64,000 nucleotides of DNA from Lachnospiraceae bacterium (lineage in GTDB: Bacteria; Bacillota; Clostridia; Lachnospirales; Lachnospiraceae), in NCBI GenBank assembly GCA_028693165.1, contig JAQUVX010000008.1, forward strand, positions 104,177 through 168,176, given 5' to 3'. This document shows positions 1-64,000 of the stretch, one piece after another. The position numbers and the translations under genes are program-made. The notes under the pieces are model-generated. The model searched no databases and was not told where the DNA came from. It saw only the letters and a program-made list of their open reading frames with translations. Within the stretch, counting starts at the first letter, position 1, and each line of letters starts with the position of its first letter.

Positions 1-334
1 CGCCCACCAGAACCGCTCCGGAATTGCCGGCCGATACGAATGCATCTGCCTCTCCCTGTTTGACCAGGTTCATGCCGACCACCATGGATGAATCCTTCTT
101 TTTGCGGATCGCATTGACCGGATGTTCATCGGTCTGGATGGTCTCGGAAGCCGGAACCACCTGAATCTGCTCTTTGGTAAAGGAATATTTGCTTAATTCC
201 TGCCTGATGGCCTCTTCCTGCCCAACCAGCAGAACCTGAATATCCTGCCTGCGTGACACCGCATCTGCCGCACCTTTTATAATCTCGCCAGGTGCATTGT
301 CTCCCCCCATAGCGTCTACTGCAACTTTTATCAT
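1..334 (-). CDS. plsX: Phosphate acyltransferase PlsX, 5' part (runs off window start)
   Basis: PlsX makes acyl-phosphate from acyl-ACP for phosphatidic acid synthesis at the membrane. Only the first 111 codons are present. The start is the ATG ending at 334, preceded by AAAGGAG. The N-terminus reads MIKVAVDAMGGDNAPGEI, the hallmark of PlsX, followed by the VGQEEAIRQEL region and the conserved SAGNSGAVLVG segment at the window edge. In many Clostridia and Bacilli plsX directly follows rpmF. Here it is separated from rpmF by about 3.3 kb of redox/sulfotransferase genes and has its own promoter. Confidence 0.95.
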   Translation of the reverse strand, partial: MIKVAVDAMGGDNAPGEIIKGAADAVSRRQDIQVLLVGQEEAIRQELSKYSFTKEQIQVVPASETIQTDEHPVNAIRKKKDSSMVVGMNLVKQGEADAFVSAGNSGAVLVG

Positions 335-379
335 GCCGTTTCTCCTTTCCGGCTGATGCCGGTAATCCATTCCTTAAAT

Positions 380-408
380 ACTATACTAAATAATGTTTTG
401 TAAATCAA
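380..408 (-). promoter_or_regulatory. Sigma-A-type promoter of plsX
   Basis: On the minus strand TTGATT (403-408) and TATAGT (380-385) are separated by exactly 17 nt. This gives plsX its own transcription start about 40-45 nt before its ATG. The A+T-rich stretch between this promoter and the terminator at 451-497 holds nothing else visible. Confidence 0.7.
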
Positions 409-450
409 TATATAAATCTTCTTTTTTTGCTGCGTCCTGCGAATTGTAAA

Positions 451-497
451 CAGGAAAAAGCCCCGGGAGCCAAATGCAGCCCCGGGGCTTTTTCCTG
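451..497. terminator. Bidirectional intrinsic terminator after the sulfotransferase gene
   Basis: A long inverted repeat pairs AGGAAAAAGCCCC with GGGGCTTTTTCCT. It has a G+C core and T-runs on both strands. It lies just past the sulfotransferase stop (509) and ends that operon before plsX. Confidence 0.9.
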
Positions 498-508
498 TTT
501 CCTATCGT

Positions 509-1933
509 TTATACCTGACCGTCTGTCACGCAGGCGTCAATCTTAAAGTTGTATCCCATGGTACCTTCCACCTCTGTCATCGACGGAATCGCGCTGTCGG
601 AAGCTCCCGGCACACGGAAATCATGACAGTTCAGTCTCTCGACCGGAGTCTCAACCGGCTTCTCAACCTGCGGAACATAGTCATATGGGTAACGGTACGC
701 ACGGTAAACCATCTCGCGCATGCCCTCAAACGGAGCGATGAACTCCCATACCACTTCCTTCTCCGGAGTCACCTCGAACATACGCATATAGCAGCCCTCG
801 CAGATCAGGGTGTTGCCGTTTGGCAGTCTCTGTGCGGAACTGATCAGCGGACTGTAAAACTTGGAATTTGCAACCAGTCCCAGCATTCCGCCGAAGGACA
901 GTCCCTTGAACTCCCATACAAGCTCCAGGGTCACCGGATCAATCTCCACGATACGGGAATGATCACGGATATCCGACTTTCCGCCGTCGGTAGTGGTTCT
1001 GCTCGGCATACCATACCCGGCCCAGCCGCCGTTATCGAAGATCAGGATGTTGCCCTCGCCCGGCAGTCCCTTCGGGATCATGTGGCAGTGATGCTGACCG
1101 ATGATCTGGCCGATGATGCGAAGCTCTTTGGATTTGGTAAAGTCCGGTCCGATCTGCCATACGATCTTGCCGGTTTTTTTGCTGATGATCGCCATGATAT
1201 TGGCCTCGCGCGCATCCCAGATGATATTGTCCGGATGGAAACGCTCGTCACCTGCATCGTACCATTTGTTCGGTCCCAGCATACTCATGGAGTTGATGTG
1301 CATCCAGTCGCCCTGGCCGCCGCCGTTCTCATGGTTGTTTGGATTGCGTGCCAGCACGTTCTTCGCGATCTCGTCAAAGCCAAGCTCCGCGAAGTGCTTG
1401 CTTGCATGCCACTCCCACACGATATTGCCTTCCCAGTCAACCTCGATGAACACGTCGTCCAGCAGGCGATGCTCACTGATCTTCTTGTTGTAGACATCCT
1501 CATGACACAGGATCAGGGTGTTGCCGCTGTCGGTCTTGCACTCCATCCCCGGCACATAATAGCCGACCGGATTGCCCTCACGCTGATAGTCATGATGCTG
1601 ACGTGCGATCCAGCGCTTGTCGCCTTCATCGTCCACTTCTTCTTTTTTGTCAAATTTCCATACTACCTTGCCGTCCCAGTCAATCTGTACCAGATCAGTC
1701 TGATCCTGATACCCGAATTTCGGATCACGCAGTCCCAGACTTCCCATCAGATAGCCGCCCGGAAGCAGTTTGTTCGGGAATCCCTGAACACCCTTCCAGC
1801 ATTTCACAACATTGCCGTTCATGTCAACCAGAATGGCTCCGATGCCCTGGCACTGCATCAGGGTGTAGCCGTTCCATGCTTTCTCAGGATTGTAGATCGT
1901 CGTTCCCATCGGATAAACACTGTAAAGTCCCAT
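509..1933 (-). CDS. Cytosolic arylsulfotransferase (ASST)-like beta-propeller protein
   Basis: 474 aa, similar to aryl-sulfate sulfotransferases, which transfer sulfate between phenolic compounds without PAPS. Propeller-blade repeats of the type VQIDWDGKVVWKF, IEVDWEGNIVWEWH and VEIDPVTLELVWEF recur along the protein. ASST-like His-rich blocks are visible: RQHHDYQ (~111-117), DWMHINS (~209-215), GQHHCHMIP (~279-287), RDHSRIVEID (~323-332) and SSAQRLPNGNTLI. There is no signal peptide or lipobox, so it should be cytosolic, unlike the periplasmic E. coli enzyme. Nine cysteines are present, two as CEGC. The start is the ATG nine bases after GGAGG; an upstream TTG in frame is less likely. It lies 42 nt downstream of a thioredoxin gene in one operon. 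The substrate is unknown, and the catalytic assignment is by family only. Confidence 0.8.
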   Translation of the reverse strand: MGLYSVYPMGTTIYNPEKAWNGYTLMQCQGIGAILVDMNGNVVKCWKGVQGFPNKLLPGGYLMGSLGLRDPKFGYQDQTDLVQIDWDGKVVWKFDKKEEVDDEGDKRWIARQHHDYQREGNPVGYYVPGMECKTDSGNTLILCHEDVYNKKISEHRLLDDVFIEVDWEGNIVWEWHASKHFAELGFDEIAKNVLARNPNNHENGGGQGDWMHINSMSMLGPNKWYDAGDERFHPDNIIWDAREANIMAIISKKTGKIVWQIGPDFTKSKELRIIGQIIGQHHCHMIPKGLPGEGNILIFDNGGWAGYGMPSRTTTDGGKSDIRDHSRIVEIDPVTLELVWEFKGLSFGGMLGLVANSKFYSPLISSAQRLPNGNTLICEGCYMRMFEVTPEKEVVWEFIAPFEGMREMVYRAYRYPYDYVPQVEKPVETPVERLNCHDFRVPGASDSAIPSMTEVEGTMGYNFKIDACVTDGQV

Positions 1934-1975
1934 TTTCAAAATCCTCCTTATGTAATATGAATTTTAACGCACCCC

Positions 1976-2290
1976 TTAAATACGATTCTCGATGGCGTCC
2001 ACGTAATCGTCTTCCTCGTGATTGCCTGCGAGCTTCTCCACAACCTCACCATTATCGAAAATAACGACCTGGGGCACGCCCTTCATCATCATCTTCTCAA
2101 ACAGTGCCGCTTCCTCTTCCACGTCTACCTCATAGAACGGAAGTTTCCCCTTGTAATCTTCTTCCAGATCTTCCAGTACCGCGTGAACCCCCTGACAGAC
2201 ATGACAGCTTTTTCTGGAGAAAATGACCAGACAAGTCTCGCCGTCATTCTCTACATATTCGTCAAATGCACGCGAATTTAATTTCTTCAT
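1976..2290 (-). CDS. Thioredoxin-family protein (CHVC active site)
   Basis: 104 aa, one thioredoxin fold. The active site is SCHVC (Cys29 and Cys32), without the Trp-Cys-Gly-Pro-Cys of classical TrxA. The cis-proline loop is GVPQVV (Pro73), and a VIFDNGEVVEKLAG strand follows. The start ATG has AGGAGGAAG upstream. It is co-transcribed with the downstream arylsulfotransferase and divergent from the thioredoxin-reductase-like gene, so it is probably the dedicated thiol carrier between the two. It is most likely cytosolic because no signal sequence is present. Confidence 0.88.
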   Translation of the reverse strand: MKKLNSRAFDEYVENDGETCLVIFSRKSCHVCQGVHAVLEDLEEDYKGKLPFYEVDVEEEAALFEKMMMKGVPQVVIFDNGEVVEKLAGNHEEDDYVDAIENRI

Positions 2291-2326
2291 GTTGCGCTTC
2301 CTCCTGCATCTCCTGTATTTGTTAAT

Positions 2327-2355
2327 AGTATAACAGCTTCCGAAAGGACAAACAA
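2327..2355 (-). promoter_or_regulatory. Promoter of the thioredoxin-sulfotransferase operon
   Basis: TTGTTT (2350-2355) and TATACT (2327-2332) on the minus strand are separated by 17 nt. They lie about 37 nt before the thioredoxin ATG. Confidence 0.7.
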
Positions 2356-2386
2356 TAGCACAGGCTATGGTAAAAATAAAAAATTA

Positions 2387-2395
2387 TGCTAAAAT
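2387..2395 (+). promoter_or_regulatory. Extended -10 element of the reductase-like gene
   Basis: TGCTAAAAT fits an extended -10 box (TGnTAAAAT), with no good -35 hexamer upstream. It lies back to back with the thioredoxin promoter, so the two divergent transcription units share about 145 bp of control region. Confidence 0.45.
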
Positions 2396-2436
2396 AAAAG
2401 ATAGAAGTCAGAAAACAATCGAATGGAGGAACGATT

Positions 2437-3600
2437 ATGGATACAATGTATGATTTGATTATCATCGGTGCGGGTCCTGCAGGACTGGCTGCCGGTATTT
2501 ATGGAGGACGTGCACACCTCAATACACTGATTCTGGAAAAGAGTACCGTCGGCGGCCGCGCCTACACGACCCGCGAGATCGTCAATTATCCGGGCATCCC
2601 GACCACATCCGGCCCGGATCTGACCGAGAAGATGGCGGAACATGCCAAAAACTTCGGCGTGGAGATCCGGCGCGAACCGGTCAAGGGCATGGACGTGACG
2701 GGTGATGTCAAGCTCGTCAACACAAGAAAGCACCAGTACGGAGCAAAGGCTGTCATCCTGGCAACCGGCACCAGCGCCCGGATCCTGGGCATTCCCGGAG
2801 AAAAAGAGCTGACCGGACAGGGCGTCGCCTACTGTGCCACCTGTGATGCGGAATTTTTCCAGGATCAGCATGTCGTTGTCGTGGGAAGCGGCGATCAGGC
2901 CATCGAGGAGGGCATGTTTATCACCCGCTTTGCCAGCCGCGTGACCGTAGTGGTTCTGCACGATGAGGGCATCCTTGACTGCAACAAGCAGGCTGCCGAG
3001 AAGGCACTGCATCACCCGAAGATGGATTTTGTCTGGAACAGTGTTCTGACGGAGGTCTGCGGGGAGGAACAGGTCACCGGCGTCAAAATCAAAAATATCA
3101 AGACAGATGCAGTCACGGACTTTGCCTGCGACGGTGTGTTCTTCTTCGTCGGCATGATCCCGGAGACCAAATGGCTGCCTGATGAGCTTGCCAAAGACTC
3201 CCGCGGCTGGATGCACGTCAGCGAGCGGATGGAGACTAATGTGCCGGGCATCTATGCCGTCGGCGATGTCCGCGACAAATATCTGCGTCAGGTATCCACC
3301 GCGATCTCGGACGGTGCCATCGCCGCCACGGCCGCAGAGCGCTACATTGAAGATATGAACGATCTGCGCGAGCAGGTCTTAGAGAGCAAAGAGCCCGTGA
3401 TCCTCGGTTTCTGGAGTCCGGAATATCAGAGCGGCTTAGATGCCATCTCTGCGATCGACTCTCCTTACCGGGTCATCGAGATCGACGTTTCCCGCAAGAA
3501 TGTCTGGGCAAACCGTTATCAGATCACGTTAAACGAAGAGCAGCCCGCCGCAGCTCTGTTGATTGTCGATGGCGAGGTCAGCCAGAAGCTTTCCCTTTAA
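2437..3600 (+). CDS. Thioredoxin-reductase-like flavoprotein with degenerate thioredoxin-like C-terminal domain
   Basis: 387 aa; TrxB proteins are usually about 310-320 aa. Residues 1-318 form the FAD/NAD(P) disulfide reductase: GAGPAG (11-16) binds FAD, CATC (133-136) is the redox dithiol, GSGDQA (150-155) is the second nucleotide site, and GIYAVGDVRD is the C-terminal FAD motif. The HRRxxxR motif of NADPH-specific TrxB is replaced by VLHDEGILD, so the electron donor may not be NADPH. Residues 319-387 resemble a thioredoxin half (PVILGFWSPEY... IEIDVS... PAAALLIVDGE), but SPEY stands where WCxxC would be, so it is redox-dead. The ATG has GGAGG nine bases upstream. It is divergent from thioredoxin and sulfotransferase genes, which suggests a dedicated reductase system. 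Confidence 0.85.
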   Translation: MDTMYDLIIIGAGPAGLAAGIYGGRAHLNTLILEKSTVGGRAYTTREIVNYPGIPTTSGPDLTEKMAEHAKNFGVEIRREPVKGMDVTGDVKLVNTRKHQYGAKAVILATGTSARILGIPGEKELTGQGVAYCATCDAEFFQDQHVVVVGSGDQAIEEGMFITRFASRVTVVVLHDEGILDCNKQAAEKALHHPKMDFVWNSVLTEVCGEEQVTGVKIKNIKTDAVTDFACDGVFFFVGMIPETKWLPDELAKDSRGWMHVSERMETNVPGIYAVGDVRDKYLRQVSTAISDGAIAATAAERYIEDMNDLREQVLESKEPVILGFWSPEYQSGLDAISAIDSPYRVIEIDVSRKNVWANRYQITLNEEQPAAALLIVDGEVSQKLSL

Positions 3601-3613
3601 ACATGAATTTGAT

Positions 3614-3664
3614 CATCAAAAAAGAGCCTTCACAAAAATGTGAAAGCTCTTTTTTTGATGATTT
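3614..3664. terminator. Bidirectional terminator between the reductase-like gene and rpmF
   Basis: AAAGAGCcTTCAC and TGTGAAaGCTCTTT pair, flanked by A- and T-runs that also pair. It serves the convergent (+) reductase-like gene and (-) rpmF. Confidence 0.9.
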
Positions 3665-3676
3665 CTAAATTTGCAA

Positions 3677-3859
3677 TTAGTCCTCAACGCTAACGATTTC
3701 TTTCTTGTTGTAAGAACCGCAAGCTTTGCAGACTCTGTGAGGCATCATAAGTGCGCCGCACTTGCTGCATTTTACTAAGTTCATAGCGCTCATTTTCCAG
3801 TTAGCTCTACGCTTATCTCTTCTTCCTTTGGAAGACTTATTCTTTGGGCAGATAGACAT
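3677..3859 (-). CDS. rpmF: 50S ribosomal protein bL32
   Basis: 60 aa, full length. The basic N-terminus (SKGRRDKRRANWKM) is typical of bL32. A four-cysteine zinc ribbon follows, CSKC ... CKAC, so this is the C+ (zinc-binding) form. AAGGAGGTG precedes the ATG. The gene starts three bases after DUF177 stops, the classical yceD-rpmF pair. The hairpin at 3614-3664 ends the transcript here, so plsX is not obviously in the same operon. Confidence 0.98.
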   Translation of the reverse strand: MSICPKNKSSKGRRDKRRANWKMSAMNLVKCSKCGALMMPHRVCKACGSYNKKEIVSVED

Positions 3860-3862
3860 GGT

Positions 3863-4390
3863 TTACACCTCCTTAAACTTTTGAAATATATCCTGGATTG
3901 CTGACATTCTTGGGTCTGGCGAACTTGTATCACAAGAACATTTTGTGTGATTTAAATTCGCACCACATCTATTGCAAATGCCTTTACAGTCTTCCCTGCA
4001 CAATACGCGGATTGGCAGATTCAACAACAGTTCGTTGCTGAGCAACCGGTCTACATCCAGATTATAGCCGCTTACATAGGGCTGTTCATCGAGTTCCTGC
4101 ACGTGGTCTGCCTCTGTCTTGCTCATATCCAGTTCTTCATCCAGTTCAAGCTTGAACGGACAATCAACCGGCTCTAAGCACCGGGCACATGGAATCTGCA
4201 AAGTAAGCTCTGCGTTTCCCTGTACCAGCAGCTTGCGGTCTCCGAGATTTCGGATACGAAGCTTCACAGGTAGTTTGGACACGACCGGATAATCTTCTTC
4301 TTTTGTATGAAGGGCTTCCATATCAATGTCACACGTGTAAGTGTTCTCTTTTCCATTGCTGGAAAACAGCTCTGTTAAATTAATTAGCAT
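3863..4390 (-). CDS. yceD: DUF177 (YceD family) rRNA-accumulation protein
   Basis: 175 aa. This family is almost always encoded directly before rpmF; YceD is linked to 23S rRNA accumulation and its plant homologue to 23S rRNA processing. Cys pairs are seen in the middle (CARCLEPVDCPF) and at the C-terminus (CREDCKGICNRCG ... CSC), consistent with metal-bound folds. AGGAG lies six bases before the ATG. The promoter at 4418-4446 gives a very short leader. Function in ribosome assembly is inferred from the family and from rpmF coupling. Confidence 0.92.
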   Translation of the reverse strand: MLINLTELFSSNGKENTYTCDIDMEALHTKEEDYPVVSKLPVKLRIRNLGDRKLLVQGNAELTLQIPCARCLEPVDCPFKLELDEELDMSKTEADHVQELDEQPYVSGYNLDVDRLLSNELLLNLPIRVLCREDCKGICNRCGANLNHTKCSCDTSSPDPRMSAIQDIFQKFKEV

Positions 4391-4417
4391 ATTAATCTCC
4401 TAATACGCACCTATAGT

Positions 4418-4446
4418 ATTATACATAGACGGATTTATTTTGTCAA
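4418..4446 (-). promoter_or_regulatory. Consensus sigma-A promoter of yceD-rpmF
   Basis: Perfect TTGACA (4441-4446) and TATAAT (4418-4423) on the minus strand with a 17-nt spacer. Strong constitutive transcription is expected, as fits a ribosomal protein gene, independent of the upstream ackA. Confidence 0.9.
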
Positions 4447-4454
4447 CACCTTTT

Positions 4455-5651
4455 TTACTGGATTAATGCTTTGGTCTCTCTTGCGATCGCCAGCTCTTCG
4501 TTGGTCGGAATCAGCATTACCTTCACTTTGGAATCTGCTGCGGAGATGACTCTCTCTTTTCCTCTTACGTTGTTTGCCTCATCATCGATCTTGACGCCGA
4601 GATAGCCCAAATATTCGCAGATTGCTTTTCTGCCTGCAACATCATTCTCACCAACACCTGCGGTAAATGCGATCGCATCCACGCCGTTCATCGCTGCGGT
4701 GTAAGCGCCGATGTATTTGGCTACACGGTAGATGAATGCATCCATTGCAACTGCTGCCAGATGATTGCCCTCTTTCTTCGCGTTCTCGATGTCACGGAAA
4801 TCGCTGGAGATGCCGCCGCTCATGCCGAGCACACCGGATTTCTTGTTGAGGATATTCAGCACTTCGTTGACATCTTTGCCCTCTTTGTTGCAGATGAACT
4901 GAACAACTGCCGGATCGATGTCGCCGCTTCTGGTACCCATGATCAGACCCTCAAGAGGGGTCAGGCCCATGGAGGTATCCACGCACTTGCCGCCGATGGA
5001 AGCCGATACGCTTGCGCCGTTGCCCAGATGACATACGATCACTTTTGCCTTCTCCGGGTCAAGACCGCCGAACTTGATCGCCTCGCCGGATACGAACATA
5101 TGGCTGGTTCCGTGGAAGCCGTATCTGCGAATGCTGTATTTCTCATAATACTCATACGGAATCGCATACAGATATGCCTTCTCCGGCATCTTCATGCCGA
5201 ATCCCGTATCCCATACCGCGACATTGGCTTTGCCAGGCATCGCTTTCTCACAGGCCTCGATACCCATCAGGTTTGCCGGGTTGTGCAGAGGTCCCAGATC
5301 AAAGCACTCTTTGATGACGCGCTTCACGTCCTCATTGACGATGATGGAATCGCTGTAAACGGTACCTGCGTGCAGAACGCGGTGTCCGATTGCGGTAATC
5401 TCATCGGTGCTGGTGATCACGCCGTGGTCTTTGTCCTGCAGCGCGTCCATAACCATCTGAATGGCAGTGGTATGATCCGGCATCGGATTCTCCACTACAT
5501 ATTTGTCCTGGTCGGCCGGCTCATGGGTCAGCTTGGATCCCTCGATACCGATTCTCTCACACAATCCTTTTGCGATAACACTCTCGCCTGCCATATCAAT
5601 CAGCTGATACTTCAGGGAAGAACTTCCGCAGTTGATTACTAAAATCTTCAT
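4455..5651 (-). CDS. ackA: Acetate kinase
   Basis: 398 aa, the usual length. It converts acetyl phosphate plus ADP to acetate plus ATP, the final energy-yielding step of mixed-acid fermentation. Signature motifs are present: NCGSSSLKYQL at the N-terminus, GHRVLHAG, AVWDTGFG (catalytic Asp), GFHGTSH, CHLGNGAS and GGISSDFRDI. AGGAG lies ten bases before the ATG. It follows pta by 60 nt, forming the classical pta-ackA operon. Confidence 0.98.
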   Translation of the reverse strand: MKILVINCGSSSLKYQLIDMAGESVIAKGLCERIGIEGSKLTHEPADQDKYVVENPMPDHTTAIQMVMDALQDKDHGVITSTDEITAIGHRVLHAGTVYSDSIIVNEDVKRVIKECFDLGPLHNPANLMGIEACEKAMPGKANVAVWDTGFGMKMPEKAYLYAIPYEYYEKYSIRRYGFHGTSHMFVSGEAIKFGGLDPEKAKVIVCHLGNGASVSASIGGKCVDTSMGLTPLEGLIMGTRSGDIDPAVVQFICNKEGKDVNEVLNILNKKSGVLGMSGGISSDFRDIENAKKEGNHLAAVAMDAFIYRVAKYIGAYTAAMNGVDAIAFTAGVGENDVAGRKAICEYLGYLGVKIDDEANNVRGKERVISAADSKVKVMLIPTNEELAIARETKALIQ

Positions 5652-5711
5652 AAATGTAATTCTCCTGTTCTCTCTTTTATCATATCCTGTTTTTCAGGAT
5701 TCATTCGATCA

Positions 5712-6707
5712 TTAATTCATCTGTGCCTGTACTGCCGTGATTGCTACAACACCAACGATATCCTCTGCATAACAGCCTCTGGACAGATCGTTAACCGGCT
5801 TTGCAATTCCCTGGCACATCGGGCCGTAGGCTTCTGCCTTTGCCAGTCTCTGTACCAGCTTGTAGCCGATATTTCCTGCATCCAGATCCGGGAATACCAG
5901 TACGTTGGCATGTCCTGCAACCTTGCTGTTCGGAGCCTTGGAAGCGCCGATCTCAGGAACGATTGCTGCGTCTAACTGTAATTCGCCGTCCAGAGCCAGT
6001 TCCGGAGCCATCTCTTTTGCGATGCGGGTTGCTTCTACCACCTTGGTTACATCGTCATGCTTTGCACTTCCCATGGAAGAATGGGACAGCATGGCTACCT
6101 TCGGCTCTTTGCCTACCAGCATCTTGAAGCTGTCCGCAGAACTTACAGCGATCGCTGCCAGCTCTTCCGGATTCGGGTTCTGGTTCAGACCGCAGTCCGC
6201 GAATACGAAGGTGCCGTTCTCGCCAAACTCGCAGTTCGGAACTTCCATCAGGAAGAATGCGGAAACCAGCTTGGTGCCCGGTTTGGTCTTGATGATCTGC
6301 AGGCATGGACGCAGGGTATTTGCGGTAGAATGGCAAGCACCGGATACCATACCGTCGGCATCGCCGTTCTTGATCATCAGGCAGCCATAGTATGCGTAAT
6401 CTTTCAGCATGGTTGCTCTTGCATCCTCAGGAGTCAGACCTTTGGATTTTCTCAGTTCTACGAACAGGTTCACGTACTCTTCGGTCTTCTCATAGGTAAA
6501 CGGGTTGATGACAGTCGCTCCGGAAATATCCAGTCCTTCGCTGTTTGCCGCTACTTCCTCTGGTGTTCCGATGATGATCAGGTTCGCTAATCCCTCTTTC
6601 AAAATCTGCTCTGCTGCTACGAACGTTCTCCGATCCATAGACTCCGGAAGAATAATCGTTTTTTTGTCTGCTTTCGCTTTTGCTTTAATTACATCAATAA
6701 ATGCCAT
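5712..6707 (-). CDS. pta: Phosphate acetyltransferase (short form)
   Basis: 331 aa from the chosen start. It converts acetyl-CoA plus phosphate to acetyl phosphate and feeds AckA. It is the single-domain PTA form without the N-terminal DRTGG extension. Family blocks are GCLMIKNGDADGMVSGACHST, GAS-KAPNSKVAGHANVLVFPDLDAGNIGYKLVQRL and the C-terminal DLSRGC. The ATG ending at 6707 (MAFIDVIK) is chosen because GGGG lies 11 bases upstream. An in-frame ATG seven codons earlier overlaps that ribosome-binding site and has none of its own. Confidence 0.97.
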   Translation of the reverse strand: MAFIDVIKAKAKADKKTIILPESMDRRTFVAAEQILKEGLANLIIIGTPEEVAANSEGLDISGATVINPFTYEKTEEYVNLFVELRKSKGLTPEDARATMLKDYAYYGCLMIKNGDADGMVSGACHSTANTLRPCLQIIKTKPGTKLVSAFFLMEVPNCEFGENGTFVFADCGLNQNPNPEELAAIAVSSADSFKMLVGKEPKVAMLSHSSMGSAKHDDVTKVVEATRIAKEMAPELALDGELQLDAAIVPEIGASKAPNSKVAGHANVLVFPDLDAGNIGYKLVQRLAKAEAYGPMCQGIAKPVNDLSRGCYAEDIVGVVAITAVQAQMN

Positions 6708-6745
6708 GGCGCAACATACCCCTTTCATTTTTTACATTTGTTCTC

Positions 6746-6774
6746 ATTATATACCATTTGTTTTTTGTATACAA
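6746..6774 (-). promoter_or_regulatory. Promoter of pta-ackA
   Basis: TTGTAT (6769-6774) and TATAAT (6746-6751) on the minus strand with a 17-nt spacer, about 39 nt before the pta start. Confidence 0.8.
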
Positions 6775-6860
6775 GACATTTTCAGCCAAAAAAATGTTTT
6801 TTTTGACGCACAAAATGTCATATACTTCTATTCTAACATTGGCTTCGGGAAAATACAATC

Positions 6861-6889
6861 TTTACCTTTTGTTAAAAAAAAGATATACT
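6861..6889 (+). promoter_or_regulatory. Promoter of tmcAL
   Basis: TTTACC (6861-6866) and TATACT (6884-6889) with a 17-nt spacer. It is divergent from the pta promoter, and an A+T-rich stretch of about 85 bp lies between them. Confidence 0.6.
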
Positions 6890-6924
6890 GGCTGTAATGA
6901 ATTTTGAGAGGAGCTTTTCCATCC

Positions 6925-8181
6925 ATGAAGACCGTCGGCATCATCGCAGAATACAACCCGTTTCATTTTGGTCACCGGTATCAGCTTCAGTGCGTGCGGC
7001 AAAAGCTGCACGCTGATTATATTGTGATTGCCATGAGCGGAGACTTCGTACAGCGCGGAGAGCCGGCGCTGTATGACAAATACACGCGCGCCCGCATGGC
7101 CCTTTTAGCCGGTGCCGATCTGGTGCTGGAGCTGCCTTCCTGCTTTGCCGTCAGCAGCGCCGAGGATTTTGCCTCCTGCGGCGTTGCCCTGCTCGACCGT
7201 CTTGGGGTCGTGGATACGCTCTGCTTTGGAAGTGAGCTTGGAAAACTCGATGCCCTGCGACAGGCTGCCGATGTCCTGGTACAGGAAAATGCCGTCTTTT
7301 CTGGGCGGATGCAGGAGCTTTTGCGGCAGGGGAACTCTTATCCCAGGGCACGGAGCATGGCGCTTTCTGCTCTGTTTTCTGCCTGCGCGGCAAATTCTGC
7401 ATCTGCCGGCCCGGCCGACTGGGAGTCGCTTCTCGCCTCCCCGAACAATATTCTCGGCATCGAATATTTAAAGGCGATCCAAAAGCGCCGCAGCTCCATG
7501 GAACCAGTGACGATCTCGCGCAAAGGCCAGGCTTATCAGGAAAACACGCTGCCCGAAGCCAGTCTGTACGCCTCTGCCTCCGCCATCCGCGCGGCACTTA
7601 GCGCCGGACAGTTTGAACAGGCCCTTTCGCAGATGCCGTTTCCGGAGGTGACAGACCAGCCGGTACCGGCCCTGTTTCCCGCCGACTTCTCGGCTCTGCT
7701 GAATATGAAGCTGCTGGAGCTTCGCAAAAGCGGTGCTGATCTGACCCGTTTCGCCGATGTTTCCCCTGAGCTGGCCGACCGCATCCGCGGTCAGGTGCTG
7801 GATTTTGCTTCGTTTCCAGAGCGCATCGCTACCCTAAAGACCCGGCAGTACACCTACACCCGCATCAGCCGCGCGCTGCTTCATATCCTGCTGGACGTAA
7901 CCGATGCGCAGATTGCCCTTGGGCGAACGCTCGATTACGCTCCCTACGCCCGCGTGCTGGGATTTCGCAAGGAGGCGGCACCGCTGCTTCGGGAGATCAA
8001 GCTGCACGGCGGGATTCCGCTGATCACTAAGACCGCAGATGCACAGCCGCTCTTGTCCCCGGAGGCGTTCACGCTCTTGGAACAGGACTTTTTCTGTTCT
8101 CATCTGTATCAGTCCATACAGCAGCAAAAAGGGGGCTGTCGCCCCCTCAATGAATACACCCATTCTTTAGTTCTTCTCTGA
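6925..8181 (+). CDS. tmcAL: tRNA(Met) cytidine acetate ligase TmcAL
   Basis: 418 aa. TmcAL (formerly YlbM) uses acetate and ATP to make N4-acetylcytidine at the wobble position of elongator tRNA-Met. The HIGH-type nucleotidyltransferase signature is at the N-terminus (MKTVGIIAEYNPFHFGH). AMSGDFVQRGEPAL, SPNNILGIEYLKA and the later SASAIRAAL block are typical of the family. The ATG is preferred over a TTG seven codons upstream, which overlaps the GAGAGGAG ribosome-binding site. In Bacillus ylbM lies near yceD-rpmF; here it is divergent from pta-ackA, whose product acetate is its substrate. Its last 15 bp overlap the convergent methyltransferase gene. Confidence 0.93.
   Translation: MKTVGIIAEYNPFHFGHRYQLQCVRQKLHADYIVIAMSGDFVQRGEPALYDKYTRARMALLAGADLVLELPSCFAVSSAEDFASCGVALLDRLGVVDTLCFGSELGKLDALRQAADVLVQENAVFSGRMQELLRQGNSYPRARSMALSALFSACAANSASAGPADWESLLASPNNILGIEYLKAIQKRRSSMEPVTISRKGQAYQENTLPEASLYASASAIRAALSAGQFEQALSQMPFPEVTDQPVPALFPADFSALLNMKLLELRKSGADLTRFADVSPELADRIRGQVLDFASFPERIATLKTRQYTYTRISRALLHILLDVTDAQIALGRTLDYAPYARVLGFRKEAAPLLREIKLHGGIPLITKTADAQPLLSPEAFTLLEQDFFCSHLYQSIQQQKGGCRPLNEYTHSLVLL
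8126..8147 (-). terminator. Intrinsic terminator of the methyltransferase operon, inside tmcAL coding DNA
   Basis: On the minus strand GGGGGC-GACA-GCCCCC is followed by TTTTT. It lies about 20 nt beyond the methyltransferase stop (8167) and entirely inside the 3' end of the convergent tmcAL reading frame. Confidence 0.8.
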
Positions 8182-9363
8182 CAGCCGATCTTCCAGCAGT
8201 CGATACAGGGTCGGCTGAATCTGCAAAAACTCCAGAATCTTGCGGATCTCTGCCTGATTGTCCTTTTTCCTACCCTCCAAAACTGCGCGGATCAGGATAT
8301 TCTTCGGTGTGTGCTCCATATCGATGAATTCCAGAATCTGCGTTCGGTAGCCCTGCGCCTCCAAAAGCTCCGCGCGCAGCGCATCGGTATAGAGTGCCGC
8401 CATGCGCTCCTTGATCAGTCCATACTGAAAGACCGGTTTCAGCAGATCATTTTCCATCTGCCGATTCAGCTCATGCTGGCAGCAGGGAACGGACAAAATG
8501 ACCTTCGCACCCCAGCGCACCGCCTTATCCAGCGCATAGTCTGTGGCGGTATCACAGGCATGCAGTGTCACCACCATATCCACATGGTCCACGCCCTCAT
8601 AGGAGGCGATATCACCATGGTAGAATTTCAGTTTATCATAGCCGTACTGCTCCGCCAGGCGGTTGCAGTGGGCGATGACCTCTTTCTTTAAATCCAGACC
8701 GATGATCCGAATCGGATATCCCTTTAACACATGCAGATAATAATACATGGCAAAGGTCAGATAGGATTTGCCGCAGCCAAAATCGATGATCGTCGTCTCA
8801 CGACTCTTATCCAGCCTTGGCAGAATGTCCTCGATGAATTCCAGAAAGCGGTTGATCTGCCGGAATTTGTCGTAGCGGGTCCGGACGATCCTGCCCTCCG
8901 CCGTCATGACGCCAAGCTCCACCAGAAACGGAACCGGAGTTCCCTCCTCCAGAACATAGCGTTTGCTGCGGTTGTGCTGCAATTTTTCCAAACGCTCATC
9001 GGGCGCAGGCATCGTGTCCGGCTCTGCCGCCATCATCTTCCGCTTCGTCTTCACCGTCATCGTGCCCTTTTTGCCGACCAGCACTGTGGCGTTGCCAAGC
9101 TCGGACAACAGCTCGCCCTGCCGAAACCGGGTTTGCAGCAGCGCTTCCACATAGTCCTTCACTTCTTCCTGCGTGAAATTCTTATGAAACGCCTGGCTGC
9201 CCGCCAGCTCCTCCGCCTGATACATCAGACTGTTCTTCAGCAGCAGCGGACGAATCCGAACCTTCTGCACGCCCTCCTTCTCGGACGGGTTGCTCAGGAT
9301 CATCTGATTCAGTTGTTGATTGATAAACGCGTCCAGCATGGAACGCAAGGTTTCTTTTCCCAT
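8167..9363 (-). CDS. Class I SAM-dependent methyltransferase (Methyltransf_32/RRNAD1-like)
   Basis: 398 aa. The C-terminal half holds a Rossmann methyltransferase: IIDFGCGKSYLTFA (SAM loop), RIIGLDLKKEV, then VVTLHACDTATDYAL and LSVPCCQHEL, which mark the RRNAD1/METTL25-like family. The N-terminal ~150 residues are a helical extension. The target (RNA or protein) is not known. Translation starts six bases after the UPF0210 stop with no good Shine-Dalgarno, suggesting coupling to the upstream gene. Confidence 0.85.
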   Translation of the reverse strand: MGKETLRSMLDAFINQQLNQMILSNPSEKEGVQKVRIRPLLLKNSLMYQAEELAGSQAFHKNFTQEEVKDYVEALLQTRFRQGELLSELGNATVLVGKKGTMTVKTKRKMMAAEPDTMPAPDERLEKLQHNRSKRYVLEEGTPVPFLVELGVMTAEGRIVRTRYDKFRQINRFLEFIEDILPRLDKSRETTIIDFGCGKSYLTFAMYYYLHVLKGYPIRIIGLDLKKEVIAHCNRLAEQYGYDKLKFYHGDIASYEGVDHVDMVVTLHACDTATDYALDKAVRWGAKVILSVPCCQHELNRQMENDLLKPVFQYGLIKERMAALYTDALRAELLEAQGYRTQILEFIDMEHTPKNILIRAVLEGRKKDNQAEIRKILEFLQIQPTLYRLLEDRLSEKN

Positions 9364-9368
9364 GGCTG

Positions 9369-10733
9369 TTAGTTCTTGAAGCTGTGGATCGGTGCCGGGA
9401 TACGGCCGCCGCGGGTCACAAATTTCTCACAGGAGTACGGATTGACCGGCATAACCGGGGCATAGCCCAAAAGGCCGCCAAATTCCACCGTGTCGCCCAG
9501 ACCTTTTCCGATTACCGGAATCAGGCGAACCGCGGTGGTCTTCTGGTTGATCATACCGATCGCCGCCTCGTCTGCAATGATACCGGAAATGGTGGTCGCC
9601 GGGGTATCTCCCGGAATGGCGATCATGTCCAGGCCTACGGAGCAGACACAGGTCATCGCTTCCAGCTTTTCCAGTGTCAGAGCGCCCAGGGAAACTGCGT
9701 CGATCATACCCTGATCCTCGCTGACCGGGATAAATGCGCCGCTTAAGCCGCCCACGTAAGAGGATGCCATCACGCCGCCCTTCTTGACCTGATCGTTCAG
9801 CATGGCAAGTGCCGCGGTGGTGCCAGGTGCACCCACGCGCTCCAGACCGATCTCCTCCAGAATCTCCGCCACACTGTCACCCACTGCCGGGGTCGGAGCC
9901 AGGGACAGATCGATGATGCCGAACGGAATGCCCAGACGCTTTGAAGCCTCCTGTGCAACCAGCTGGCCTACACGGGTAATCTTAAATGCGGTCTTTTTGA
10001 TGGTCTCGCACAGCACCTCAAAGTTCTCCCCGCGTGCCTTCTCCAGAGCCACCTTTACAACACCAGGTCCGCTGACACCGACATTGATGATCGCATCCGC
10101 CTCGGTCACGCCGTGGAATGCGCCTGCCATGAAGGGATTGTCATCCGGTGCGTTGCAGAATACCACCAGCTTCGCACAGCCGAGGGAGTCATCCTCCTTC
10201 GTTGCCTCTGCGGTCGCCAGGACGATCTCGCCCATCAGCTTTACGGCATCCATATTAAGACCCGTCTTGGTGGAACCTACGTTGATGGAGCTGCACACGC
10301 GCTCCGTCACCGCCAGTGCCTGCGGGATCGAACGAATCAGATTTTCTTCTGCCGGAGTCATGCCCTTGCTGACCAGTGCGGAATAGCCGCCGATAAAGTT
10401 GACGCCAACTTCCTTGGCCGCGCGGTCCATGGTCTGCGCGATGGTCACGAAATCCTCCGGGGATTTACAGGCGCAGCCGCCCACCAGCGCGATCGGCGTC
10501 ACGGAGATGCGCTTGTTCACGATCGGCACACCGAAATCTCTGGCAATCTCTTCGCCGGTCGATACCAGATCCTTCGCATAGGTCGTGATCTTCTTGTAGA
10601 TCTTATCATTCACTGCCGTCAGGTCACTGTCACAGCAGTCCAACAGGCTGATGCCCATGGTAATGGTACGCACATCCAGTTTCTCGTGCTCAATCATGTT
10701 GTTGGTCTCAATTACTTCAAACATATTTAACAT
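9369..10733 (-). CDS. UPF0210 (PFL family, DUF711) protein
   Basis: 454 aa, a glycyl-radical-enzyme-like fold family of unknown function. It is recognised from [24 protein letters not shown], from [11 protein letters not shown] and from the conserved C-terminus with [13 protein letters not shown]. The chosen ATG has AGGTGG nine bases upstream. It is almost always found beside a small ACT-domain protein, as here (UPF0237 immediately upstream), which implies that the pair acts together. It is not a true pyruvate formate lyase. Confidence 0.93.
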
Positions 10734-10769
10734 CTTACGGTTCCACCTTTTCCTGTTGTAATAGATTCC

Positions 10770-11042
10770 TTAGATTCTGTGCATCTTTGTGAAGATTTCT
10801 TCTCTCTGGCATTTGATGGAAACACCGATTTCCTCGCCAAGTGCCTCTAACGCGTCACAGACCTCGCCAAAGGAGGTGCTGGCTGCTTCGAAATCTGCGA
10901 TCATCATCATGTTGAAATATCCCTGAACGATGGTCTGGGAAATGTCAAGCACATTGATCTTCTTCTCTGCGAGGTAGGTACATACCCGCGCAATGATTCC
11001 TACCGTATCTTTTCCTACTACTGTGATAATTACTTTGTTCAT
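10770..11042 (-). CDS. UPF0237 ACT-domain protein
   Basis: 90 aa from the MNKVIITVVGKD start, which matches the family length and has AAAGGCGG nine bases upstream; a start ten codons earlier is possible but adds a low-complexity tail. It is a single ACT domain (GKDTVGIIARVCTYLAEKKINVLDI) and is expected to bind a small ligand, probably an amino acid. It is paired with the UPF0210 gene, so it is probably its regulatory subunit. Ligand unknown. Confidence 0.92.
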   Translation of the reverse strand: MNKVIITVVGKDTVGIIARVCTYLAEKKINVLDISQTIVQGYFNMMMIADFEAASTSFGEVCDALEALGEEIGVSIKCQREEIFTKMHRI

Positions 11043-11079
11043 CTCTTCTTTCCGCCTTTCTTCTTTTCGCATACCCTGC

Positions 11080-11877
11080 TTACAGGTTTATAATCTGTGA
11101 CATCTCATCCCGCTTTGCAACGGCAATCGAAAAATCACTGGATTTATATGGATTTTCTCCCTGATCGATCTCCAGCTTTACCGTCTCGTAAGCCAGAGCC
11201 TCGTAATTGTTTTCCTTGCTCAAATGTCCCAGCAGGATCTGTTTGATATTGTCGTGCAGGATACAGTTTAACAGCCGTCCCGCGTTCTCGTTGGACAGAT
11301 GCCCGTGATCCCCCAGAATTCTCCGTTTCAGATAATACGGATAAGGCCCGGTCTCCAGCATATTCACATCGTGGTTGGATTCCAATAGCAGCGCATTCAG
11401 CCCCTGCAGATGATCGATAACATACTGATCATAATGACCCATATCCGTAGCGACCGCCACCGACTTCTTCTCATGCTGCACCCGATAAGCCACGGGATTG
11501 GCCGCGTCGTGATCAATAGAAAACGGCTGCAGCTCCAGATCTCCGATCGCAAACTCCACATCCGGGCAGATCGGCTTTAACAGCTCCCGCGAATACGCTC
11601 CCAGAGACTTCATACCGGCGATCTCCTCCAGCGTCTCCTGTGTTCCGTAGATCGGAATCTCATACTTGCGGGCCAGCACACCAAGCCCCTTCACGTGGTC
11701 GGAGTGTTCGTGCGTGATCACGACACCGGCGAGCTCACTGCCCTTTAAGCCGATCTCCTGAAGTCCCTGTTCGATGCGTTTGTTGCTGATACCTGCATCC
11801 ACAAGGATGTGGGTGTTATCCGAGCCGACATAGATGCAGTTTCCGCTGCTTCCGCTGGCAATACTTACTAATCTCAT
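11080..11877 (-). CDS. Metallo-beta-lactamase-fold hydrolase, YycJ/WalJ-like
   Basis: 265 aa. The metal-binding motif HEHSDH lies near residues 56-61, after the conserved N-terminus MRLVSIASGSSGNCIYVG. A later ESNHD and the GHLSNENAGRL segment supply further ligands. The family includes WalJ (YycJ), linked to DNA replication/repair and cell-wall signalling, but no walRK genes are adjacent here. AGAAGGA precedes the ATG, and coaE ends six bases upstream, so it is in the coaE operon. Confidence 0.88.
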   Translation of the reverse strand: MRLVSIASGSSGNCIYVGSDNTHILVDAGISNKRIEQGLQEIGLKGSELAGVVITHEHSDHVKGLGVLARKYEIPIYGTQETLEEIAGMKSLGAYSRELLKPICPDVEFAIGDLELQPFSIDHDAANPVAYRVQHEKKSVAVATDMGHYDQYVIDHLQGLNALLLESNHDVNMLETGPYPYYLKRRILGDHGHLSNENAGRLLNCILHDNIKQILLGHLSKENNYEALAYETVKLEIDQGENPYKSSDFSIAVAKRDEMSQIINL

Positions 11878-11883
11878 TGCAGT

Positions 11884-12474
11884 TTATCCTTCTGTGCGTA
11901 TTTTCTGAAGCATATCTTCCAGCTGCTGCCGTACCGCTTCGATGGTTTTGTTGTTGTCAATGACAAAATCAGCCACTGCGAGAAATTCTTCTCTGCCCGG
12001 CTGGTTCTTCATGATGTCCAGACATTTCTCCCTGGTATAATGGCGGTCTGCCATCAGGCGGCTGATCCGGTTCTCTTTGGAGGTGTCCACATAGATCAGC
12101 TTCTGACAGAGTTCCCGGCTCTTTTGATCAAACAGCGCCGATTCGATCACGATCAGATCCGCGCGGCTCGCTGCAATCTGCTCCCGGATGGCCTGCCAGG
12201 TCAGCGGGTGGATGATGGCATTGACCTGCATAAGTGCCGCCTCATCCTGAAAAATGCGTGCTGCAAAGGCTGCCCGTTCCAGCTTTCCCTGTCCGTCTAA
12301 AATCTCCGCTCCAAACGCTGTCACAAGCTGTTCATACCCGGCCTGTCCCGGCTCCTCAAGCTGCCTTGCAACCTGGTCGGCCTCAATGATCTCGGCTCCA
12401 TAGCATTCCTTCAGAAGATCCAGGATCCGGCTCTTTCCGGCACCGATGCCTCCCGTGATACCAAGCACTGTCAT
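11884..12474 (-). CDS. coaE: Dephospho-CoA kinase
   Basis: 196 aa. It catalyses the last step of coenzyme A synthesis, ATP-dependent phosphorylation of dephospho-CoA. The P-loop is GGIGAGKS near the N-terminus; EADQVARQL, IHPLTW and VIESALFDQK are the expected substrate-binding and lid regions. It lies between polA upstream and the WalJ-like hydrolase downstream; polA-coaE proximity is common in Firmicutes. Confidence 0.96.
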   Translation of the reverse strand: MTVLGITGGIGAGKSRILDLLKECYGAEIIEADQVARQLEEPGQAGYEQLVTAFGAEILDGQGKLERAAFAARIFQDEAALMQVNAIIHPLTWQAIREQIAASRADLIVIESALFDQKSRELCQKLIYVDTSKENRISRLMADRHYTREKCLDIMKNQPGREEFLAVADFVIDNNKTIEAVRQQLEDMLQKIRTEG

Positions 12475-12475
12475 A

Positions 12476-12934
12476 TTAATTGCCTCGTTTTGCGTTCATC
12501 TTATTCTCATGCTGTTTCAGCAAAGAAAGCAGCAGCGTCTTGGAAACGCTGACATTCTCTCCGTATGGATTGATGACAAAGCCCTTCAGATCGTTAATCT
12601 GGCGGATCAGGATATTGCCGTACTCCTGCATCGTCATGATCAGGGCCTGATTGTGCTTCCCGTCACTGTTCCATTTGTTGTATTCGTCCATATCGGTGAA
12701 GGCAAGATAAAATTTCTCCCCCTCCGTATTCTGGATATGCTCAAAACGAATCCGTGTGGACGGCCCCTCTTTCTCGGTCAGCAATGTCTGGCGCTCGATC
12801 GGAGACAGTAAATGTGCCTCCATCAATGCCTCCGCAAAGACTCCGCGGGTGTAGGCGTTGTCGTGTTTCTTTAAATCCTGCATCGCCTGCATCAGTTTTG
12901 GATTTCTTGTTTCATTTGAAGACTGGTTATCCAT
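12476..12934 (-). CDS. SseB-family N-terminal domain protein
   Basis: 152 aa, a single domain resembling the SseB N-terminal fold (EALMEAHLLSPI ... KFYLAFTDMDEYNKWN ... GFVINPYGENVSVSKTLLLSL). Function is unknown; relatives include serine-sensitivity enhancing proteins. GGAAGG lies before the ATG, and coaE starts one base after this gene stops, indicating tight coupling. There is no signal peptide or membrane segment. Confidence 0.75.
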   Translation of the reverse strand: MDNQSSNETRNPKLMQAMQDLKKHDNAYTRGVFAEALMEAHLLSPIERQTLLTEKEGPSTRIRFEHIQNTEGEKFYLAFTDMDEYNKWNSDGKHNQALIMTMQEYGNILIRQINDLKGFVINPYGENVSVSKTLLLSLLKQHENKMNAKRGN

Positions 12935-12949
12935 ATATAGTGTCCTTCC

Positions 12950-13435
12950 TTATTCTCGTTTTGTTAACGTTCCTATCTTATCACAAAATTCCCGGCACTG
13001 CAAACATTCTGTTTCGCCAAACACGCGAATGCCTGCCTCCTTCAGAAGCGCAGCCGCCACCCCGTTCCCTTGCGTCAGGGTTTTCGTGTGCGTCCCGTCA
13101 TAGATTCGTCCGCTTCCGCAGGAAGGGCTTCGCTCCTTTAACACGGCGCACCGGCACTGAAAATAACGCGCCAGATGCAGCGTCTCTGCGGCCCCCTTCT
13201 CGTATGGAGCCGTCACATCCGTCCCGCTCTTTGTGAGTACGCGGTCTCCCATGCGCTCGGCTGGTTCCCGCGGAGTGGCAAGCCCGCCAAGGATCTCCGG
13301 GCAGACCGGAATCAGATGCGCCGTCTGCATCAGCTGCCGAACCTCCTCGTCCAGCACGCCCTCCCCATTGTACCGGCAGTGTACCCCCAATAGGCAGGCA
13401 CTGACCAGAACGTTCTCCTTTTCCTTCTCTTCCAT
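12950..13435 (-). CDS. DUF523 cysteine-rich protein
   Basis: 161 aa. DUF523 signature: VSACLLGVHCRYNG at the N-terminus, PVCPEILGGLATPREP in the middle and ERSPSCGSGRIYDG, ending with GETECLQCREFC. The spaced cysteines suggest metal or Fe-S binding, but function is unknown. The start is placed at the ATG after GGGAG (8-nt spacing), 15 codons inside the longest reading frame. It lies between polA and the SseB-like gene on the same strand. Confidence 0.88.
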   Translation of the reverse strand: MEEKEKENVLVSACLLGVHCRYNGEGVLDEEVRQLMQTAHLIPVCPEILGGLATPREPAERMGDRVLTKSGTDVTAPYEKGAAETLHLARYFQCRCAVLKERSPSCGSGRIYDGTHTKTLTQGNGVAAALLKEAGIRVFGETECLQCREFCDKIGTLTKRE

Positions 13436-13527
13436 CAGGCAATCTCCCGTCCAAATCTTATGTTCTGAATAATATATCACATTTTTCCCGACAAAGAAAG
13501 CGGATTTTCATCGCGCCGCAGGGAACG

Positions 13528-16170
13528 CTATTTTGCATCAAACCAGCTTGTCCCGATGTGCGCCTCCACCTCCAGCGCCACCTGAAGCGTCGCCGCATGC
13601 TTCATCTGATCTTCTAAAATCCCAACGACCTCCGCCGTCTCGCTCTCCAACGTCTCCACCAAAAGCTCATCGTGAATCTGCAATACAATGCGGGATTTCA
13701 GCTTCCGGCTGCGCAGCTCCCGATCCACAGCGATCATCGCCAGCTTCATGATATCGGCTGCTGTTCCCTGAATCGGTGAATTCATCGCCACGCGCTCACC
13801 GAAGGAACGCTGCATGAAGTTGGCCGATTTCAGCTCCGGAATCGGGCGTCTCCGGCCGTACATGCTGGTCACATAGCCTTGCGTCTTTCCGTCCTCCACC
13901 TGCCGGTCCAAAAACTGCTTAACACCCGGATACGTCTCGAAATATTTGTTGATATATTCCACGGCTTCCTTCCGGCTGATGCTGAGATCCTCACTCAGTC
14001 CGAAGGCGCTGATTCCGTACACGATTCCAAAGTTGACCGCCTTGGCATTGCGCCGCAGAAGCGGGGTCACCTCGGCGAGCGGCACATGGAACACCTCACT
14101 CGCGGTGATGGCGTGAATATCCTGGGCTTCCCGGTATGCGCCGATCAGACGCTCATCGCCGGACATATGTGCCAGGATACGAAGCTCGATCTGGGAATAG
14201 TCCGCGTCCACAAAGACATAGCCTTCTTCCGGGACAAACACCTTGCGGATCGCCCGGCCCAGTTCCATCCGAACCGGAATGTTCTGCAAATTCGGCTCCG
14301 TGCTGCTGATCCGCCCCGTCGCCGTGATCGTCTGATTGAAGGTTCCGTGAATCCGCTCATCCTCCCCGATATAGACGGCCAGTCCGTCAGCATAGGTCGA
14401 ATTTAGCTTGGTCAACTGACGGTAGTCCAGAATCATCTGCACCACAGGATACTCCGGTGCCAGCTTCTCCAGCACATCGGCCGCCGTGGAATAGCCGGTC
14501 TTGGTTTTCTTTCCGTGCGGAAGCTGCATCCGCTCAAACAAAATCTCGCCAAGCTGCTTGGGCGAATTGATGTTGAAGGTTTCCCCTGCCAGTGTATAGA
14601 TTTCCCGCTCCAGCGCCGTGATCCGCACCTTCAGCTGATCCCCGTATTCCTTAAGCTGCGCCCGATCCACGCGAATCCCGGCGGCCTCCATGTGATGCAG
14701 GCTGTAGATCAGGGGCATTTCCATGGTCAGAAACAGTTCCTCCATCCCGGTCTCCCGCAGCTTTTCTTCCAGCTCCGGCATGGCTTTCCAGGCAATGTAG
14801 CCCATATAGCAGGCAGCGTTGATGCCATTTTGACGCCCCTCGGACAATGCCTGACTCACCGATTCTTTCCCAAGCAGATCGGCCCTGGACGGCACCGTCA
14901 TCCCCAGATAATCCCGCGCCAGATCGTCATACTCATAGGTATCCTTCAGCGGATTCAAAAGATAGCCCGCCACGCCCGCATCCTTGACCGGGCTATCATA
15001 ATCCAGATTCAAAAACCGTAACTGCGGCTTCAAGTCCAGGACGGCAAAATCGCCCTCCGGCCGCTTCTCGATCAGCGTGCGAACCTTGTCGCACAGATAA
15101 GCGCCCGTCACGAAACCATTGACCGGAACCGCATAGCAGGCGTCCTCGCCCAGACAGATCGCCAGTCCTCCGACCGCGCCCTGATCCAGAATCAGTTGAA
15201 AGCCGACCCGCTCCGCGCCAAGTGCCGTCTCAAAGATCTGCTCCACGCCGGATAAATCCTCCACAACCCAGAACTGATCCTCAATCGAAGAGCTCCCCAT
15301 GTCCTGCACGTCGAACCGGGCCAGAATGGATTTGAATTCGAGGCGCTTCATATACTGGTACGCCTCCGGTGTATAGAGATTGCCGATCTGTGCATCCTCA
15401 TAGGAAAAATCGATCGGACAATCCAGACAGATCGTCGCAAGCTCCTTGCTCATCACCGCCATATCATAATGCTCGCCAAGGGCCTTCTGTGCCCGCGGCG
15501 GCTTGAGCTCCTCCAAATGCGCGTAAGCATTTTCGATGCTTCCATAAGCCACGATCAGATTCGTCGCCGTCTTTTCTCCGATGGACGGAACTCCCGGAAT
15601 GTTGTCCGAGGCATCTCCCATCAGCGCCTTCACGTCGATAAATTCCAGCGGGGTGACCTGATATTCCCGCTTCACATCCTCCGGGAAATAATCCTTCACC
15701 TCCGTGGTTCCACGGCTGGTTTTCGGAATCCGGATCTTGATGTGGGTATCTGCAAGCTGCAAAAGATCCCGGTCCCCGGAAATCACCGCCACCTCCACGC
15801 CGGCCGCCTGATTGCGCTTCGCCAGCGTTCCCAGAATATCATCTGCCTCATAGCCTGCCATAGTCATGATCGGCACGCCCATCGCTGCAAGCACTTCCTT
15901 CATTAGCGGCACCTGCTCCCGCAGCTCCTCCGGCATGGGCTTTCGCGTCCCCTTGTACGCCGCATACTGCTTGTGGCGGAAAGTCGGCTCGCGCAGATCA
16001 AAGGCCACCGCCAGATGATCCGCCTGCTCCTCCTCCAGAATCTTAAACATAATATTGAGGAACCCGTACACCGCATTGGTGTGAAGTCCCTCAGAATTCG
16101 TCAGCTCCGGAACACCGTAAAACGCCCGGTTCAGTATACTGTGTCCATCAATTAATACCAGTTTTCCCAT
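13528..16170 (-). CDS. polA: DNA polymerase I
   Basis: 880 aa from the chosen start. Residues 1-~290 are the 5' nuclease (MGKLVLIDGHSILNRAFYG, AGYEADDILGT, GDRDLLQL, GDASDNIPGVPSIGEKTA). The middle region is an exonuclease-like domain whose catalytic acidic residues are lost (VGFQLILDQG where an FDxE motif is expected), so no proofreading is predicted. The C-terminal polymerase has motif A DADYSQIELRILAH, motif B RRNAKAVNFGIVYG and motif C QIHDELL. The start has AGGAG nine bases upstream; 27 codons of longer frame overlap the preceding gene region. Confidence 0.97.
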   Translation of the reverse strand: MGKLVLIDGHSILNRAFYGVPELTNSEGLHTNAVYGFLNIMFKILEEEQADHLAVAFDLREPTFRHKQYAAYKGTRKPMPEELREQVPLMKEVLAAMGVPIMTMAGYEADDILGTLAKRNQAAGVEVAVISGDRDLLQLADTHIKIRIPKTSRGTTEVKDYFPEDVKREYQVTPLEFIDVKALMGDASDNIPGVPSIGEKTATNLIVAYGSIENAYAHLEELKPPRAQKALGEHYDMAVMSKELATICLDCPIDFSYEDAQIGNLYTPEAYQYMKRLEFKSILARFDVQDMGSSSIEDQFWVVEDLSGVEQIFETALGAERVGFQLILDQGAVGGLAICLGEDACYAVPVNGFVTGAYLCDKVRTLIEKRPEGDFAVLDLKPQLRFLNLDYDSPVKDAGVAGYLLNPLKDTYEYDDLARDYLGMTVPSRADLLGKESVSQALSEGRQNGINAACYMGYIAWKAMPELEEKLRETGMEELFLTMEMPLIYSLHHMEAAGIRVDRAQLKEYGDQLKVRITALEREIYTLAGETFNINSPKQLGEILFERMQLPHGKKTKTGYSTAADVLEKLAPEYPVVQMILDYRQLTKLNSTYADGLAVYIGEDERIHGTFNQTITATGRISSTEPNLQNIPVRMELGRAIRKVFVPEEGYVFVDADYSQIELRILAHMSGDERLIGAYREAQDIHAITASEVFHVPLAEVTPLLRRNAKAVNFGIVYGISAFGLSEDLSISRKEAVEYINKYFETYPGVKQFLDRQVEDGKTQGYVTSMYGRRRPIPELKSANFMQRSFGERVAMNSPIQGTAADIMKLAMIAVDRELRSRKLKSRIVLQIHDELLVETLESETAEVVGILEDQMKHAATLQVALEVEAHIGTSWFDAK

Positions 16171-16187
16171 CTCGAATTTCTCCTCTT

Positions 16188-16532
16188 CTATACTCCCAGC
16201 AGCCATATGCGAAGCTGCATCAGTAATATCGTCAAAACGCCGGTCACACACAGGGTGTTGACCGCATAGCAGATCACCTTCCGAAGCCGGACGGCACGCA
16301 CGCGCATCCAGGCCACATCCAGGCTTTCTTCCAGGGCGCCGGTAATGTCATAGACACCGGTTCCGGAATCCAACTGCCGGAGTCCCAACGAAACGGTATA
16401 GTAAATCTCCAGCTCCTCCCGGCAGTCCGGGCACTGGCGGATATGATTTAAAAACTGTTCCAGCTCCTGTTCATCCAACTGGGCGCCGATGTACGGCATG
16501 ATCATCTTTTCCGCCTCTCTGCAGTTTAACAT
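16188..16532 (-). CDS. zf-HC2 anti-sigma-like membrane protein
   Basis: 114 aa. The N-terminal zinc-finger motif has Cys4, His30, Cys34 and Cys37 (CREAEKMI ... NHIRQCPDC), as in zinc-binding anti-sigma factors. A hydrophobic segment at about 88-110 would anchor it, with the zinc domain inside. The start is fixed because the longer in-frame ATG at 16610 lies on the -35 box of the promoter; the ATG at 16532 follows a G-rich ribosome-binding site. No sigma-factor gene is adjacent. It lies 17 nt upstream of polA on the same transcript. Partner unknown. Confidence 0.75.
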   Translation of the reverse strand: MLNCREAEKMIMPYIGAQLDEQELEQFLNHIRQCPDCREELEIYYTVSLGLRQLDSGTGVYDITGALEESLDVAWMRVRAVRLRKVICYAVNTLCVTGVLTILLMQLRIWLLGV

Positions 16533-16581
16533 TCCCTCACCTTCCCCTCGCCTATCCCAAGCTTTTCTTCTTTTGAACTTA

Positions 16582-16610
16582 ATCATACAATAAACCTGAC
16601 TGATTTTCAA
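16582..16610 (-). promoter_or_regulatory. Promoter of the zf-HC2/polA operon
   Basis: TTGAAA (16605-16610) and TATGAT (16582-16587) on the minus strand, 17-nt spacer. Its position rules out the upstream in-frame ATG as the zf-HC2 start. Confidence 0.8.
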
Positions 16611-16636
16611 TTTATTAAAGTTTTTTTTTCAGATTA

Positions 16637-16665
16637 TTGACTGGATTTTTATTCTCTGCTAGAAT
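16637..16665 (+). promoter_or_regulatory. Promoter of dapL
   Basis: TTGACT (16637-16642) and TAGAAT (16660-16665), 17-nt spacer. It is divergent from the polA-operon promoter. Confidence 0.8.
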
Positions 16666-16699
16666 CAAGCGTATTCAATTATGAAAGGAGCATTCCCCC

Positions 16700-17896
16700 A
16701 TGCCAAAATTAAATGAACATTATCAGGATTTAAAAGAAAGTTATCTGTTTGCCGAAATTGCACACCGTGTTGCCGCTTACACCCAGGCGCACCCGGACCA
16801 GAAGGTGATCCGCCTTGGAATCGGTGATGTGACCCTGCCCCTTGGCAGCCTTGCGCTGGCCGGACTGCACGAGGGCGTCGATGCCATGGCTTCCCCCGAC
16901 ACCTTCAAGGGCTATGGGCCGGAACAGGGTTACGCCTTCCTGCGCGATGCCATCTCCGCCTACTATGCACGCAGCGGCGTTTCCGTCGATGCAGGCGATA
17001 TCTTCATCTCCGACGGTGCCAAGAGCGACACCGGCAATATCGCGGAGCTCTTCGATGCGGACAATGTCATCCTGATTCCCGATCCGGTTTACCCGGTTTA
17101 TGTGGATTCCAACGTAATGAGCGGCAAAAAAGTCACCTACATCTCCGGCAATGCTGAGAATGCATTTCTGCCGATGCCAGATCCGGCTGTTCATGCCGAC
17201 ATCATCTATCTGTGTTCCCCCAACAACCCCACCGGTGCCGTGTACAACCGCGAGCAGTTGCAGGAATGGGTAAATTACGCCCTGGCCAACGATGCTGTGA
17301 TCCTGTTTGACTCCGCATACGAGGCGTTTATCACCGATCCGGATCTTCCGCGCAGCATTTATGCGATCGAGGGGGCAAAGCGCTGTGCGATCGAGTTCTG
17401 CTCTCTCTCCAAGACCGCAGGCTTTACCGGAACCCGCTGCGGATACACCGTCGTCCCGAAGGAGCTGGTCTTCACCGCTTCAAATGGTGTGCAGATGTCC
17501 CTTCACGCCATGTGGAACCGCAGACAGTCTACGAAATTCAACGGTACCTCCTACATCGTGCAGAGCGGTGCCGCGGCGGTATTTACCGAGGACGGCATGA
17601 AGCAGTGCCGCGCCAACATCCAGTATTATCAGGAAAACGCCCGCATCATCGCAGACACTCTGACCCGGAAAAACATCCGCTTCTTCGGCGGTGTGCACTC
17701 CCCCTACATCTGGTTTGAGTGCCCGAACGGCATGGAGTCCTGGGCATTCTTTGATGAGCTTCTGACGCGCGCCCAGGTTGTGGGAACTCCTGGCGCCGGG
17801 TTTGGTGAGAACGGCAAACACTACTTCCGCCTGACCTCCTTCGGCAATCACGAGAACACGCTTGAGGCAATGAAACGCTTCGAAAAGTTGTTCTAA
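16700..17896 (+). CDS. dapL: LL-diaminopimelate aminotransferase
   Basis: 398 aa. It converts tetrahydrodipicolinate directly to LL-diaminopimelate, a one-step bypass for lysine and peptidoglycan synthesis. It is a PLP fold-type I aminotransferase: IRLGIGDVTLPL at the N-terminus, YGPEQGY, SDGAKSDTGNI, PDPVYPVYVDSN, CSPNNPTGA and the PLP lysine in SLSKTAGFTGTRCGY (Lys238). AAAGGAG precedes the ATG. It is monocistronic by appearance, followed by the tRNA-Leu promoter. Confidence 0.95.
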   Translation: MPKLNEHYQDLKESYLFAEIAHRVAAYTQAHPDQKVIRLGIGDVTLPLGSLALAGLHEGVDAMASPDTFKGYGPEQGYAFLRDAISAYYARSGVSVDAGDIFISDGAKSDTGNIAELFDADNVILIPDPVYPVYVDSNVMSGKKVTYISGNAENAFLPMPDPAVHADIIYLCSPNNPTGAVYNREQLQEWVNYALANDAVILFDSAYEAFITDPDLPRSIYAIEGAKRCAIEFCSLSKTAGFTGTRCGYTVVPKELVFTASNGVQMSLHAMWNRRQSTKFNGTSYIVQSGAAAVFTEDGMKQCRANIQYYQENARIIADTLTRKNIRFFGGVHSPYIWFECPNGMESWAFFDELLTRAQVVGTPGAGFGENGKHYFRLTSFGNHENTLEAMKRFEKLF

Positions 17897-17923
17897 TTGC
17901 GCATATTATTTGTACAAAAATAC

Positions 17924-17952
17924 TTGCCAAATGGATGCGCTTATGCTACAAT
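17924..17952 (+). promoter_or_regulatory. Promoter of tRNA-Leu
   Basis: TTGCCA (17924-17929) and TACAAT (17947-17952), 17-nt spacer, about 20 nt before the mature tRNA 5' end. Confidence 0.75.
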
Positions 17953-17971
17953 ACCTTTGTTGCGTAAGTAT

Positions 17972-18054
17972 GCCGGCGTGGCGGAATGGCAGACGCATCA
18001 GACTCAAAATCTGACGGGGGCAACCTCGTGCCGGTTCAAGTCCGGCCGCCGGCA
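17972..18054 (+). tRNA. tRNA-Leu (anticodon CAA)
   Basis: 83 nt. The acceptor stem GCCGGCG pairs with CGCCGGC, with discriminator A at 18054. The anticodon stem TCAGA/TCTGA encloses the loop CTCAAAA, giving anticodon CAA, which reads UUG. A long variable arm (class II) and a T-arm GCCGG-TTCAAGT-CCGGC are seen. CCA is not encoded. The anticodon loop, class II arm and discriminator A all agree with leucine. Confidence 0.96.
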
Positions 18055-18071
18055 CTCCTTGGCAGGGGCGA

Positions 18072-18108
18072 GACCTTGTAAACAGTATTGTTTACAGGGT
18101 CTTTTTTT
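18072..18108 (+). terminator. Terminator of tRNA-Leu
   Basis: GACCTTGTAAACA and TGTTTACAGGGTC pair around a 4-nt loop and are followed by seven Ts. Its 3' arm and T-run overlap the last codons of the convergent Rpn-type gene. Confidence 0.9.
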
Positions 18109-19069
18109 CTGATAACATATATTCCATCAGAATCTTTTCCTCATCATAATCCGGAGCATAGTTACCTGCAATTTTACAAATTCTCTGTATGGTATCAAGA
18201 TCTTCTTCTAATTCTGCAGCGATCACGGGTACAGGTGTATTCTTTTTCAGTTTTTTGCATACAAGATTGATAAAATTCCCCAGCTTTCCTTCTGCAATTC
18301 CTTCTGCAATTCCTTCTGCTTTTGCAATCTCACGCTCATTTTTAATATGCAGCTTTTCATCATATTCTCCTAAGATCACTTGACATACCTCCCCTCGGTG
18401 TTTTAAAAGAAATTCTTTTAAAACATTTTCTTTGATACAGTTCTCTATTGCACTGTCTATCGCTGCTAATAAGGTCACTCCCTGCTCTAATCTGCTGCGA
18501 ATCTCTGCAATGATATACGCATATTCATACAGTTCTCGGCAGCTTGTCATTAATTCTGTTTGATGGGTTATATTGATGTTAATGACTGTGGCAATACATT
18601 CCAAAGAAGCTTCTGCTTCCTTCTCTGATGCTTGTTCTTTCACGCTGCGCTGAAAAGAATTCGATAATCTTAACTTTTTTGTCTCTCCCTTCCATTTTGA
18701 GCCATTATAAAACACAATATAACGAGGCATTGGAAGTTTGAGCTGCACACTGGAATAGATGTCCAACTGGTTCTGATTGACATACGACTCATACAGCCTG
18801 CTTAAATAGAATAATCCTCTAAGTGCCATATTGGGATTATCGGTAGACTGTGCCTCATACAAATTCATTTCCTCATCAATTAGAAAGGAAATGTCATTTT
18901 TCATCCCCATGTACAGTGCATCATCAATGGTCCTGATTTCCAGCATGCCTTCATCTGTGTATTCGGTTTGATTCATGGCATTGTACAGATTTAACAGTTT
19001 CTTTTTGTCCGAAAAAATCAGACGAAACAGGCTGTCCTTGTACTTTCGATTTGCTTTTGCTTTTCCCAT
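18092..19069 (-). CDS. Rpn-family PD-(D/E)XK nuclease (transposase-like)
   Basis: 325 aa. An N-terminal PD-(D/E)XK fold is suggested by KNDISFLIDEE and the E-x-Q strand LYEAQST, followed by the LRGLFYLSRLYESYV helix common in Rpn/PDDEXK_2 proteins. Family members are DNA endonucleases that promote recombination. The C-terminus contains an AEG-I tripeptide-type repeat (AEGIAEGIAEGK). The ATG has AGGAGG ten bases upstream; a TTG two codons earlier is possible. It is A+T-rich compared with its neighbours and sits tail to tail with tRNA-Leu, consistent with horizontal acquisition. Confidence 0.82.
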   Translation of the reverse strand: MGKAKANRKYKDSLFRLIFSDKKKLLNLYNAMNQTEYTDEGMLEIRTIDDALYMGMKNDISFLIDEEMNLYEAQSTDNPNMALRGLFYLSRLYESYVNQNQLDIYSSVQLKLPMPRYIVFYNGSKWKGETKKLRLSNSFQRSVKEQASEKEAEASLECIATVININITHQTELMTSCRELYEYAYIIAEIRSRLEQGVTLLAAIDSAIENCIKENVLKEFLLKHRGEVCQVILGEYDEKLHIKNEREIAKAEGIAEGIAEGKLGNFINLVCKKLKKNTPVPVIAAELEEDLDTIQRICKIAGNYAPDYDEEKILMEYMLSEKKTL

Positions 19070-19075
19070 ATGCAA

Positions 19076-19286
19076 TTTTCCTCCTGAGTATTTCGACAGG
19101 AGAAATTTTCAAAAATCCCCTGCCAGATTGATGTGATTTTTAAGCAGGAATTTTTGAATGAATCTTATTAAGATAGGTTGTTTAGAATGGTGCTGTTCTG
19201 CACCTTTTTAGAATTCTGCTTGGTTTCAGTATAAACCGATATAAATGTTTCGTCAAGAGGCATGATTGATACCTCGCTTTCTGTGG
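19076..19286. other. Non-coding A+T-rich gap downstream of the tRNA islet nuclease start
   Basis: The stretch between the divergent Rpn-type gene and the lipoprotein gene shows a short imperfect repeat (CAGGAGAAATTTTCAAAAAT and a partly complementary GCAGGAATTTTTGAATG) but no reading frame with a ribosome-binding site. It probably holds the Rpn promoter; no clear hexamers were identified. Confidence 0.4.
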
Positions 19287-19315
19287 TTGAATTGTTCATA
19301 AGTTTTTAGTACAAT
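19287..19315 (+). promoter_or_regulatory. Promoter of the DUF5301-like lipoprotein
   Basis: TTGAAT (19287-19292) and TACAAT (19310-19315), 17-nt spacer, about 28 nt before the Shine-Dalgarno-led ATG. Confidence 0.65.
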
Positions 19316-19349
19316 AAATTTGAAACTTGGATTTCAGGAGGGATAGCCC

Positions 19350-19742
19350 ATGAAAAAAATAGTAAGTATTTTGGTTGTTGTGATGATAATAGCTTCACTT
19401 GCAGGGTGTTCACAAAAGGCAGCAGACCCAATCGTTTTACCTGATGAAAACAGCATACAATCAGTCGATATAACGGTTGATGACGAATTAGTTAATTTTA
19501 CAGATATTGAGTGGATTAAGCAATGTATGTCAAATATTGCAAACGCACAAGCAACAGCTAAAGAATCCGTAAACGATATGCCACAAGTTGATGACTATAT
19601 TAAAATTGATATAAATACAAACAATGCAGTAAGCACCTTGTTTGTGTATGAGAAAAATGACAAGTATTATATAGAGCAAGCGTATCAAGGTATTTATGAA
19701 ACAGATTCATCATTCTATGAGATGTTAAAAGAATTGAAATAA
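19350..19742 (+). CDS. Small lipoprotein, DUF5301-like
   Basis: 130 aa. Signal peptide with lipobox LAGC (Cys near residue 20), so it is a membrane-anchored extracytoplasmic lipoprotein. The remaining ~110 residues form a small alpha/beta domain (SVDITVDDELVNFTDIEWIKQC ... YIKIDINTNNAVSTLFVYEKNDKYYIEQAYQGIYE) resembling DUF5301, recalled from memory and not checked. AGGAGGGA lies before the ATG. Its A+T-rich codon use differs from flanking core genes, which suggests a mobile or recently acquired gene. Function unknown. Confidence 0.75.
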   Translation: MKKIVSILVVVMIIASLAGCSQKAADPIVLPDENSIQSVDITVDDELVNFTDIEWIKQCMSNIANAQATAKESVNDMPQVDDYIKIDINTNNAVSTLFVYEKNDKYYIEQAYQGIYETDSSFYEMLKELK

Positions 19743-19768
19743 GTACCCATTTATCGGGCAAGTATAAT

Positions 19769-19930
19769 TCAACATCGCGGGTGGTCAAGCCAAAAACTTG
19801 CTGTCTTTGTTCCCTTTTCGCTTACAACAGTAGCATAACTGATCATAAGACCCGGGTACTGCAGATTGCTGCATACCATGGTTCCTGCCAGTATTGCCGC
19901 AAAACTTCTTCTAAATCTTGATATACTCAT
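19769..19930 (-). pseudogene. Short secreted-protein ORF, probable 5' remnant
   Basis: 53 codons. AGGAGGGAAAGCT precedes the ATG, an excellent ribosome-binding site. The N-terminus (MSISRFRRSFAAILAGTMV) is signal-peptide-like with basic and hydrophobic parts and an SYA cleavage-like site near residue 33. The frame stops soon after, so it looks like the surviving 5' end of a gene for a secreted or surface protein, though a genuine small secreted peptide cannot be excluded. No continuation was found downstream in other frames. Confidence 0.5.
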
Positions 19931-19990
19931 AGCTTTCCCTCCTGTTTTCTATTGGCTCCATTTTCTTTTTTCAAACTCTTTGAAAAATAT

Positions 19991-20050
19991 AAAAAGGCAC
20001 CAACAAGGACAGCTCTCTACTCCTAGAACTGTCCTTGTTGGTGCCTTTTT
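19991..20050. terminator. Strong bidirectional terminator
   Basis: AAAAAGGCACCAACAAGGAC pairs perfectly with its complement across a 16-nt loop, about 21 bp in all, with A- and T-runs at the ends. It ends the (-) cytidylate-kinase-like operon, whose stop is at 20093, and any (+) read-through. Confidence 0.92.
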
Positions 20051-20092
20051 ATCCCTCTAAAATTACTTAGTGTCTGCGGTCTGCGGTCTGTC

Positions 20093-21151
20093 TTATTCCT
20101 GCTCCATCATCCGGCGGATCAGCTCCACCGAACCCTCGATTCCATAGCTGGAGCTGTTGATGCAGAGGTCGTAATTGCAGGGCATCCCCCATTTTGACCC
20201 CGTATAAAATCCATAATACTTCCGATGCTTGTGATCCATCTTCTTCACCAGCCGGCGCGCCTCTTTCTCGCTCATCCCTTTGTTGATCTCCATAATACGG
20301 CGAATGCGGCGTTCCACCGGGGCCGTGATGAAGATGCTGATGTGCGGAATGTGGTTGTTGGTCAGAATCAGATCCGCACAGCGTCCCATGATCACAAAGT
20401 CTTCATTCTTACTCATATCACAGATCAGATCACTCTGGTTGAAATAGACCGCATCCCGTTTGGACAGGCCATGGTAGCGGTTGAAATTGCGAAATGCCGT
20501 TCGGATTCCGTTCTTTTGTTCCGGGACAAAGGCACGCTGCTGATAAACGTATTCTTCTGTCCCGTCTTTTCCGGTGATTTTCTTATAGGGCGACGGAAAT
20601 GCCGCCTTATCCTCGATCACATCCTGCTCCGCTTCCAGACGCTTGATTACCTCGCTGAAAATTTCCACATCATAGTAATTGATTTTCAGAGAATCCGCAA
20701 GCGTAAAGCCGATCTCACTTCCGCCACAGCCGTAGGTCCGTCCGATGCAGATGACCAGATGGTCCTGATTGGAAAATCGCTCTTTCAGATGCTTCTTTAA
20801 ATTCGGCTCCAAAAGCTCCGCACGGCTCTGATCCAGAATCTCTCCCGTGCCAAAGCTGGTTGGCAGCTCGATGACGTCATGCAGAATGTTGTTGTATTCT
20901 GACATGATCATCTTGCGGCTCTCACGGTCCGAAATCGTACGTGCCATATTGCTGATCAGCGCCAGCTGGCTTCTGAGGACATGGCTCTGATCCCGCTCCA
21001 GCATCAGACGCATCATCTCCGTCACGCAGCGTTCCCGATCCCGGTCAAAGACTCGTCCCAGGGAAGATCCAAGCTGAATATATACTTCCGCGTCCAGATC
21101 GTAAATACGTTCTGCTAATTCGCGCATCATTTCTTCGTTATGATTCATCAT
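20093..21151 (-). CDS. Cytidylate kinase-like family protein with N-terminal extension
   Basis: 352 aa. Residues ~132-345 form a cytidylate-kinase-like domain (Cytidylate_kin2) with P-loop IGRTYGCGGSEIG (136-148), the GRCADLIL segment and a lid-like basic stretch KKMDHKHRKYYGF. The first ~130 residues are helical (RELAERIYDLDAEVYIQLGSSLG) and not part of true Cmk. Substrate is unproven; the family is distinct from canonical Cmk. It lies 12 nt downstream of the antiporter gene, so the two are co-transcribed. Confidence 0.85.
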   Translation of the reverse strand: MMNHNEEMMRELAERIYDLDAEVYIQLGSSLGRVFDRDRERCVTEMMRLMLERDQSHVLRSQLALISNMARTISDRESRKMIMSEYNNILHDVIELPTSFGTGEILDQSRAELLEPNLKKHLKERFSNQDHLVICIGRTYGCGGSEIGFTLADSLKINYYDVEIFSEVIKRLEAEQDVIEDKAAFPSPYKKITGKDGTEEYVYQQRAFVPEQKNGIRTAFRNFNRYHGLSKRDAVYFNQSDLICDMSKNEDFVIMGRCADLILTNNHIPHISIFITAPVERRIRRIMEINKGMSEKEARRLVKKMDHKHRKYYGFYTGSKWGMPCNYDLCINSSSYGIEGSVELIRRMMEQE

Positions 21152-21163
21152 TCATGTCCCTCC

Positions 21164-22621
21164 CTATAAAAAGAATAATACGGTATCCAACAAAAATACC
21201 GGAATCAGGATCCGCAGGGACCACGCCAGGTAACCGAAGAACGATGGCATACGGATACCATTTTCATCCGAAATTGCTTTTACCATCATGTTTGGCGCAT
21301 TACCGATATAAGTATTCGCACCCATAAATACGGCACCGCTGGAAATCGCCATCAACAGCTTGACCGGAACCGTTCCCAGCGCCGTGACAATGCCGCTGCC
21401 CAGTTCCATGGCTCCCGCTGTCGTCAAAAACACCAGGTAGGTCGGTGTGTTATCCAGGAAGCTGGACAGACCGCCCGTCACCCAGAACATCTGGTATGGC
21501 TCTGTAATATGCAGGCTGCCGCCCATGGATTTGAGCAGCATCAGAGCCGGCTGCATGGTAATAAAGATCCCCACAAACAGGATTGCGACCTCACGAATCG
21601 CACCCCAGGTAAAATGGTTCTTTCTGCGGATCTCCGCATTCGTCGTCTTAAAGGAAAGAAACGCCGCAGTCAAAATAATCACGATCTCAATGATCGTCGG
21701 GTAAGGCAGATGTACTTCCTTGTAGATGGGAAGTCCCAGCACCGCCCCGGTCGCGTCCTGAAACATCGGAAGTGACGGCAGTGTTCCGCTCAGAATTACG
21801 GCAGCCACGATCATCGCCACAAAAATCAGATTGTGCAGACCCTCTAACTTGATCTCGGTACCCGGCTTACTGATATCCGGCTTTCTTCCCTCCGCGATAT
21901 CCTTCCGGTAATTCTTCCGGTCAATCCAATAGAATAAAAACAGCAGTACAACCATATTAAACAGCATAACCGGGAGCTGAATCAGGCTCCAGAAAAAAGG
22001 AACTCCTCTGGAAAAGCCCATCAGCAGAGGCGGGTCGCCGATCGGGGTCAGACAGCCGCCGATGTTGGAAATCAGGAAGATAAAGAACACCATGATATGT
22101 GCTTTTCTCTTTCTCCAGGAATTCATCTTGATCACCGGGCGCACCATCAGCATACTGGCGCCGGTCGTGCCGATCCAGCTCGAAAGCAGGGTTCCGATGG
22201 TCAGCAGCAGAATATTGATCCGCGGCGAACCGGCCAGATCTCCTTCCAATGTAATATTACCTGCCACGCAGAACAGTCCAAACAGCAATACGATGAACGC
22301 CAGGTAGTCGTTTACCAGACATTCCAGCACCGTTTCCGCCGCTTCTCCCGCGCCGAAAAACATGGCAAAGGGAATGATAAACAGCACCGACCACAGCGCA
22401 ACCACCGCCGGCTGGTATTTCTCCCAAAGCTCCGGGTTGATCAGGGGAAACAAAGCCACGCAAAGCAAAAGTCCGGCAAACGGAATGCAGAACCATCCGA
22501 GGCCAACGGCTGCCGTACCGGAGGCCGCCTCCGTGGCCGCTTCCGCCGCCATAACCGTATCAGGACTGATCATTGCCATCATAAGTCCGCCAAATAACAT
22601 CATCCATTTCTTCAAATCCAT
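21164..22621 (-). CDS. NhaD-like sodium/proton antiporter (CitMHS-type)
   Basis: 485 aa integral membrane protein with about 11-12 hydrophobic helices and an Ala/Glu-rich N-terminal signal-like stretch. The motif NIGGCLTPIGDPPLLMGF (~185-202) and the late GANTYIGNAPNMMVKAI are typical of NhaD/UIT-type ion transporters. It probably exchanges Na+ for H+ at the cytoplasmic membrane, but a carboxylate substrate cannot be excluded. AAGGAGG lies close to the ATG. It is the first gene of the operon with the cytidylate-kinase-like gene. Confidence 0.85.
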   Translation of the reverse strand: MDLKKWMMLFGGLMMAMISPDTVMAAEAATEAASGTAAVGLGWFCIPFAGLLLCVALFPLINPELWEKYQPAVVALWSVLFIIPFAMFFGAGEAAETVLECLVNDYLAFIVLLFGLFCVAGNITLEGDLAGSPRINILLLTIGTLLSSWIGTTGASMLMVRPVIKMNSWRKRKAHIMVFFIFLISNIGGCLTPIGDPPLLMGFSRGVPFFWSLIQLPVMLFNMVVLLFLFYWIDRKNYRKDIAEGRKPDISKPGTEIKLEGLHNLIFVAMIVAAVILSGTLPSLPMFQDATGAVLGLPIYKEVHLPYPTIIEIVIILTAAFLSFKTTNAEIRRKNHFTWGAIREVAILFVGIFITMQPALMLLKSMGGSLHITEPYQMFWVTGGLSSFLDNTPTYLVFLTTAGAMELGSGIVTALGTVPVKLLMAISSGAVFMGANTYIGNAPNMMVKAISDENGIRMPSFFGYLAWSLRILIPVFLLDTVLFFL

Positions 22622-22675
22622 ATCCTCCTTAATATTGCATTCGCAATACCGTGTCCATAGTTAACACAAACCTGT

Positions 22676-22703
22676 ATTATATAGCTTTTCCAGAAAAATG
22701 CAA
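22676..22703 (-). promoter_or_regulatory. Promoter of the NhaD-like operon
   Basis: TTGCAT (22698-22703) and TATAAT (22676-22681) on the minus strand with a 16-nt spacer. A small inverted repeat TATTGC-ATTC-GCAATA lies in the leader near 22633-22648 and could fold next to the ribosome-binding site. Confidence 0.7.
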
Positions 22704-22821
22704 GCAATTTTATTTCTTTATCTTTAATTATTTCTAAATTTCCTGTTTCCTCTGTCTTTTTTATGCGCTATCCGGTATAATGGAGAGAAATATAATGCAA
22801 CCATACGAAGGAGGAATCCCC

Positions 22822-23697
22822 ATGATCAACTACCATAAAAGCACGATTGTATTCGGCCTGGCCGCCTTAAGCTGTGCCTGTCTGATGACTGGCTGCAAGA
22901 AGAAACCGGAGAAGATCGATCTCGGCAGCACGCATACCACAGCCGCAGAAACCATGGCAGCCGAGACCACGGCTGCTGAAACCGAAGCAGAAACCACCAC
23001 ACAGGCTCCGTCCATGGACGCAGCCGTCGAAAACGCGGCAAACTCCAATGGCAGCAGCTCCACCGGCAACGGGCAGAGTGCCCTTTCCAGCCAGAAGAAC
23101 CTTTCTACCAAGTTAAACACCTACACCTCCGGCAAAGTGTCCATCCAGTATCCTTCCGTGACGAATCTTGACGATGCGCAGAAGACCGCGGCCCTCGATA
23201 CGCTGCTGAAGGACAACGCACTCTCCGTCATCAAGGCATACAAATTAAATGAGGCAAATGATACCCTGAATATTACCTGCAAGGTGCTTTCCGCCGACCG
23301 CAACCGGATCACGGCTGTCTATACCGGAACCCTCTCGGCCGCAGGCGCCGCTTATCCGACGAACCTGTTTTTCAGCAACACGGTCAATGTCGGCAAGGCT
23401 TCCAATCTGGGCTTCTCTCATTTTGTAGATCCTTACACCATGGCCGGGTATGTGCTGTCGGGCGACTGCGTGTTCCCCAATGCAGATGCGAGCCAGAAAA
23501 CTGCGCTCATGGAATATAAAAACACGCAGACCCTGGAGTATTATACCAACCTGTTCAACCACGCCGATTTCCCAGTTGATGGGAATTTCCCGGAGTCCTT
23601 CAACTATGAGTATGAGGGGGATATCTACTTCTCGATCCCGGTTCCTCATGCGCTCGGCGACTATGCACTCATCCGGTATACACCCGACACAAAATAA
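22822..23697 (+). CDS. Uncharacterised lipoprotein with Ala/Thr/Glu-rich linker
   Basis: 291 aa. Signal peptide with lipobox LMTGC (Cys25), then a low-complexity linker rich in Ala, Thr and Glu (about residues 40-65), then a ~200-residue domain. The domain (KLNTYTSGKVSIQYPSVTNL ... LSFS/FSHFVDPYTMAGYVLSG) recalls extracytoplasmic DUF3298/RsiV-like folds, but this is only by eye. The ATG is chosen because AAGGAGGA lies seven bases upstream; 14 codons of longer frame are leader. A TATAAT box is at 22776-22781. Function unknown. Confidence 0.75.
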   Translation: MINYHKSTIVFGLAALSCACLMTGCKKKPEKIDLGSTHTTAAETMAAETTAAETEAETTTQAPSMDAAVENAANSNGSSSTGNGQSALSSQKNLSTKLNTYTSGKVSIQYPSVTNLDDAQKTAALDTLLKDNALSVIKAYKLNEANDTLNITCKVLSADRNRITAVYTGTLSAAGAAYPTNLFFSNTVNVGKASNLGFSHFVDPYTMAGYVLSGDCVFPNADASQKTALMEYKNTQTLEYYTNLFNHADFPVDGNFPESFNYEYEGDIYFSIPVPHALGDYALIRYTPDTK

Positions 23698-23729
23698 TAC
23701 AGAAATCTTGTGAATGCCTGCCGCCTCCC

Positions 23730-23758
23730 TTGCTATTTCCTGTCGGATCTGGTAAAAT
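23730..23758 (+). promoter_or_regulatory. Promoter of upp
   Basis: TTGCTA (23730-23735) and TAAAAT (23753-23758) with a 17-nt spacer. No PyrR-type anti-antiterminator leader is evident in the short 5' UTR. Confidence 0.65.
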
Positions 23759-23803
23759 CGTGACAGACAAAATATCAACTTCAGGAGAAAGGACATCTGT
23801 CTT

Positions 23804-24433
23804 ATGGAAAATGTTACGATTTTTGATCACCCGCTGATTCAGCACAAGATCTCAATGCTGCGCGATCAGCGCACCGGCACCAACGAGTTTCGCGCACTTG
23901 TAGAAGAGATTGCCATGCTCATGGGCTACGAAGCACTGCGCGATCTTCCGGTGGAGGACGTCGAAGTGAAAACTCCGATCGAGACCTGTATGACCCCGAT
24001 GATTTCCGGCAAGAAGCTGGCTATCGTTCCGATTCTGCGTGCGGGCCTTGGTATGGTCAACGGAATTCTCGCACTCGTGCCAAGCGCGAAGGTTGGGCAC
24101 ATCGGCCTCTACCGCGACGAGGAGACCCACGAGCCGCACGAGTATTATTGCAAGCTTCCTACTCCGATTGAGCTGCGCACCATCGTGGTGACCGACCCGA
24201 TGCTGGCAACCGGCGGTTCCGGCGTGGCTGCCGTTGATTTCATCAAGGCTCACGGCGGCAAAAACATCAAATTCATGTCCATTATCGCTGCTCCAGAGGG
24301 CTTGGAGCGTCTTCACAAGGCGCATCCGGACATTCAGATCTATGTCGGACATCTGGATCGCTGCCTCAACGAGAACGCCTATATCTGTCCGGGTCTCGGC
24401 GATGCCGGAGACCGGATTTTCGGAACAAAATAA
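23804..24433 (+). CDS. upp: Uracil phosphoribosyltransferase
   Basis: 209 aa. It salvages uracil with PRPP to give UMP. Family blocks: [23 protein letters not shown] at the start, [19 protein letters not shown] and the PRPP loop [13 protein letters not shown], ending with [24 protein letters not shown] precedes the ATG by about 11 nt. It is a single-gene transcript ended by the terminator at 24440-24491. Confidence 0.98.
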
Positions 24434-24439
24434 GTTGCC

Positions 24440-24491
24440 AATCAAAAAACAGGGACTGCACCTTTCGTGCACATCCCTGTTTTTTTGATTG
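24440..24491. terminator. Bidirectional terminator after upp
   Basis: CAATCAAAAAACAGGGA and TCCCTGTTTTTTTGATTG pair, with an inner CTGCAC/GTGCA arm. It separates convergent upp (+) and the beta-helix gene (-). Confidence 0.9.
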
Positions 24492-24514
24492 ACTGCTTTT
24501 CTTACTTTTCGTTC

Positions 24515-25192
24515 TTACTGTTCCTGCTTCTTTGCAACCTCGCCCTGCTTCTTATAGATAGAGCCTGCATCGACACAGGTGCGTACACTCGACAGCGGAT
24601 AGATATTGCAGTTCTTGCCGATCACAGTTCCCGGATTCAGCACAGAGCCGCAGCCCACCTCGACGTTGTCGCCGATCATGGCTCCGAATTTCTTGAGGCC
24701 CGTCTCGATGTCGCCGTCTTCTGCATGAACCTTGACGAGGCTCTTGTCAGACTTTACGTTGGAGGTGATGGAGCCGGCTCCCATATGGGACTTGTAGCCC
24801 AGGATAGAATCGCCCACATAGTTGTAATGCGGTACTTGAACGCCGTCAAACAAAATGCTGTTCTTAAGCTCAGAGGAATTGCCCACAACTGCACCCTCGC
24901 CGATGATCACTTTGCCGCGGATAAACGCACAGTGACGCAGCTCTGCGCCCTTGCCGATGATGACCGGTCCGATGACGCCTGCGGTCGGAGCGATTTTGGC
25001 ACTCTTGTGAATCCAGAAGCCCTTCTTCGGGCTGGCATATTCATCCTGCGGCAGAGACTCGCCCAGCTTCATGATAAACTCCTCAATGTGTTCCAGTGAC
25101 TCCCACGGATACTCATACTGCTCCAGCAGCTCCTTCGCCATCGTATGCTCCAGGCTGTACAGATCCGTTGTCTTCATCTCATTCTTTTTCAT
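24515..25192 (-). CDS. Left-handed beta-helix protein resembling GlmU acetyltransferase domain
   Basis: 225 aa. An N-terminal helical section (~1-60) is followed by hexapeptide repeats (IHKSAKIAPTAGVIGPVIIGKGAEL, IIGEGAVVGNSSEL, AMIGDNVEVGCGSVLNPGTVIGKNC), the fold of the GlmU C-terminal acetyltransferase. There is no pyrophosphorylase domain, although related proteins are often named UDP-GlcNAc pyrophosphorylase. It is probably a sugar-nucleotide or amino-sugar acyltransferase or a binding protein. AAGGAG precedes the ATG. It is downstream of topB on the same strand. Confidence 0.8.
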   Translation of the reverse strand: MKKNEMKTTDLYSLEHTMAKELLEQYEYPWESLEHIEEFIMKLGESLPQDEYASPKKGFWIHKSAKIAPTAGVIGPVIIGKGAELRHCAFIRGKVIIGEGAVVGNSSELKNSILFDGVQVPHYNYVGDSILGYKSHMGAGSITSNVKSDKSLVKVHAEDGDIETGLKKFGAMIGDNVEVGCGSVLNPGTVIGKNCNIYPLSSVRTCVDAGSIYKKQGEVAKKQEQ

Positions 25193-25215
25193 GTTGTTGT
25201 CTCCTTGATTTTGAT

Positions 25216-27252
25216 TTATTTATAATTTTTCTCTGTCTGCTCGAAACATTCGCGCAGTTGATACTGATTATTTAACTTGAATACGCCGTAGGTTCTTCCT
25301 GCCACAAAGCGCTCCAGCTTCTCCATGTACTCATCCGGCGTGATGCTTCCCTCTGCCACATAAGTCAGGCCCTTCTCCCAGCTGGCCGTCAGCTCCGGGT
25401 TCAGAAGCTGCCCGATGGAGGCGTTGACCACATCGAAAATCAGCTCGCCCAGCATCGTCGGCATGATGATCTGGGTCTTGCCATTTAAAGCCAGGTATTT
25501 GATATTGACCAGTTTTTTCAGGATCTCAGCCCTGGTAGCACTGGTGCCGATCCCGCTTCCCTTGATCTGCGCCCGCAGCTCATCATCTTCGATCAGCTGA
25601 CCGGCATTCTCCATCGCAAGAATCATGGAACCGGAGGAATAGCGTTTCGGCGGTGAGGTCTCGCCCTCCTTGATCGTCAGGCTGTTGACCGGAAGCTCCA
25701 TGCCCTTTTTAAGCGTCGCCAGCATGGCGATGAACTCCGGATTCTCCAGATCCTTTAAATTGGTCTCCGAATCCGCACCGTCTGGTCGATCTGCATCCTT
25801 CTCTGCTGCCGCATCTCCCGCTTTCCTGCGGACACCTGATACATCGGCTACCTTTAAGTATCCCGCATCCGTCATGACCTTAAAGCTGGTAAAAAAATGC
25901 TCCTGCCCCACGGCCAGCTCCAGCGCGTATTTCTGGTAAACTGCCGGCGGATAAAAGATACTCAGAAATCTTCGGGCAATCACTTCGTACACCTTCATCG
26001 CCAGCGGTGCCAGACTGCGCAGTGCACCAAAGCCCTGGCCGGTCGGCACGATGGCGTAATGGTCCGTGATCTGCTTGTCGTTCACATAGCGGGTCTTCGA
26101 AAGACCGCGGAAGCTGCCCTGCTCCAAAACCTCCGCCGCAAAGGCCTTGACCGGTTCAAAGTTGCGCAGCCCGCCGATATTCTTCTGGATCTCCTTGGAC
26201 ACCGCCGTGGAAAGTACACGTGCATCCGTACGCGGATAGGTGACCAGTTTCTTCTCATACAGCTCCTGCACCACCCGCAGCGTCTCATCCGGGCTGATCT
26301 TAAACATCTTGGAACAGTCATTCTGAAGCTCTGCCAGGTTGTAAAGCAGAGGCGGATTCTTAAGCTCCTTCTTCTTCTCGACCTTCACAAGCTGCCCTGC
26401 CATCGGCTGCACCTGCTCTAACCGTGCGATCAGCTCCTGCGCCTTCTCCCGGGTCTTAAACCCATTCTCCTTGTACAGAAACGGGGACTGGTAATAATAG
26501 GAGCCTTCCACGCCTCTCCACTCTCCGTCAAAGTTCATGCCGGAGGACTCGAAGTTGCCCACAACCCGGTAAAACGGAGTCTTCACAAATTCCCGAATCT
26601 CCCGCTCCCGCCGCACGACCATGCCCAGCACGCAGGTCATAACCCGCCCAACCGAGAGCACCGTCCAGTCTGTCTTCATAAAACTGGAAATCGTCGGGCC
26701 GTATTTCAGGGTCAGTAGCCGGGAAAAATTGATTCCCATCAGATAATCCTCTTTCGCCCGCAGATACGCCGACGCAGCAAGATTATCATACTCGGACCAG
26801 TCCTTTGCCGTGTTGATCCCCCGCAAAATCTCTTCCTCGGTCTGTGAGTCGATCCAGACCCGCTTTCTTGTCTTTCCCTTCACACCTGCCATCTGATCCA
26901 CCAGTCGGTAGATGTATTCTCCCTCACGCCCGGAGTCCGTGCAGATGTAAATGGTGTCCACATCCTGCCGCTGCAGCAGTCCGCTGACGATCTTGAACTG
27001 CTTCGCCACGCCGTCAATGACCTGATACTTAAATTCCTTTGGCAAAAACGGCAAGGTCTGCAAACTCCACCGCTTGTATTTTGGATCGTAGGCTTCCGGA
27101 TAGCTCATGGTTACCAGATGTCCAACACACCAGGTTACGACCGCTGTATCGGATTCGATATAACCGTCTGCCCGCTGGCCTGAGATCTTCAGCGCGTTGG
27201 CAAATTCTTTCGCCACGCTGGGTTTCTCAGCTATGTATAATGCTTTTCCCAT
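25216..27252 (-). CDS. topB: DNA topoisomerase III (type IA)
   Basis: 678 aa. Toprim domain at the N-terminus (MGKALYIAEKPSVAKEFANAL, TDSGREGEYIYRLV at ~106-119) and the catalytic tyrosine Tyr339 in VTYPRTDARVLS. The GSGIGTSATRAEILKKL block is the conserved C-terminal part of the core. No zinc fingers follow, as usual for TopB. It relaxes and decatenates DNA. It begins four bases after the amidase gene ends, in the xerD-amidase-topB gene string. Confidence 0.95.
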   Translation of the reverse strand: MGKALYIAEKPSVAKEFANALKISGQRADGYIESDTAVVTWCVGHLVTMSYPEAYDPKYKRWSLQTLPFLPKEFKYQVIDGVAKQFKIVSGLLQRQDVDTIYICTDSGREGEYIYRLVDQMAGVKGKTRKRVWIDSQTEEEILRGINTAKDWSEYDNLAASAYLRAKEDYLMGINFSRLLTLKYGPTISSFMKTDWTVLSVGRVMTCVLGMVVRREREIREFVKTPFYRVVGNFESSGMNFDGEWRGVEGSYYYQSPFLYKENGFKTREKAQELIARLEQVQPMAGQLVKVEKKKELKNPPLLYNLAELQNDCSKMFKISPDETLRVVQELYEKKLVTYPRTDARVLSTAVSKEIQKNIGGLRNFEPVKAFAAEVLEQGSFRGLSKTRYVNDKQITDHYAIVPTGQGFGALRSLAPLAMKVYEVIARRFLSIFYPPAVYQKYALELAVGQEHFFTSFKVMTDAGYLKVADVSGVRRKAGDAAAEKDADRPDGADSETNLKDLENPEFIAMLATLKKGMELPVNSLTIKEGETSPPKRYSSGSMILAMENAGQLIEDDELRAQIKGSGIGTSATRAEILKKLVNIKYLALNGKTQIIMPTMLGELIFDVVNASIGQLLNPELTASWEKGLTYVAEGSITPDEYMEKLERFVAGRTYGVFKLNNQYQLRECFEQTEKNYK

Positions 27253-27256
27253 GCAA

Positions 27257-27913
27257 TCAGGATTCCTTTCCTTCCCGGATGGCCGTCTTCATCTTCTTTT
27301 TCAGCGCCTTCCAGGCATCTTCATGTTCTACATAATATTTGGGACAGTTCTTCCCAATCACATCATAATGGCGGATCACATCCCGCTCATTTAAATTCAG
27401 TTCCTGACAGAGCCACGCCGTCAGACGAACCAGTGAAGCCGCCGTCTCCTCGGTGAACTCGCCGCTCTCATCCGGATGGCAGCACTCAATGGAAACCGTG
27501 TCATCGTTGCGCGGATAATTCGCATAAGCGACTTCATCCAGCGGAATACACTGAAGGATCTCGCCGTCAAGTCCGATGATGTAATGACTGCTGGCAGAGG
27601 TGGCGTTATTGCCGGTCTGTCCGGCCAGATTGTTGAAATAGCTCCGGTTCATCTCGGCACTGGTGCCGGGGTTTGCCACATAATGCACGACGATATCGTT
27701 GATCTGCGTCCGCTTGATCCCCGGACGCGAGTAAGGATTGCGCACAAGAAATTCCTGCGTGTACCAGTCCGGTGCCACCAGCTTGGAAAGCTCCGGGCGG
27801 TTCCGGTCCCGATACCAGCGCACAACAAGCATCCCTCCTGTGATCAGAATCGCAATCGCCAGAAGTACATCAATCAAGAGCACAAGAAGCATCCGTCGTT
27901 TTTTTCCTGCCAT
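27257..27913 (-). CDS. Membrane-anchored N-acetylmuramoyl-L-alanine amidase (Amidase_2)
   Basis: 218 aa. One N-terminal membrane helix (~8-32) anchors an Amidase_2/PGRP-like domain outside the cell. Zinc-ligand positions are His77 (IVVHYVANPG), His182 (RHYDVIGKNCP) and Cys190. SSHYIIGLDGEILQCIP and DDTVSIECC are family segments. It cleaves the lactyl-amide bond of peptidoglycan and may act in cell separation or sporulation. The ATG has a moderate GGAG upstream, and a TATAAT-like box at 27968-27973 could give internal transcription. Confidence 0.9.
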   Translation of the reverse strand: MAGKKRRMLLVLLIDVLLAIAILITGGMLVVRWYRDRNRPELSKLVAPDWYTQEFLVRNPYSRPGIKRTQINDIVVHYVANPGTSAEMNRSYFNNLAGQTGNNATSASSHYIIGLDGEILQCIPLDEVAYANYPRNDDTVSIECCHPDESGEFTEETAASLVRLTAWLCQELNLNERDVIRHYDVIGKNCPKYYVEHEDAWKALKKKMKTAIREGKES

Positions 27914-28013
27914 CGTATCACTCCAACCATCCTGGTCTTTCTCTTAAATATAATCCGTGCAGTGGTCATTATACCATACTTCGCGCTTGAAAAGAAGTGT
28001 GATTAAGTCTGTT

Positions 28014-28901
28014 TTATCGTCTCGGATGCGCCCCGGCATAGGCGGCGCGCAGCGGTTCCTTCTGTATGTAGGTGCAGTAGGCCTGCGTGGTCGCCAGATC
28101 TGCGTGACCCAGCATCGTCTGTACCGCCTGCAAATCCGCACCGCCGCTGATCAGATGCGCTGCAAAGGAATGGCGCAGCGTATGCGGTGTGATGTCCTCC
28201 TGAATCCCGGCCTTCTCGCCATAATATTTTACAATCTTCCAGAAGCCCTGCCGGGACATCGGTTTCCCGTTGCAGTTGGTAAAGAGCCACGGGGTTTCAT
28301 TCCCCTTCAAAAGTGCGGTCCGGGCATGTGTCAGATAATTCTGCAAGGACAGACTTGCCATCTTTCCAAAGGGAATCATCCGCTCCTTCGCACCGTCGTG
28401 GCAGGTGATAAATCCAATCGGCAGATTGACATCCGTAACCTGCAAACCGATCAGCTCGGAAACACGGATTCCGGTCGCATACAAAAGCTCCAGCATCGCC
28501 TTGTCCCGAAGCTCCTTCGGGCTGTCCCCGTCCGGCTGCTGGAGGAATCGATTCACCTCATCCACCGTCAGGATGGTCGGAATCTTCTTCTCGATTTTCG
28601 GGGTCTTCAAAAGCTCCGCCGGATCCCGGCGAATCTTCCCCTCATTCAGTTCAAAATGAAAAAAGGACTTGACCGATGCCAGAATACGGGAGATCGTCGT
28701 CGTCGCTTTGCCCTGTCGTTCCAGATAGAGAATATAAGAGTTCAGGCTTGTCTTTGTTACCTTCGCCGGTTCCGAAATCCCCTGCTGCTCCAGATACTCC
28801 TGCAGCTGCAAAAGATCGCGCCGATAGGATACCACTGTGTTCTTGGAAGCCTGCTTAACGTGTTCCAGATACGCAATAAAATCTTCAATTTCCTTTGTCA
28901 T
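28014..28901 (-). CDS. xerD: Site-specific tyrosine recombinase XerD
   Basis: 295 aa. An N-terminal SAM-like core-binding domain (KNTVVSYRRDLLQLQEYL) is followed by the catalytic domain with Arg146 (ATGIRVSEL), Lys172, His240-x-x-Arg243 (HTLRHSFA), His266 (LGHADLATTQ) and the nucleophile Tyr275. It resolves chromosome dimers at dif; no dif site was recognised in the window. The position next to spoIIM and a Nudix gene matches the Bacillus nudF-spoIIM-fur-xerD order (without fur here), so it is the housekeeping XerD, not a phage integrase. Confidence 0.92.
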   Translation of the reverse strand: MTKEIEDFIAYLEHVKQASKNTVVSYRRDLLQLQEYLEQQGISEPAKVTKTSLNSYILYLERQGKATTTISRILASVKSFFHFELNEGKIRRDPAELLKTPKIEKKIPTILTVDEVNRFLQQPDGDSPKELRDKAMLELLYATGIRVSELIGLQVTDVNLPIGFITCHDGAKERMIPFGKMASLSLQNYLTHARTALLKGNETPWLFTNCNGKPMSRQGFWKIVKYYGEKAGIQEDITPHTLRHSFAAHLISGGADLQAVQTMLGHADLATTQAYCTYIQKEPLRAAYAGAHPRR

Positions 28902-28962
28902 GCTCTATTTCCCCAATTTCTCCATCATTCAAAAAACCCTACGAATTGCTCGTGTAGATACC

Positions 28963-28991
28963 ATTATATCCGGCTTTTTTGATAAAATCAA
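28963..28991 (-). promoter_or_regulatory. Promoter of xerD
   Basis: TTGATT (28986-28991) and TATAAT (28963-28968) on the minus strand, 17-nt spacer. It lies about 60 nt before the xerD ATG. Confidence 0.75.
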
Positions 28992-29041
28992 ACACTTATT
29001 TCCCACTTTTCTACGCATTTTTGGTTACTTAACATAAAAAG

Positions 29042-29086
29042 TACAACATGTTGAACGGCTGAGATTTTTGATGTCAACATGTTGTA
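29042..29086 (-). terminator. Inverted repeat of two palindromic boxes after spoIIM
   Basis: TACAACATGTTGA (29042-29054) and TCAACATGTTGTA (29074-29086) are exact complements, and each contains the palindrome CAACATGTTG. On the minus strand the stem is followed by CTTTTT, so it can terminate spoIIM (stop at 29105). The self-palindromic arms could also be paired operator sites. Confidence 0.55.
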
Positions 29087-29104
29087 AAAAGCAGGAAAAA
29101 TTTC

Positions 29105-29629
29105 TCAAAAATATTTTGTAATCATCGGATTTATCCAGATTTCGCAGAGAATTCCCAGCAGGAAAAGCAGAACAACCGTTCCCCAAAAGCGGATTTTCAT
29201 CGTCTCGCGCACAAACGCATAGCGATAGAACAAAATTCCCAATGCAGACAGATAAAACAGTTCCTGGGGAAATCCGGCCATCAGAAACAGAACCAGCCCC
29301 AGCATTCCGCGGCACCAGGTCATAAGCACAAGCGACAGCCCCGCCGACAGTCCAAACACAAACAGCAGAAAACGGATTCCCGCCTGCCTCCCGCGGCTGT
29401 TTAACATCCAGAGAATCGCCAAAAATCCCAGCACGCGCAGGACCAGCACGCGCAAAACCACCGCAAATCCCCGCTCTGCCGCAAGACTCCAGCCCTGGCG
29501 CAGACTGTCATAAAGCACCTCATAGGATACGATTCCCGATGCAAACAGGCGATTTGCCAGAACCGCCGCCGTAAGCCACCCCAGAATCAGCCAAACCGGC
29601 AAATCCATTCCCCTCCGAAACGAGTTCAT
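29105..29629 (-). CDS. spoIIM: Stage II sporulation protein M (SpoIIM)-like membrane protein
   Basis: 174 aa from the ATG at 29629; a GTG three codons earlier is possible. About five hydrophobic segments. The C-terminal FYLSALGILFYRY ... LLFLLGILCEIWINPMI fits SpoIIM-type proteins, part of the peptidoglycan-remodelling machinery for forespore engulfment. Primary sequence is weakly conserved, so the call leans on gene order: Nudix upstream and xerD downstream, as in Bacillus. It supports a spore-forming host. Confidence 0.72.
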   Translation of the reverse strand: MNSFRRGMDLPVWLILGWLTAAVLANRLFASGIVSYEVLYDSLRQGWSLAAERGFAVVLRVLVLRVLGFLAILWMLNSRGRQAGIRFLLFVFGLSAGLSLVLMTWCRGMLGLVLFLMAGFPQELFYLSALGILFYRYAFVRETMKIRFWGTVVLLFLLGILCEIWINPMITKYF

Positions 29630-29679
29630 GCCGACCACCGTTTTTTTCTATTCTATGCGGCAGCCGGCATGTTTTAGTT

Positions 29680-30231
29680 CTAGCGATTGTATTTTCTTGC
29701 GTAGGCCATAACGGCGGCAACGGTCTTGGAATCCGTCATCTTGCCCGCGTAGATCAGTTCCTGCAAATCCTCCACGGTCCACGCCTCCACGTTGATGACC
29801 TCATCCTCATCCAAATGCTGTTTAGACGGGATCAGATTCCGCGCAACAAAGATATCGATCGCCTCGTCGCAAAATGCCACCGTCGTGTTCAGACTCATCA
29901 GATATTCCAGCTTCTCACAGCGGTATCCGGTCTCCTCCTCCAGCTCCCGGTACGCGCATTCGATCTTCGGCTCATCCGGCGCATCCAGCTTTCCGGCCGG
30001 AATTTCCAGCGTCTCACGATCCAGGGCGTTGCGGTACTGACGCACCATCAAGAGCCGCCCGTCATCCGCCACGGCCACCACCGCAGCCGCTCCGTCGTGA
30101 TGAATATAATCCCAATGAGCCTCATGTCCATTGGCAATCACAGTATCCTCATAAATCTTTAAAATGGTTCCGGTATATTTCAACTGGCGGTCCACACGGA
30201 TCACCGGCGGAATCTTGTTCTTCTCTTCCAT
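29680..30231 (-). CDS. Nudix hydrolase (ADP-ribose pyrophosphatase type)
   Basis: 183 aa from MEEKNKIPPVIRVD, with GGGAG seven bases upstream. The Nudix box is seen as GKLDAPDEPKIECAYRELEEETGY, and WDYIHHDGAAAVVAV with RQYRNALDRETLEIPAG marks the NudF-like ADP-ribose pyrophosphatase subfamily. It likely hydrolyses ADP-ribose to AMP and ribose-5-phosphate. It follows proC by about 26 nt and precedes spoIIM, in one apparent operon. Confidence 0.9.
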   Translation of the reverse strand: MEEKNKIPPVIRVDRQLKYTGTILKIYEDTVIANGHEAHWDYIHHDGAAAVVAVADDGRLLMVRQYRNALDRETLEIPAGKLDAPDEPKIECAYRELEEETGYRCEKLEYLMSLNTTVAFCDEAIDIFVARNLIPSKQHLDEDEVINVEAWTVEDLQELIYAGKMTDSKTVAAVMAYARKYNR

Positions 30232-30257
30232 CTGTATTCTCCCTTCCAACGTTCCTT

Positions 30258-31076
30258 TTATTTGATTCTGGTGCATTTTTCATAGCAGGCATCGGTCGCC
30301 TTTAAGATGGCGTTGCGCATGCCGAACTCTTCCAGCGCCGCCACACCGGCGATGGTCGTCCCGCCCGGTGAGCATACCTGATCCTTCAGTTTGCCCGGGT
30401 GCTCTCCGGTCTCAAGGACCATCCTGGCGCTTCCCAGCACCGTCTGTGCCACCAGCTCGTAGGCCGCCGCCCGCGGAATCCCGTATTTGACTGCGCTGTC
30501 CGCCAGTGCCTCAATAAACAGATACACGTAGGCTGGAGAGCTTCCGCTTGCACACACCACCGCATCCATCAGCTTCTCCTCCACCAGTTCCATCTTGCCG
30601 AAGGATTGGAAAAAACCGCGGATCGTGTCCTTCTCCTCCGCCGTCAGCTCGCTCTCCTGCCAGCAGACGCCGCTCATTCCCTCGCCCACCAGCGCCGGAG
30701 TATTCGGCATGGCACGGACAATCCTGCATGCCACCCCAAAGCGCTCCTTTAAACTGGCAATCGTAATGCCCGGTGCGATGGAAATGATGATCTGCTGTTC
30801 CGAGATCACGTCGCGGATTTCCTCGATCACGTGATCAAACTGCTGCGGTTTTACCGCCAGTACCACATAGCGGGCCTTGGCCGCACAGGTGCGGTTGTCC
30901 GCCGCCGGCTGCACATTCGTCCGTGCCGCCACATCCTCCATCTTCTCCCGGTTGCGGGCAGAAAATGTGATCTGCTGCGGATCATACTGATGCAGCAGCC
31001 CCTTTAAAATCGCATATCCCATATTTCCCATGCCAATAAAACCAAATTCATACGCAAACTGATCTGTTCCTGCCAT
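30258..31076 (-). CDS. proC: Pyrroline-5-carboxylate reductase
   Basis: 272 aa. It reduces 1-pyrroline-5-carboxylate to proline with NAD(P)H. The Rossmann start is FGFIGMGNMGYAILKGL, followed by VVLAVKPQQFDHVI, RIVRAMPNTPALVGEGM, ASGSSPAYVYLFIEALAD and the signature SPGGTTIAGVAALEEFGMRNAI. Upstream AAGGAG is about 12 nt from the ATG. First gene of the proC-Nudix-spoIIM group. Confidence 0.96.
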   Translation of the reverse strand: MAGTDQFAYEFGFIGMGNMGYAILKGLLHQYDPQQITFSARNREKMEDVAARTNVQPAADNRTCAAKARYVVLAVKPQQFDHVIEEIRDVISEQQIIISIAPGITIASLKERFGVACRIVRAMPNTPALVGEGMSGVCWQESELTAEEKDTIRGFFQSFGKMELVEEKLMDAVVCASGSSPAYVYLFIEALADSAVKYGIPRAAAYELVAQTVLGSARMVLETGEHPGKLKDQVCSPGGTTIAGVAALEEFGMRNAILKATDACYEKCTRIK

Positions 31077-31111
31077 ATATTCTGATTTCTCCTTTTTGTT
31101 TCCTGTATTGT

Positions 31112-31145
31112 AAAGAAAGACCTGCGCTTATTATAGCGCAGGTCT
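31112..31145 (-). terminator. Terminator of the DEAD-box helicase gene
   Basis: On the minus strand AGACCTGCGC pairs with GCGCAGGTCT across an 8-nt loop and is followed by TTCTTT. It lies about 37 nt past the helicase stop. Confidence 0.85.
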
Positions 31146-31181
31146 CCCAAAAATCCAACTGTTTCCATGGAAACGATTCTA

Positions 31182-32921
31182 TTATTTGCCGTTTGCCTTT
31201 TCCATGTGGATGCTCTTGCCTTTGATCTTAACGTTCTTCATGCAGTCCAGCACTTCGTCCGCACAGTCCTTCGGCACTTCCACAAAGGTGTATTTGTCGT
31301 ACATGTCGATGCTACCGACCATACGCCCGGAAATTCCGGATTCCCCTGCGATGGCTCCCAGGATGTCGCCCGGCTTCACGTTCTGATCTTTTCCGATGTT
31401 GACGAACAGTCTCGCCATATTCTCGTTGTCCTGATCCTTCACGCGCGGGCTGCGTGCACCACGTCCGGTCTCGCGGCTTCCTCTGCCGTCACGGCCATCA
31501 CCACCACGGCTGCTGCGACCGGAATCTCTTCCTGTGCGTCCGCTGCTGCCATTGCTGCGGCTGCGGCCGTAGGAATCCAGATCATCCAGGGAACGAGCCG
31601 GCTGGCCGTCCATGATGATATCCTGATTTTCCTCGCCCATGGTCATGCGAAGCAGTGCGCCTGCCAGCTCCAGGGAGGTGTAATCCTCCTCCAAAAGCTT
31701 CTTCTCCACGATGTGAAGCACACGGCTCAAATCCATGTCTGACAAAACCGCTTTTGCCTGATCCAGAATCTTCTCCGCTTTGATCTCCGTGATATCATTC
31801 AGAGACGGAACCGCCTGCGGAATGATCTTGGTCTTACAGTAGCGCTGGATATCGCGCAGCTTGTAAACCTCTTTGCCTACGACGAAGCTGAAAGCGATTC
31901 CCTCGCGGCCTGCACGGCCGGTACGGCCAATTCGATGCACGTAATACTCATCATCCTGCGGAATATCGTAGTTGAATACGGCTTCCACATCATCGACGTC
32001 GATTCCGCGGGCTGCCACATCCGTCGCCACCAGAATCTCGGTACGGCCATTACGGAAACTGTTCATGACACGGTCACGCTGGATCTGCTTTAAGTCTCCG
32101 TGAAGTCCCTCTGCAAAATAGCCGCGTCCCTGCAGCTCCTGAACCAGATCATCCACCTGTCTCTTGGTGTTGCAGAATGCCACGGAAAGCTTCGGTGCGT
32201 ACATGTCCAGCAGACGGCACATTACTTCTACCTTGGACTTCGGCTTTACCTCATAATAATACTGGGTTACCTTCGGAACCGTCAGTTCCTTCTTTACTAC
32301 ACGCACGATCTGCGGATCCTTCTGGAAGGTCGTCGCGATCTTCTGGATTGCCGCCGGCATGGTCGCCGAGAACATAATGGTCTGACGCTCCTCCGGAAGC
32401 TGGCTTAAGATGGTCTCCATATCCTCCAAAAAGCCCATGTTCAGCATCTCATCTGCCTCATCCATGATTACCGTATGCACCTGGTCAAACTTCACGGTCT
32501 TGCGGCGCATATGGTCCATAACACGACCCGGGGTTCCGACGATGATCTGTGTGCCATCCTTCAGTCCGCGAATCTGACGCACGATATCCTGTCCGCCATA
32601 GATCGGAAGGATCTTAACGCCATGCATATATTTAGCAAGATTACGAATCTCTTCTGCCACCTGGATCGCCAGCTCTCTGGTCGGACACAGGGCAATGGCC
32701 TGCAGCTTCTTGTTCTTCGGATCGATCTTCTGCAGCATCGGAATACCAAACGCTGCGGTCTTACCGGTTCCGGTCTGTGCCTGCCCAATAATATCAAGCC
32801 CTTCCATCTGTACCGGAATCGCCTTCGCCTGAATCGGTGAAGCTTCCTCGAATCCCATATCCGTCACGGCCTTTAAGATTCTCTCATCCAACTGTAATTC
32901 TTCAAATTTCATTGTTTCCAT
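31182..32921 (-). CDS. DEAD-box RNA helicase with DbpA-type RNA-binding domain
   Basis: 579 aa. Helicase core: Q-motif region (FEELQLDERILKAVTDMGFEEASPIQ), AQTGTGKT, PTRELA, TPGR, DEAD, SAT, then VATDVAARGID and HRIGRTGRAG. A Gly/Arg/Ser-rich linker (about 455-500) is followed by a C-terminal RRM-like DbpA domain (~503-579, RLFVNIGKDQNVKPGDILGAI). The layout matches CsdA/DeaD/CshA-type helicases that act in ribosome assembly and RNA decay. Its long 5' leader holds a terminator-like hairpin and two other stems, suggesting leader control. Confidence 0.93.
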   Translation of the reverse strand: METMKFEELQLDERILKAVTDMGFEEASPIQAKAIPVQMEGLDIIGQAQTGTGKTAAFGIPMLQKIDPKNKKLQAIALCPTRELAIQVAEEIRNLAKYMHGVKILPIYGGQDIVRQIRGLKDGTQIIVGTPGRVMDHMRRKTVKFDQVHTVIMDEADEMLNMGFLEDMETILSQLPEERQTIMFSATMPAAIQKIATTFQKDPQIVRVVKKELTVPKVTQYYYEVKPKSKVEVMCRLLDMYAPKLSVAFCNTKRQVDDLVQELQGRGYFAEGLHGDLKQIQRDRVMNSFRNGRTEILVATDVAARGIDVDDVEAVFNYDIPQDDEYYVHRIGRTGRAGREGIAFSFVVGKEVYKLRDIQRYCKTKIIPQAVPSLNDITEIKAEKILDQAKAVLSDMDLSRVLHIVEKKLLEEDYTSLELAGALLRMTMGEENQDIIMDGQPARSLDDLDSYGRSRSNGSSGRTGRDSGRSSRGGDGRDGRGSRETGRGARSPRVKDQDNENMARLFVNIGKDQNVKPGDILGAIAGESGISGRMVGSIDMYDKYTFVEVPKDCADEVLDCMKNVKIKGKSIHMEKANGK

Positions 32922-32944
32922 TCATTTTCCTCATTCTTTCCCAT

Positions 32945-32981
32945 GTTCCGTTCTTCGGAACCGCAATATGCCACGTGGCAT
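32945..32981 (-). promoter_or_regulatory. Two stem-loops in the helicase leader
   Basis: GTTCCG-TTCTT-CGGAAC (32945-32961) and the palindrome ATGCCACGTGGCAT (32968-32981) lie between the leader terminator-like hairpin and the ATG at 32921. They would fold in the mRNA 5' UTR. Role unknown. Confidence 0.6.
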
Positions 32982-32995
32982 GCCCAACGCTGTTC

Positions 32996-33049
32996 AAAAA
33001 GCAAACGAGAGGGTTCAAGACAGACCTTGAATCCTCTCGTTGCACACAA
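32996..33049 (-). promoter_or_regulatory. Terminator-like leader hairpin (possible attenuator or small RNA end)
   Basis: Arms 33026-33041 and 33004-33019 pair (AACGAGAGGaTTCAAG with CTTGAAcCCTCTCGTT), followed on the minus strand by TGCTTTTT. It starts within about 10 nt of the predicted transcription start from the promoter at 33056-33084, so a ~55-nt terminated RNA is expected unless the polymerase reads through to the helicase. It would also stop read-through from the upstream response-regulator operon. Confidence 0.75.
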
Positions 33050-33055
33050 GAAATA

Positions 33056-33084
33056 ATTATATCACAAATCATATTCTATGTCAA
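33056..33084 (-). promoter_or_regulatory. Consensus promoter of the helicase leader
   Basis: Perfect TTGACA (33079-33084) and TATAAT (33056-33061) on the minus strand, 17-nt spacer. It lies within 40 nt of the response-regulator stop codon. Confidence 0.9.
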
Positions 33085-33092
33085 TTTATTTT

Positions 33093-33782
33093 TTATACTT
33101 TAAACCGGTATCCCACGCCCCAGATCGTCTCGATATACTGCGGCTTCGCCGTGTTGAACTCGATCTTCTCGCGAATCTTCTTGATATGAACCGTCACCGT
33201 CGCGATGTCTCCGATGGATTCCATGTCCCAGATGTTGGAGAACAGCTCCTCCTTCGTGTATACATGGTTCGGATTCTGCGCCAGGAAGGTCAACAGGTCA
33301 AATTCCTTCGTGGTAAAATTCTTCTCCTCACCGTTGATCCAGACGCGCCTTGCGGTCTTATCGATCTTTAAGCCGCGGATCTCAATGATCTCGTTTTCCG
33401 GGCTTCCGCTTCCGATCAGACGCTCATACCGGGCCAGATGTGCCTTGACCCGCGCCACCATCTCACTGGGGCTGAAGGGCTTGGTCATATAATCATCCGC
33501 GCCGAGCCCAAGTCCGCGGATCTTGTCGATATCTTCCTTCTTCGCCGAAATCATGATGATCGGCGTATTCTTCACCTCACGGAATCTGCGGCAGATCTCA
33601 AATCCGTCCAGTCCCGGCAGCATCAGATCCAGAATCAGCAGATCATAATCCTCGCCCAGCGCCCGGTCCAGTCCCTTCTGTCCGTCCGCCTCCAGCTCTA
33701 CCTCAAATCCGCTCAGCTCCAGATAATCTTTCTCCAATTCTGCAATGCTGACTTCGTCCTCAACGATCAGTATCCTGCTCAT
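33093..33782 (-). CDS. OmpR/PhoB-family response regulator
   Basis: 229 aa. Receiver domain 1-~120 with phospho-acceptor Asp52 (LLILDLMLPG), acidic pocket VEDE and TKPFSP (Lys). The C-terminal winged-helix DNA-binding domain (~130-229) ends in TIWGVGYRFKV. It begins inside the 3' end of the histidine kinase gene (23-bp overlap), so the pair is translationally coupled with the kinase first, opposite to the common order. Regulon unknown. Confidence 0.95.
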   Translation of the reverse strand: MSRILIVEDEVSIAELEKDYLELSGFEVELEADGQKGLDRALGEDYDLLILDLMLPGLDGFEICRRFREVKNTPIIMISAKKEDIDKIRGLGLGADDYMTKPFSPSEMVARVKAHLARYERLIGSGSPENEIIEIRGLKIDKTARRVWINGEEKNFTTKEFDLLTFLAQNPNHVYTKEELFSNIWDMESIGDIATVTVHIKKIREKIEFNTAKPQYIETIWGVGYRFKV

Positions 33783-34872
33783 CCTGAATAACCTCCTGAT
33801 ATTTTCTCAAAACAAAATGCATCTCGGTTCCAATCCCTTCCTTGCTGGTCGCCCAGATCCGCCCGCCGTGATCCTCCACGATCTTGCGCACGATGGACAG
33901 CCCGATCCCGCTTCCGCCCTGGGCCGAGTTGCGCGAAGCATCAGTCCGGTAAAAGCGGTCAAAGATATTGGTAATATCCTTTGCGGCAATGCCGCGGCCG
34001 TTATCCTCGATCTCCACCTGAATGAAATCGCCCACATCCTTGATTCGAATGTTGATAATGCCCTTGGCCTTGTCCAGATATTTGACCGAGTTGCTGACGA
34101 TGTTGTTGATCACACGCTTTAACTGCTCCGCATCCGCGATGATTACCACATCCTCATTTACATAGTTGAAATATCCCAGCTCGATATTCCGGGATTCCAT
34201 ATCCAGCCCAACCTCCTCCGCGCAGTCACGGAAATAATTGTCCACGTTGAGCTTCGTAAAGGTATAGGGAATCTTGTTGGTATCGATCTTGGAATAAAAG
34301 GTCAGCTCGTCAATCAGCCGATCCATGTCATTGGCCTTGTTGTAGATGGTTCGTATATATTTATCCAGCTTCTCCGGAGACGAGGCAACCCCGTCCATGA
34401 TCCCCTCCACATAGCCCTTGATGGCCGTAATCGGAGTCTTCAAGTCATGAGAGATATTGCTGATCAGTTCCTTGTTTTCGATATCGTACTGGATTTTCTC
34501 CTCCGCATTCTCTTTCAGACGAATACGCATCTCCTCGAAATCCTGGCAGAGCTGTCCGATCTCGTCGTCCTCCTCCACCTCAAGGGTGAAATCCAGATTG
34601 CCATCCCGTATTTTCCGGGTGGCCTCCTGTAAGTTGCTGAGTGGCCGGAGTACAGAACGATAAACCCACATGGTCAGTGCTGCACAGATAAACACCAGCA
34701 GCATCGCACCGCAAAACAGAAGCTGTGCCACCATGGAGCGAACCTCTGGGCCGTATTCGTTCACGCGATGGACCAGAAACAGTTTGCCCACGGACATCGC
34801 CAAAGCGACAAACACCATCGGCATGATGCTGAACGATAAAAACGCAACCGCCAGACGTGATTTTAATTTCAT
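33760..34872 (-). CDS. Sensor histidine kinase
   Basis: 370 aa from MKLKSRLAV, with GGGAG ten bases upstream; 15 codons of longer frame lie inside the upstream hairpin. Two membrane helices (~7-30 and ~48-70) with only a short outside loop, a HAMP domain (~72-125), a phospho-acceptor His142 (ISNISHDLKTP) and the ATPase domain with N, D-x-G-x-G (DNGRGI) and GGSGIGLSIV boxes. The tiny external loop suggests membrane-stress or intramembrane sensing. Promoter and ribosome-binding site are embedded in the terminator hairpin of the tryptophan transporter operon. Confidence 0.93.
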   Translation of the reverse strand: MKLKSRLAVAFLSFSIMPMVFVALAMSVGKLFLVHRVNEYGPEVRSMVAQLLFCGAMLLVFICAALTMWVYRSVLRPLSNLQEATRKIRDGNLDFTLEVEEDDEIGQLCQDFEEMRIRLKENAEEKIQYDIENKELISNISHDLKTPITAIKGYVEGIMDGVASSPEKLDKYIRTIYNKANDMDRLIDELTFYSKIDTNKIPYTFTKLNVDNYFRDCAEEVGLDMESRNIELGYFNYVNEDVVIIADAEQLKRVINNIVSNSVKYLDKAKGIINIRIKDVGDFIQVEIEDNGRGIAAKDITNIFDRFYRTDASRNSAQGGSGIGLSIVRKIVEDHGGRIWATSKEGIGTEMHFVLRKYQEVIQDEQDTDR

Positions 34873-34919
34873 AAAAAATGCACTCCCTTCGTGTTTATTA
34901 TAACACAAGAAGTGCATTT
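34873..34919 (-). terminator. Composite hairpin: trpXYZ terminator with kinase promoter and ribosome-binding site
   Basis: AAATGCACT (minus 34919-34911) pairs with AGTGCATTT (34884-34876), with further GTGTT/AACAC pairing inside, then a TTTTTT run ending at the kinase ATG. An extended -10 TGTTATAAT (TATAAT at 34897-34902) lies in the loop and the kinase Shine-Dalgarno GGGAG in the 3' arm. It is the likely terminator of the upstream ATPase gene (stop 34949). Confidence 0.7.
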
Positions 34920-34948
34920 CGTTTCTAAAACTATTCTAAACTTTATGA

Positions 34949-35722
34949 TCAATTTCCACATTCAATACTGATTTCATTGAATTTATCTAAAATTGACTCA
35001 ATCTTAATCTCCGCTTTTTCCGCTCCGCACTTATCGATGATCGCGTTCCCCTGATGCATCATAAGCAGACGGTTGCCGTACTCCACCGCAAAGCGCAGAT
35101 TGTGGGTGACCATGATCGTCGTCAGGTGTTTTTCCCGCACCACCTTATCCGTCAGCTCCATGATGATGTCCGCCGTCTTCGGGTCCAACGCCGCCGTGTG
35201 CTCATCCAGAATCAAAAATTCGATGGGCGTCATCGTGGACATGAGAAGCGCCATGGCCTGACGCTGTCCGCCGGATAGAACGCCCACCTTGACCTCCAGC
35301 TTATCCTCCAGACCAAGCCCCAGGAAATGAAGCTGTTCCCGGTAGAAATCGATGCGCTGCCGATTAGTACCCGGAAGCAGATTGAAGGGCTTTCCCTTGT
35401 TGTCCGCCAGAGCCATATTCTCCAGAATCGTCATGCTCGGGCAGGTTCCCATGGCCGGATTCTGGTACACGCGGCCGATCCGGCGCTGACGCTGGTACTC
35501 AGGCATGCGTGTGATATCTTTTCCGCCAATCTTGATGGAACCCGCATCCAGCGGGATGCTTCCGCAGATGATGTTCAACATGGAGGTCTTGCCGGAGCCA
35601 TTGCTCCCGACCACAGAGACGAATTCCCCGTCCTGGATCGTCAGGGAAAAATCGTCAAACAGGCACATCTCGTTGACCGTACCCGCATTATAATATTTTC
35701 CAATATGGTTGAGCTCAAGCAT
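34949..35722 (-). CDS. trpZ: Tryptophan ABC transporter ATPase (TrpZ-like)
   Basis: 257 aa. Walker A GSNGSGKT, signature LSGGQRQA, Walker B LILDEHTAAL and switch His in MVTHNLRF. The N-terminus (MLELNHIGKYYNAGTVNEM) is typical of ATPases that pair with the BMP/TrpXYZ-type permeases. It overlaps the permease gene by 8 bp. It powers import by the permease and the lipoprotein encoded upstream; tryptophan is inferred from the T-box specifier. Confidence 0.88.
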   Translation of the reverse strand: MLELNHIGKYYNAGTVNEMCLFDDFSLTIQDGEFVSVVGSNGSGKTSMLNIICGSIPLDAGSIKIGGKDITRMPEYQRQRRIGRVYQNPAMGTCPSMTILENMALADNKGKPFNLLPGTNRQRIDFYREQLHFLGLGLEDKLEVKVGVLSGGQRQAMALLMSTMTPIEFLILDEHTAALDPKTADIIMELTDKVVREKHLTTIMVTHNLRFAVEYGNRLLMMHQGNAIIDKCGAEKAEIKIESILDKFNEISIECGN

Positions 35723-36599
35723 GTGTTTTCCCCCTCCCGTCCTGCATATTGCTGAATACCAGGATTCCCAAGAACAGCACCGAGGTGATCAGCTTCAAGT
35801 CCGACGCTCCCATACCAAGCGCAATTGCCAGGGACACGCAGGCCTTGTATACAATAGAACCCACAATCACGGCCGTGGTCGCCTTGACCGCGCCGAATTT
35901 CTTCAGCAGCTTCGTTCCGATGATGACATTTGCCAGACCGATGACCATCGTGCCGGTGCCCATGCTGATCTCGAAAAAGCCCTTCTGCTGACAGTACACA
36001 CAGCCCGCCAGCGCCGCAAAGCCATTGGCGATCGCCAGACCGATGATCTTGACCATGCCCTTGTCCTTCGCCAGAGAGGTGACCAGCGTATCGTTGTCCC
36101 CAACCGCCCGCAGAAGATATCCGGAGCGTGTCTGCATGTACAGATCCAGCAGAATCTTACAGATCACCACAATAATCAGAAGAATGATGGTTACCACATA
36201 AGGATCCAGTGCTTCCGGGACATGGTTCGTGAGCCATTCATTTTCAAAAATAGTCTCTTTGCTGAAGATCGGCACATTGGACTTGCCCGCGATCCGCAGG
36301 TTGATCGAATACAGCGCCGTCATCACGATGATGCCGGAAAGCAGGTCACGCACCTTCATTTTTACGTGGATAAAGCCGGTCACACAGCCTGCTGCCGCTC
36401 CGCCCAAAAAGGCCAGAACAAGCGTCACGACCGGATCAACGCCCTTCAGGATGAGCATGGCAGTGACGGCCGCCCCCATCGGGAACGTGCCGTCTACAGA
36501 CAAATCCGGAAAATCCAGAATCTTATAGGTAATATATACGCCCAGCGCCATGATGGCATAAATCAGGCCTTCTTCTAAAACACCAAGTACGATTGTCAT
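35715..36599 (-). CDS. trpY: Tryptophan ABC transporter permease (TrpY-like)
   Basis: 294 aa. Eight or so hydrophobic segments of the branched-chain/ribose permease family (BPD_transp_2), with MALGVYITYKILDFPDLSVDGTFPMGAAV near the start, the hallmark of the subfamily that works with ABC_sub_bind proteins. GGAGG precedes the ATG. It is the middle gene of the operon, 15 nt after the binding-protein gene. Substrate is inferred from the upstream Trp T-box, not from the permease itself. Confidence 0.88.
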   Translation of the reverse strand: MTIVLGVLEEGLIYAIMALGVYITYKILDFPDLSVDGTFPMGAAVTAMLILKGVDPVVTLVLAFLGGAAAGCVTGFIHVKMKVRDLLSGIIVMTALYSINLRIAGKSNVPIFSKETIFENEWLTNHVPEALDPYVVTIILLIIVVICKILLDLYMQTRSGYLLRAVGDNDTLVTSLAKDKGMVKIIGLAIANGFAALAGCVYCQQKGFFEISMGTGTMVIGLANVIIGTKLLKKFGAVKATTAVIVGSIVYKACVSLAIALGMGASDLKLITSVLFLGILVFSNMQDGRGKTHA

Positions 36600-36614
36600 G
36601 GACTGCCTCCGGTC

Positions 36615-37724
36615 TTATTTTACAGTGATCTCATCAAAAAGTCCTGCTGCGCTGTCGGCTAACTCCGCCGGGATCTCAACGCCGAGATTTTCTGCTACTT
36701 TATTATTGCCATAGAACGCTGCCTCCTCGATGACTTCAAAGTTCATCTCGCTGGCCTTCTTCTCACCCTTCAATACTTTTGCTGCCATCTTTCCGGTCTG
36801 CTCGCCAAGCTTCACGTAGTCAAGACCTACGGCTGCAAGACAGCCAATCTTAACCTGCTCTACTTCACTTCCAAATACCGGGATATTCTTCTTCGCTGCC
36901 TTGTCAAGAATCAGAGGCAGGGAGCTTACGACGGTGTTGTCGGTTAAGTTGTTTAAGCAGTCTACTTTTCCCAGAAGGTTATCTGCTGCCAGCGGGATGT
37001 CCGCGGTGGTGGAAATGCCGCTCTCCACGATCTCGAAGCCGTAATTGCCGGCTGCTGCCTTGTACTCCTCGATAGCGGATACGGAGTTGATCTCACTGGT
37101 GCTGTACATGATGCCGATCTTCTTTGCATCCGGAAGCATCTTGCGGATCATCTCAAGCTGCTTCTCAACCGGAAGCTTATCGCTGGTGCCGGTAATCTCG
37201 CCGACCGGGGTTCCGTCTGCACCGGCAAGCTCTGCCAGAACCGGATCCGTAACTGCGGTGTAGATAACCGGAACGCCGTCCTTCTTGGCGGCACTGTATG
37301 CGCTCTGTGCAATCGGAGTCGCGATCGCGCAGATCACATCCGCTTTCTTTGCCAGGAAATTGTCCATGATCTGGCTGGCGGTACCGCCGTCTGCCTGTGC
37401 ATTCTCATAGAGAACGGTCAGGTTCTTGCCTTCCACGATGCCCTCGTCTGCAAGTCCCTGCAAAAAACCGGTGCGGCAGTTGTCCAGAGAGCCATGCTCT
37501 GCGAACTGGCCGATTCCCACGGTAAAGGTGCCGTCCACGATCTCTGCCACGCCCTCCGGCATGGTCGTCGTCTCTTCTGCCTGTGCTGCTGTGGTCTCAC
37601 CTGTGGTTGCTGCCGCCGTCGTCTCGGCCGGTGCTGCGGTGGTCTCCGGTGCCTTGTTGGAAGAACATCCTGCCAGTGCCATCATTGCTGCTGCCATCAT
37701 CATTACTTTTACGCTTTTTTTCAT
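36615..37724 (-). CDS. trpX: Tryptophan ABC transporter substrate-binding lipoprotein (TrpX-like)
   Basis: 369 aa. Signal peptide with lipobox LAGC, a long Thr/Ala/Glu linker (about residues 22-60), then the ABC_sub_bind domain (TVGIGQFAEHGSLDNCRTGFLQGLADEGI ... YTAVTDPVLAELAG ... YSTSEINSV). The start is the ATG at 37724 with AGGAGGAG upstream; the longer frame would begin inside the T-box leader. First gene of the T-box-controlled operon. Tryptophan as ligand is inferred from the T-box specifier UGG. Confidence 0.9.
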   Translation of the reverse strand: MKKSVKVMMMAAAMMALAGCSSNKAPETTAAPAETTAAATTGETTAAQAEETTTMPEGVAEIVDGTFTVGIGQFAEHGSLDNCRTGFLQGLADEGIVEGKNLTVLYENAQADGGTASQIMDNFLAKKADVICAIATPIAQSAYSAAKKDGVPVIYTAVTDPVLAELAGADGTPVGEITGTSDKLPVEKQLEMIRKMLPDAKKIGIMYSTSEINSVSAIEEYKAAAGNYGFEIVESGISTTADIPLAADNLLGKVDCLNNLTDNTVVSSLPLILDKAAKKNIPVFGSEVEQVKIGCLAAVGLDYVKLGEQTGKMAAKVLKGEKKASEMNFEVIEEAAFYGNNKVAENLGVEIPAELADSAAGLFDEITVK

Positions 37725-37780
37725 TGTCTTACTCCTCCTGATTATTAAAAATTTACTGGTAACTTTGCTCAGTAAGGGAT

Positions 37781-38059
37781 AAAAAAAGTCCCAAATACAG
37801 ATGTTATTCTGTATTTGAGACGAATCTACTAATCCGCGGTACCACTCAAATTGGCTATGCCCTCTTACTTCGCATACAAACATATACGCCACCTGGTAAC
37901 GGATGTGGTCGCCGTCAGCTCCTACTCGCAGACTCTGCTTTCAAAACCACCCTCGAAAGTCCATTCGGCAAATCCCTTCATACTGCAATCCCACCACCTG
38001 CAGCTCTCTGAAATGTCAGCTATAAGCTTACTTCTCTTTCTCATCGGTTTCTTGTATTG
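37781..38059 (-). ncRNA. T-box leader, tryptophan specifier (UGG)
   Basis: The 5' UTR of the transporter operon shows Stem I landmarks (AGAGAGCTG ... GGTGGTG distal part), a specifier loop GAA-UGG-ACU with UGG at 37961-37963 (Trp), and the antiterminator T-box core GAGTGGTACCGCG (37835-37847). The competing terminator pairs GTCTCAAATACAG with CTGTATTTGGGAC and ends in seven Ts (37781-37821). Uncharged tRNA-Trp should bind and allow read-through. The bulge UGGU would pair with discriminator A, or G by wobble. Confidence 0.9.
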
Positions 38060-38065
38060 AATCTT

Positions 38066-38094
38066 ATCATAATCCTGTTGGGCGGATTTGTCAA
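38066..38094 (-). promoter_or_regulatory. Promoter of the T-box transporter operon
   Basis: TTGACA (38089-38094) and TATGAT (38066-38071) on the minus strand, 17-nt spacer. Start of transcription is predicted near 38059. Confidence 0.88.
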
Positions 38095-38115
38095 CTGGTT
38101 TTTTTAATTGAATTT

Positions 38116-39897
38116 CTACTTGTTTAAAATATGTTCTGCAACTTCTTTCCCAAAGGTAATATCAATATTTGTTGGTGCTGCTCCGAAAAGTCCATCGTCT
38201 GCACATTCACCAACCGCATAGAGATTGTCAAAACACGTTCCATCTTCTTTTACGATTCGCATGGTTTCATCGATTAGGATACCTCCCAGGCTGACCTGTA
38301 AGCCCGGTTTCGTCTGAACTGCATAGTAAGGAGGATTTTTAAAATCAATGCTTAAGTTTGCCGTTCTTCCAAATTCTTCGTCTGTTCCAGTTTCTACGGC
38401 TTTCTGATATTTCGCTATGGTATCCATAAGATTTTCAACAGGCACCTTCATCTTCTCTGCCAGTTTTTCCACTGTATCTGCTTCCATGAAATAGCCTTTA
38501 TCCTTAAAGCTCTGCAGACGCTTGGATTTATCCATGGCGGTCTGATCAATCAGGATATAAACATAATCGCCCTCCTGCTCCATCATCCATCTGGAAAGGA
38601 CCGTATAGTCCGGATAATAGTCATTGCAGAAACGCTGTCCCTTCTGGTTGACCATGATGCCGCCTTCGGCGCGCGCAGCACTAAGACTGGAATTTACACC
38701 GTTTTCACTGTGGACAGAAGGATTTAAACGGACGTTGTCCATGTTGCTCAAGACACCACCAACTGCCTCGACCCGTTCAAACATTTCTCCGGTAGAACCG
38801 GCTGCAGAAGTCGATGGAAGTCCTGACCAGTCCGGCGCATATTTTTTTACTGCTTCCTCTCCTGATACAAAACCGCCAGAAGCAACAACTACCTGATCTG
38901 CTGTGATTGTATACTCCCCAGCACTGTCCTTCACCTTAACACCACTTGCACGATTACCATCCATTAATAATTCCATTGCCTCTGTATTCAGGCGCACATC
39001 CACCGTTGACTTGTCAAGTGCTGTTGACATGGCTTTCACGATGGCAACACCCAGAGAGGTGCCATCCTCTGTTGCAACCTGATAATCTGAAATCGGACGG
39101 TTGATTTTGGTTCCCATGGCATTCAGCCAGTCAAGGCTTTCCTGAGAGTGATCTAAAAGGTTCTTCAAATTCACTTCGTTTATATTCGGGTCACGCTCTT
39201 TGGTTCTTTTGACATAATCCTCAATCGTCAGTGAAATACCATTCTCTCTATGAAATGTCGTATCCACTGCCACGAAATAGGTTGCCGCAAAGCTGGTTGC
39301 TCCGCCTACCATCGGCATCTTCTCAACCAGAATTACGTCCTGTCCGCCTTCTGATAATGCCAGAGAAACCTTCATTCCTGCTCCACCTGCTCCGATTACT
39401 ACCGTATCACAACTGGTATCCTCCTGCTTTTGTGCAGTTGTCTCCACCTTCTTTTGCTTCAATGCCCCCACATCGAATCCAGCCTCCGAAAGACATGCCT
39501 GCGCAGCTTCCAGAATTGCATTGCTTGTGTTGGTCGCCCCTGATATTGCGTCAATACCCAGGGACTGATTTTCCACAATGAAGGATGGAATATCTGAAAT
39601 TGCTTTATCCGATATACCTGCCGTTTCCATATGCTCTATGACTTCAACTTTTTTAATCACGCCATCTAAAACTTCCACTTCCACCTTCACATCACCATTA
39701 TTTCCGCTGGCAGTCTGTGTATAAGTACCATCCACAATGCCTGTGTTTTTTCCAGACTCATCGGCCGATGCCTCCGCTGCTTTGGTCGTACCTTCCTCAG
39801 TCGTCTGGATGGAATCTGGTGCCAGGGTATTGGATGAACTGCATCCAGTCAGCAATGCTGCTGTAAGAAACAGTGCTGCAATCTTTTTCATCTTCAT
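38116..39897 (-). CDS. Surface lipoprotein flavin reductase: FMN-binding plus FAD-binding_2 (fumarate reductase-like)
   Basis: 593 aa from the ATG with AGGGAG upstream; a longer frame overlaps the permease gene. Lipobox LLTGC (Cys19) anchors it outside the membrane. An FMN-binding domain (~51-140) has the covalent flavinylation motif SGATNTS (119-125), needing an ApbE enzyme not in this window. The FAD-binding_2 domain starts at VVIGAGGAG (~166). It resembles extracellular reductases for fumarate, urocanate and similar acids. Canonical catalytic residues look replaced: GLQVSLGG for GVHHTMGG, GAAPTNID for GANRLGG, and RFCNDYYPDYT where a catalytic Arg is expected. Substrate therefore unknown. 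Last gene of the MarR-linked operon. Confidence 0.85.
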   Translation of the reverse strand: MKMKKIAALFLTAALLTGCSSSNTLAPDSIQTTEEGTTKAAEASADESGKNTGIVDGTYTQTASGNNGDVKVEVEVLDGVIKKVEVIEHMETAGISDKAISDIPSFIVENQSLGIDAISGATNTSNAILEAAQACLSEAGFDVGALKQKKVETTAQKQEDTSCDTVVIGAGGAGMKVSLALSEGGQDVILVEKMPMVGGATSFAATYFVAVDTTFHRENGISLTIEDYVKRTKERDPNINEVNLKNLLDHSQESLDWLNAMGTKINRPISDYQVATEDGTSLGVAIVKAMSTALDKSTVDVRLNTEAMELLMDGNRASGVKVKDSAGEYTITADQVVVASGGFVSGEEAVKKYAPDWSGLPSTSAAGSTGEMFERVEAVGGVLSNMDNVRLNPSVHSENGVNSSLSAARAEGGIMVNQKGQRFCNDYYPDYTVLSRWMMEQEGDYVYILIDQTAMDKSKRLQSFKDKGYFMEADTVEKLAEKMKVPVENLMDTIAKYQKAVETGTDEEFGRTANLSIDFKNPPYYAVQTKPGLQVSLGGILIDETMRIVKEDGTCFDNLYAVGECADDGLFGAAPTNIDITFGKEVAEHILNK

Positions 39898-39913
39898 AAG
39901 CGTTCTTCTCCCT

Positions 39914-41224
39914 TTATTTTTCCGTATAACTTGCCTTAATCTCCACCTTTTTTTCAAAAATGAAAGCCAGGATCACAGAAACAGCCAGGATACTACAGTT
40001 TCCTATGATTTTAGGCATAGAAGTGGTTGCCAGCAGCATAGCCACAGATACACCTGCCAATATGATTGCTATGATACAGATGATATTCAGTTTGGTGCGG
40101 TCTGTATGGAAAGCTGATTTTTCCCACAACTCCGGAATCTTTTTCGGCAATGCCATCGCTACAAAGGCGATGACGCCTCGAATGGAAGTCGTCAGGATAA
40201 CCGTACTGTTTGCGATTGTACTAAGATCCAGACCAAACAAGATAGGAAGCAGTCCAATCAGATAGATCACCAGCAGTACAAAATGAGGCGTTCCATATTT
40301 TTTATTGGTAACAGCCAGTCCCTTCGGCAACCATCCGTCTTCGCTGGCTTTTTTCATTGGATAAACCATCATACCAATGGTAAAGTTCAAGGTTGTAAGA
40401 AGAGCAAACATAGCTCCGCCCACCACAAAAAATGTGTATACAGCCTTTGGCATAAAGGACGCTGCGGAAATACTAAGAGGCTTATTGGCTACTTCTGCAA
40501 CCGGCAGAACGCCTGCTGCAATCGTGGACATGACTGCATACAGGACTACAATCAGTGTCGTGGACACAATAATGACAAATGGGATATCCTTAGTAGGATT
40601 TTTGGCCTCTGCGCTGAAATTAACGATATAAGTAGCGCCTCCTGCTGCAAACGTAAGATAAATGGATGCCAGGATAAATCCAGTGACTCCGCCGGTGGCA
40701 AAATCAGGCATTTTCATATATCCCGGTTGTATGCTTCCAATACCAAATACGACATAGGATGCAATCGCAACTGCCAATATAATACACATGATATTCTGCA
40801 ATCTGGCCGCCTGCTTGATGCCCATGATGTGCATGGCAACCAGTATCGTCAGAACAACAAAAGAAATCAATCTGACATTTGCTCCGGAGAACAATGACAG
40901 AAAGTATTCGCTGAACGAAAGGGTATACATGGAAAGTGCCAGAGTCATTGCAATCTGAATATAGATAAAGATTCCAGCAAGCTTTTTGTTTCCGAGAACC
41001 GCAATCTGGGAATACTGACCGCCGATGAAATTTGCGGTTCCACCGATATAAATCTGTGGAATCGCTGCAACTACTGTAATCAGTCCTGCAAAAATATACG
41101 CCAGATTGACACTTCTCCCGGTAAATCCAATCGCGATTCCTGTCATTGTCATAATTCCAACACCAATGATCTGTCCAATCGCCATAGAAAACAAATCCAT
41201 TCTTGATAATTTATTCTCAGCCAT
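39914..41224 (-). CDS. APC-family amino acid permease
   Basis: 436 aa from the ATG preceded by AGGATAGG; a start nine codons earlier would overlap the MalY gene end. About 12 membrane helices. The N-terminal GQIIGVGIMTMTGIAIGFTGRSV region and the SAEAKNPTKDIPFVI block are typical of the APC superfamily (amino acid uptake at the cytoplasmic membrane). It sits between a MalY/PatB enzyme and a surface flavin reductase in one operon under MarR control, so its substrate is probably the compound they metabolise. Exact substrate not determinable. Confidence 0.88.
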   Translation of the reverse strand: MAENKLSRMDLFSMAIGQIIGVGIMTMTGIAIGFTGRSVNLAYIFAGLITVVAAIPQIYIGGTANFIGGQYSQIAVLGNKKLAGIFIYIQIAMTLALSMYTLSFSEYFLSLFSGANVRLISFVVLTILVAMHIMGIKQAARLQNIMCIILAVAIASYVVFGIGSIQPGYMKMPDFATGGVTGFILASIYLTFAAGGATYIVNFSAEAKNPTKDIPFVIIVSTTLIVVLYAVMSTIAAGVLPVAEVANKPLSISAASFMPKAVYTFFVVGGAMFALLTTLNFTIGMMVYPMKKASEDGWLPKGLAVTNKKYGTPHFVLLVIYLIGLLPILFGLDLSTIANSTVILTTSIRGVIAFVAMALPKKIPELWEKSAFHTDRTKLNIICIIAIILAGVSVAMLLATTSMPKIIGNCSILAVSVILAFIFEKKVEIKASYTEK

Positions 41225-41231
41225 AATTTTC

Positions 41232-42440
41232 CTATCCTTCCATCTCATCATTGATTCTCTGCAATGCAGTCATCAGCATCTCTCTTGGACACCCAATATT
41301 TAATCGGATAAAGTGCTCTCCGCCCGGACCGAACCAGGAGCCCGGAATACACACAATGCCTGCCCCCAGATTAATCTTTTTCATCAGTTCCTCATCACTC
41401 ATTCCGTACCCGCTAAAGTCGAGCCAGCAAAGGAAGGTTCCTTCGGGCGTGTTCATACGGATTTTTGGCATATGCTCTGATAAGAATTTTTCTACAGCCG
41501 TTACATTGTCAGACAGATAATGAATCAGTTCTTCACGCCACTGCGCACCTTCTTCACTATAAGCAGCACTGATGCCCTCTATGCCAAATGTGTTTCTGAT
41601 ATCCAGAGACATGGCAAGCTGCATTTCCTGAAAAGCCTTTCTCATCTCCGGATTTGGAATCAGTGAATATGCCATCTTAAGTCCCGGAATATTAAAAGTC
41701 TTTCCTGGAGATGACAGATGAATGAACTGCTTTGCATAGCTTTCATCCAAAGATAACATGGGAACGTGACGATGCTCACCGTAAACAATATCGGAATGGA
41801 TTTCATCGGTAACAATCATAACATGGTTGCGGATGCAGAGATCTGCCAATCGTGTCAATTCCTCTTTTTTCCAAACCCGGCCAACCGGATTATGAGGGCT
41901 GCACAGAATCAGCATCTTATTAGACGGATTCTTCACAAGCTCTTCCAGTCCTTCAAAATCCATCTCATAATGTTCCTCAGTCCGCTTCAACTGATTGATC
42001 ACCACGGTTCTTTTTGTCATAGATATGATCTGCATAAAAGGATCATATACCGGAGTCTGCACGATGACTCCATCTCCCGATTCTGTAAAGGCCCGGATTG
42101 CAATATTGACTCCACTGACCACACTTGGCAGTGCAGTGGCCCATGCCGCTTCGATGTTCCACTGATATCTGGTTCGATTCCAAAACTCGATTGCTTCATA
42201 GAAATCTGTCCCGACTCCACAATACCCATAGATTCCGTGTTCCGCTCTTTTTTTGACGGCCTCCACGATTCCCTGCATACATCCAAAGTCCATGTCAGCA
42301 ATCCACATGGGAATCATATCCTCCCTTACTTCTTGGGAGAGATAGGCTTCAACACCTGCCTTTCTCCACTTTAAATCATGAGTTTGACTGCGATTATATA
42401 CGTTGTCAAACTCACTTTCCTTGCTTGATGATTTTTGCAT
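41232..42440 (-). CDS. MalY/PatB-family PLP enzyme (C-S beta-lyase or aminotransferase)
   Basis: 402 aa. PLP lysine Lys247 in SSPGKTFNIPGL. IPMWIADMDF near residue 45, HNPVGRVW, VTDEIHSDIVYG and the C-terminal EGTFLCWLDF are typical of MalY/PatB cystathionine beta-lyase-like proteins. Such enzymes cleave C-S bonds of cystathionine or cysteine conjugates, or transaminate. AAGGGGG precedes the ATG, and two MarR operator copies lie in the leader. First gene of the operon with permease and flavin reductase. Confidence 0.88.
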   Translation of the reverse strand: MQKSSSKESEFDNVYNRSQTHDLKWRKAGVEAYLSQEVREDMIPMWIADMDFGCMQGIVEAVKKRAEHGIYGYCGVGTDFYEAIEFWNRTRYQWNIEAAWATALPSVVSGVNIAIRAFTESGDGVIVQTPVYDPFMQIISMTKRTVVINQLKRTEEHYEMDFEGLEELVKNPSNKMLILCSPHNPVGRVWKKEELTRLADLCIRNHVMIVTDEIHSDIVYGEHRHVPMLSLDESYAKQFIHLSSPGKTFNIPGLKMAYSLIPNPEMRKAFQEMQLAMSLDIRNTFGIEGISAAYSEEGAQWREELIHYLSDNVTAVEKFLSEHMPKIRMNTPEGTFLCWLDFSGYGMSDEELMKKINLGAGIVCIPGSWFGPGGEHFIRLNIGCPREMLMTALQRINDEMEG

Positions 42441-42459
42441 GTTTCCCCCTTCTTTCTTT

Positions 42460-42480
42460 TTACTTTAGTAGCTAAAGTAA
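42460..42480. promoter_or_regulatory. MarR-type operator copy 1 (proximal to malY-like gene)
   Basis: Perfect inverted repeat: TTACTTTAG, a 3-nt centre, and its exact complement CTAAAGTAA. It lies about 20 nt before the MalY-like ATG, next to its ribosome-binding site, downstream of the hairpin at 42489-42520. Confidence 0.85.
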
Positions 42481-42488
42481 TTTGGGAT

Positions 42489-42520
42489 AAAAAGAGATGT
42501 ATGTCGCACATCTCTTTTTA
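42489..42520. promoter_or_regulatory. Hairpin between the two operators (possible terminator or attenuator)
   Basis: AAAAAGAGATGT and ACATCTCTTTTT pair around a 7-nt loop (core about 42491-42520). It could terminate transcription on both strands. It lies exactly between the two operator copies in the MalY leader, so it can end the MarR transcript or set the level of read-through into the MalY-like gene. Confidence 0.7.
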
Positions 42521-42541
42521 CTACTTTAGTAGCTAAAGTAA
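42521..42541. promoter_or_regulatory. MarR-type operator copy 2 (distal)
   Basis: Same 9-3-9 palindrome as the copy at 42460-42480 with one change in the first base (C for T). It lies in the likely promoter region of the MalY-like operon; an A+T-rich region with no convincing hexamers is just upstream (42541-42600). Spacing between the two operators is about 40 nt centre to centre plus the hairpin. Confidence 0.8.
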
Positions 42542-42643
42542 TATTAATATGATTTACACAAAAAAGCTATCCTCATTTTAAACAATTTATTATGCTGTTT
42601 TTTATGCATTGTGCACTATTTACGCGTATACCTGATCCATGTT

Positions 42644-43099
42644 CTATTCTTTCGCGATTAATGCCTGACGAAATAAACGCTCTGATTCAATGACTTTTTC
42701 CAGTTCTTCATTTGAATAGTCATTAAAAAACCGGCCTATAATCTGAATCTTCTTTTTATCGTATTCCTTATGCTCATAATACATTTTTTTTCCATCTTCT
42801 GTCAAACTGATCATAGTCCGGCGCTTATCTGACGGGTCTGGTGTACGCGTAATCAGACCTTTTTTCTCCAGCTTGGTAGCCATTTGAGAAGTCGCTCCTA
42901 CCGTCACGTTCATCTTCTCAGATACCTCTGAAACTGATAAATCACAATCCGGCTCTAGCTCCATCATAAAATGCATCTCTCTCATATAGAGATCTGTTCC
43001 CGGCGAATACTCTCTCATCGTATCCAAGTAATGCTCATGTGCAATGGTTGTTTCGTGTTTTTCGCTGATATATTTTTCAAAAAGACGCATCCTGTCCAT
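42644..43099 (-). CDS. MarR-family transcriptional regulator
   Basis: 151 aa. Winged-helix MarR domain: LSVSEVSEKMNVTVGATSQMATKLEKKGLITRTPDPSDKRRTMISLT, with the DKRR wing. AAGGAG precedes the ATG. It is encoded directly upstream of the MalY-like operon, and twin palindromes typical of MarR targets lie in the gap. No copy of the operator was seen upstream of marR itself (43100-43217), so autoregulation at that promoter is not evident. It probably responds to the substrate of the MalY/permease/reductase group. Confidence 0.92.
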   Translation of the reverse strand: MDRMRLFEKYISEKHETTIAHEHYLDTMREYSPGTDLYMREMHFMMELEPDCDLSVSEVSEKMNVTVGATSQMATKLEKKGLITRTPDPSDKRRTMISLTEDGKKMYYEHKEYDKKKIQIIGRFFNDYSNEELEKVIESERLFRQALIAKE

Positions 43100-43217
43100 G
43101 TATCACTTCTCCTTCATGATGCTATTTTGTTGCATGATGTGCGATTACCCGCTTTTCCCATTTTACCATAAGCCCTATCGATTTGCCATCAATACTTGAA
43201 TATAAATTTTTGAATGT

Positions 43218-44129
43218 CTATTTTATAAATACCAGAAGCAGCGTAATGCAGACCAGGCTGATCGGAATACAGATGGAATTCAGAACCCCCGCAACCGACG
43301 GCTTACAGCCAAGTTTCTGACAGAATACAGCCGCAATCGCCGTATTGGGCGCGAACACACTAATCATCAGTACTTTTCTGTACATCTCCGGTATCGGCAA
43401 ATAGCGATAAATCAAAATTGCAAACAGCAGTGATCCGATATATCGTATGGCAACAATCGCTCCCACATCCTTAATATCCTCTTTCGGAATCTGAATCTCA
43501 AAGATAATGCCGATCATAAACATTACCAGAAAGGTGGTTGCTCCCCCGATCAGATCCGTAACCGTGTACACCTCCGCCGGAAGCCGGATTCCAATCAGCG
43601 ACAGCAGAAGCATCGTCATATAGGTAATAAACGGAATCGAGGAGAACAGCCGTTTGAAAAATTCTCCAAAGCTCCCTTTATCTCCGGTATTCGTCACACC
43701 TGCCGTGATGGCATAGGTTCCGCCCAGGGACATGATCGCGTTGCCGATGTCAAACATGGCTACGATGATCATCGATGACGCGTCTAAAAAGCTGGCCACA
43801 AAGGGGAAAGTAAAGGTTCCGATGTTATAGCCGCAGCAGTTCATCATATACAGTCCCTTTGTGGAATGATCCCGCTTTCTCGCAAACAGATAACCGACCA
43901 AAAGCATTACCAGATTGATTCCCAGGCCGACAAAAATCGAGATAATCAGGGAGTTGCTGTACTGAAATGATTTAAAACTAGAAATCAGAACACAGGGCAG
44001 CGTAATCATAAAAATCATATTGGATAACACTTTCCGGTCCTCGACTTTAAAAATCCCTCTTTTTTTCATCACATATCCTAATGCAATGATGAAGATAATG
44101 CTAAATGCTTTTACAATAATTTCCCACAT
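43218..44129 (-). CDS. AEC-family (auxin efflux carrier-type) transporter
   Basis: 303 aa, about ten membrane helices. The ALGYVMKKRGIF start, MIFMITLPCVLISSFKS helix and the late FAPNTAIAAVFCQKLGC ... VAGVLNSICIPI block are typical of bacterial AEC carriers, often malate or other organic-acid permeases. AAGAGGAG precedes the ATG. It lies 24 nt after the short-chain dehydrogenase gene, so the two form an operon. Substrate unknown; a dicarboxylate or sugar acid fits the dehydrogenase partner. Confidence 0.87.
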   Translation of the reverse strand: MWEIIVKAFSIIFIIALGYVMKKRGIFKVEDRKVLSNMIFMITLPCVLISSFKSFQYSNSLIISIFVGLGINLVMLLVGYLFARKRDHSTKGLYMMNCCGYNIGTFTFPFVASFLDASSMIIVAMFDIGNAIMSLGGTYAITAGVTNTGDKGSFGEFFKRLFSSIPFITYMTMLLLSLIGIRLPAEVYTVTDLIGGATTFLVMFMIGIIFEIQIPKEDIKDVGAIVAIRYIGSLLFAILIYRYLPIPEMYRKVLMISVFAPNTAIAAVFCQKLGCKPSVAGVLNSICIPISLVCITLLLVFIK

Positions 44130-44153
44130 ATTGTCCGCTCCTCTTCTTATGAA

Positions 44154-44945
44154 TTACCAGATATGAAAACCACCATTTACCATAATGTCAATCCCTGTCG
44201 TGAAGGAAGCAGCATCCGAAGCCAGGTACAGTACGGCACCGGCCAGCTCCTCCGGCGTTCCAACGCGTTTCATCGGAGACATATCCATCATCAGCTTTTG
44301 CACGTCAGGATCTGGCTGTGCAGATCTCCCCTTGACATTCGACATTCCCTGTGACATATAGCCCGGTGAGACGGAATTGCAACGCACATTGTACGGCGCC
44401 CACTCAGACGCGGTGCAGCGGGTAAAATGGATCATCGCGGCCTTGGACGTATTATAGGCAGACTGAAGCTGCGGCGTGTTGACAATCGTTCCGGAATGTG
44501 AAGCGATATTGACGATGGAGCCGCTGCCCTTTTCCTTCATGATCTGTCCAAAATGCTTGGTGACGGCAAAGGTTCCCGCCACATTCACGTGAAGCAGCTT
44601 TGAAAAATCCTCGATCGTACAATCTTCGATGGAAGTATGATGATTGATCGCCGCGCAGTTTACCAGAACATCCACCGTGCCAAAATCATTCATGATATTC
44701 TCTTTTGTCCGTACAATAGACTCCTCGTCTGTTATGTTCATCTCGTAGCCCTTCGCACGGACCCCATACGCAGCCAGCTTTTCTGCCGCCTGTCTGGCAC
44801 CCTCGCCGTTCATATCCACAATCGCGGCATCTGAGCCCGCCTGAACCAAGGCTTCGATCATCTTAAATCCCAGACCGCCTGCGCCTCCTGTGATCACCGC
44901 AACTTTGCCTTTCATACTGAACTTCTCGTACATATTTGTTCCCAT
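44154..44945 (-). CDS. Short-chain dehydrogenase/reductase
   Basis: 263 aa. Cofactor loop TGGAGGLG (~19-26) and NCAAIN, catalytic Ser149 (NIASHSG), Tyr164 and Lys168 (YNTSK). The C-terminal SDAASFTTGIDIMVNGG is typical of SDR enzymes of the gluconate 5-dehydrogenase/sorbose reductase kind. AAAGGGG precedes the ATG. It oxidises or reduces a sugar or polyol with NAD(P)H; the AEC carrier downstream may import or export the acid. Likely controlled by the adjacent ROK regulator. Confidence 0.88.
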   Translation of the reverse strand: MGTNMYEKFSMKGKVAVITGGAGGLGFKMIEALVQAGSDAAIVDMNGEGARQAAEKLAAYGVRAKGYEMNITDEESIVRTKENIMNDFGTVDVLVNCAAINHHTSIEDCTIEDFSKLLHVNVAGTFAVTKHFGQIMKEKGSGSIVNIASHSGTIVNTPQLQSAYNTSKAAMIHFTRCTASEWAPYNVRCNSVSPGYMSQGMSNVKGRSAQPDPDVQKLMMDMSPMKRVGTPEELAGAVLYLASDAASFTTGIDIMVNGGFHIW

Positions 44946-45023
44946 TCTCGTTCCCCTTTTCTCTGGATGATTGTCTGCTTCTTTTTCATAAAATTATTTT
45001 ATTAAATGACTTTATATAATTGG

Positions 45024-45052
45024 GCCATACACCATTATCTTTCTTTTGTCAA
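45024..45052 (-). promoter_or_regulatory. Promoter of the dehydrogenase-AEC operon
   Basis: TTGACA (45047-45052) and TATGGC (45024-45029) on the minus strand, 17-nt spacer. The leader of about 70 nt is A+T-rich. No symmetric operator was recognised. Confidence 0.6.
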
Positions 45053-45077
45053 CTTGTAAAATCGATATTTTTTGCAT

Positions 45078-45118
45078 GAAAAACGCCGGTTCTCCCAAAT
45101 GAGAAACCGGCGTTTTTT
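45078..45118. terminator. Terminator between the ROK gene and the dehydrogenase promoter
   Basis: AAAAACGCCGGTTCTC and GAGAAACCGGCGTTTTTT pair with a short loop and T-runs on both strands. It ends the ROK transcript. Confidence 0.9.
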
Positions 45119-45168
45119 AACCACATCTTCCTTACCTATATTCCATATCTTTTCTATCTCTGCCAGCC

Positions 45169-46286
45169 TTACAGACTTTCCATAAAGTGTTCAAGCGCAG
45201 CCACGGCCGCTCCTATGGACGCGGCATACTCCCTGACCGATGCAAGTCTTAAATAATCTCCCGCTTCATGGTAAGAGCTCAGACGTAACGTTTTTTCTTT
45301 GATCTGCGGGAGATAGTCCGCGATATAGGCGCTTAACTCCCCTCCAATATGATCTCCAGGTCAAATAACGTCCGCAGCGCGTCCACGCCCCTCGCCAGAT
45401 AGGTGGTGTATTCCTCCCACACCCGGCTGATTTTCTCATCCCCGGCCGCCAGCTTTTCAAAAAACCGTTCCAGGCTGCCATCCGTATAGTTCGAAAGCTC
45501 CCGCACCTCACAGTAATCCCCGAAACAGCCCTTTTTCCCGCAGTAGTGAGGCTTTCCATCGGCAATGATCTTCAGATGGGAAATCTCCAGCTCGCGATTG
45601 TTGCTGCCGTGAAACACACTGCCGTCCAGGACAAGGGCAGCTCCAATGTTCAAGTCAATCCAAAGATACACCGCAGATCCCTGCCTCAAAATCCGACTGC
45701 ACTCTGCCGCTGCAGCCGCCTTGGGACTGTTGTAAATCCACACCGGATAGCCAAGCAGCTCCTCAAGTGCCCCAATCCTGAACTTTTGAATTCCCAGAAT
45801 ATAAGACGAGACGATCTCATCACACTGCAGCGATACAATTCCCGGAACCGCCACTGAAATGCCAAGAATACGGCTCTGGTCAATCCCTATCTCTGCAATC
45901 CAGTCCTTCAGGATCTGGCCGATCTCCTGGATATAGGCACTGCTTTTCTGGTATTTCTTTGGAACCCGCCTCTGTCCAACGACCTCTTTCTTCAAATTCA
46001 GAACAATCAAATCCATATAATCCGGGGTGATTTCTATGCCGATCGAGTACCTTGCATTGGCATGAAACTGGATGGCCCTGGCCTTCCTGCCAATGGAGAA
46101 TTCAAACATCTCCTGATCCAAAATCAGGTTCTCTTCCCGCAGTTGTTTCAAATGGCTCGCCACCGTGGGCAAACTCATCCCAAGTGAGTACGCAATGTCC
46201 TGTTTGGAAATCTTGTCCTGCTCGTAAATCAGATCAATGATCCGGCTCCGATTCGATTTTTTTATTACCAGCATATTGTTTTTCAT
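45169..46286 (-). pseudogene. ROK-family transcriptional repressor, frameshifted near the 3' end
   Basis: The intact part (46286-45333, 317 codons) has an N-terminal winged helix (QDIAYSLGMSLPTVASHLKQL) and the ROK sugar-kinase-like domain, including the zinc site YCGKKGCFGDYC. At about 45336-45346 the reading frame stops at TTGGAGGGGAGTTAA. Adding one base (TTGGGAGG) restores ILGGELSAYIADYLPQIKEKT-like ROK sequence that continues about 55 codons to a TAA ending at 45169. So a single-base loss removes the C-terminal part; a sequencing error is possible. It likely regulated the adjacent dehydrogenase-AEC operon. Confidence 0.8.
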
Positions 46287-46322
46287 TCAGGCAATGCCTC
46301 ACTTTCCGGTTAAAATAATGGT

Positions 46323-46352
46323 ATCATATCATAGGATGTCATCAGGCGTCAA
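46323..46352 (-). promoter_or_regulatory. Promoter of the ROK gene
   Basis: TTGACG (46347-46352) and TATGAT (46323-46328) on the minus strand with an 18-nt spacer. Confidence 0.55.
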
Positions 46353-46410
46353 CGGAACTGCGCATCGCTCCCGCCTGAAGATGAACCCTTCTGCTCCGGC
46401 ATAATTTTCC

Positions 46411-46869
46411 CTACCGGAACCGATTAAAAAAATTCGCAAACGGCTCCACCGCATCGGAAAGATTCTTAATCGCCGTATTAAGCCCATCGATGTCGATCGC
46501 ATCCAGCTTTTCCATCGCCGAATTGATGTTCTTCTGGCTGCTGGTAACCAGCTCGTCCACATTCGAGATCATCTGCTCGATATCAGCCTCGGCCAGTTCG
46601 GAGGTCACGACCTTCATATCCTCCATAATCAGCTGCATGTTCTGATAGGTTACATTGATCTTTGGAATCATCACAGAGCAGGTGTACAGCACTGCGGCCA
46701 GCATGATCACGCTGGCTGCCGCTGTGATCTGCGACATACGGTACTGCTTTTTCGCATACTTTTCCTGTCCGGCATTCGAACTCTCAATCTTTGTCATCAG
46801 TGCCCGAAATGTCTCATCCTTCATTGCGCTTTCAAATACGTTGTCTTCCATGTTCTGATTGTTTTCCAT
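46411..46869 (-). CDS. Single-pass membrane protein with coiled-coil tail, unknown function
   Basis: 152 aa. A hydrophilic ~45-residue N-terminus, one membrane helix (ITAAASVIMLAAVLYTCSVMI, about residues 48-68) and a long helical tail rich in heptad-like Ile/Leu/Met positions (MQLIMEDMKVVTSELAEADIEQMI ... MEKLDAIDIDGL). AAAGGAG lies before the ATG. It is 49 nt downstream of recG, probably co-transcribed. No family recognised; the shape recalls DUF948-like proteins but this is not established. Confidence 0.7.
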   Translation of the reverse strand: MENNQNMEDNVFESAMKDETFRALMTKIESSNAGQEKYAKKQYRMSQITAAASVIMLAAVLYTCSVMIPKINVTYQNMQLIMEDMKVVTSELAEADIEQMISNVDELVTSSQKNINSAMEKLDAIDIDGLNTAIKNLSDAVEPFANFFNRFR

Positions 46870-46918
46870 CGTACACGCTCCTTTTTCGGTGTCTGCGACC
46901 GCTGCGCAGGTATCCTAT

Positions 46919-48991
46919 CTACAGATTCAGTTTATCATAACTCCGGCTCAAATACACCTCCAGCCTTCGTGCAAGCTCCCGGTTATCCTCCGTCTCCAGC
47001 TTCGGATCTTCGTCCAGCATCTGATTCACTTCCTCGGACACCGTCTTTAGCAGATTTGCGTCCGTAAAAATATCCGCCAACTTAAATTCCAGATCGCCGC
47101 TCTGGCGCAGACCGAAGATGTCGCCCGGCCCGCGCAGCTTCAAATCCTCTGACGCAATGAAGAAACCATCATTGGATTTATTCAGAATATCGAGGCGCTC
47201 CTGTGTCCCGTCATGGTCGGAACCGTTGACCATAATGCAGTAGGACTGATATTTGCCACGTCCAACCCGTCCGCGCAGCTGGTGAAGCTGCGCCAGGCCG
47301 AACCGCTCGGCATTTTCGATCATCATGACGGTCGCATTCGGCACATTGACGCCCACCTCCACGACCGTCGTGGAGACCAGCACCTGGATCTCGCCCGCCG
47401 CGAACCGCTCCATAATCTTGTTCTTCTCCCTGCCCTTCATCTTGCCGTGGAGGTATTCCACCGCAATGGAATCGGGCAGCTTCTGACGCAGCAGCTTCGT
47501 GTAATCCAACACATTCTCTGCCTCAATCAGTTCACTCTCCTCCACCATCGGGCAGATCACATACGCCTGACGCCCCGCCGCAATCTCCTTCGTGATAAAC
47601 TGGTAGGCTTTCTCCCGGTAAGCCGTGTCCACCACACAGTTCTTGATTGGCCGCCGGTTAGCCGGCATCTCGTCAATAATGGAAATATCCAGATCCCCAT
47701 AGATAATGATTGCCAGCGTCCGCGGAATCGGCGTCGCACTCATAACCAGCACATGAGGCTGCATCCCCTGACTCTGCTCCTTACTCTTCTCGCCCAGCGC
47801 CTCCCGCTGCCCCACACCGAACCGATGCTGCTCGTCCGTGATGACCAGTGCCAGCTTATCATAATGCACCTTTTCCTGAATCAGCGCATGGGTTCCCACG
47901 ATGATGTCCGCCTCGTGGCCGGCAATCTTTTCGTAGGCGATCCGCTTCTCCTTCGCCGTCATAGAGCCGGTGACTAACACGACATTCTTATCAATCTTCT
48001 GCTCTGCAAACAGCTCTCGTATCGACTCATAATGCTGTCTGGCAAGAACCTCCGTCGGCACCATAAGCGCCCCCTGAAATCCATTATAAGCCGCCTGCAA
48101 AAGTGCCATGATCGCGATGATCGTCTTGCCCGAACCCACGTCGCCCTGAATCAGACGGTTCATCGCCAGACCGCCCTCCAAGTCCTTCTGCACCTCCGAA
48201 AGCACCTTTTGCTGTGCATTCGTCAGAGAATACGGAAGGCTTTTTTGCAGCTCGTCCAGTGCCGTCACATGCTCCATCACAAACTGACTGCGCTGATCCT
48301 CCCGCTTTTCCTTCAGCCGGCGCACCGCCAGCAGGAAGAAGAGAAATTCATCAAACACCAGCCGCTTTCTGGCAAATAAAAGCTCCTGCTGATCCGACGG
48401 GAAATGAATATGCTCCAACGCATAATTGTATTCAGCAAGCTCATATTTTTCCCGAAGCCTTGACGGCAGATATTCCCGCTCCATCTGCCTCTGCTCCAGC
48501 GCCTGCTGCACTGCCTTCGTGATCGCCTTGTTGCCGAGGCCGCGGGTCTGCGCGTAGATCGGCTGCATGGAATCCATGACCGCCTCGTAATTCTCCGGAG
48601 TAAAGATCTCCGGCTGCTCCATGGTCAGACGGTTATTCTTTCGGACCACCCGGCCGCGGAACACCAGAATCTTCCCCATCTGCAATACCGTCCGCAGATA
48701 CGGCATATTAAACCAGGTCAGGGTCAGCCCTCCGGTCAGATCCTTAACCGTGGTCACGATGATCTGCATATTCTTGAAACGGCGGACACCGGCCGTCTTT
48801 AAAAGCTGCCCGGAGACAGCCACCATGCCGCCCTCCTTCACCTGTCCGATGGGGATCGGCGCCTCGTAGGCATCATAGCCTCGCGGATAATCATGCAGCA
48901 GGTCTTCGACCGTCTCCACGCCAAGTCTCCGAAACAGCGCACCTGATTTTTCTCCAATGCCTTTTAAGCTGGTAATGGGTTCCTGATTCAT
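46919..48991 (-). CDS. recG: ATP-dependent DNA helicase RecG
   Basis: 690 aa from MNQEPITSLKGIGEK, with TAGGAG before the ATG; the longer frame would cross the hairpin at 49006-49064. An N-terminal wedge domain (OB fold, ~60-150) is followed by SF2 helicase motifs: LIQGDVGSGKT, MVPTEVLARQHY, DEQHRFGV, SATPIPRT, and the C-terminal RGRVGRG. It remodels stalled replication forks and Holliday junctions. It follows fakA in the Firmicute rpmB-gls24-fakA-recG neighbourhood. Confidence 0.97.
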   Translation of the reverse strand: MNQEPITSLKGIGEKSGALFRRLGVETVEDLLHDYPRGYDAYEAPIPIGQVKEGGMVAVSGQLLKTAGVRRFKNMQIIVTTVKDLTGGLTLTWFNMPYLRTVLQMGKILVFRGRVVRKNNRLTMEQPEIFTPENYEAVMDSMQPIYAQTRGLGNKAITKAVQQALEQRQMEREYLPSRLREKYELAEYNYALEHIHFPSDQQELLFARKRLVFDEFLFFLLAVRRLKEKREDQRSQFVMEHVTALDELQKSLPYSLTNAQQKVLSEVQKDLEGGLAMNRLIQGDVGSGKTIIAIMALLQAAYNGFQGALMVPTEVLARQHYESIRELFAEQKIDKNVVLVTGSMTAKEKRIAYEKIAGHEADIIVGTHALIQEKVHYDKLALVITDEQHRFGVGQREALGEKSKEQSQGMQPHVLVMSATPIPRTLAIIIYGDLDISIIDEMPANRRPIKNCVVDTAYREKAYQFITKEIAAGRQAYVICPMVEESELIEAENVLDYTKLLRQKLPDSIAVEYLHGKMKGREKNKIMERFAAGEIQVLVSTTVVEVGVNVPNATVMMIENAERFGLAQLHQLRGRVGRGKYQSYCIMVNGSDHDGTQERLDILNKSNDGFFIASEDLKLRGPGDIFGLRQSGDLEFKLADIFTDANLLKTVSEEVNQMLDEDPKLETEDNRELARRLEVYLSRSYDKLNL

Positions 48992-49005
48992 CTTCTTACT
49001 CCTAT

Positions 49006-49064
49006 AAAAAGGGACAGCGCCGATCCAGCCGTTTTTCAACTGCTGCATGATCAGGCTGTCCCCT
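49006..49064 (-). terminator. Terminator-like hairpin directly before the recG ribosome-binding site
   Basis: GGGGACAGC (minus, 49063-49055) pairs with GCTGTCCC (49018-49011), with an inner CGGCTGGATCG loop stem, then TTTTT. The recG Shine-Dalgarno TAGGAG follows within about 5 nt. It can reduce read-through from fakA into recG. Confidence 0.6.
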
Positions 49065-49101
49065 ATTCTCTCTGCTTATTGCTGCTCTTCTGTAAGCCTT
49101 C

Positions 49102-50802
49102 CTATTCGACGGAAATCAGATAATAATAAATCGGCTGTCCGCCTGCCTGAAGCTCAACTTCAATATCCGGGAATGTTTCCTGTGCTTTCTCCAGAAGATT
49201 CTCGGCGTCCTCCTGGCTGACATCGCAGCCGTAATAGATGGTAACCAGCTCGGAATCCTCGTCCACCAGCGCCTTCAGCGTATCCAGCGCCGTCTTCTCG
49301 ATCCCGGTTCCCACGGCCAGCATCCCCTGGTCGCCGATGCCCATGATATCCCCCTCGCGGATCTCCATATCATCAATGACCGTATTGCGGACCGCATAGG
49401 TGATCTGCCCGGTCTTCACGCGGGCCATCTCTTCCTTCATCGTCTCAAGATTCTGTTCCGGAGACAGATCCGGAATGAAATTGATCAGCGCCGTGATTCC
49501 CTGCGGCACAGTCTTGGACGGAACCACAAGAATGGTCTTATCCTCCACCAGTGAGCGCGCCTGCTCGGCCGCCAGGATGATGTTCTTATTGTTTGGCAGA
49601 ATGTAGACCGTATCGGCATTGACCTGCGCGATCGCGTTTAACATATCCTCGGTACTCGGATTCATGGTCTGACCGCCTTCAATCAGATAATCTGCACCGA
49701 TTCCACGGAAAATTTCGCCCAGCCCTTCGCCGACAGACACCGCGATAAATCCATATTCCTTCCGTGGCCCCTCGGCTGTCCGGGCCGCTGCCGCCACTTT
49801 CTGTTCTTCCGCCACCTTCTCCGCGTTCTGGATCAGTCGCTCCTGGTGCTCCTCCCGCATGTTGTCGATCTTCATGTGGGAAAGGGAACCGTAGGTCAAT
49901 GCCCGCTGAATCGCAAGCCCCGGATCGTTCGTATGAACATGCACTTTGACCACGTCATCATCCGATACCACCACGATCGAATCACCGAGGGACTCTAAAT
50001 ATGCCTTGAACTGAAGCTCTGTCTCTTCATCATAATGCTTTTCTACATTGATGATAAATTCGGTGCAATAGCCAAATTTGATATCCGCAGTTTCCAGATT
50101 GCTTCTGCCTGCTGCACTTCCCGTACCGGAAGCTGTCGGCATCTGCACGGCACCCTCTGCCGCATCTGTTCCCCACGCAATTCCCTGACCGGTCAGACCG
50201 TCCAGCACACCCTTTAAAACCTGCATCAGTCCCTGACCGCCGGAATCCACAACACCGGCCTGCTTGAGTACCGGCAGCATCTCCGGGGTCTGGCTCAGCA
50301 CATAGTCACCCTGCTTGATGACCTCCCTGGCAAACGTGATCACATCATCGGTCTCCTCCGCCAGCTCCTGTGCCTTGTCTGCCATGCCCTTGGCAACCGT
50401 TAAAATGGTGCCTTCCTTCGGCTTCATAACGGCCTTGTAAGCAGTCTCCGTTCCCCGCGCAAACGCCTTTGCCAGGGTCTGAACATCGATGGTGTCGCTT
50501 CCCTGGATCTCTCTGGTAAACCCGCGGAACAGCTGGGATAAGATAACGCCGGAATTGCCCCGCGCACCGCGCAGAGATCCGGAGGAAATCGCCTTTGCCA
50601 CCGTCCCCACCGTCGGCTCCTCAAGCGCTGCAACCTCACGGGCCGCCGCCATGATCGTCATCGTCATATTGGTTCCGGTATCGCCGTCCGGAACCGGGAA
50701 TACATTCAGTTCATTGATCCATTCTTTCTTTGCTTCCAATCCTTTGGCTCCGGCGAGAAACGCCGCCTGCATCAGCCGGGCGTCAAGTTCCTTTACACTC
50801 AC
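49102..50802 (-). CDS. fakA: Fatty acid kinase FakA-like (DAK2 domain fusion, YloV)
   Basis: 566 aa. The N-terminal DhaL (DAK2) ATP-binding domain has INELNVFPVPDGDTGTNM and SGSLRGARGNSGVILSQLFRGF; the middle and C-terminal domains have DDDVVKVHVHTNDPG. It phosphorylates fatty acids bound by a FakB/DegV protein (not in the window) for phospholipid synthesis. It lies 13 nt downstream of the gls24-family gene and upstream of recG, the usual Firmicute order. Confidence 0.95.
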   Translation of the reverse strand: MSVKELDARLMQAAFLAGAKGLEAKKEWINELNVFPVPDGDTGTNMTMTIMAAAREVAALEEPTVGTVAKAISSGSLRGARGNSGVILSQLFRGFTREIQGSDTIDVQTLAKAFARGTETAYKAVMKPKEGTILTVAKGMADKAQELAEETDDVITFAREVIKQGDYVLSQTPEMLPVLKQAGVVDSGGQGLMQVLKGVLDGLTGQGIAWGTDAAEGAVQMPTASGTGSAAGRSNLETADIKFGYCTEFIINVEKHYDEETELQFKAYLESLGDSIVVVSDDDVVKVHVHTNDPGLAIQRALTYGSLSHMKIDNMREEHQERLIQNAEKVAEEQKVAAAARTAEGPRKEYGFIAVSVGEGLGEIFRGIGADYLIEGGQTMNPSTEDMLNAIAQVNADTVYILPNNKNIILAAEQARSLVEDKTILVVPSKTVPQGITALINFIPDLSPEQNLETMKEEMARVKTGQITYAVRNTVIDDMEIREGDIMGIGDQGMLAVGTGIEKTALDTLKALVDEDSELVTIYYGCDVSQEDAENLLEKAQETFPDIEVELQAGGQPIYYYLISVE

Positions 50803-50815
50803 TGACTGCTCCTCC

Positions 50816-51172
50816 TTAATCTATCACTCGTACACCTTCCACATAGATATTGATCTTTTCAACCTCTATGCCGGTGAATTCTTCGACTTTGTATTTTACG
50901 TTAGCAATCAGGTTGTCCGCCACTGCACAAATGCTGACCCCGTATGCCACAATCACATGAAAATCCAGAGAAATCCGATTATCGGTTAAATCTACCGTAA
51001 TTCCGTGGGTAAGGCTCTCACGTTTTAATAATTTAACAAGGCCGTCCTTCATGCTGACCGCCGCCATTCCGACAATGCCAAAACACTCTACCGCTGTCAT
51101 GCCTGCGTACAGTGCGATCACATCAGTACCAATCTGAATTTCGCCAAGCTTATTGTTAATGCGTCCTTTCAT
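50816..51172 (-). CDS. Asp23/Gls24 family envelope-stress protein (YloU-like)
   Basis: 118 aa from the ATG preceded by GGAGGGG; seven earlier codons are not needed. Gls24 domain throughout (IQIGTDVIALYAGMTAVECFGIVGMA ... ISLDFHVIVAYGVSICAVADNLI ... VNIYVEG-like C-terminus). Asp23 relatives are membrane-associated stress proteins; YloU is paired with FakA. It is divergent from rpmB and begins the fakA operon. Confidence 0.92.
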   Translation of the reverse strand: MKGRINNKLGEIQIGTDVIALYAGMTAVECFGIVGMAAVSMKDGLVKLLKRESLTHGITVDLTDNRISLDFHVIVAYGVSICAVADNLIANVKYKVEEFTGIEVEKINIYVEGVRVID

Positions 51173-51309
51173 ATAGACCCCTCCATTTTCCAATCGCGTT
51201 TAACCAAATTATTATACCATATACCACATATTGTGTCCATTCCAACTTTCATTTCCATATTTTTCCCGTCTTCTTTTGAGAATTTTTTAAGAAAATATGT
51301 AAATTTTGC

Positions 51310-51338
51310 TTGCCAAATTTAAAAAGTTCTGTTATCAT
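51310..51338 (+). promoter_or_regulatory. Promoter of rpmB
   Basis: TTGCCA (51310-51315) and TATCAT (51333-51338), 17-nt spacer, about 50 nt before the rpmB ATG. It is divergent from the gls24 operon. Confidence 0.75.
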
Positions 51339-51392
51339 ACATATGTTGTGGTTTCCAAGAAGGAAACAAGTAGCGGTTAAGGAGGTGCAATC

Positions 51393-51578
51393 ATGGCTAA
51401 ATGTGCAATCTGTGAAAAGGCTGCTCACTTTGGTAACAACGTGAGTCATTCCCATAGAAGAAGTAACGCAATCTGGAAAGCAAACGTTAAATCTGTTAAA
51501 GTTAAAGTTAACGGAGGCGCCAAGAAGATGTATGTATGTACTTCTTGCTTACGTTCTGGCTTAGTAGAAAGAGCATAA
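51393..51578 (+). CDS. rpmB: 50S ribosomal protein bL28
   Basis: 61 aa, full length. Zinc-ribbon form: CAIC near the N-terminus and CTSC near the C-terminus, with the basic core GNNVSHSHRRSNAIWKANVKSVKVKV. AAGGAGGTG precedes the ATG. It is a monocistronic gene divergent from gls24-fakA and ended by a hairpin at 51591-51641. Confidence 0.98.
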   Translation: MAKCAICEKAAHFGNNVSHSHRRSNAIWKANVKSVKVKVNGGAKKMYVCTSCLRSGLVERA

Positions 51579-51590
51579 TGGGTGATCCAT

Positions 51591-51641
51591 TTAAAAGGCT
51601 GTCATGTTCGGCGATTCTCTCGTCGGTGTGACAGCCTTTTG
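51591..51641. terminator. Terminator after rpmB
   Basis: AAAAGGCTGTCA and TGACAGCCTTTT pair exactly across a loop of about 26 nt that itself can fold. It also faces the convergent small membrane-protein gene. Confidence 0.85.
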
Positions 51642-51656
51642 CGTTGCAAAAAAGGA

Positions 51657-51794
51657 TCAGGAACAGAACAGATAATATCCAAGCACCAGACATCCGATGA
51701 TGAATATCAGCGTTGACAGCGTCTCCGGAATAAACAGGAGCAGCGTCATTCCAATCCCAAAACAAAAAAGCATCAGGCCCAGGACACGTTTCAT
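51657..51794 (-). CDS. Small two-helix membrane protein
   Basis: 45 aa, a very short gene supported by AGGAGG seven bases before the ATG. It consists almost entirely of two hydrophobic segments (MLFCFGIGMTLLLFI and LIFIIGCLVLGYYLF) joined by PETLST, with the basic start MKRV placing the N-terminus inside. No family is recognised with certainty. It sits between gerW and rpmB on the minus strand, facing rpmB. Confidence 0.7.
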   Translation of the reverse strand: MKRVLGLMLFCFGIGMTLLLFIPETLSTLIFIIGCLVLGYYLFCS

Positions 51795-51908
51795 GAAATC
51801 CTCCTGTCATATCGCAATCTTCCTTACCATACGATATGCAGATGTCCACGAAACTATGCCTGGGCCTGTATTGTGCCTTCTTACTCTGCCTCCGCTCAGA
51901 TGCGTCTT

Positions 51909-52316
51909 CTATTCTTCCACGATCTGAGCGGAACCTGCCACTTCTTCCGCGGCCTGCATGGCTTCCGGGGAAATCTCCTCTTTCTTGCCGCCGGTGAACT
52001 TGTTCACAAAATCCGGCACCATATCCAGTACCTTGGTCACCGCATCCTGCTGCTTGACGTTGACTAACTTGGTCACACCGTTTTGAATGACCAGCACTGC
52101 GCTGGGGCTCATCTTGGCACTCATACCGCCTCCGCCGTTCTGCCTGGCATTGTCCGCAAAGGAACCGGCTGCCATGCCGCAGGTGACATCCACAAGCGGC
52201 AGTATAATGGCATCGTCCACCTTCACTGCCTCTCCCACTACGGTCTTCGTGGTCACAAACTGATCCATCCCTTTAAACAGGGCCTCTACTGTCGCTGCAA
52301 AATGATTATCTGCCAT
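51909..52316 (-). CDS. gerW: GerW (YtfJ) family spore protein
   Basis: 135 aa from MADNHFAATVEALF, with AAAGGAGG upstream. Family blocks: VVGEAVKVDDAIILPLVDVTCGMAAGSF, GGGGMSAKMSPSAVLVIQNG. GerW/YtfJ is a spore-associated protein needed for L-alanine germination. It directly follows the DUF2953 gene, as ytfI-ytfJ in Bacillus. A 10-bp inverted repeat (CCGCTCAGAT) spans its stop codon and may end the message, but no T-run follows. Confidence 0.9.
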   Translation of the reverse strand: MADNHFAATVEALFKGMDQFVTTKTVVGEAVKVDDAIILPLVDVTCGMAAGSFADNARQNGGGGMSAKMSPSAVLVIQNGVTKLVNVKQQDAVTKVLDMVPDFVNKFTGGKKEEISPEAMQAAEEVAGSAQIVEE

Positions 52317-52327
52317 GATATCCTCCT

Positions 52328-53266
52328 TTATGCTTCCCGCCATTTTTTCCACAGGTACCGGAAATTCTGATCAAACAAAACGCGGATTCCGATTACCAGA
52401 ATCGTTCCAATCCGAATGTGTCCCTTCAAGTTCACTTCTCCCTCCAGAATCGCTTCCTCAAATACCGGAATCAACTGGAGCTTCTTCGCATACAACCCGT
52501 AAAAGGGGCTGAGATACGTTAGCACCTGACCGGTCGTGTAGGGATCATCAAAACCGAACCTGACCTTTCCCTGAATCGTTCTCGGCAGGATGTGCTTCAA
52601 AAGTCTCACAACCTGCTTTTTCAGAAGCCGGAAGGTCTTCCGATTCTCTTCGTTCTTGATAAAATTCAGTATGGCTTCTTTTTTGTCTTTTAATGCTTTC
52701 AGTTTATCACAGAATCGCCGAAATGTAACTCTGATTTTTTTTAGCGGATTCTCGAACTGCCATTGTTTCTTCTTCGCAGGCTTTGGCTGCTTTGGTGCGG
52801 CACTTTCCGTCTCCGGCGCGGCACTTTCCGTCTTCGGTGCAGCAGTTTCCATCTCCGGCGTGTCGGTCTTCATCTCCGGCGCAGCCGGAACCGCAGCCGG
52901 CTCAGTCTCCACCGGTTTAAATTTCTCCGGCCCAGGTTTCTCCACATCCGCCGCGTTTCCGACCTCTGCCTTCTTCCCAGCCCGCCGTTTCTTCCGCCGC
53001 TTTCGCTTCTTCTCCGGCCCGCCGATCCGTATGCCAAACACCCGCACACAGACTTCTGCCTCCTCCTCATAGCTGGCCTGCAGCGACAGGATGGAAAGCA
53101 GCCAGCTCACGCTCGCCCGTCCCTTCAGCTTTCCGTAGTAGCTGCCCTCCGCCCGGTAGCGGATCGGCACCAGAAGGACCAGCAGAAGGAGGGTAAGAAT
53201 GATGCCCAGAAGAATCAGAATCACGATTCCGATCCATTTCAATATTCCCAATATGATTGCCAACAT
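52328..53266 (-). CDS. DUF2953 membrane protein (YtfI-like) with repetitive linker
   Basis: 312 aa. One or two N-terminal membrane helices (LAIILGILKWIGIVILILLGIILTLLLL), then PIRYRAEGSYYGKLKGRASVSWLLSIL, a highly basic KKRKRRKKRRAGKK patch and an Ala/Pro/Glu linker with repeats of ETESAAPK type (~135-160). The C-terminal half (FRRFCDKLKALKDKKEAIL ... GQVLTYLSPFYGLYA) is DUF2953. It is paired with gerW; a sporulation role is inferred from this pairing only. Confidence 0.85.
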   Translation of the reverse strand: MLAIILGILKWIGIVILILLGIILTLLLLVLLVPIRYRAEGSYYGKLKGRASVSWLLSILSLQASYEEEAEVCVRVFGIRIGGPEKKRKRRKKRRAGKKAEVGNAADVEKPGPEKFKPVETEPAAVPAAPEMKTDTPEMETAAPKTESAAPETESAAPKQPKPAKKKQWQFENPLKKIRVTFRRFCDKLKALKDKKEAILNFIKNEENRKTFRLLKKQVVRLLKHILPRTIQGKVRFGFDDPYTTGQVLTYLSPFYGLYAKKLQLIPVFEEAILEGEVNLKGHIRIGTILVIGIRVLFDQNFRYLWKKWREA

Positions 53267-53276
53267 ATCCTCTTTC

Positions 53277-53567
53277 CTAACGGATGGTCAGGCCACCCTC
53301 CTGATATCGGTCGTCCACCATCTGCCGCACGACCTCAAGCGCTTCCCAGTATGTAACTGCAATGCCAAGCACCTGGTAATCCATATCCCGGTAAGGCGGG
53401 AGTAAAAGCATCGCCGACGGATAGATATCATATAGATTATTCCCATTTTGCGGCGCCGTAATCACATAGACCTCCGGCTGCAGCTTTCCCGCGCGAATGC
53501 CCTGGATAATGGAAAAACGGTTCTTTTTTGCTTTCTCTCCTACATACAGATGGTCATACCAGCGCAT
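53277..53567 (-). CDS. Conserved hypothetical protein, 96 aa
   Basis: No family recognised. It is a small soluble-looking protein with RAGKLQPEVYVITAPQNGNNLYDIYPSAMLLLPPYRD in the middle and a helical C-terminus (YWEALEVVRQMVDDRYQEGG). Its first codons overlap the 3' end of the upstream 431-aa gene by 14 bp, so the two are translationally coupled. GCGAGG lies before the ATG. It sits 10 nt upstream of DUF2953. Confidence 0.7.
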   Translation of the reverse strand: MRWYDHLYVGEKAKKNRFSIIQGIRAGKLQPEVYVITAPQNGNNLYDIYPSAMLLLPPYRDMDYQVLGIAVTYWEALEVVRQMVDDRYQEGGLTIR

Positions 53568-54849
53568 AATCCTCGCTCTCCATTAACTGCTGCAAAAGTT
53601 CCATGCAGCTTTCCTTTTCCGCACGGTCCGTACAGCATTCCAGACTGTTTCTGCAATAATCTCCAAACTCCTCCAGTGAATCAAAAAACACAGGAAGACT
53701 GGCTAATGTCGTCGCCATGATTGCACGCATAACCGGTTTTGGTACCGTGTCAAACACGGGATTTAACCGCTCCGTAAATGCCGCCATCGCTTCCTCGATA
53801 TCCTTCCGGACCACTGTGCCGGTTTTCTCCTTCGGCGTCAGCTCCGCAAACGAACTGGTCGACAACAGAAGCTCCACGCAGCGGCTGCGGGAAATATCCG
53901 GATCCTCGCCAGCCTCGTACTCCGGCATCGGATCCAACCGTTCAAATTTCTCGTAATACGTTTCCTGAACCCCTTCCAAAAAGGAAAGTTCCTCCTCCAG
54001 CTCCGGCGGAATTTCGCGCGTCCCGTCCTTTGCCAGCGCACAGAGTCCATCCATGATACGAAGGGCATGGGCTTCTTCCGCCGCATTTTTCAGGGCATCC
54101 TGCTTCGTCAGGCAGAGCACATACAAATCATTCACCATCTCAGCCAGCATCTGATAATACTCTGAAGCGGCAAACAGCTTTTCACTGGCCAGCGTCACCA
54201 TCTGCTGTGCCTGATGGAATGTCTCCGCCGTCAGATTCGGAAACGAGGTGGCAGAAAGAGTCTCCAGCAGTTCCGAAAGCTGTGAATAAGCCTGCTTCTG
54301 TTCCTTCGTCAGCTCGATCATGGCACCTGTGCGCAGCAAATAAAGCTCCTGCTCCAGACTGTCCTTGTCCGCGCCGAGAAACACCAACAGCGCCTCCTGC
54401 ACCAGCCCATAATACCGCTGCCTGGTAAAACGGATCGGAAGCTGTCCGACCACGTCCTGAATCCGCTGGTTCGCCTGCGCCGGATCGGATGCCGAAGCCA
54501 CAAATCCCCGGAGCTGATCCGCAAATTCCGCCTCCGTCATTCCCAGAGCCGGAAGCCCGGTCTCAAAACGGCGTTCCACGCGGTTAAGCGCATATTCATA
54601 GATGCGGAAGCTGTCTGCATATGCAACCGTAATCTTCATCACTTCCTGAATCTGATTGCGGAAATCATCCAGCTCTTCCCGCGAAAGTTCGTCCCTCCGG
54701 CAGCGCTCCAGCAGCTTCCAGAAGGTTTCATTTTCCTCTGTCTGTGCAATCCGTGGAAGTTCCTCAAAATACATCCAGACATTCAGCGCCAGACGGGTCA
54801 GTGAATACCCATATGCCGCGGATGCCAGTCTTTTCCAGTGCTGTGCCAT
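53554..54849 (-). CDS. Conserved hypothetical helical protein, 431 aa
   Basis: No known family recognised. Predicted to be almost all alpha-helical and acidic, with many Leu/Glu/Ala heptad-like stretches (RRDELSREELDDFRNQIQEVM, QELYLLRTGAMIELT) and no signal peptide or membrane segment. The start has ACAGGAGG 12 bases upstream; an ATG 11 codons earlier lies inside cinA's end. It is coupled to the 96-aa gene by a 14-bp overlap and follows cinA by 16 nt. Function unknown. Confidence 0.72.
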   Translation of the reverse strand: MAQHWKRLASAAYGYSLTRLALNVWMYFEELPRIAQTEENETFWKLLERCRRDELSREELDDFRNQIQEVMKITVAYADSFRIYEYALNRVERRFETGLPALGMTEAEFADQLRGFVASASDPAQANQRIQDVVGQLPIRFTRQRYYGLVQEALLVFLGADKDSLEQELYLLRTGAMIELTKEQKQAYSQLSELLETLSATSFPNLTAETFHQAQQMVTLASEKLFAASEYYQMLAEMVNDLYVLCLTKQDALKNAAEEAHALRIMDGLCALAKDGTREIPPELEEELSFLEGVQETYYEKFERLDPMPEYEAGEDPDISRSRCVELLLSTSSFAELTPKEKTGTVVRKDIEEAMAAFTERLNPVFDTVPKPVMRAIMATTLASLPVFFDSLEEFGDYCRNSLECCTDRAEKESCMELLQQLMESEDYALV

Positions 54850-54865
54850 ATGCAAAAGCCTCCTG

Positions 54866-56113
54866 TTATCGATAATTGTCAAGAATCGAACGGCGCAGCA
54901 GATCCAGTGCTTTTACCACTGCCTGCTCCCGCACTTTGGCGCGGTTTCCCTTAAACTGATAATGCTCCACGCTGACCTTGTCCTTCATATAAGTCGCAAT
55001 ATAAACCAGGCCGACCGGCTTGTCCTCGGTTCCGCCCTCCGGGCCTGCGATTCCCGTCACCGCCACACAGGTGTCCGAATCGGATGCAAACACGCCGCCG
55101 GCGGCCATCTCACGGGCCGTCTCTTCACTCACGGCACCATACTTGCGCAGGGTACTCTTGCTGACGTCCAGGCGTTTCCGCTTTGCCTTATTCGAATAGG
55201 TAATAAACCCTTCGTTGAATACCTCGGACGCTCCCGGTACATTGACCAGCCGTCCCGCAACCAGACCGCCGGTACAGGATTCCGCCGTCGTGACCGTCAG
55301 CTCATACTTCTGAAGCAGGCGCACAACCGCCGTCTCCAGCGTCTCTTTTTCCTTCGTAGAATACACATAATCCCCAAGCCGGCTCCGAATCTCCTTGACC
55401 ACCGGTTTGAGCAGCTCCTTGGCCGCGTCCTCATCCGCAGCCTTCGCCGTCACACGGATGTGAACCTCTCCGGTCTTTGCATAGGTCGCAATCGTCGGGT
55501 TGGTCTGCTTATCGATCAGATCCAGTAACTTTGTCTCCACCTGGCTCTCGCCCATCCCGCAGACCTTGATCATCTGAGAACGGATCAGCTCAGGCTGCAG
55601 GTTCTGAAGATACGGATAGACCTGATTCATAAACAGGGGGTAAAGCTCAGACGGCGGTCCCGGAAGCAGCACGGCCGATTTGCCGTATTTTTCCAGAATC
55701 AGCCCCGGTGCCATCCCGTTGTCATTGTCAAGAACGATGGCGCCTGCCGGAATGATCGCCTGTTTCCAGTTGTTCTCCGGAATTTCTTTGTAGATGCCAT
55801 TCTTGAAATACTGCTCGATCCGCTCCCGTGTGTGCGCGTCCTCCACCAGCGGGAATCCCATGACCTCCGCACATACCTCCTTGGTCAGATCATCCTCAGT
55901 CGGCCCAAGACCCCCGGTCAAAATAATCACATCCGAGCGCTTCAGCGCCGTGCGGATCACCTCCGACAAGCGTTCTTTGTTGTCGCCGACCACAGCCTGG
56001 TGGTACATGGACAGGCCGAGCAATGCACATTTTTCTGCAAGAAACTGCGTGTTCGTGTTGACAATGTTACCGAGCAGCAGCTCCGTTCCTACTGAAATCA
56101 GTTCAACTACCAT
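54866..56113 (-). CDS. cinA: CinA-like protein (nicotinamide-nucleotide amidase/competence-damage)
   Basis: 415 aa from MVVELISVGTELLLG, with GGAAGGAAG upstream; 14 codons earlier are leader. The N-terminal MoCF-like domain (VELISVGTELLLGN ... TGGLGPTEDDLTKEV) hydrolyses pyridine nucleotides. The C-terminal PncC-type domain (LTVTTAESCTGGLVAGRLVNVPGASEVFNEGFITYSN) is an NMN deamidase. It lies between pgsA and the 431-aa gene; pgsA-cinA is the common Firmicute order (recA does not follow here). Confidence 0.95.
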   Translation of the reverse strand: MVVELISVGTELLLGNIVNTNTQFLAEKCALLGLSMYHQAVVGDNKERLSEVIRTALKRSDVIILTGGLGPTEDDLTKEVCAEVMGFPLVEDAHTRERIEQYFKNGIYKEIPENNWKQAIIPAGAIVLDNDNGMAPGLILEKYGKSAVLLPGPPSELYPLFMNQVYPYLQNLQPELIRSQMIKVCGMGESQVETKLLDLIDKQTNPTIATYAKTGEVHIRVTAKAADEDAAKELLKPVVKEIRSRLGDYVYSTKEKETLETAVVRLLQKYELTVTTAESCTGGLVAGRLVNVPGASEVFNEGFITYSNKAKRKRLDVSKSTLRKYGAVSEETAREMAAGGVFASDSDTCVAVTGIAGPEGGTEDKPVGLVYIATYMKDKVSVEHYQFKGNRAKVREQAVVKALDLLRRSILDNYR

Positions 56114-56114
56114 T

Positions 56115-56657
56115 TTACATTCTTCCTTCCGTGAGTACTTTATGATTCTTAGCAAGATAATCCACCAGGGAAACCACGGTCAGGATCAGTGCCGCCCATA
56201 CCACAATATCGGTAAGCACAGTGAGGACCGGCAGGTTGAAAATCATCAAAATAATCGCAGCCATCTGGAATGTGGTCTTGAATTTCCCCCAGTAGCTGGC
56301 CGCAATCACGATTCCCTGCTCCGCCGCCACCAGACGAAAACCGCTGATGATGAATTCACGGCTGACGATGACGATCGCCATCCAGGCCGGAAACTGCTTC
56401 AGTTCCACCAGACAAATCAGCGCAGAACAGACCAGCAGCTTGTCTGCCAGCGGATCCATGAATTTACCGAAGTTGGTGACAAGATTGTATTTGCGGGCAA
56501 TCTTTCCATCCAGCATGTCCGTCAGACTTGCCACAATAAAGATCACAGCCGCCACATAGCGCAGGGTCTGGTTGCTGCCGCCTTCTATCAGAAGTGTTAC
56601 CACAAAAAACGGAATCATAAGTACGCGAAGTATCGTCAGTTTATTTGGCAGATTCAT
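56115..56657 (-). CDS. pgsA: CDP-diacylglycerol-glycerol-3-phosphate 3-phosphatidyltransferase
   Basis: 180 aa. The CDP-alcohol phosphotransferase motif DG-x2-AR-x8-G-x3-D-x3-D is seen in DMLDGKIARKYNLVTNFGKFMDPLADK. About four to five membrane helices. It makes phosphatidylglycerophosphate at the membrane. GGGGAGG is just upstream; the ATG at 56657 has better spacing than the ATG one codon before it. It overlaps the 3' end of rimO by about 17-20 bp. Confidence 0.95.
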   Translation of the reverse strand: MNLPNKLTILRVLMIPFFVVTLLIEGGSNQTLRYVAAVIFIVASLTDMLDGKIARKYNLVTNFGKFMDPLADKLLVCSALICLVELKQFPAWMAIVIVSREFIISGFRLVAAEQGIVIAASYWGKFKTTFQMAAIILMIFNLPVLTVLTDIVVWAALILTVVSLVDYLAKNHKVLTEGRM

Positions 56658-57978
56658 CATATACCTCCCCGATCAAATCGTAGTCCGAAGAACCGGTCAC
56701 CTTCACGCGGACAAAATCGCCTGACATGAACAGTTCGCCTGTGTTTACAAAGATATATCCATCCACATTGGGTGCGTCCATGTAGGTGCGGCCGACATAG
56801 GCCGGTTCATCCGCCACCTTGCCCTCGATCATCACATCCAGAACACGGCCGACCATGGACTCGGATTTGTCAAATGCAATCTCCTGCTGTAACTCCATGA
56901 TCGCATCCCTGCGCGCTTCCTTTACCTCCTGCGGGATCTGATCCGGGAAGGCTGCCGCCGGAGTATCCTCCTCCGCCGAGTAGGCGAAGACGCCGAGCCG
57001 CTCAAATTCCATCTCGTCCACAAAGGCCATGACCTCCTCGTGATCCTCCTCGGTCTCACCCGGGAAGCCGGCAATCATGGTGGTTCTCAGTGCCATGTCC
57101 GGGATCTCCCTGCGCAGCGTTCCGATCATCGCACGAAGCTGTGCCTGATTGGTCCTGCGTCCCATGCGCTTGAGAATCGCATCGCTGGCATGCTGGATCG
57201 GAATGTCCAGATAATGACACACCTTCTCCTCCGTCTTGATCGCCGCGATCAGTTCATCGGTGATCTCCTCCGGGTAGCAATACTGAACACGGATCCAGTA
57301 AATCCCTGAAATCTCCGCCAGCCGGTGCAAAAGCTCCGGCAGCATCTTCTTTCCATACAGATCCACGCCGTACAGCGTCGTCTCCTGGGCCACCAGAATC
57401 AATTCGCGCACTCCCTTATCCGCAAGCTGTCTGGATTCAGCCAGGAGCCGCTCCATGGGAACGCTGCGGTAGTTTCCGCGCAGGCTCGGGATAATGCAGT
57501 AGGTACAGTGCTTGTCGCACCCTTCCGCAATCTTCAAAAATGCATAGTGCCCTCCGGTGGTGATGATGCGCTCCGTCTCCACCTGCGGCAGCTCACTCAA
57601 GTCATGGAAACAGCTCACGCTCTCGCCGCCCAGGACACGCTTCAGTACATTGGAAATCTCGTCATAGGTCGAGGTTCCAAGGATACCGTCCACCTCCGGG
57701 ATCTCGTCGATGATTTCCTGCTTATAGCGCTCTGCCATACATCCGGTAACAATCAGGGCCTTGCAGGTCCCTTCCTTTTTGTGCTCCGCCATCTCCAGAA
57801 TCGTGTTGACGCTTTCTTCCTTCGCGTCATTGATGAAACAGCAGGTATTGATCACGATGATGTCCGCCTCATTCTCATCGTCTGTAAAGGTGTGACCATC
57901 ACGATTGAGCAGACCAAGCATCATCTCCGTATCGACCAGGTTCTTGTCGCAGCCAAGTGAAATACATAATATTTTCAT
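56641..57978 (-). CDS. rimO: Ribosomal protein S12 methylthiotransferase RimO
   Basis: 445 aa. An N-terminal UPF0004 domain (MKILCISLGCDKNLVDTEMMLG), the radical-SAM cluster motif C-x3-C-x2-C in EGCDKHCTYCIIPS and a C-terminal TRAM domain (KVADEPAYVGRTYMDAPNVDGYIFV). It methylthiolates Asp of ribosomal protein uS12. TAGGAG precedes the ATG. It begins the rimO-pgsA-cinA group; a terminator upstream at 58003-58036 separates it from rpoZ. Confidence 0.96.
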   Translation of the reverse strand: MKILCISLGCDKNLVDTEMMLGLLNRDGHTFTDDENEADIIVINTCCFINDAKEESVNTILEMAEHKKEGTCKALIVTGCMAERYKQEIIDEIPEVDGILGTSTYDEISNVLKRVLGGESVSCFHDLSELPQVETERIITTGGHYAFLKIAEGCDKHCTYCIIPSLRGNYRSVPMERLLAESRQLADKGVRELILVAQETTLYGVDLYGKKMLPELLHRLAEISGIYWIRVQYCYPEEITDELIAAIKTEEKVCHYLDIPIQHASDAILKRMGRRTNQAQLRAMIGTLRREIPDMALRTTMIAGFPGETEEDHEEVMAFVDEMEFERLGVFAYSAEEDTPAAAFPDQIPQEVKEARRDAIMELQQEIAFDKSESMVGRVLDVMIEGKVADEPAYVGRTYMDAPNVDGYIFVNTGELFMSGDFVRVKVTGSSDYDLIGEVYDESAK

Positions 57979-58002
57979 AAATTCAAAACTCCTACTCTTA
58001 TG

Positions 58003-58036
58003 GAAAAAGCCATCTCTTTCTATCTGCGAGACGGCC
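58003..58036 (-). terminator. Terminator of the yicC-gmk-rpoZ operon
   Basis: GGCCGTCTC pairs with GAGATGGC (one G-U) across an 11-nt loop and is followed by TTTTTCC on the minus strand. Confidence 0.75.
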
Positions 58037-58061
58037 TTACTCCTTTCTGTGATCCGTATTC

Positions 58062-58343
58062 TTATTCTTCAGTCTTAACTTCTTCGGCTCCGGTTTCTTC
58101 TTCCTCTTCCTGCTCGTCGCTGAGAATCCGTACCTTTCCCTCATAAAGCTCCTGAACAGCCATGGAAAGCGGCTTTTTGCCCGGTGCTGCCGGCACCATC
58201 GGGTCCTCGCCTGCGATAATCTGTCTCGCGCGCTTTGCCGTGGCAAGCACGATGGAATAACGGCTCTGTACAACCGGCTGCTCGCCAGGTTCTACCTCAC
58301 TGTTTGCAACATTGATCAAATCTGTATAAGATGGATGTAACAT
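58062..58343 (-). CDS. rpoZ: RNA polymerase omega subunit
   Basis: 93 aa from MLHPSYTDLINV, with AAAGGAG upstream; twelve earlier codons are leader. Omega signature: SRYSIVLATAKRARQIIAGEDP, then an acidic tail rich in Glu (SDEQEEEEETGAEEVKTEE). It assists assembly of the RNA polymerase core. It follows gmk, the standard gmk-rpoZ pair. Confidence 0.95.
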   Translation of the reverse strand: MLHPSYTDLINVANSEVEPGEQPVVQSRYSIVLATAKRARQIIAGEDPMVPAAPGKKPLSMAVQELYEGKVRILSDEQEEEEETGAEEVKTEE

Positions 58344-58397
58344 AATAAATCTCCTTTCTGAGATGGGTTGTTTTATCATAAAGCATTGTGATTTGCC

Positions 58398-59021
58398 TTA
58401 CAGCTCGTTTAATTCCTGTTTCATCTGACGGATAAAGTCCCGGTTTTCGCTGCAGCGCTGATGCTGTGCCTGAATCAGCCGGTGCATATCCTGCACGCAG
58501 GTATCCAGATCGTCATTCACCAGAATGTAATCATACTGCTCCATGAATTCCGCTTCCTCCACCGCCCGGCTCAGCCGATCGCGGATGACCGCTTCCGTCT
58601 CCGTCCCGCGTCCGCGCAGACGACTTTCCAGCTCCTTCGCACTCGGAGGAGTGACGAACAGAAGCAAGGTCTCCGGAAATTTCTTTTTGACCTCCAATGC
58701 GCCCTGAATCTCGATCTCCAGAATCACATCGCGGCCCGCCTCCATCTGCTCTAACACATAGCTCTTCGGTGTTCCGTAATAATTGCCCACATAGCAGGCG
58801 TGTTCAATCAGTGCATCTTCCGCGATCAACTGCTCAAATGCGTCCTTCTCAAGGAAGAAATATTCCCGTCCATGTTCCTCTCCCACCCTCGGTTTACGGG
58901 TGGTGGCGGAGATAGACAATGCATACTGCTGTGCATAACGCTCCAGCAATGCTTTCATCAGGGTTCCCTTTCCCGCACCGGAAAAGCCGGAAACCACTGC
59001 CAGAATTCCTTTTTGGCTCAT
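58398..59021 (-). CDS. gmk: Guanylate kinase
   Basis: 207 aa. It phosphorylates GMP to GDP. P-loop SGFSGAGKGT near the N-terminus, the guanylate kinase block SISATTRKPRVGEEHGREYFF and the lid with VILEIEIQGALEVKKKFPETLLLFVTPPS. AAGGAG precedes the ATG. It is followed by rpoZ and preceded by the YicC gene; the DUF370 (RemA) gene often found between yicC and gmk is missing here. Confidence 0.97.
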   Translation of the reverse strand: MSQKGILAVVSGFSGAGKGTLMKALLERYAQQYALSISATTRKPRVGEEHGREYFFLEKDAFEQLIAEDALIEHACYVGNYYGTPKSYVLEQMEAGRDVILEIEIQGALEVKKKFPETLLLFVTPPSAKELESRLRGRGTETEAVIRDRLSRAVEEAEFMEQYDYILVNDDLDTCVQDMHRLIQAQHQRCSENRDFIRQMKQELNEL

Positions 59022-59032
59022 GAATGTGCTCC

Positions 59033-59911
59033 TTATTCTATATTCTGAATCTGTTCCCGCACCTTCTCAATCTCGGTCTTCAAGGCAATCGCCCGGTCGG
59101 AGACCTCCAGATCGGTGGATTTGGAAAGCGTCGTGTTGGCCTCGCGGTTCATCTCCTGTGCGATGAAATCCAGCTTGCGGCCCACGCTTCCGCCTGCCTC
59201 CAGCTCTTTTCTTGTGGCATCGATGTGGCTCTTTAAGCGAACCATCTCCTCATCCACACAGATCTTGTCTGCATAAATGGTCACCTCTGTCGCGATCCGG
59301 CCCTCGTCAAGGGTGTTGTTCTCCAAAAGCTCTTTGACCTTATCTTCCAGCTTCTGCCGGTATCCCTGCACGATCGCCGGGGAACGCTCCTCGATAAAAT
59401 CAACCAGTTCCTTCATATAATCCAGTTTGCCCAAAAGATCTGTCTTTAACTTCTCGCCCTCCAAAATCCGGGACTCCACAAATTTCTTTGCGGCTTCCTC
59501 CACCACCTCGGAAAGCTGCTTCCACATCTGATCTTCATCCTCCGGCTCCTGTTCCATGACCAGGATCTCCGGCATCCGCGCCAGCATGGAAACCTTCACA
59601 TCGTTGTCAATGCCAAACTCTTCCTGCATCCGACGGAACACATTCATATATTCCTCTGCCAGAGAATGGTTGTACTTTAAGCAAACCTTCTCGTCCGTAT
59701 AGTCTTCATAATTTATAAATACGTCTACCTTGCCGCGCTGAATATACGTCTTTAAAAGATTGCGGATCGATGCCTCAAAGAAATTGAATTTCTTCGGCAT
59801 CTTGATGCTGAGGTCCAGATAACGGTGATTCACTGCCTTCATCTCAACAGAAACCTTGTATTCTTTTGTAACGATCTCGCAGCGACCAAAGCCGGTCATG
59901 CTCTTTATCAT
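59033..59911 (-). CDS. YicC/YloC family endoribonuclease-like protein
   Basis: 292 aa from MIKSMTGFGRCE, which is the family's conserved start, with AAAGGAG 11 bases upstream. The N-terminal domain has KAVNHRYLDLSIKMPK and the C-terminal domain has DEEMVRLKSHIDATRKELEAGGSVGRKLDFIAQEMNREANT. YicC-type proteins are involved in RNA decay; an endoribonuclease activity is reported for family members. It opens the gmk-rpoZ operon. Confidence 0.93.
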   Translation of the reverse strand: MIKSMTGFGRCEIVTKEYKVSVEMKAVNHRYLDLSIKMPKKFNFFEASIRNLLKTYIQRGKVDVFINYEDYTDEKVCLKYNHSLAEEYMNVFRRMQEEFGIDNDVKVSMLARMPEILVMEQEPEDEDQMWKQLSEVVEEAAKKFVESRILEGEKLKTDLLGKLDYMKELVDFIEERSPAIVQGYRQKLEDKVKELLENNTLDEGRIATEVTIYADKICVDEEMVRLKSHIDATRKELEAGGSVGRKLDFIAQEMNREANTTLSKSTDLEVSDRAIALKTEIEKVREQIQNIE

Positions 59912-59945
59912 CGGTTGTCGTGCTCCTTTGCCATAGATAATAAAC

Positions 59946-59974
59946 ATTATAATTCAAATAAAGAAACAAGTCAA
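59946..59974 (-). promoter_or_regulatory. Promoter of the yicC-gmk-rpoZ operon
   Basis: TTGACT (59969-59974) and TATAAT (59946-59951) on the minus strand, 17-nt spacer. It confirms the YicC start at 59911 over an upstream codon. Confidence 0.85.
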
Positions 59975-60020
59975 CTCTTCATTCCGGTTTCTGCAAATGC
60001 GAACGCAGATTGGTGCGGGG

Positions 60021-60049
60021 TTGTAAATGCGATGGATTTCCTGTATAAT
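60021..60049 (+). promoter_or_regulatory. Promoter of rqcH
   Basis: TTGTAA (60021-60026) and TATAAT (60044-60049), 17-nt spacer, about 25 nt before the rqcH ATG. Divergent from the yicC promoter. Confidence 0.8.
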
Positions 60050-60073
60050 CGAGGGGAAAAGGAGTATTCAACT

Positions 60074-61813
60074 ATGGCATTTGACGGAATTGTAATTGCA
60101 AATCTGACCCATGATTTAAAAGAAAAGCTGGAAGGCGGCAAGATCAGCAAGATCGCGCAGCCGGAGAAGGACGAGCTTCTCTTTACGGTCAAACATAATC
60201 GCGAAAACCTGCGCCTGTCGATCTCGGCAAGCGCCAGTCTTCCGCTGGTGTATTTCACCGATACCAACAAACAAAGCCCGATGACGGCACCGAATTTCTG
60301 TATGCTGCTTCGCAAGCACATCGGAACCGGGCGCATCGTCAAGGTCAGCCAGCCCGGTCTGGAGCGCATCATCGAATTTGAAATTGAGCATCTGGACGAG
60401 CTGGGCGATCTGCGGCGCAAGCGGCTGATCGTAGAGCTGATGGGCAAGCACAGCAATATTATCTTCTGTAAGGAAGACGGGACGATCTTAGACAGCATCA
60501 AGCATATCTCCGCGCAGGTCAGCTCTGTCCGCGAGGTACTGCCGGGACGGACTTATTTTATTCCGCATACGACGGACAAGGCAGATCCGCTGACAATCAC
60601 GCAGGACGCGTTTGTGGCGCTGCTGCACGGCACTCCGGCTCCGGTTCAGAAAGCACTTTATCAGGATCTGACCGGCATCAGCCCGATCATCGGCACGGAG
60701 CTCTGCCATCTGGCTTCCATCGATGGCGATCATTCGGCCAACGAGCTTTCCGAACGTGAGCTGATCCATCTGTATCATATGTTTTCGCTGATGATGGACG
60801 ATGTGCGGGCGGGACATTTTACGCCCAACATTGTGTACCAGCATGGAGAACCGGTGGAATTCGCTTCTGTCCCGCTGACCTGTCTGGAGGGCGGCGGCCA
60901 CGAGGCGAAGACCTGTGAATCGATCAGCCGGCTGCTGGAATCCTACTACGCGGAAAAGAGTGTCATCACCCGCATCCGCCAGAAGTCCGTCGATCTTCGC
61001 AAGATCGTGCAGACGGCGCTGGAACGAAATTACAAGAAATATGATCTGCAGCTCAAGCAGCTCAAGGATACGGAAAAGCGGGACAAATACAAGATTTACG
61101 GGGAACTTTTAAACACCTATGGCTACGAGCTGGAGGGCGGGGAGAAGGAACTGAAATGCCTCAACTATTATTCCAATGAGGACGTGAAAATTCCGCTGGA
61201 TACGCAGTTAAATGCGCAGGAGAATGCTCAGAAATATTTCAGCAAATACAACAAGCTGAAGCGCACCTTTGAGGCACTGACGGATCTGACGCGGGAGACC
61301 TACCAGGAGATCGAGCATCTGGAATCCATCAGCGCGGCCCTCGACATCTCCGTGAAGGAGGAGGATCTTGTCCCGATCAAGGAAGAGCTGATGGAATATG
61401 GCTTCATCAAGAAGCGTGCTTTCGGAGCGAAGAAACCGAAGATCACCAGCAAGCCTTATCATTATCGTTCCAGTGACGGATTTGATGTTTATGTGGGAAA
61501 GAATAACTATCAGAATGAGGAAGTGACGTTTAAGATCGCGAGCGGAAATGACTGGTGGTTCCACGCGAAAGGCGTACCTGGCTCTCATGTGGTGGTGCGT
61601 ACCGAAGGGAAAGAATTGCCGGATCGTACTTTTGAGGAGGCGGGGGCACTGGCGGCCTACTATTCAAAAGGACGCGGAAATGAGAAGGTCGAGATTGATT
61701 ATATTCAGAGGAAGCATGTCAAGAAGGCGGCCGGTGGAGCACCGGGGTTTGTGATTTACCATACGAATTATTCGATGATGGCGGCTCCTGGCATTCCAGT
61801 TGCCGAAGTGTAA
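60074..61813 (+). CDS. rqcH: Rqc2-homologue RqcH (NFACT family, formerly fibronectin-binding protein)
   Basis: 579 aa from MAFDGIVIANLTHDL, with AAAGGAG nine bases upstream. NFACT-N domain at the start, a long central coiled-coil (~290-420), and the C-terminal NFACT-R domain (DVYVGKNNYQNEEVTFKI ... WWFHAKGVPGSHVVV). RqcH binds stalled 50S subunits and directs C-terminal alanine tailing of nascent chains. The longer in-frame stretch upstream crosses the divergent promoters and is not coding. Confidence 0.95.
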   Translation: MAFDGIVIANLTHDLKEKLEGGKISKIAQPEKDELLFTVKHNRENLRLSISASASLPLVYFTDTNKQSPMTAPNFCMLLRKHIGTGRIVKVSQPGLERIIEFEIEHLDELGDLRRKRLIVELMGKHSNIIFCKEDGTILDSIKHISAQVSSVREVLPGRTYFIPHTTDKADPLTITQDAFVALLHGTPAPVQKALYQDLTGISPIIGTELCHLASIDGDHSANELSERELIHLYHMFSLMMDDVRAGHFTPNIVYQHGEPVEFASVPLTCLEGGGHEAKTCESISRLLESYYAEKSVITRIRQKSVDLRKIVQTALERNYKKYDLQLKQLKDTEKRDKYKIYGELLNTYGYELEGGEKELKCLNYYSNEDVKIPLDTQLNAQENAQKYFSKYNKLKRTFEALTDLTRETYQEIEHLESISAALDISVKEEDLVPIKEELMEYGFIKKRAFGAKKPKITSKPYHYRSSDGFDVYVGKNNYQNEEVTFKIASGNDWWFHAKGVPGSHVVVRTEGKELPDRTFEEAGALAAYYSKGRGNEKVEIDYIQRKHVKKAAGGAPGFVIYHTNYSMMAAPGIPVAEV

Positions 61814-62304
61814 GGTTCCTGTTGACTGACTGATGGTTGTTTGGCTGGTTTGGATGGTTTGTGTGCTAAATCTGAACCAGACCAGACTCCATCACACCAT
61901 ACATCTACCTTTTAATATTTGGACTCTCCAATACGATTTGCCGATATTACTCACAGATTTGAAAATTAGATATCGCTGCCTGTCAGATCACCAGGCAGCC
62001 GTTTAGATATAACACGTTAGTTCAAATGATACTTCTGAAGCATCTGCGCACAAAATTCCACGTCGTCATTCAGTCTCGCGATATCCGCAGTGAAACCATC
62101 TTTGATCATAGCATTTACCAGTGCAAGCATACGGGCACTGCCCTTTACCTCACCTTCGGCTAAAGCCTTCGCTCTCTCCTCCGCCGCCCGATCATCCAGC
62201 ATCTCCTGCATTGTCATATACGATTCCTCCAGTCTTCGGCTTTTCTTCAATGCCGCTACCTTCTGATTCAGCTTCCGAATCCGATCATCCTGCATCTCTT
62301 CCGC
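61814..62304. repeat. Direct repeat copy A1 (rpn 3' part and downstream region)
   Basis: This ~491-bp stretch recurs at 63067-63565 with only scattered changes and one 12-bp insertion. It covers the 3' third of an Rpn-type gene, its stop and ~200 bp of non-coding DNA downstream (61814-62016). That non-coding part holds a CTGCCTG/CAGGCAG hairpin (about 61976-62004) but no other gene. Confidence 0.9.
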
Positions 62305-62847
62305 GCACGCTTCCGTGGAATTTTCGATACACTTAAGAAAGTGGATCAGTTCCTGCGGAACTTCCTGCTTGTTTGTTCCTTTCGTATTCAGAAAGATCTT
62401 ACAACTTCCGTCCCCAAGCTCTTCTCCTGTTTCCTTGCATACTTCCCGATAGGTGTATCGATATTTCTTCGCATGAAATGGATCAAATGTGCACATAAAT
62501 ACGATAAAGCTTTCCGGCAGATCCTGAAACTTTGCTCCCGGTTTCAGAAATGTCGCATCCATCTCCGCCTGGTGGAACCGCGCCCTCTTGGGCAGCTCCG
62601 CCTTATGTCCATTCTGCATCTCCAAATCATAGGACACCTTCATCTCATCCGATGCAAACACATCAAACCTCACATACCGAAAATCTTTCGCATACAACAT
62701 GCTTCGCTCAACCTGTACCATCACCGGTCCAACTGGTCTTCCCAAAATAAGTTCCACGACCAACTGACACGTCTCTGCATCCTCCAGTGCTGCCGCGAAA
62801 AGAAATGCATCCGTCAAATCCAACTCTTGAAATTTCTTCTGTACCAT
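62017..62847 (-). CDS. Rpn-family PD-(D/E)XK nuclease (copy 1, intact)
   Basis: 276 aa from MVQKKFQELDLTDAFLF, with AAGGAG upstream; nine earlier codons overlap the promoter region. The nuclease fold is seen in YVRFDVFASDE (Asp) and VSYDLEMQNG (E-x-Q). The C-terminal third is helical (KLNQKVAALKKSRRLEESYMTMQEM) with an ALAEGEVKG stretch before SARMLALV. The family promotes recombination by DNA cleavage. This is the only complete copy of the local array; two others are partial. Confidence 0.85.
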   Translation of the reverse strand: MVQKKFQELDLTDAFLFAAALEDAETCQLVVELILGRPVGPVMVQVERSMLYAKDFRYVRFDVFASDEMKVSYDLEMQNGHKAELPKRARFHQAEMDATFLKPGAKFQDLPESFIVFMCTFDPFHAKKYRYTYREVCKETGEELGDGSCKIFLNTKGTNKQEVPQELIHFLKCIENSTEACAEEMQDDRIRKLNQKVAALKKSRRLEESYMTMQEMLDDRAAEERAKALAEGEVKGSARMLALVNAMIKDGFTADIARLNDDVEFCAQMLQKYHLN

Positions 62848-62902
62848 AATTCTCCTTACCGACGTATGGTACATATGGAAATCTCGTCTGGTTCATAGTT
62901 TG

Positions 62903-62931
62903 ATTATAGTAAATTCGGGTTGGAATAGCAA
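62903..62931 (-). promoter_or_regulatory. Promoter of Rpn copy 1
   Basis: TTGCTA (62926-62931) and TATAAT (62903-62908) on the minus strand, 17-nt spacer. Confidence 0.75.
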
Positions 62932-63066
62932 GGGTAAATCACAAAAACATATCGATCGATTTCTAACCCTCTCCGCCACTTAACTCATCGCAAGCAAGAT
63001 ATTCCGGTGGAATAACCGGACGGACCACCTTCTTGAGCGAAAGTAAAAGACCTTCAGCGGTGTGAA

Positions 63067-63565
63067 GGTTCATGTTGACTGATACTCGTTTGACTGGCTT
63101 GGATGGTTTGTGTGTTAAATCTGAACCAGACCAGACTCCATCACACCATACATCTACTTTTTAATATTTGGACTCTCCAATACGATTTCCCGATATTACT
63201 CACAGATTTAAAAATTAGATATCGCTGCCGGTCAGATCACCAGGCAGCCGTTCAGATATAACCCTTTAGTTCAAATGATACTTCTGAAGCATCTGCGCAC
63301 AAAATTCCTCGTCGTCATTCAGTCTCGCGATATCCGCAGTGAAACCATCTTTGATCATAGCATTTACCAGCGCAAGCATACGGGCACTGCCTTCAGCTCT
63401 GCCTTTTACCTCGCCTTCGGCTAAAGCCTTCGCTCTCTCCTCCGCCGCCCGATCATCCAGCATCTCCTGCATCGTCATATACGATTCCTCCAGTCTTCGG
63501 CTTTTCTTCAATGCCGCTACCTTCTGATTCAGCTTCCGAATCCGATCATCCTGCATCTCTTCCGC
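63067..63565. repeat. Direct repeat copy A2
   Basis: Second copy of the repeat at 61814-62304, in the same orientation. It carries a 12-bp insertion (an extra RAEG at the protein level). The 62932-63066 spacer between the two units is unique and holds no recognised gene. Confidence 0.9.
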
Positions 63566-63626
63566 TGAAACGGATCAAATGTGCACATAAATACAATAAA
63601 GCTTTCCGGCAGATCCTGAAACTTTG
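63266..63626 (-). pseudogene. Rpn copy 2, internal-deletion remnant
   Basis: Minus strand: the fragment begins at the middle of the Rpn gene (AKFQDLPESFIVFMCTFDPF) and, after a deletion of about 170 bp relative to copy 1, jumps out of frame to the AEEMQDDRIRKLNQ section, continuing to the stop. The deletion junction carries short microhomology (GCG-AAGA). Its 5' end abuts the stop of copy 3 directly (GAACTA|GCAAAG). It cannot make a full protein. Confidence 0.85.
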
Positions 63627-64000
63627 CTAGTTCAAATGATACTTCTGAAGCATCTGCTCACAAAACTCCACGTCGTCATTCAGTCTCGCAATATCCGCAG
63701 TGAAACCATCTTTGATCATAGCATTCACCAGTGCAAGCATACGGGCACTGCCTTCAGCACTACCTTCAGCCCTGCCCTTTACCTCGCCTTCGGCTAAAGC
63801 CTCCGCCGCCCGATCATCCAGCATCTCCTGCATCGTCATATACGATTCCTCCAGTCTTCGGCTTTTCTTCAATGCCGCTACCTTCTGATTCAGCTTCCGA
63901 ATCCGATCATCCTGCATCTCTTCCGCACACGCTTCCGTAGAATTTTCGATATACTTAAGAAAGTGGATCAGCTCCTGCGGAACTTCCTGCTTGTTCGTTC
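63627..64000 (-). CDS. Rpn copy 3, 3' part (runs off window end)
   Basis: About 124 codons ending in ...MLQKYHLN with a TAG stop (copies 1 and 2 use TAA). The reading frame continues upstream without a stop to the window edge (NKQEVPQELIHFLKYIENS...), matching copy 1, so the gene is probably complete beyond 64000. Compared with copy 1 it lacks the ERAK residues and has RAEGSAEGSAR instead of SAR, a difference in AEG repeat number. Confidence 0.8.
   Translation of the reverse strand, partial: TNKQEVPQELIHFLKYIENSTEACAEEMQDDRIRKLNQKVAALKKSRRLEESYMTMQEMLDDRAAEALAEGEVKGRAEGSAEGSARMLALVNAMIKDGFTADIARLNDDVEFCEQMLQKYHLN

Follow-up and report, generated by a model that had tools for sequence, protein, structure and literature searches.

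An apparently cytosolic arylsulfotransferase encoded with a thioredoxin in a Lachnospiraceae bacterium: a candidate system for the reductive cleavage of aryl sulfates

The window analysed here, a stretch of 64,000 nucleotides from the genome of a Lachnospiraceae bacterium, carries between rpmF and plsX an intact gene for a PAPS-independent arylsulfotransferase (ASST), a gene for a thioredoxin with a CHVC motif and a thioredoxin-reductase-like gene. The ASST gene (positions 509..1933, minus strand) starts with ATG and encodes 474 residues that form a propeller domain and a C-terminal tail; a TTG in the same frame is located 6 nt ahead of this ATG. The thioredoxin gene (1976..2290, 104 residues) is located 42 bp upstream on the same strand, whereas the reductase-like gene (2437..3600, 387 residues) is on the plus strand. 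The three genes described as a set in the sequence-only reading are all present, but they do not form one operon, as the reductase-like gene is transcribed divergently and the operon-like pair consists of thioredoxin and ASST only. Terminator-like hairpins were found downstream of the ASST gene (456..505, −25.1 kcal/mol for the stretch) and between the reductase-like gene and rpmF (3606..3665, −26.4 kcal/mol for the stretch). Neither a sulfite reductase nor a transporter was seen beside the trio.

The proposal that these genes constitute an inserted cassette was supported by a blastn comparison with Brotaphodocola catenula (locus L134), whose rpmF-plsX site has no insertion: positions 1-408 (78% identity) and 3675-4446 (82%) of the window were collinear with this site, thus delimiting an insertion at 409..3674. 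B. catenula has its own copy of the cassette on a different contig from this site. The accompanying claim of a usual rpmF-plsX adjacency holds mostly outside the genus, with plsX within 1.5 kb of rpmF in 5/7 loci of other families in the same order, but not within it, where this was so at a single one of 14 loci (own locus excluded).

The ASST matched PF05935 with 79.4 bits (cut-off 24.2) and PF14269 with 52.5 bits (cut-off 27), and PF17425 was not detected by the Pfam search; the APS/PAPS reductase domain PF01507 was likewise not among its matches at E values up to 1. A hydrophobic segment is absent from its N-terminus (highest mean hydropathy of 0.98 over 19 residues, with the first 60 scanned), and the protein is apparently cytosolic. 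The thioredoxin matched PF00085 with 60.9 bits (cut-off 23.5) and has its CHVC motif at 2195..2206 (minus strand, codons checked), although its equivalog score of 51.1 bits was below the cut-offs for TrxA (140) and thioredoxin (96.8). When a DsbA/DsbL-type partner was considered, the score for PF01323 was 16.3 bits, under the cut-off of 25.6. The reductase-like flavoprotein reached 160.5 bits for PF07992 and 343.0 bits for TIGR01292, just under the cut-off of 343.45, and has a CATC motif (2833..2844, plus strand, codons checked) and, at its C-terminus, some 80 additional residues without CxxC. Profile scores, motifs and hydropathy thus confirm what had been read from the letters, namely an ASST in which no signal peptide is seen, a CHVC thioredoxin and a thioredoxin-reductase-like neighbour.

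No match to solved structures was obtained by direct sequence search with the ASST at E values up to 10; the structural link came through a longer ASST of the same genome plus a profile, and later through a predicted model, for which a structure search returned the propeller fold of ASST and of the caprazamycin sulfotransferase Cpz4 (PDB 9KF4, 9KF6), an enzyme of antibiotic biosynthesis. The match to Cpz4 stops at residue 425, so the tail that holds Cys468 lies outside it. Active-site residues were mapped to the E. coli ASST through the same long ASST and the profile match to Cpz4. By this alignment chain, His281 (codon 1091..1093, minus strand) is the equivalent of the sulfated His436 of the E. 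coli enzyme and is kept in 120/120 aligned rows, and the chain together with conservation equates His212 (1298..1300, minus) with His356 and Arg242 (1208..1210, minus) with Arg374. His281, His212, Asn214, Arg242 and Thr375 are each retained in 119-120 of the 120 rows. By analogy, the protein would be expected to transfer the sulfuryl group of an aryl sulfate.

Nine cysteines are present in the ASST (28, 45, 132, 143, 283, 378, 381, 436 and 468), of which only Cys468 (codon 530..532, minus strand), in the C-terminal tail, is conserved. A cysteine occupies this column in 119/120 rows, a set that sums two alignments of 90 and 30 and in which the window counts twice (as L174 in the second). The first relative sample held 79 loci taken from at least 421 confirmed relatives; in the 90-row alignment, from which fragments shorter than 400 residues were left out, Cys468 was kept in 89 rows and the runner-up cysteine column in 32. 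In the second sample, in which 40 places yielded 30 loci, it was found at 30/30 (own included), among which L187 is a C-terminal fragment and some are perhaps of the same species as loci of the first, with L168 close to L050 on the tree. The single row without Cys468 lacks the tail, and no thioredoxin is encoded near its gene. The tail is otherwise mostly variable near this position, with the next residue, Val (93%), and a few others kept. As a further candidate acceptor, the cysteine two residues past the catalytic His was considered; it belongs to a QHHC motif in the window ASST and to QHAC in long ASSTs and was dropped, because it is present in 15/90 window-type and 17/20 long rows. As the other eight cysteines are not conserved, the ASST is unlikely to contain a conserved disulfide. 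The idea of a reversed redox logic, compared with the oxidative partners of the E. coli enzyme, is thus kept insofar as the ASST is apparently cytosolic and its thiol partners are reductive, but not in the sense of a pair that keeps a nine-cysteine enzyme reduced.

The association with thioredoxin was then followed in relatives, where the co-occurrence anticipated in the sequence-only reading was found in the bacterial family and, to a much smaller extent, in a wider set. In 27 family genomes with 8 window-type, 17 long and 26 other ASSTs, a thioredoxin was encoded within 2 kb or fused at 6/8 window-type genes (0.05 expected by chance), 5/17 long ones and 0/26 others. In a wider set of 87 window-type loci, for which some contigs are short, a thioredoxin was beside or fused to the ASST at only 12, a lipoyl set was present at 11 and neither at 64, so a dedicated thioredoxin is not universal. 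At 37 of these 64 loci, largely from Paenibacillaceae, the neighbours were instead a MarR-like gene and, in most cases, genes for Ssu-like transport, and a sulfite reductase was close to the ASST in only 3 of the 87. ASST::thioredoxin fusions occur at L024, L025, L027, L063 (both copies) and L178, the thioredoxin being fused behind Cys468. In a tree computed from 61 selected rows (all thioredoxin-linked, most lipoyl-linked, part of the rest and three long ASSTs, with fusion proteins trimmed at 500 residues), 7-8 changes are needed to account for the thioredoxin label, and well-supported branches force at least 3 of them; the association, found in a minority of relatives, thus recurs on the tree. 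Desulfosporosinus-type relatives have genes for a GcvH-like lipoyl carrier and a dihydrolipoyl dehydrogenase instead of thioredoxin, with lipB and lipA also beside the ASST at L050. Such carriers and dehydrogenases are also components of the sHdr/LbpA lipoate-binding-protein systems, which serve sulfur oxidation with Hdr-like complexes.

The source genome also encodes longer ASSTs in a TrxR-Trx-ASST-ASST-AsrABC cluster, whose sulfite reductase subunits scored above their cut-offs (L012; A 433.5/323.15, B 336.9/288.6 and C 358.4/324.1 bits). A transporter-TrxR-Trx-ASST-AsrABC arrangement with long ASSTs is found in five genera, that of the source genome and four others. A sulfite reductase was encoded within 6 kb of 9/17 long ASSTs (five genomes), 2/8 window-type and 0/26 other ASSTs, and it was present in 11/12 genomes with such ASSTs versus 60/138 other genomes of the family (Fisher P 0.0015). 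Behind the ASST gene, L102 encodes a PLP enzyme of Cys/Met metabolism (PF01053) and a protein of the sulfite-reductase type (PF01077), and so does L026 (by eye and search). The long ASSTs lack the tail of the window type and have a different conserved cysteine, Cys578, and the window ASST is on a separate branch from them. A further alignment, A2, comprised 40 of 43 available sequences (L058, L078 and L104 left out). Regarding sulfate activation as a source of sulfite, PF01747 (ATP sulfurylase) was detected in 0/12 genomes and PF01507 (PAPS reductase) in 6/12, CysD, CysH and other matches being counted together. The source genome had neither domain, although at 94% completeness the absence could be a gap.

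Taken together, the single conserved cysteine, the ASST::thioredoxin fusions and the linked sulfite reductases point to thioredoxin as a putative substrate-level reductant that releases sulfite. The trio is probably a reductive system for aryl-sulfate cleavage, in which His281 would take the sulfuryl group off an aryl sulfate with release of the phenol, as in the homologous E. coli enzyme, and the group would move to Cys468 on the flexible tail to form S-sulfocysteine. The neighbouring thioredoxin would attack this bond, releasing sulfite and being left as a disulfide, and the reductase-like protein would recharge it. The net reaction would resemble that of APS/PAPS reductases but start from an existing sulfate ester, and it would require neither ATP sulfurylase nor ATP; the long ASSTs of the source genome may carry out the same reaction through their own conserved cysteine. 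Cys468 as acceptor and thioredoxin as reductant are thus proposed as a specific answer to points earlier left open.

A precedent for this chemistry is plant APR, in which S-sulfocysteine is formed and sulfite is released by a C-terminal, Grx-like CxxC domain with glutathione (excerpts of PMC9426629); in the model, sulfite is likewise released from S-sulfocysteine by a CxxC domain, which is in some cases fused C-terminally. Unlike APS/PAPS reductases, the window ASST gives no PF01507 match and its modelled donor is an ester rather than APS. Assimilatory APS/PAPS reductases depend on thioredoxin or glutathione (PMC10322725, in part), so a general cellular thioredoxin could also serve the ASST.

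Among known ASSTs, the enzyme of E. coli CFT073 (PDB 3ELQ, 3ETS), encoded with DsbL/DsbI, shares the propeller fold and the active-site His and Arg and is also encoded with a thiol-disulfide protein (PMC13426309, in part), but it is periplasmic, with oxidative partners, has an extra N-terminal beta-sandwich domain and contains a CNENGLC insert that is missing from the long ASST of the source genome with which it was aligned. The cluster II enzymes of Bacillota, such as DhAST of D. hafniense, share the PAPS-independent chemistry and have been reported to sulfate phenols and alcohols (same source, in part). The long ASSTs of the source genome seem to resemble this cluster; the window protein is shorter, branches apart from the long ASSTs and lacks PF17425. 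For ASSTs tested in vitro, phenols and alcohols are named as acceptors in the sampled papers, and the words thiol, cysteine and sulfite are absent from two of them, which speaks against the proposed thiol acceptor.

Among other explanations, one keeps this mechanism and replaces the donor by another sulfate ester or a sulfonated compound. Transporters encoded near relatives' ASSTs resemble sulfonate and anion carriers, although below cut-off (SsuA-like, 62.9 bits against 163.5; DASS-like, 120.5 against 198.6), whereas the active site has the counterparts of the residues with which the E. coli enzyme binds aryl sulfates, and such a donor is considered unlikely. Somewhat less probable is that the ASST sulfonates thioredoxin directly, or a small thiol such as cysteine or a coenzyme thiol, with thioredoxin again freeing sulfite, so that the overall reaction is the same and Cys468 is not the acceptor. 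Thioredoxin could indeed be a direct acceptor and the long ASSTs manage with another cysteine and no such tail, but the near-absolute conservation of Cys468, even where no thioredoxin is encoded nearby, would be left unexplained. We give the same low credence to an ordinary phenol-to-phenol sulfotransferase that the thioredoxin pair keeps reduced or switches: the adjoining genes, the nine cysteines and the link of ASSTs to disulfide chemistry in Dsb-ASST operons (PMC13426309, in part) speak for it, but without conservation of eight cysteines there is no conserved pair for a redox switch, and the sulfite reductase in the same clusters is not accounted for. A sulfatase-like or detoxifying enzyme that shuttles sulfate between phenols beside thiol genes placed there by chance is very improbable, because, although the activities described for ASSTs fit this picture (PMC13426309, in part) and 64/87 relatives have no thioredoxin or lipoyl genes nearby, co-location in the family is far above chance and recurrent on the tree, fusions exist and the source genome shows no sulfate-activation domains with which to use free sulfate.

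In a 2026 review, the physiological roles of PAPS-independent ASSTs are described as poorly understood, and among the matches listed from the open-access literature (title, start of abstract and term counts) a reduction of aryl sulfates by ASST and thioredoxin was not proposed. Possible prior art for an ASST in sulfur scavenging is the SftR sulfate-ester locus of Pseudomonas putida, in which Kahnert and colleagues reportedly found, in 2002, an arylsulfotransferase-like gene within a sulfur-scavenging locus.

The reading preferred here, aryl-sulfate cleavage through Cys468 and thioredoxin, can be tested on one residue (Cys468) and one product (sulfite). There is perhaps an even chance that it extends to an undescribed route of the sulfur cycle, in which aryl sulfates would act as pre-activated sulfate and be reduced to sulfite by an ASST and a dithiol carrier, either thioredoxin or, in Desulfosporosinus-type relatives, the lipoyl carrier. 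Gut and soil bacteria would in this way supply sulfide formation or assimilation without ATP, and the tail cysteine would be a swinging carrier of the sulfo group that evolved convergently with APS reductase. If the preferred reading holds, the phenol sulfation observed with ASSTs in vitro may be a side reaction, cytosolic ASSTs would have a role in the conversion of aryl sulfates to sulfite and then sulfide, and sulfate conjugates would be linked to hydrogen sulfide in bacteria like the source organism, in whose genome sulfate-activation domains were not seen.

The three genes that the sequence-only reading had placed at 509..3600 are present and intact at those coordinates. The gene for the PAPS-independent arylsulfotransferase (ASST; 509-1933, minus strand) encodes a protein with nine cysteines and an N-terminus that is not hydrophobic, and is separated by 42 bp from that of a CHVC thioredoxin (Trx; 1976-2290, minus strand), whereas the gene for a thioredoxin-reductase-like protein with a CATC motif (TrxR; 2437-3600, plus strand) is divergent and terminator-like hairpins flank the cassette at either end. 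By eye, the C-terminal 80 residues of this TrxR-like protein (window 3352-3600) resemble a thioredoxin domain without CxxC, with FWSPEYQSG where the WCxxC region would be. The genome that contains this window (C16:104177-168176) amounts to 3.6 Mb and is 94% complete.

The cassette had also been regarded as an insertion between rpmF and plsX, a view borne out by G164, a genome of the same genus according to kinship codes. In G164 rpmF and plsX are contiguous, the cassette lies on a separate contig and the empty site is collinear with window 1-408 and 3675-4446, aligning with both flanks. Over 4,422 bases, the ASST locus of G164 matches a Brotaphodocola catenula record (L033) with 100% identity. 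The region 3' of rpmF varies in almost all same-genus genomes (L125-L138), as a variable insertion site.

Counting the window genome itself, short ASSTs of the window type were found in 2/16 genomes of the genus, 8/150 of the bacterial family and 24/398 of the phylum. In four loci from B. catenula and Candidatus Lachnoclostridium relatives (L030-L033, L030 being a short contig), the Trx-ASST order recurs among other neighbours, and all but one of these loci have a divergent TrxR. In the family sample, PF05935 was detected at E <= 1e-15 in 27/150 genomes, at 51 places; these 27 genomes were searched with PF01077 and PF00085 and the neighbours of each ASST were then counted, the long type being defined by E < 1e-90. 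Trx was encoded within 2 kb of 6/8 window-type ASSTs (0.05 expected) and 5/17 long ASSTs (0.11 expected), and of 0/26 of other types, with Poisson values that assume independent ASSTs, which tandem genes are not. Co-occurrence in relatives had been set as a test beforehand, and Trx does accompany the window-type ASST in this family. A sulfite reductase was encoded within 6 kb of two of the eight window-type and nine of the 17 long ASSTs, the latter in five genomes, four of which have two-ASST clusters, and of none of the 26 others. A hydrophobic N-terminus was present in 3/5 other-type ASSTs examined, so exported ASSTs may serve as a natural control.

ASST and Trx form a single protein in L024, L025, L027, L063 (two copies) and L178, the conserved tail cysteine sitting after the propeller and ahead of the Trx domain. 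Tracing the Trx label over a tree built from 61 chosen rows required 7-8 changes, at least three of them forced by starred branches, and 0/500 label shuffles gave a value as low.

A different dithiol system occupies the place of Trx beside ASST in relatives such as Desulfosporosinus, Desulforamulus, a Desulfotomaculum MAG and some MAGs of Deltaproteobacteria and SAR324. The ASST neighbours in these lipoyl-type loci (e.g. L049, L050, L052 and L068) include genes for a GcvH-like protein, for dihydrolipoyl dehydrogenase and for a ~280-aa protein whose start is of the TATGCTRC type. In L050 (2028-7846) these three, together with LipB and LipA, flank ASST in what is seemingly a dedicated lipoyl carrier system. 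The recurring 280-aa protein has, by eye, a glutaredoxin-like start in L056 (13388-14242); this copy matched NrdG2 weakly (57.2 bits, cut-off 131.15) and no Pfam family at 1e-5. Among 87 loci, Trx was adjoining or fused in 12, whereas 11 had the lipoyl set and 64 neither, so that in the family as sampled only a minority of loci have a dedicated Trx. A MarR-like gene was found in 37 of these 64, largely from Paenibacillaceae and mostly with Ssu-like transport genes. Directly 5' of a window-type ASST, nitrogenase-like NifH and NifD/K-type homologs were seen in Ruminiclostridium hungatei (L086, 6374-9965, with Ssu-like transport genes) and a Chlorobiaceae MAG (L073, 4820-8562, second and third genes by eye), both NifH-like proteins being under the curated nifH cut-off. 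Could a nitrogenase-like reductase take part in sulfate-ester metabolism?

The window genome encodes three longer ASSTs besides the window copy. Contig C2 carries a cluster for a PF03600-type carrier (DASS-like by eye), TrxR, Trx (CGPC), two ASSTs and the anaerobic sulfite reductase AsrA, AsrB and AsrC, followed by siroheme-type genes by eye, with a divergent Crp/Fnr-like regulator that scores under curated cut-offs. The same cluster was found in G015 (one ASST only), G033 (AsrB not called in ORF picking), G046 and G059, making five genera with the window genome. Cys578 is common to 20/20 aligned long ASSTs and falls in a gap in five other-type ASSTs. Elsewhere, ASST is followed immediately by a sulfite-reductase-type protein (L023), or is followed by an enzyme matching PF01053 along with a protein matching PF01077 (L102). 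In L026 a sulfite reductase is encoded within 6 kb of the ASST, and by eye there are also a PLP enzyme resembling that of L102 and genes of the sulfur-carrier type. The third long ASST of the window genome lies near a sulfatase-like gene and PTS EIIC-like transporter genes (L013, 6662-13044, by eye). Long-type and window-type ASSTs directly adjoin in L034, L035, L040, L184 and L185, followed in the last two by Trx and TrxR.

A sulfite reductase was present in 11/12 genomes with window-type or long ASSTs versus 60/138 others (Fisher P 0.0015), the sole exception, G018, being 78% complete. The window genome encodes AsrABC, and PF01747 (ATP sulfurylase) and PF01507 (APS-PAPS reductase) had no match in it at E <= 0.001, an absence that a 94% complete assembly does not prove.

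Beyond the gene content, conservation, fusions and co-location observed here, we infer a series of chemical steps. A donor would sulfate His281, releasing a phenol, as suggested by analogy with E. coli ASST, in which His436, its equivalent, is sulfated (PMC13426309). The sulfuryl group would then be handed to Cys468 in the C-terminal tail, Trx would free sulfite from it and TrxR would reload Trx. This second half is modelled on APS reductase, since plant APR is described as passing a sulfuryl group to S-sulfocysteine, from which its C-terminal Grx-like CxxC domain and glutathione release sulfite (PMC9426629).

For most arylsulfotransferases, natural acceptors are described as not identified and roles as poorly understood (PMC13426309). 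Among the matches listed from the open-access literature, judged by title, abstract start and term counts, no paper joining ASST to sulfite formation was found; a paper from 2002 about sulfate-ester metabolism in Pseudomonas may contain prior ideas. The sulfuryl transfer potential of simple aryl sulfates is near that of PAPS, so the proposed reaction would be favourable. The component families are known, and their combination and the predicted reaction are new to us.
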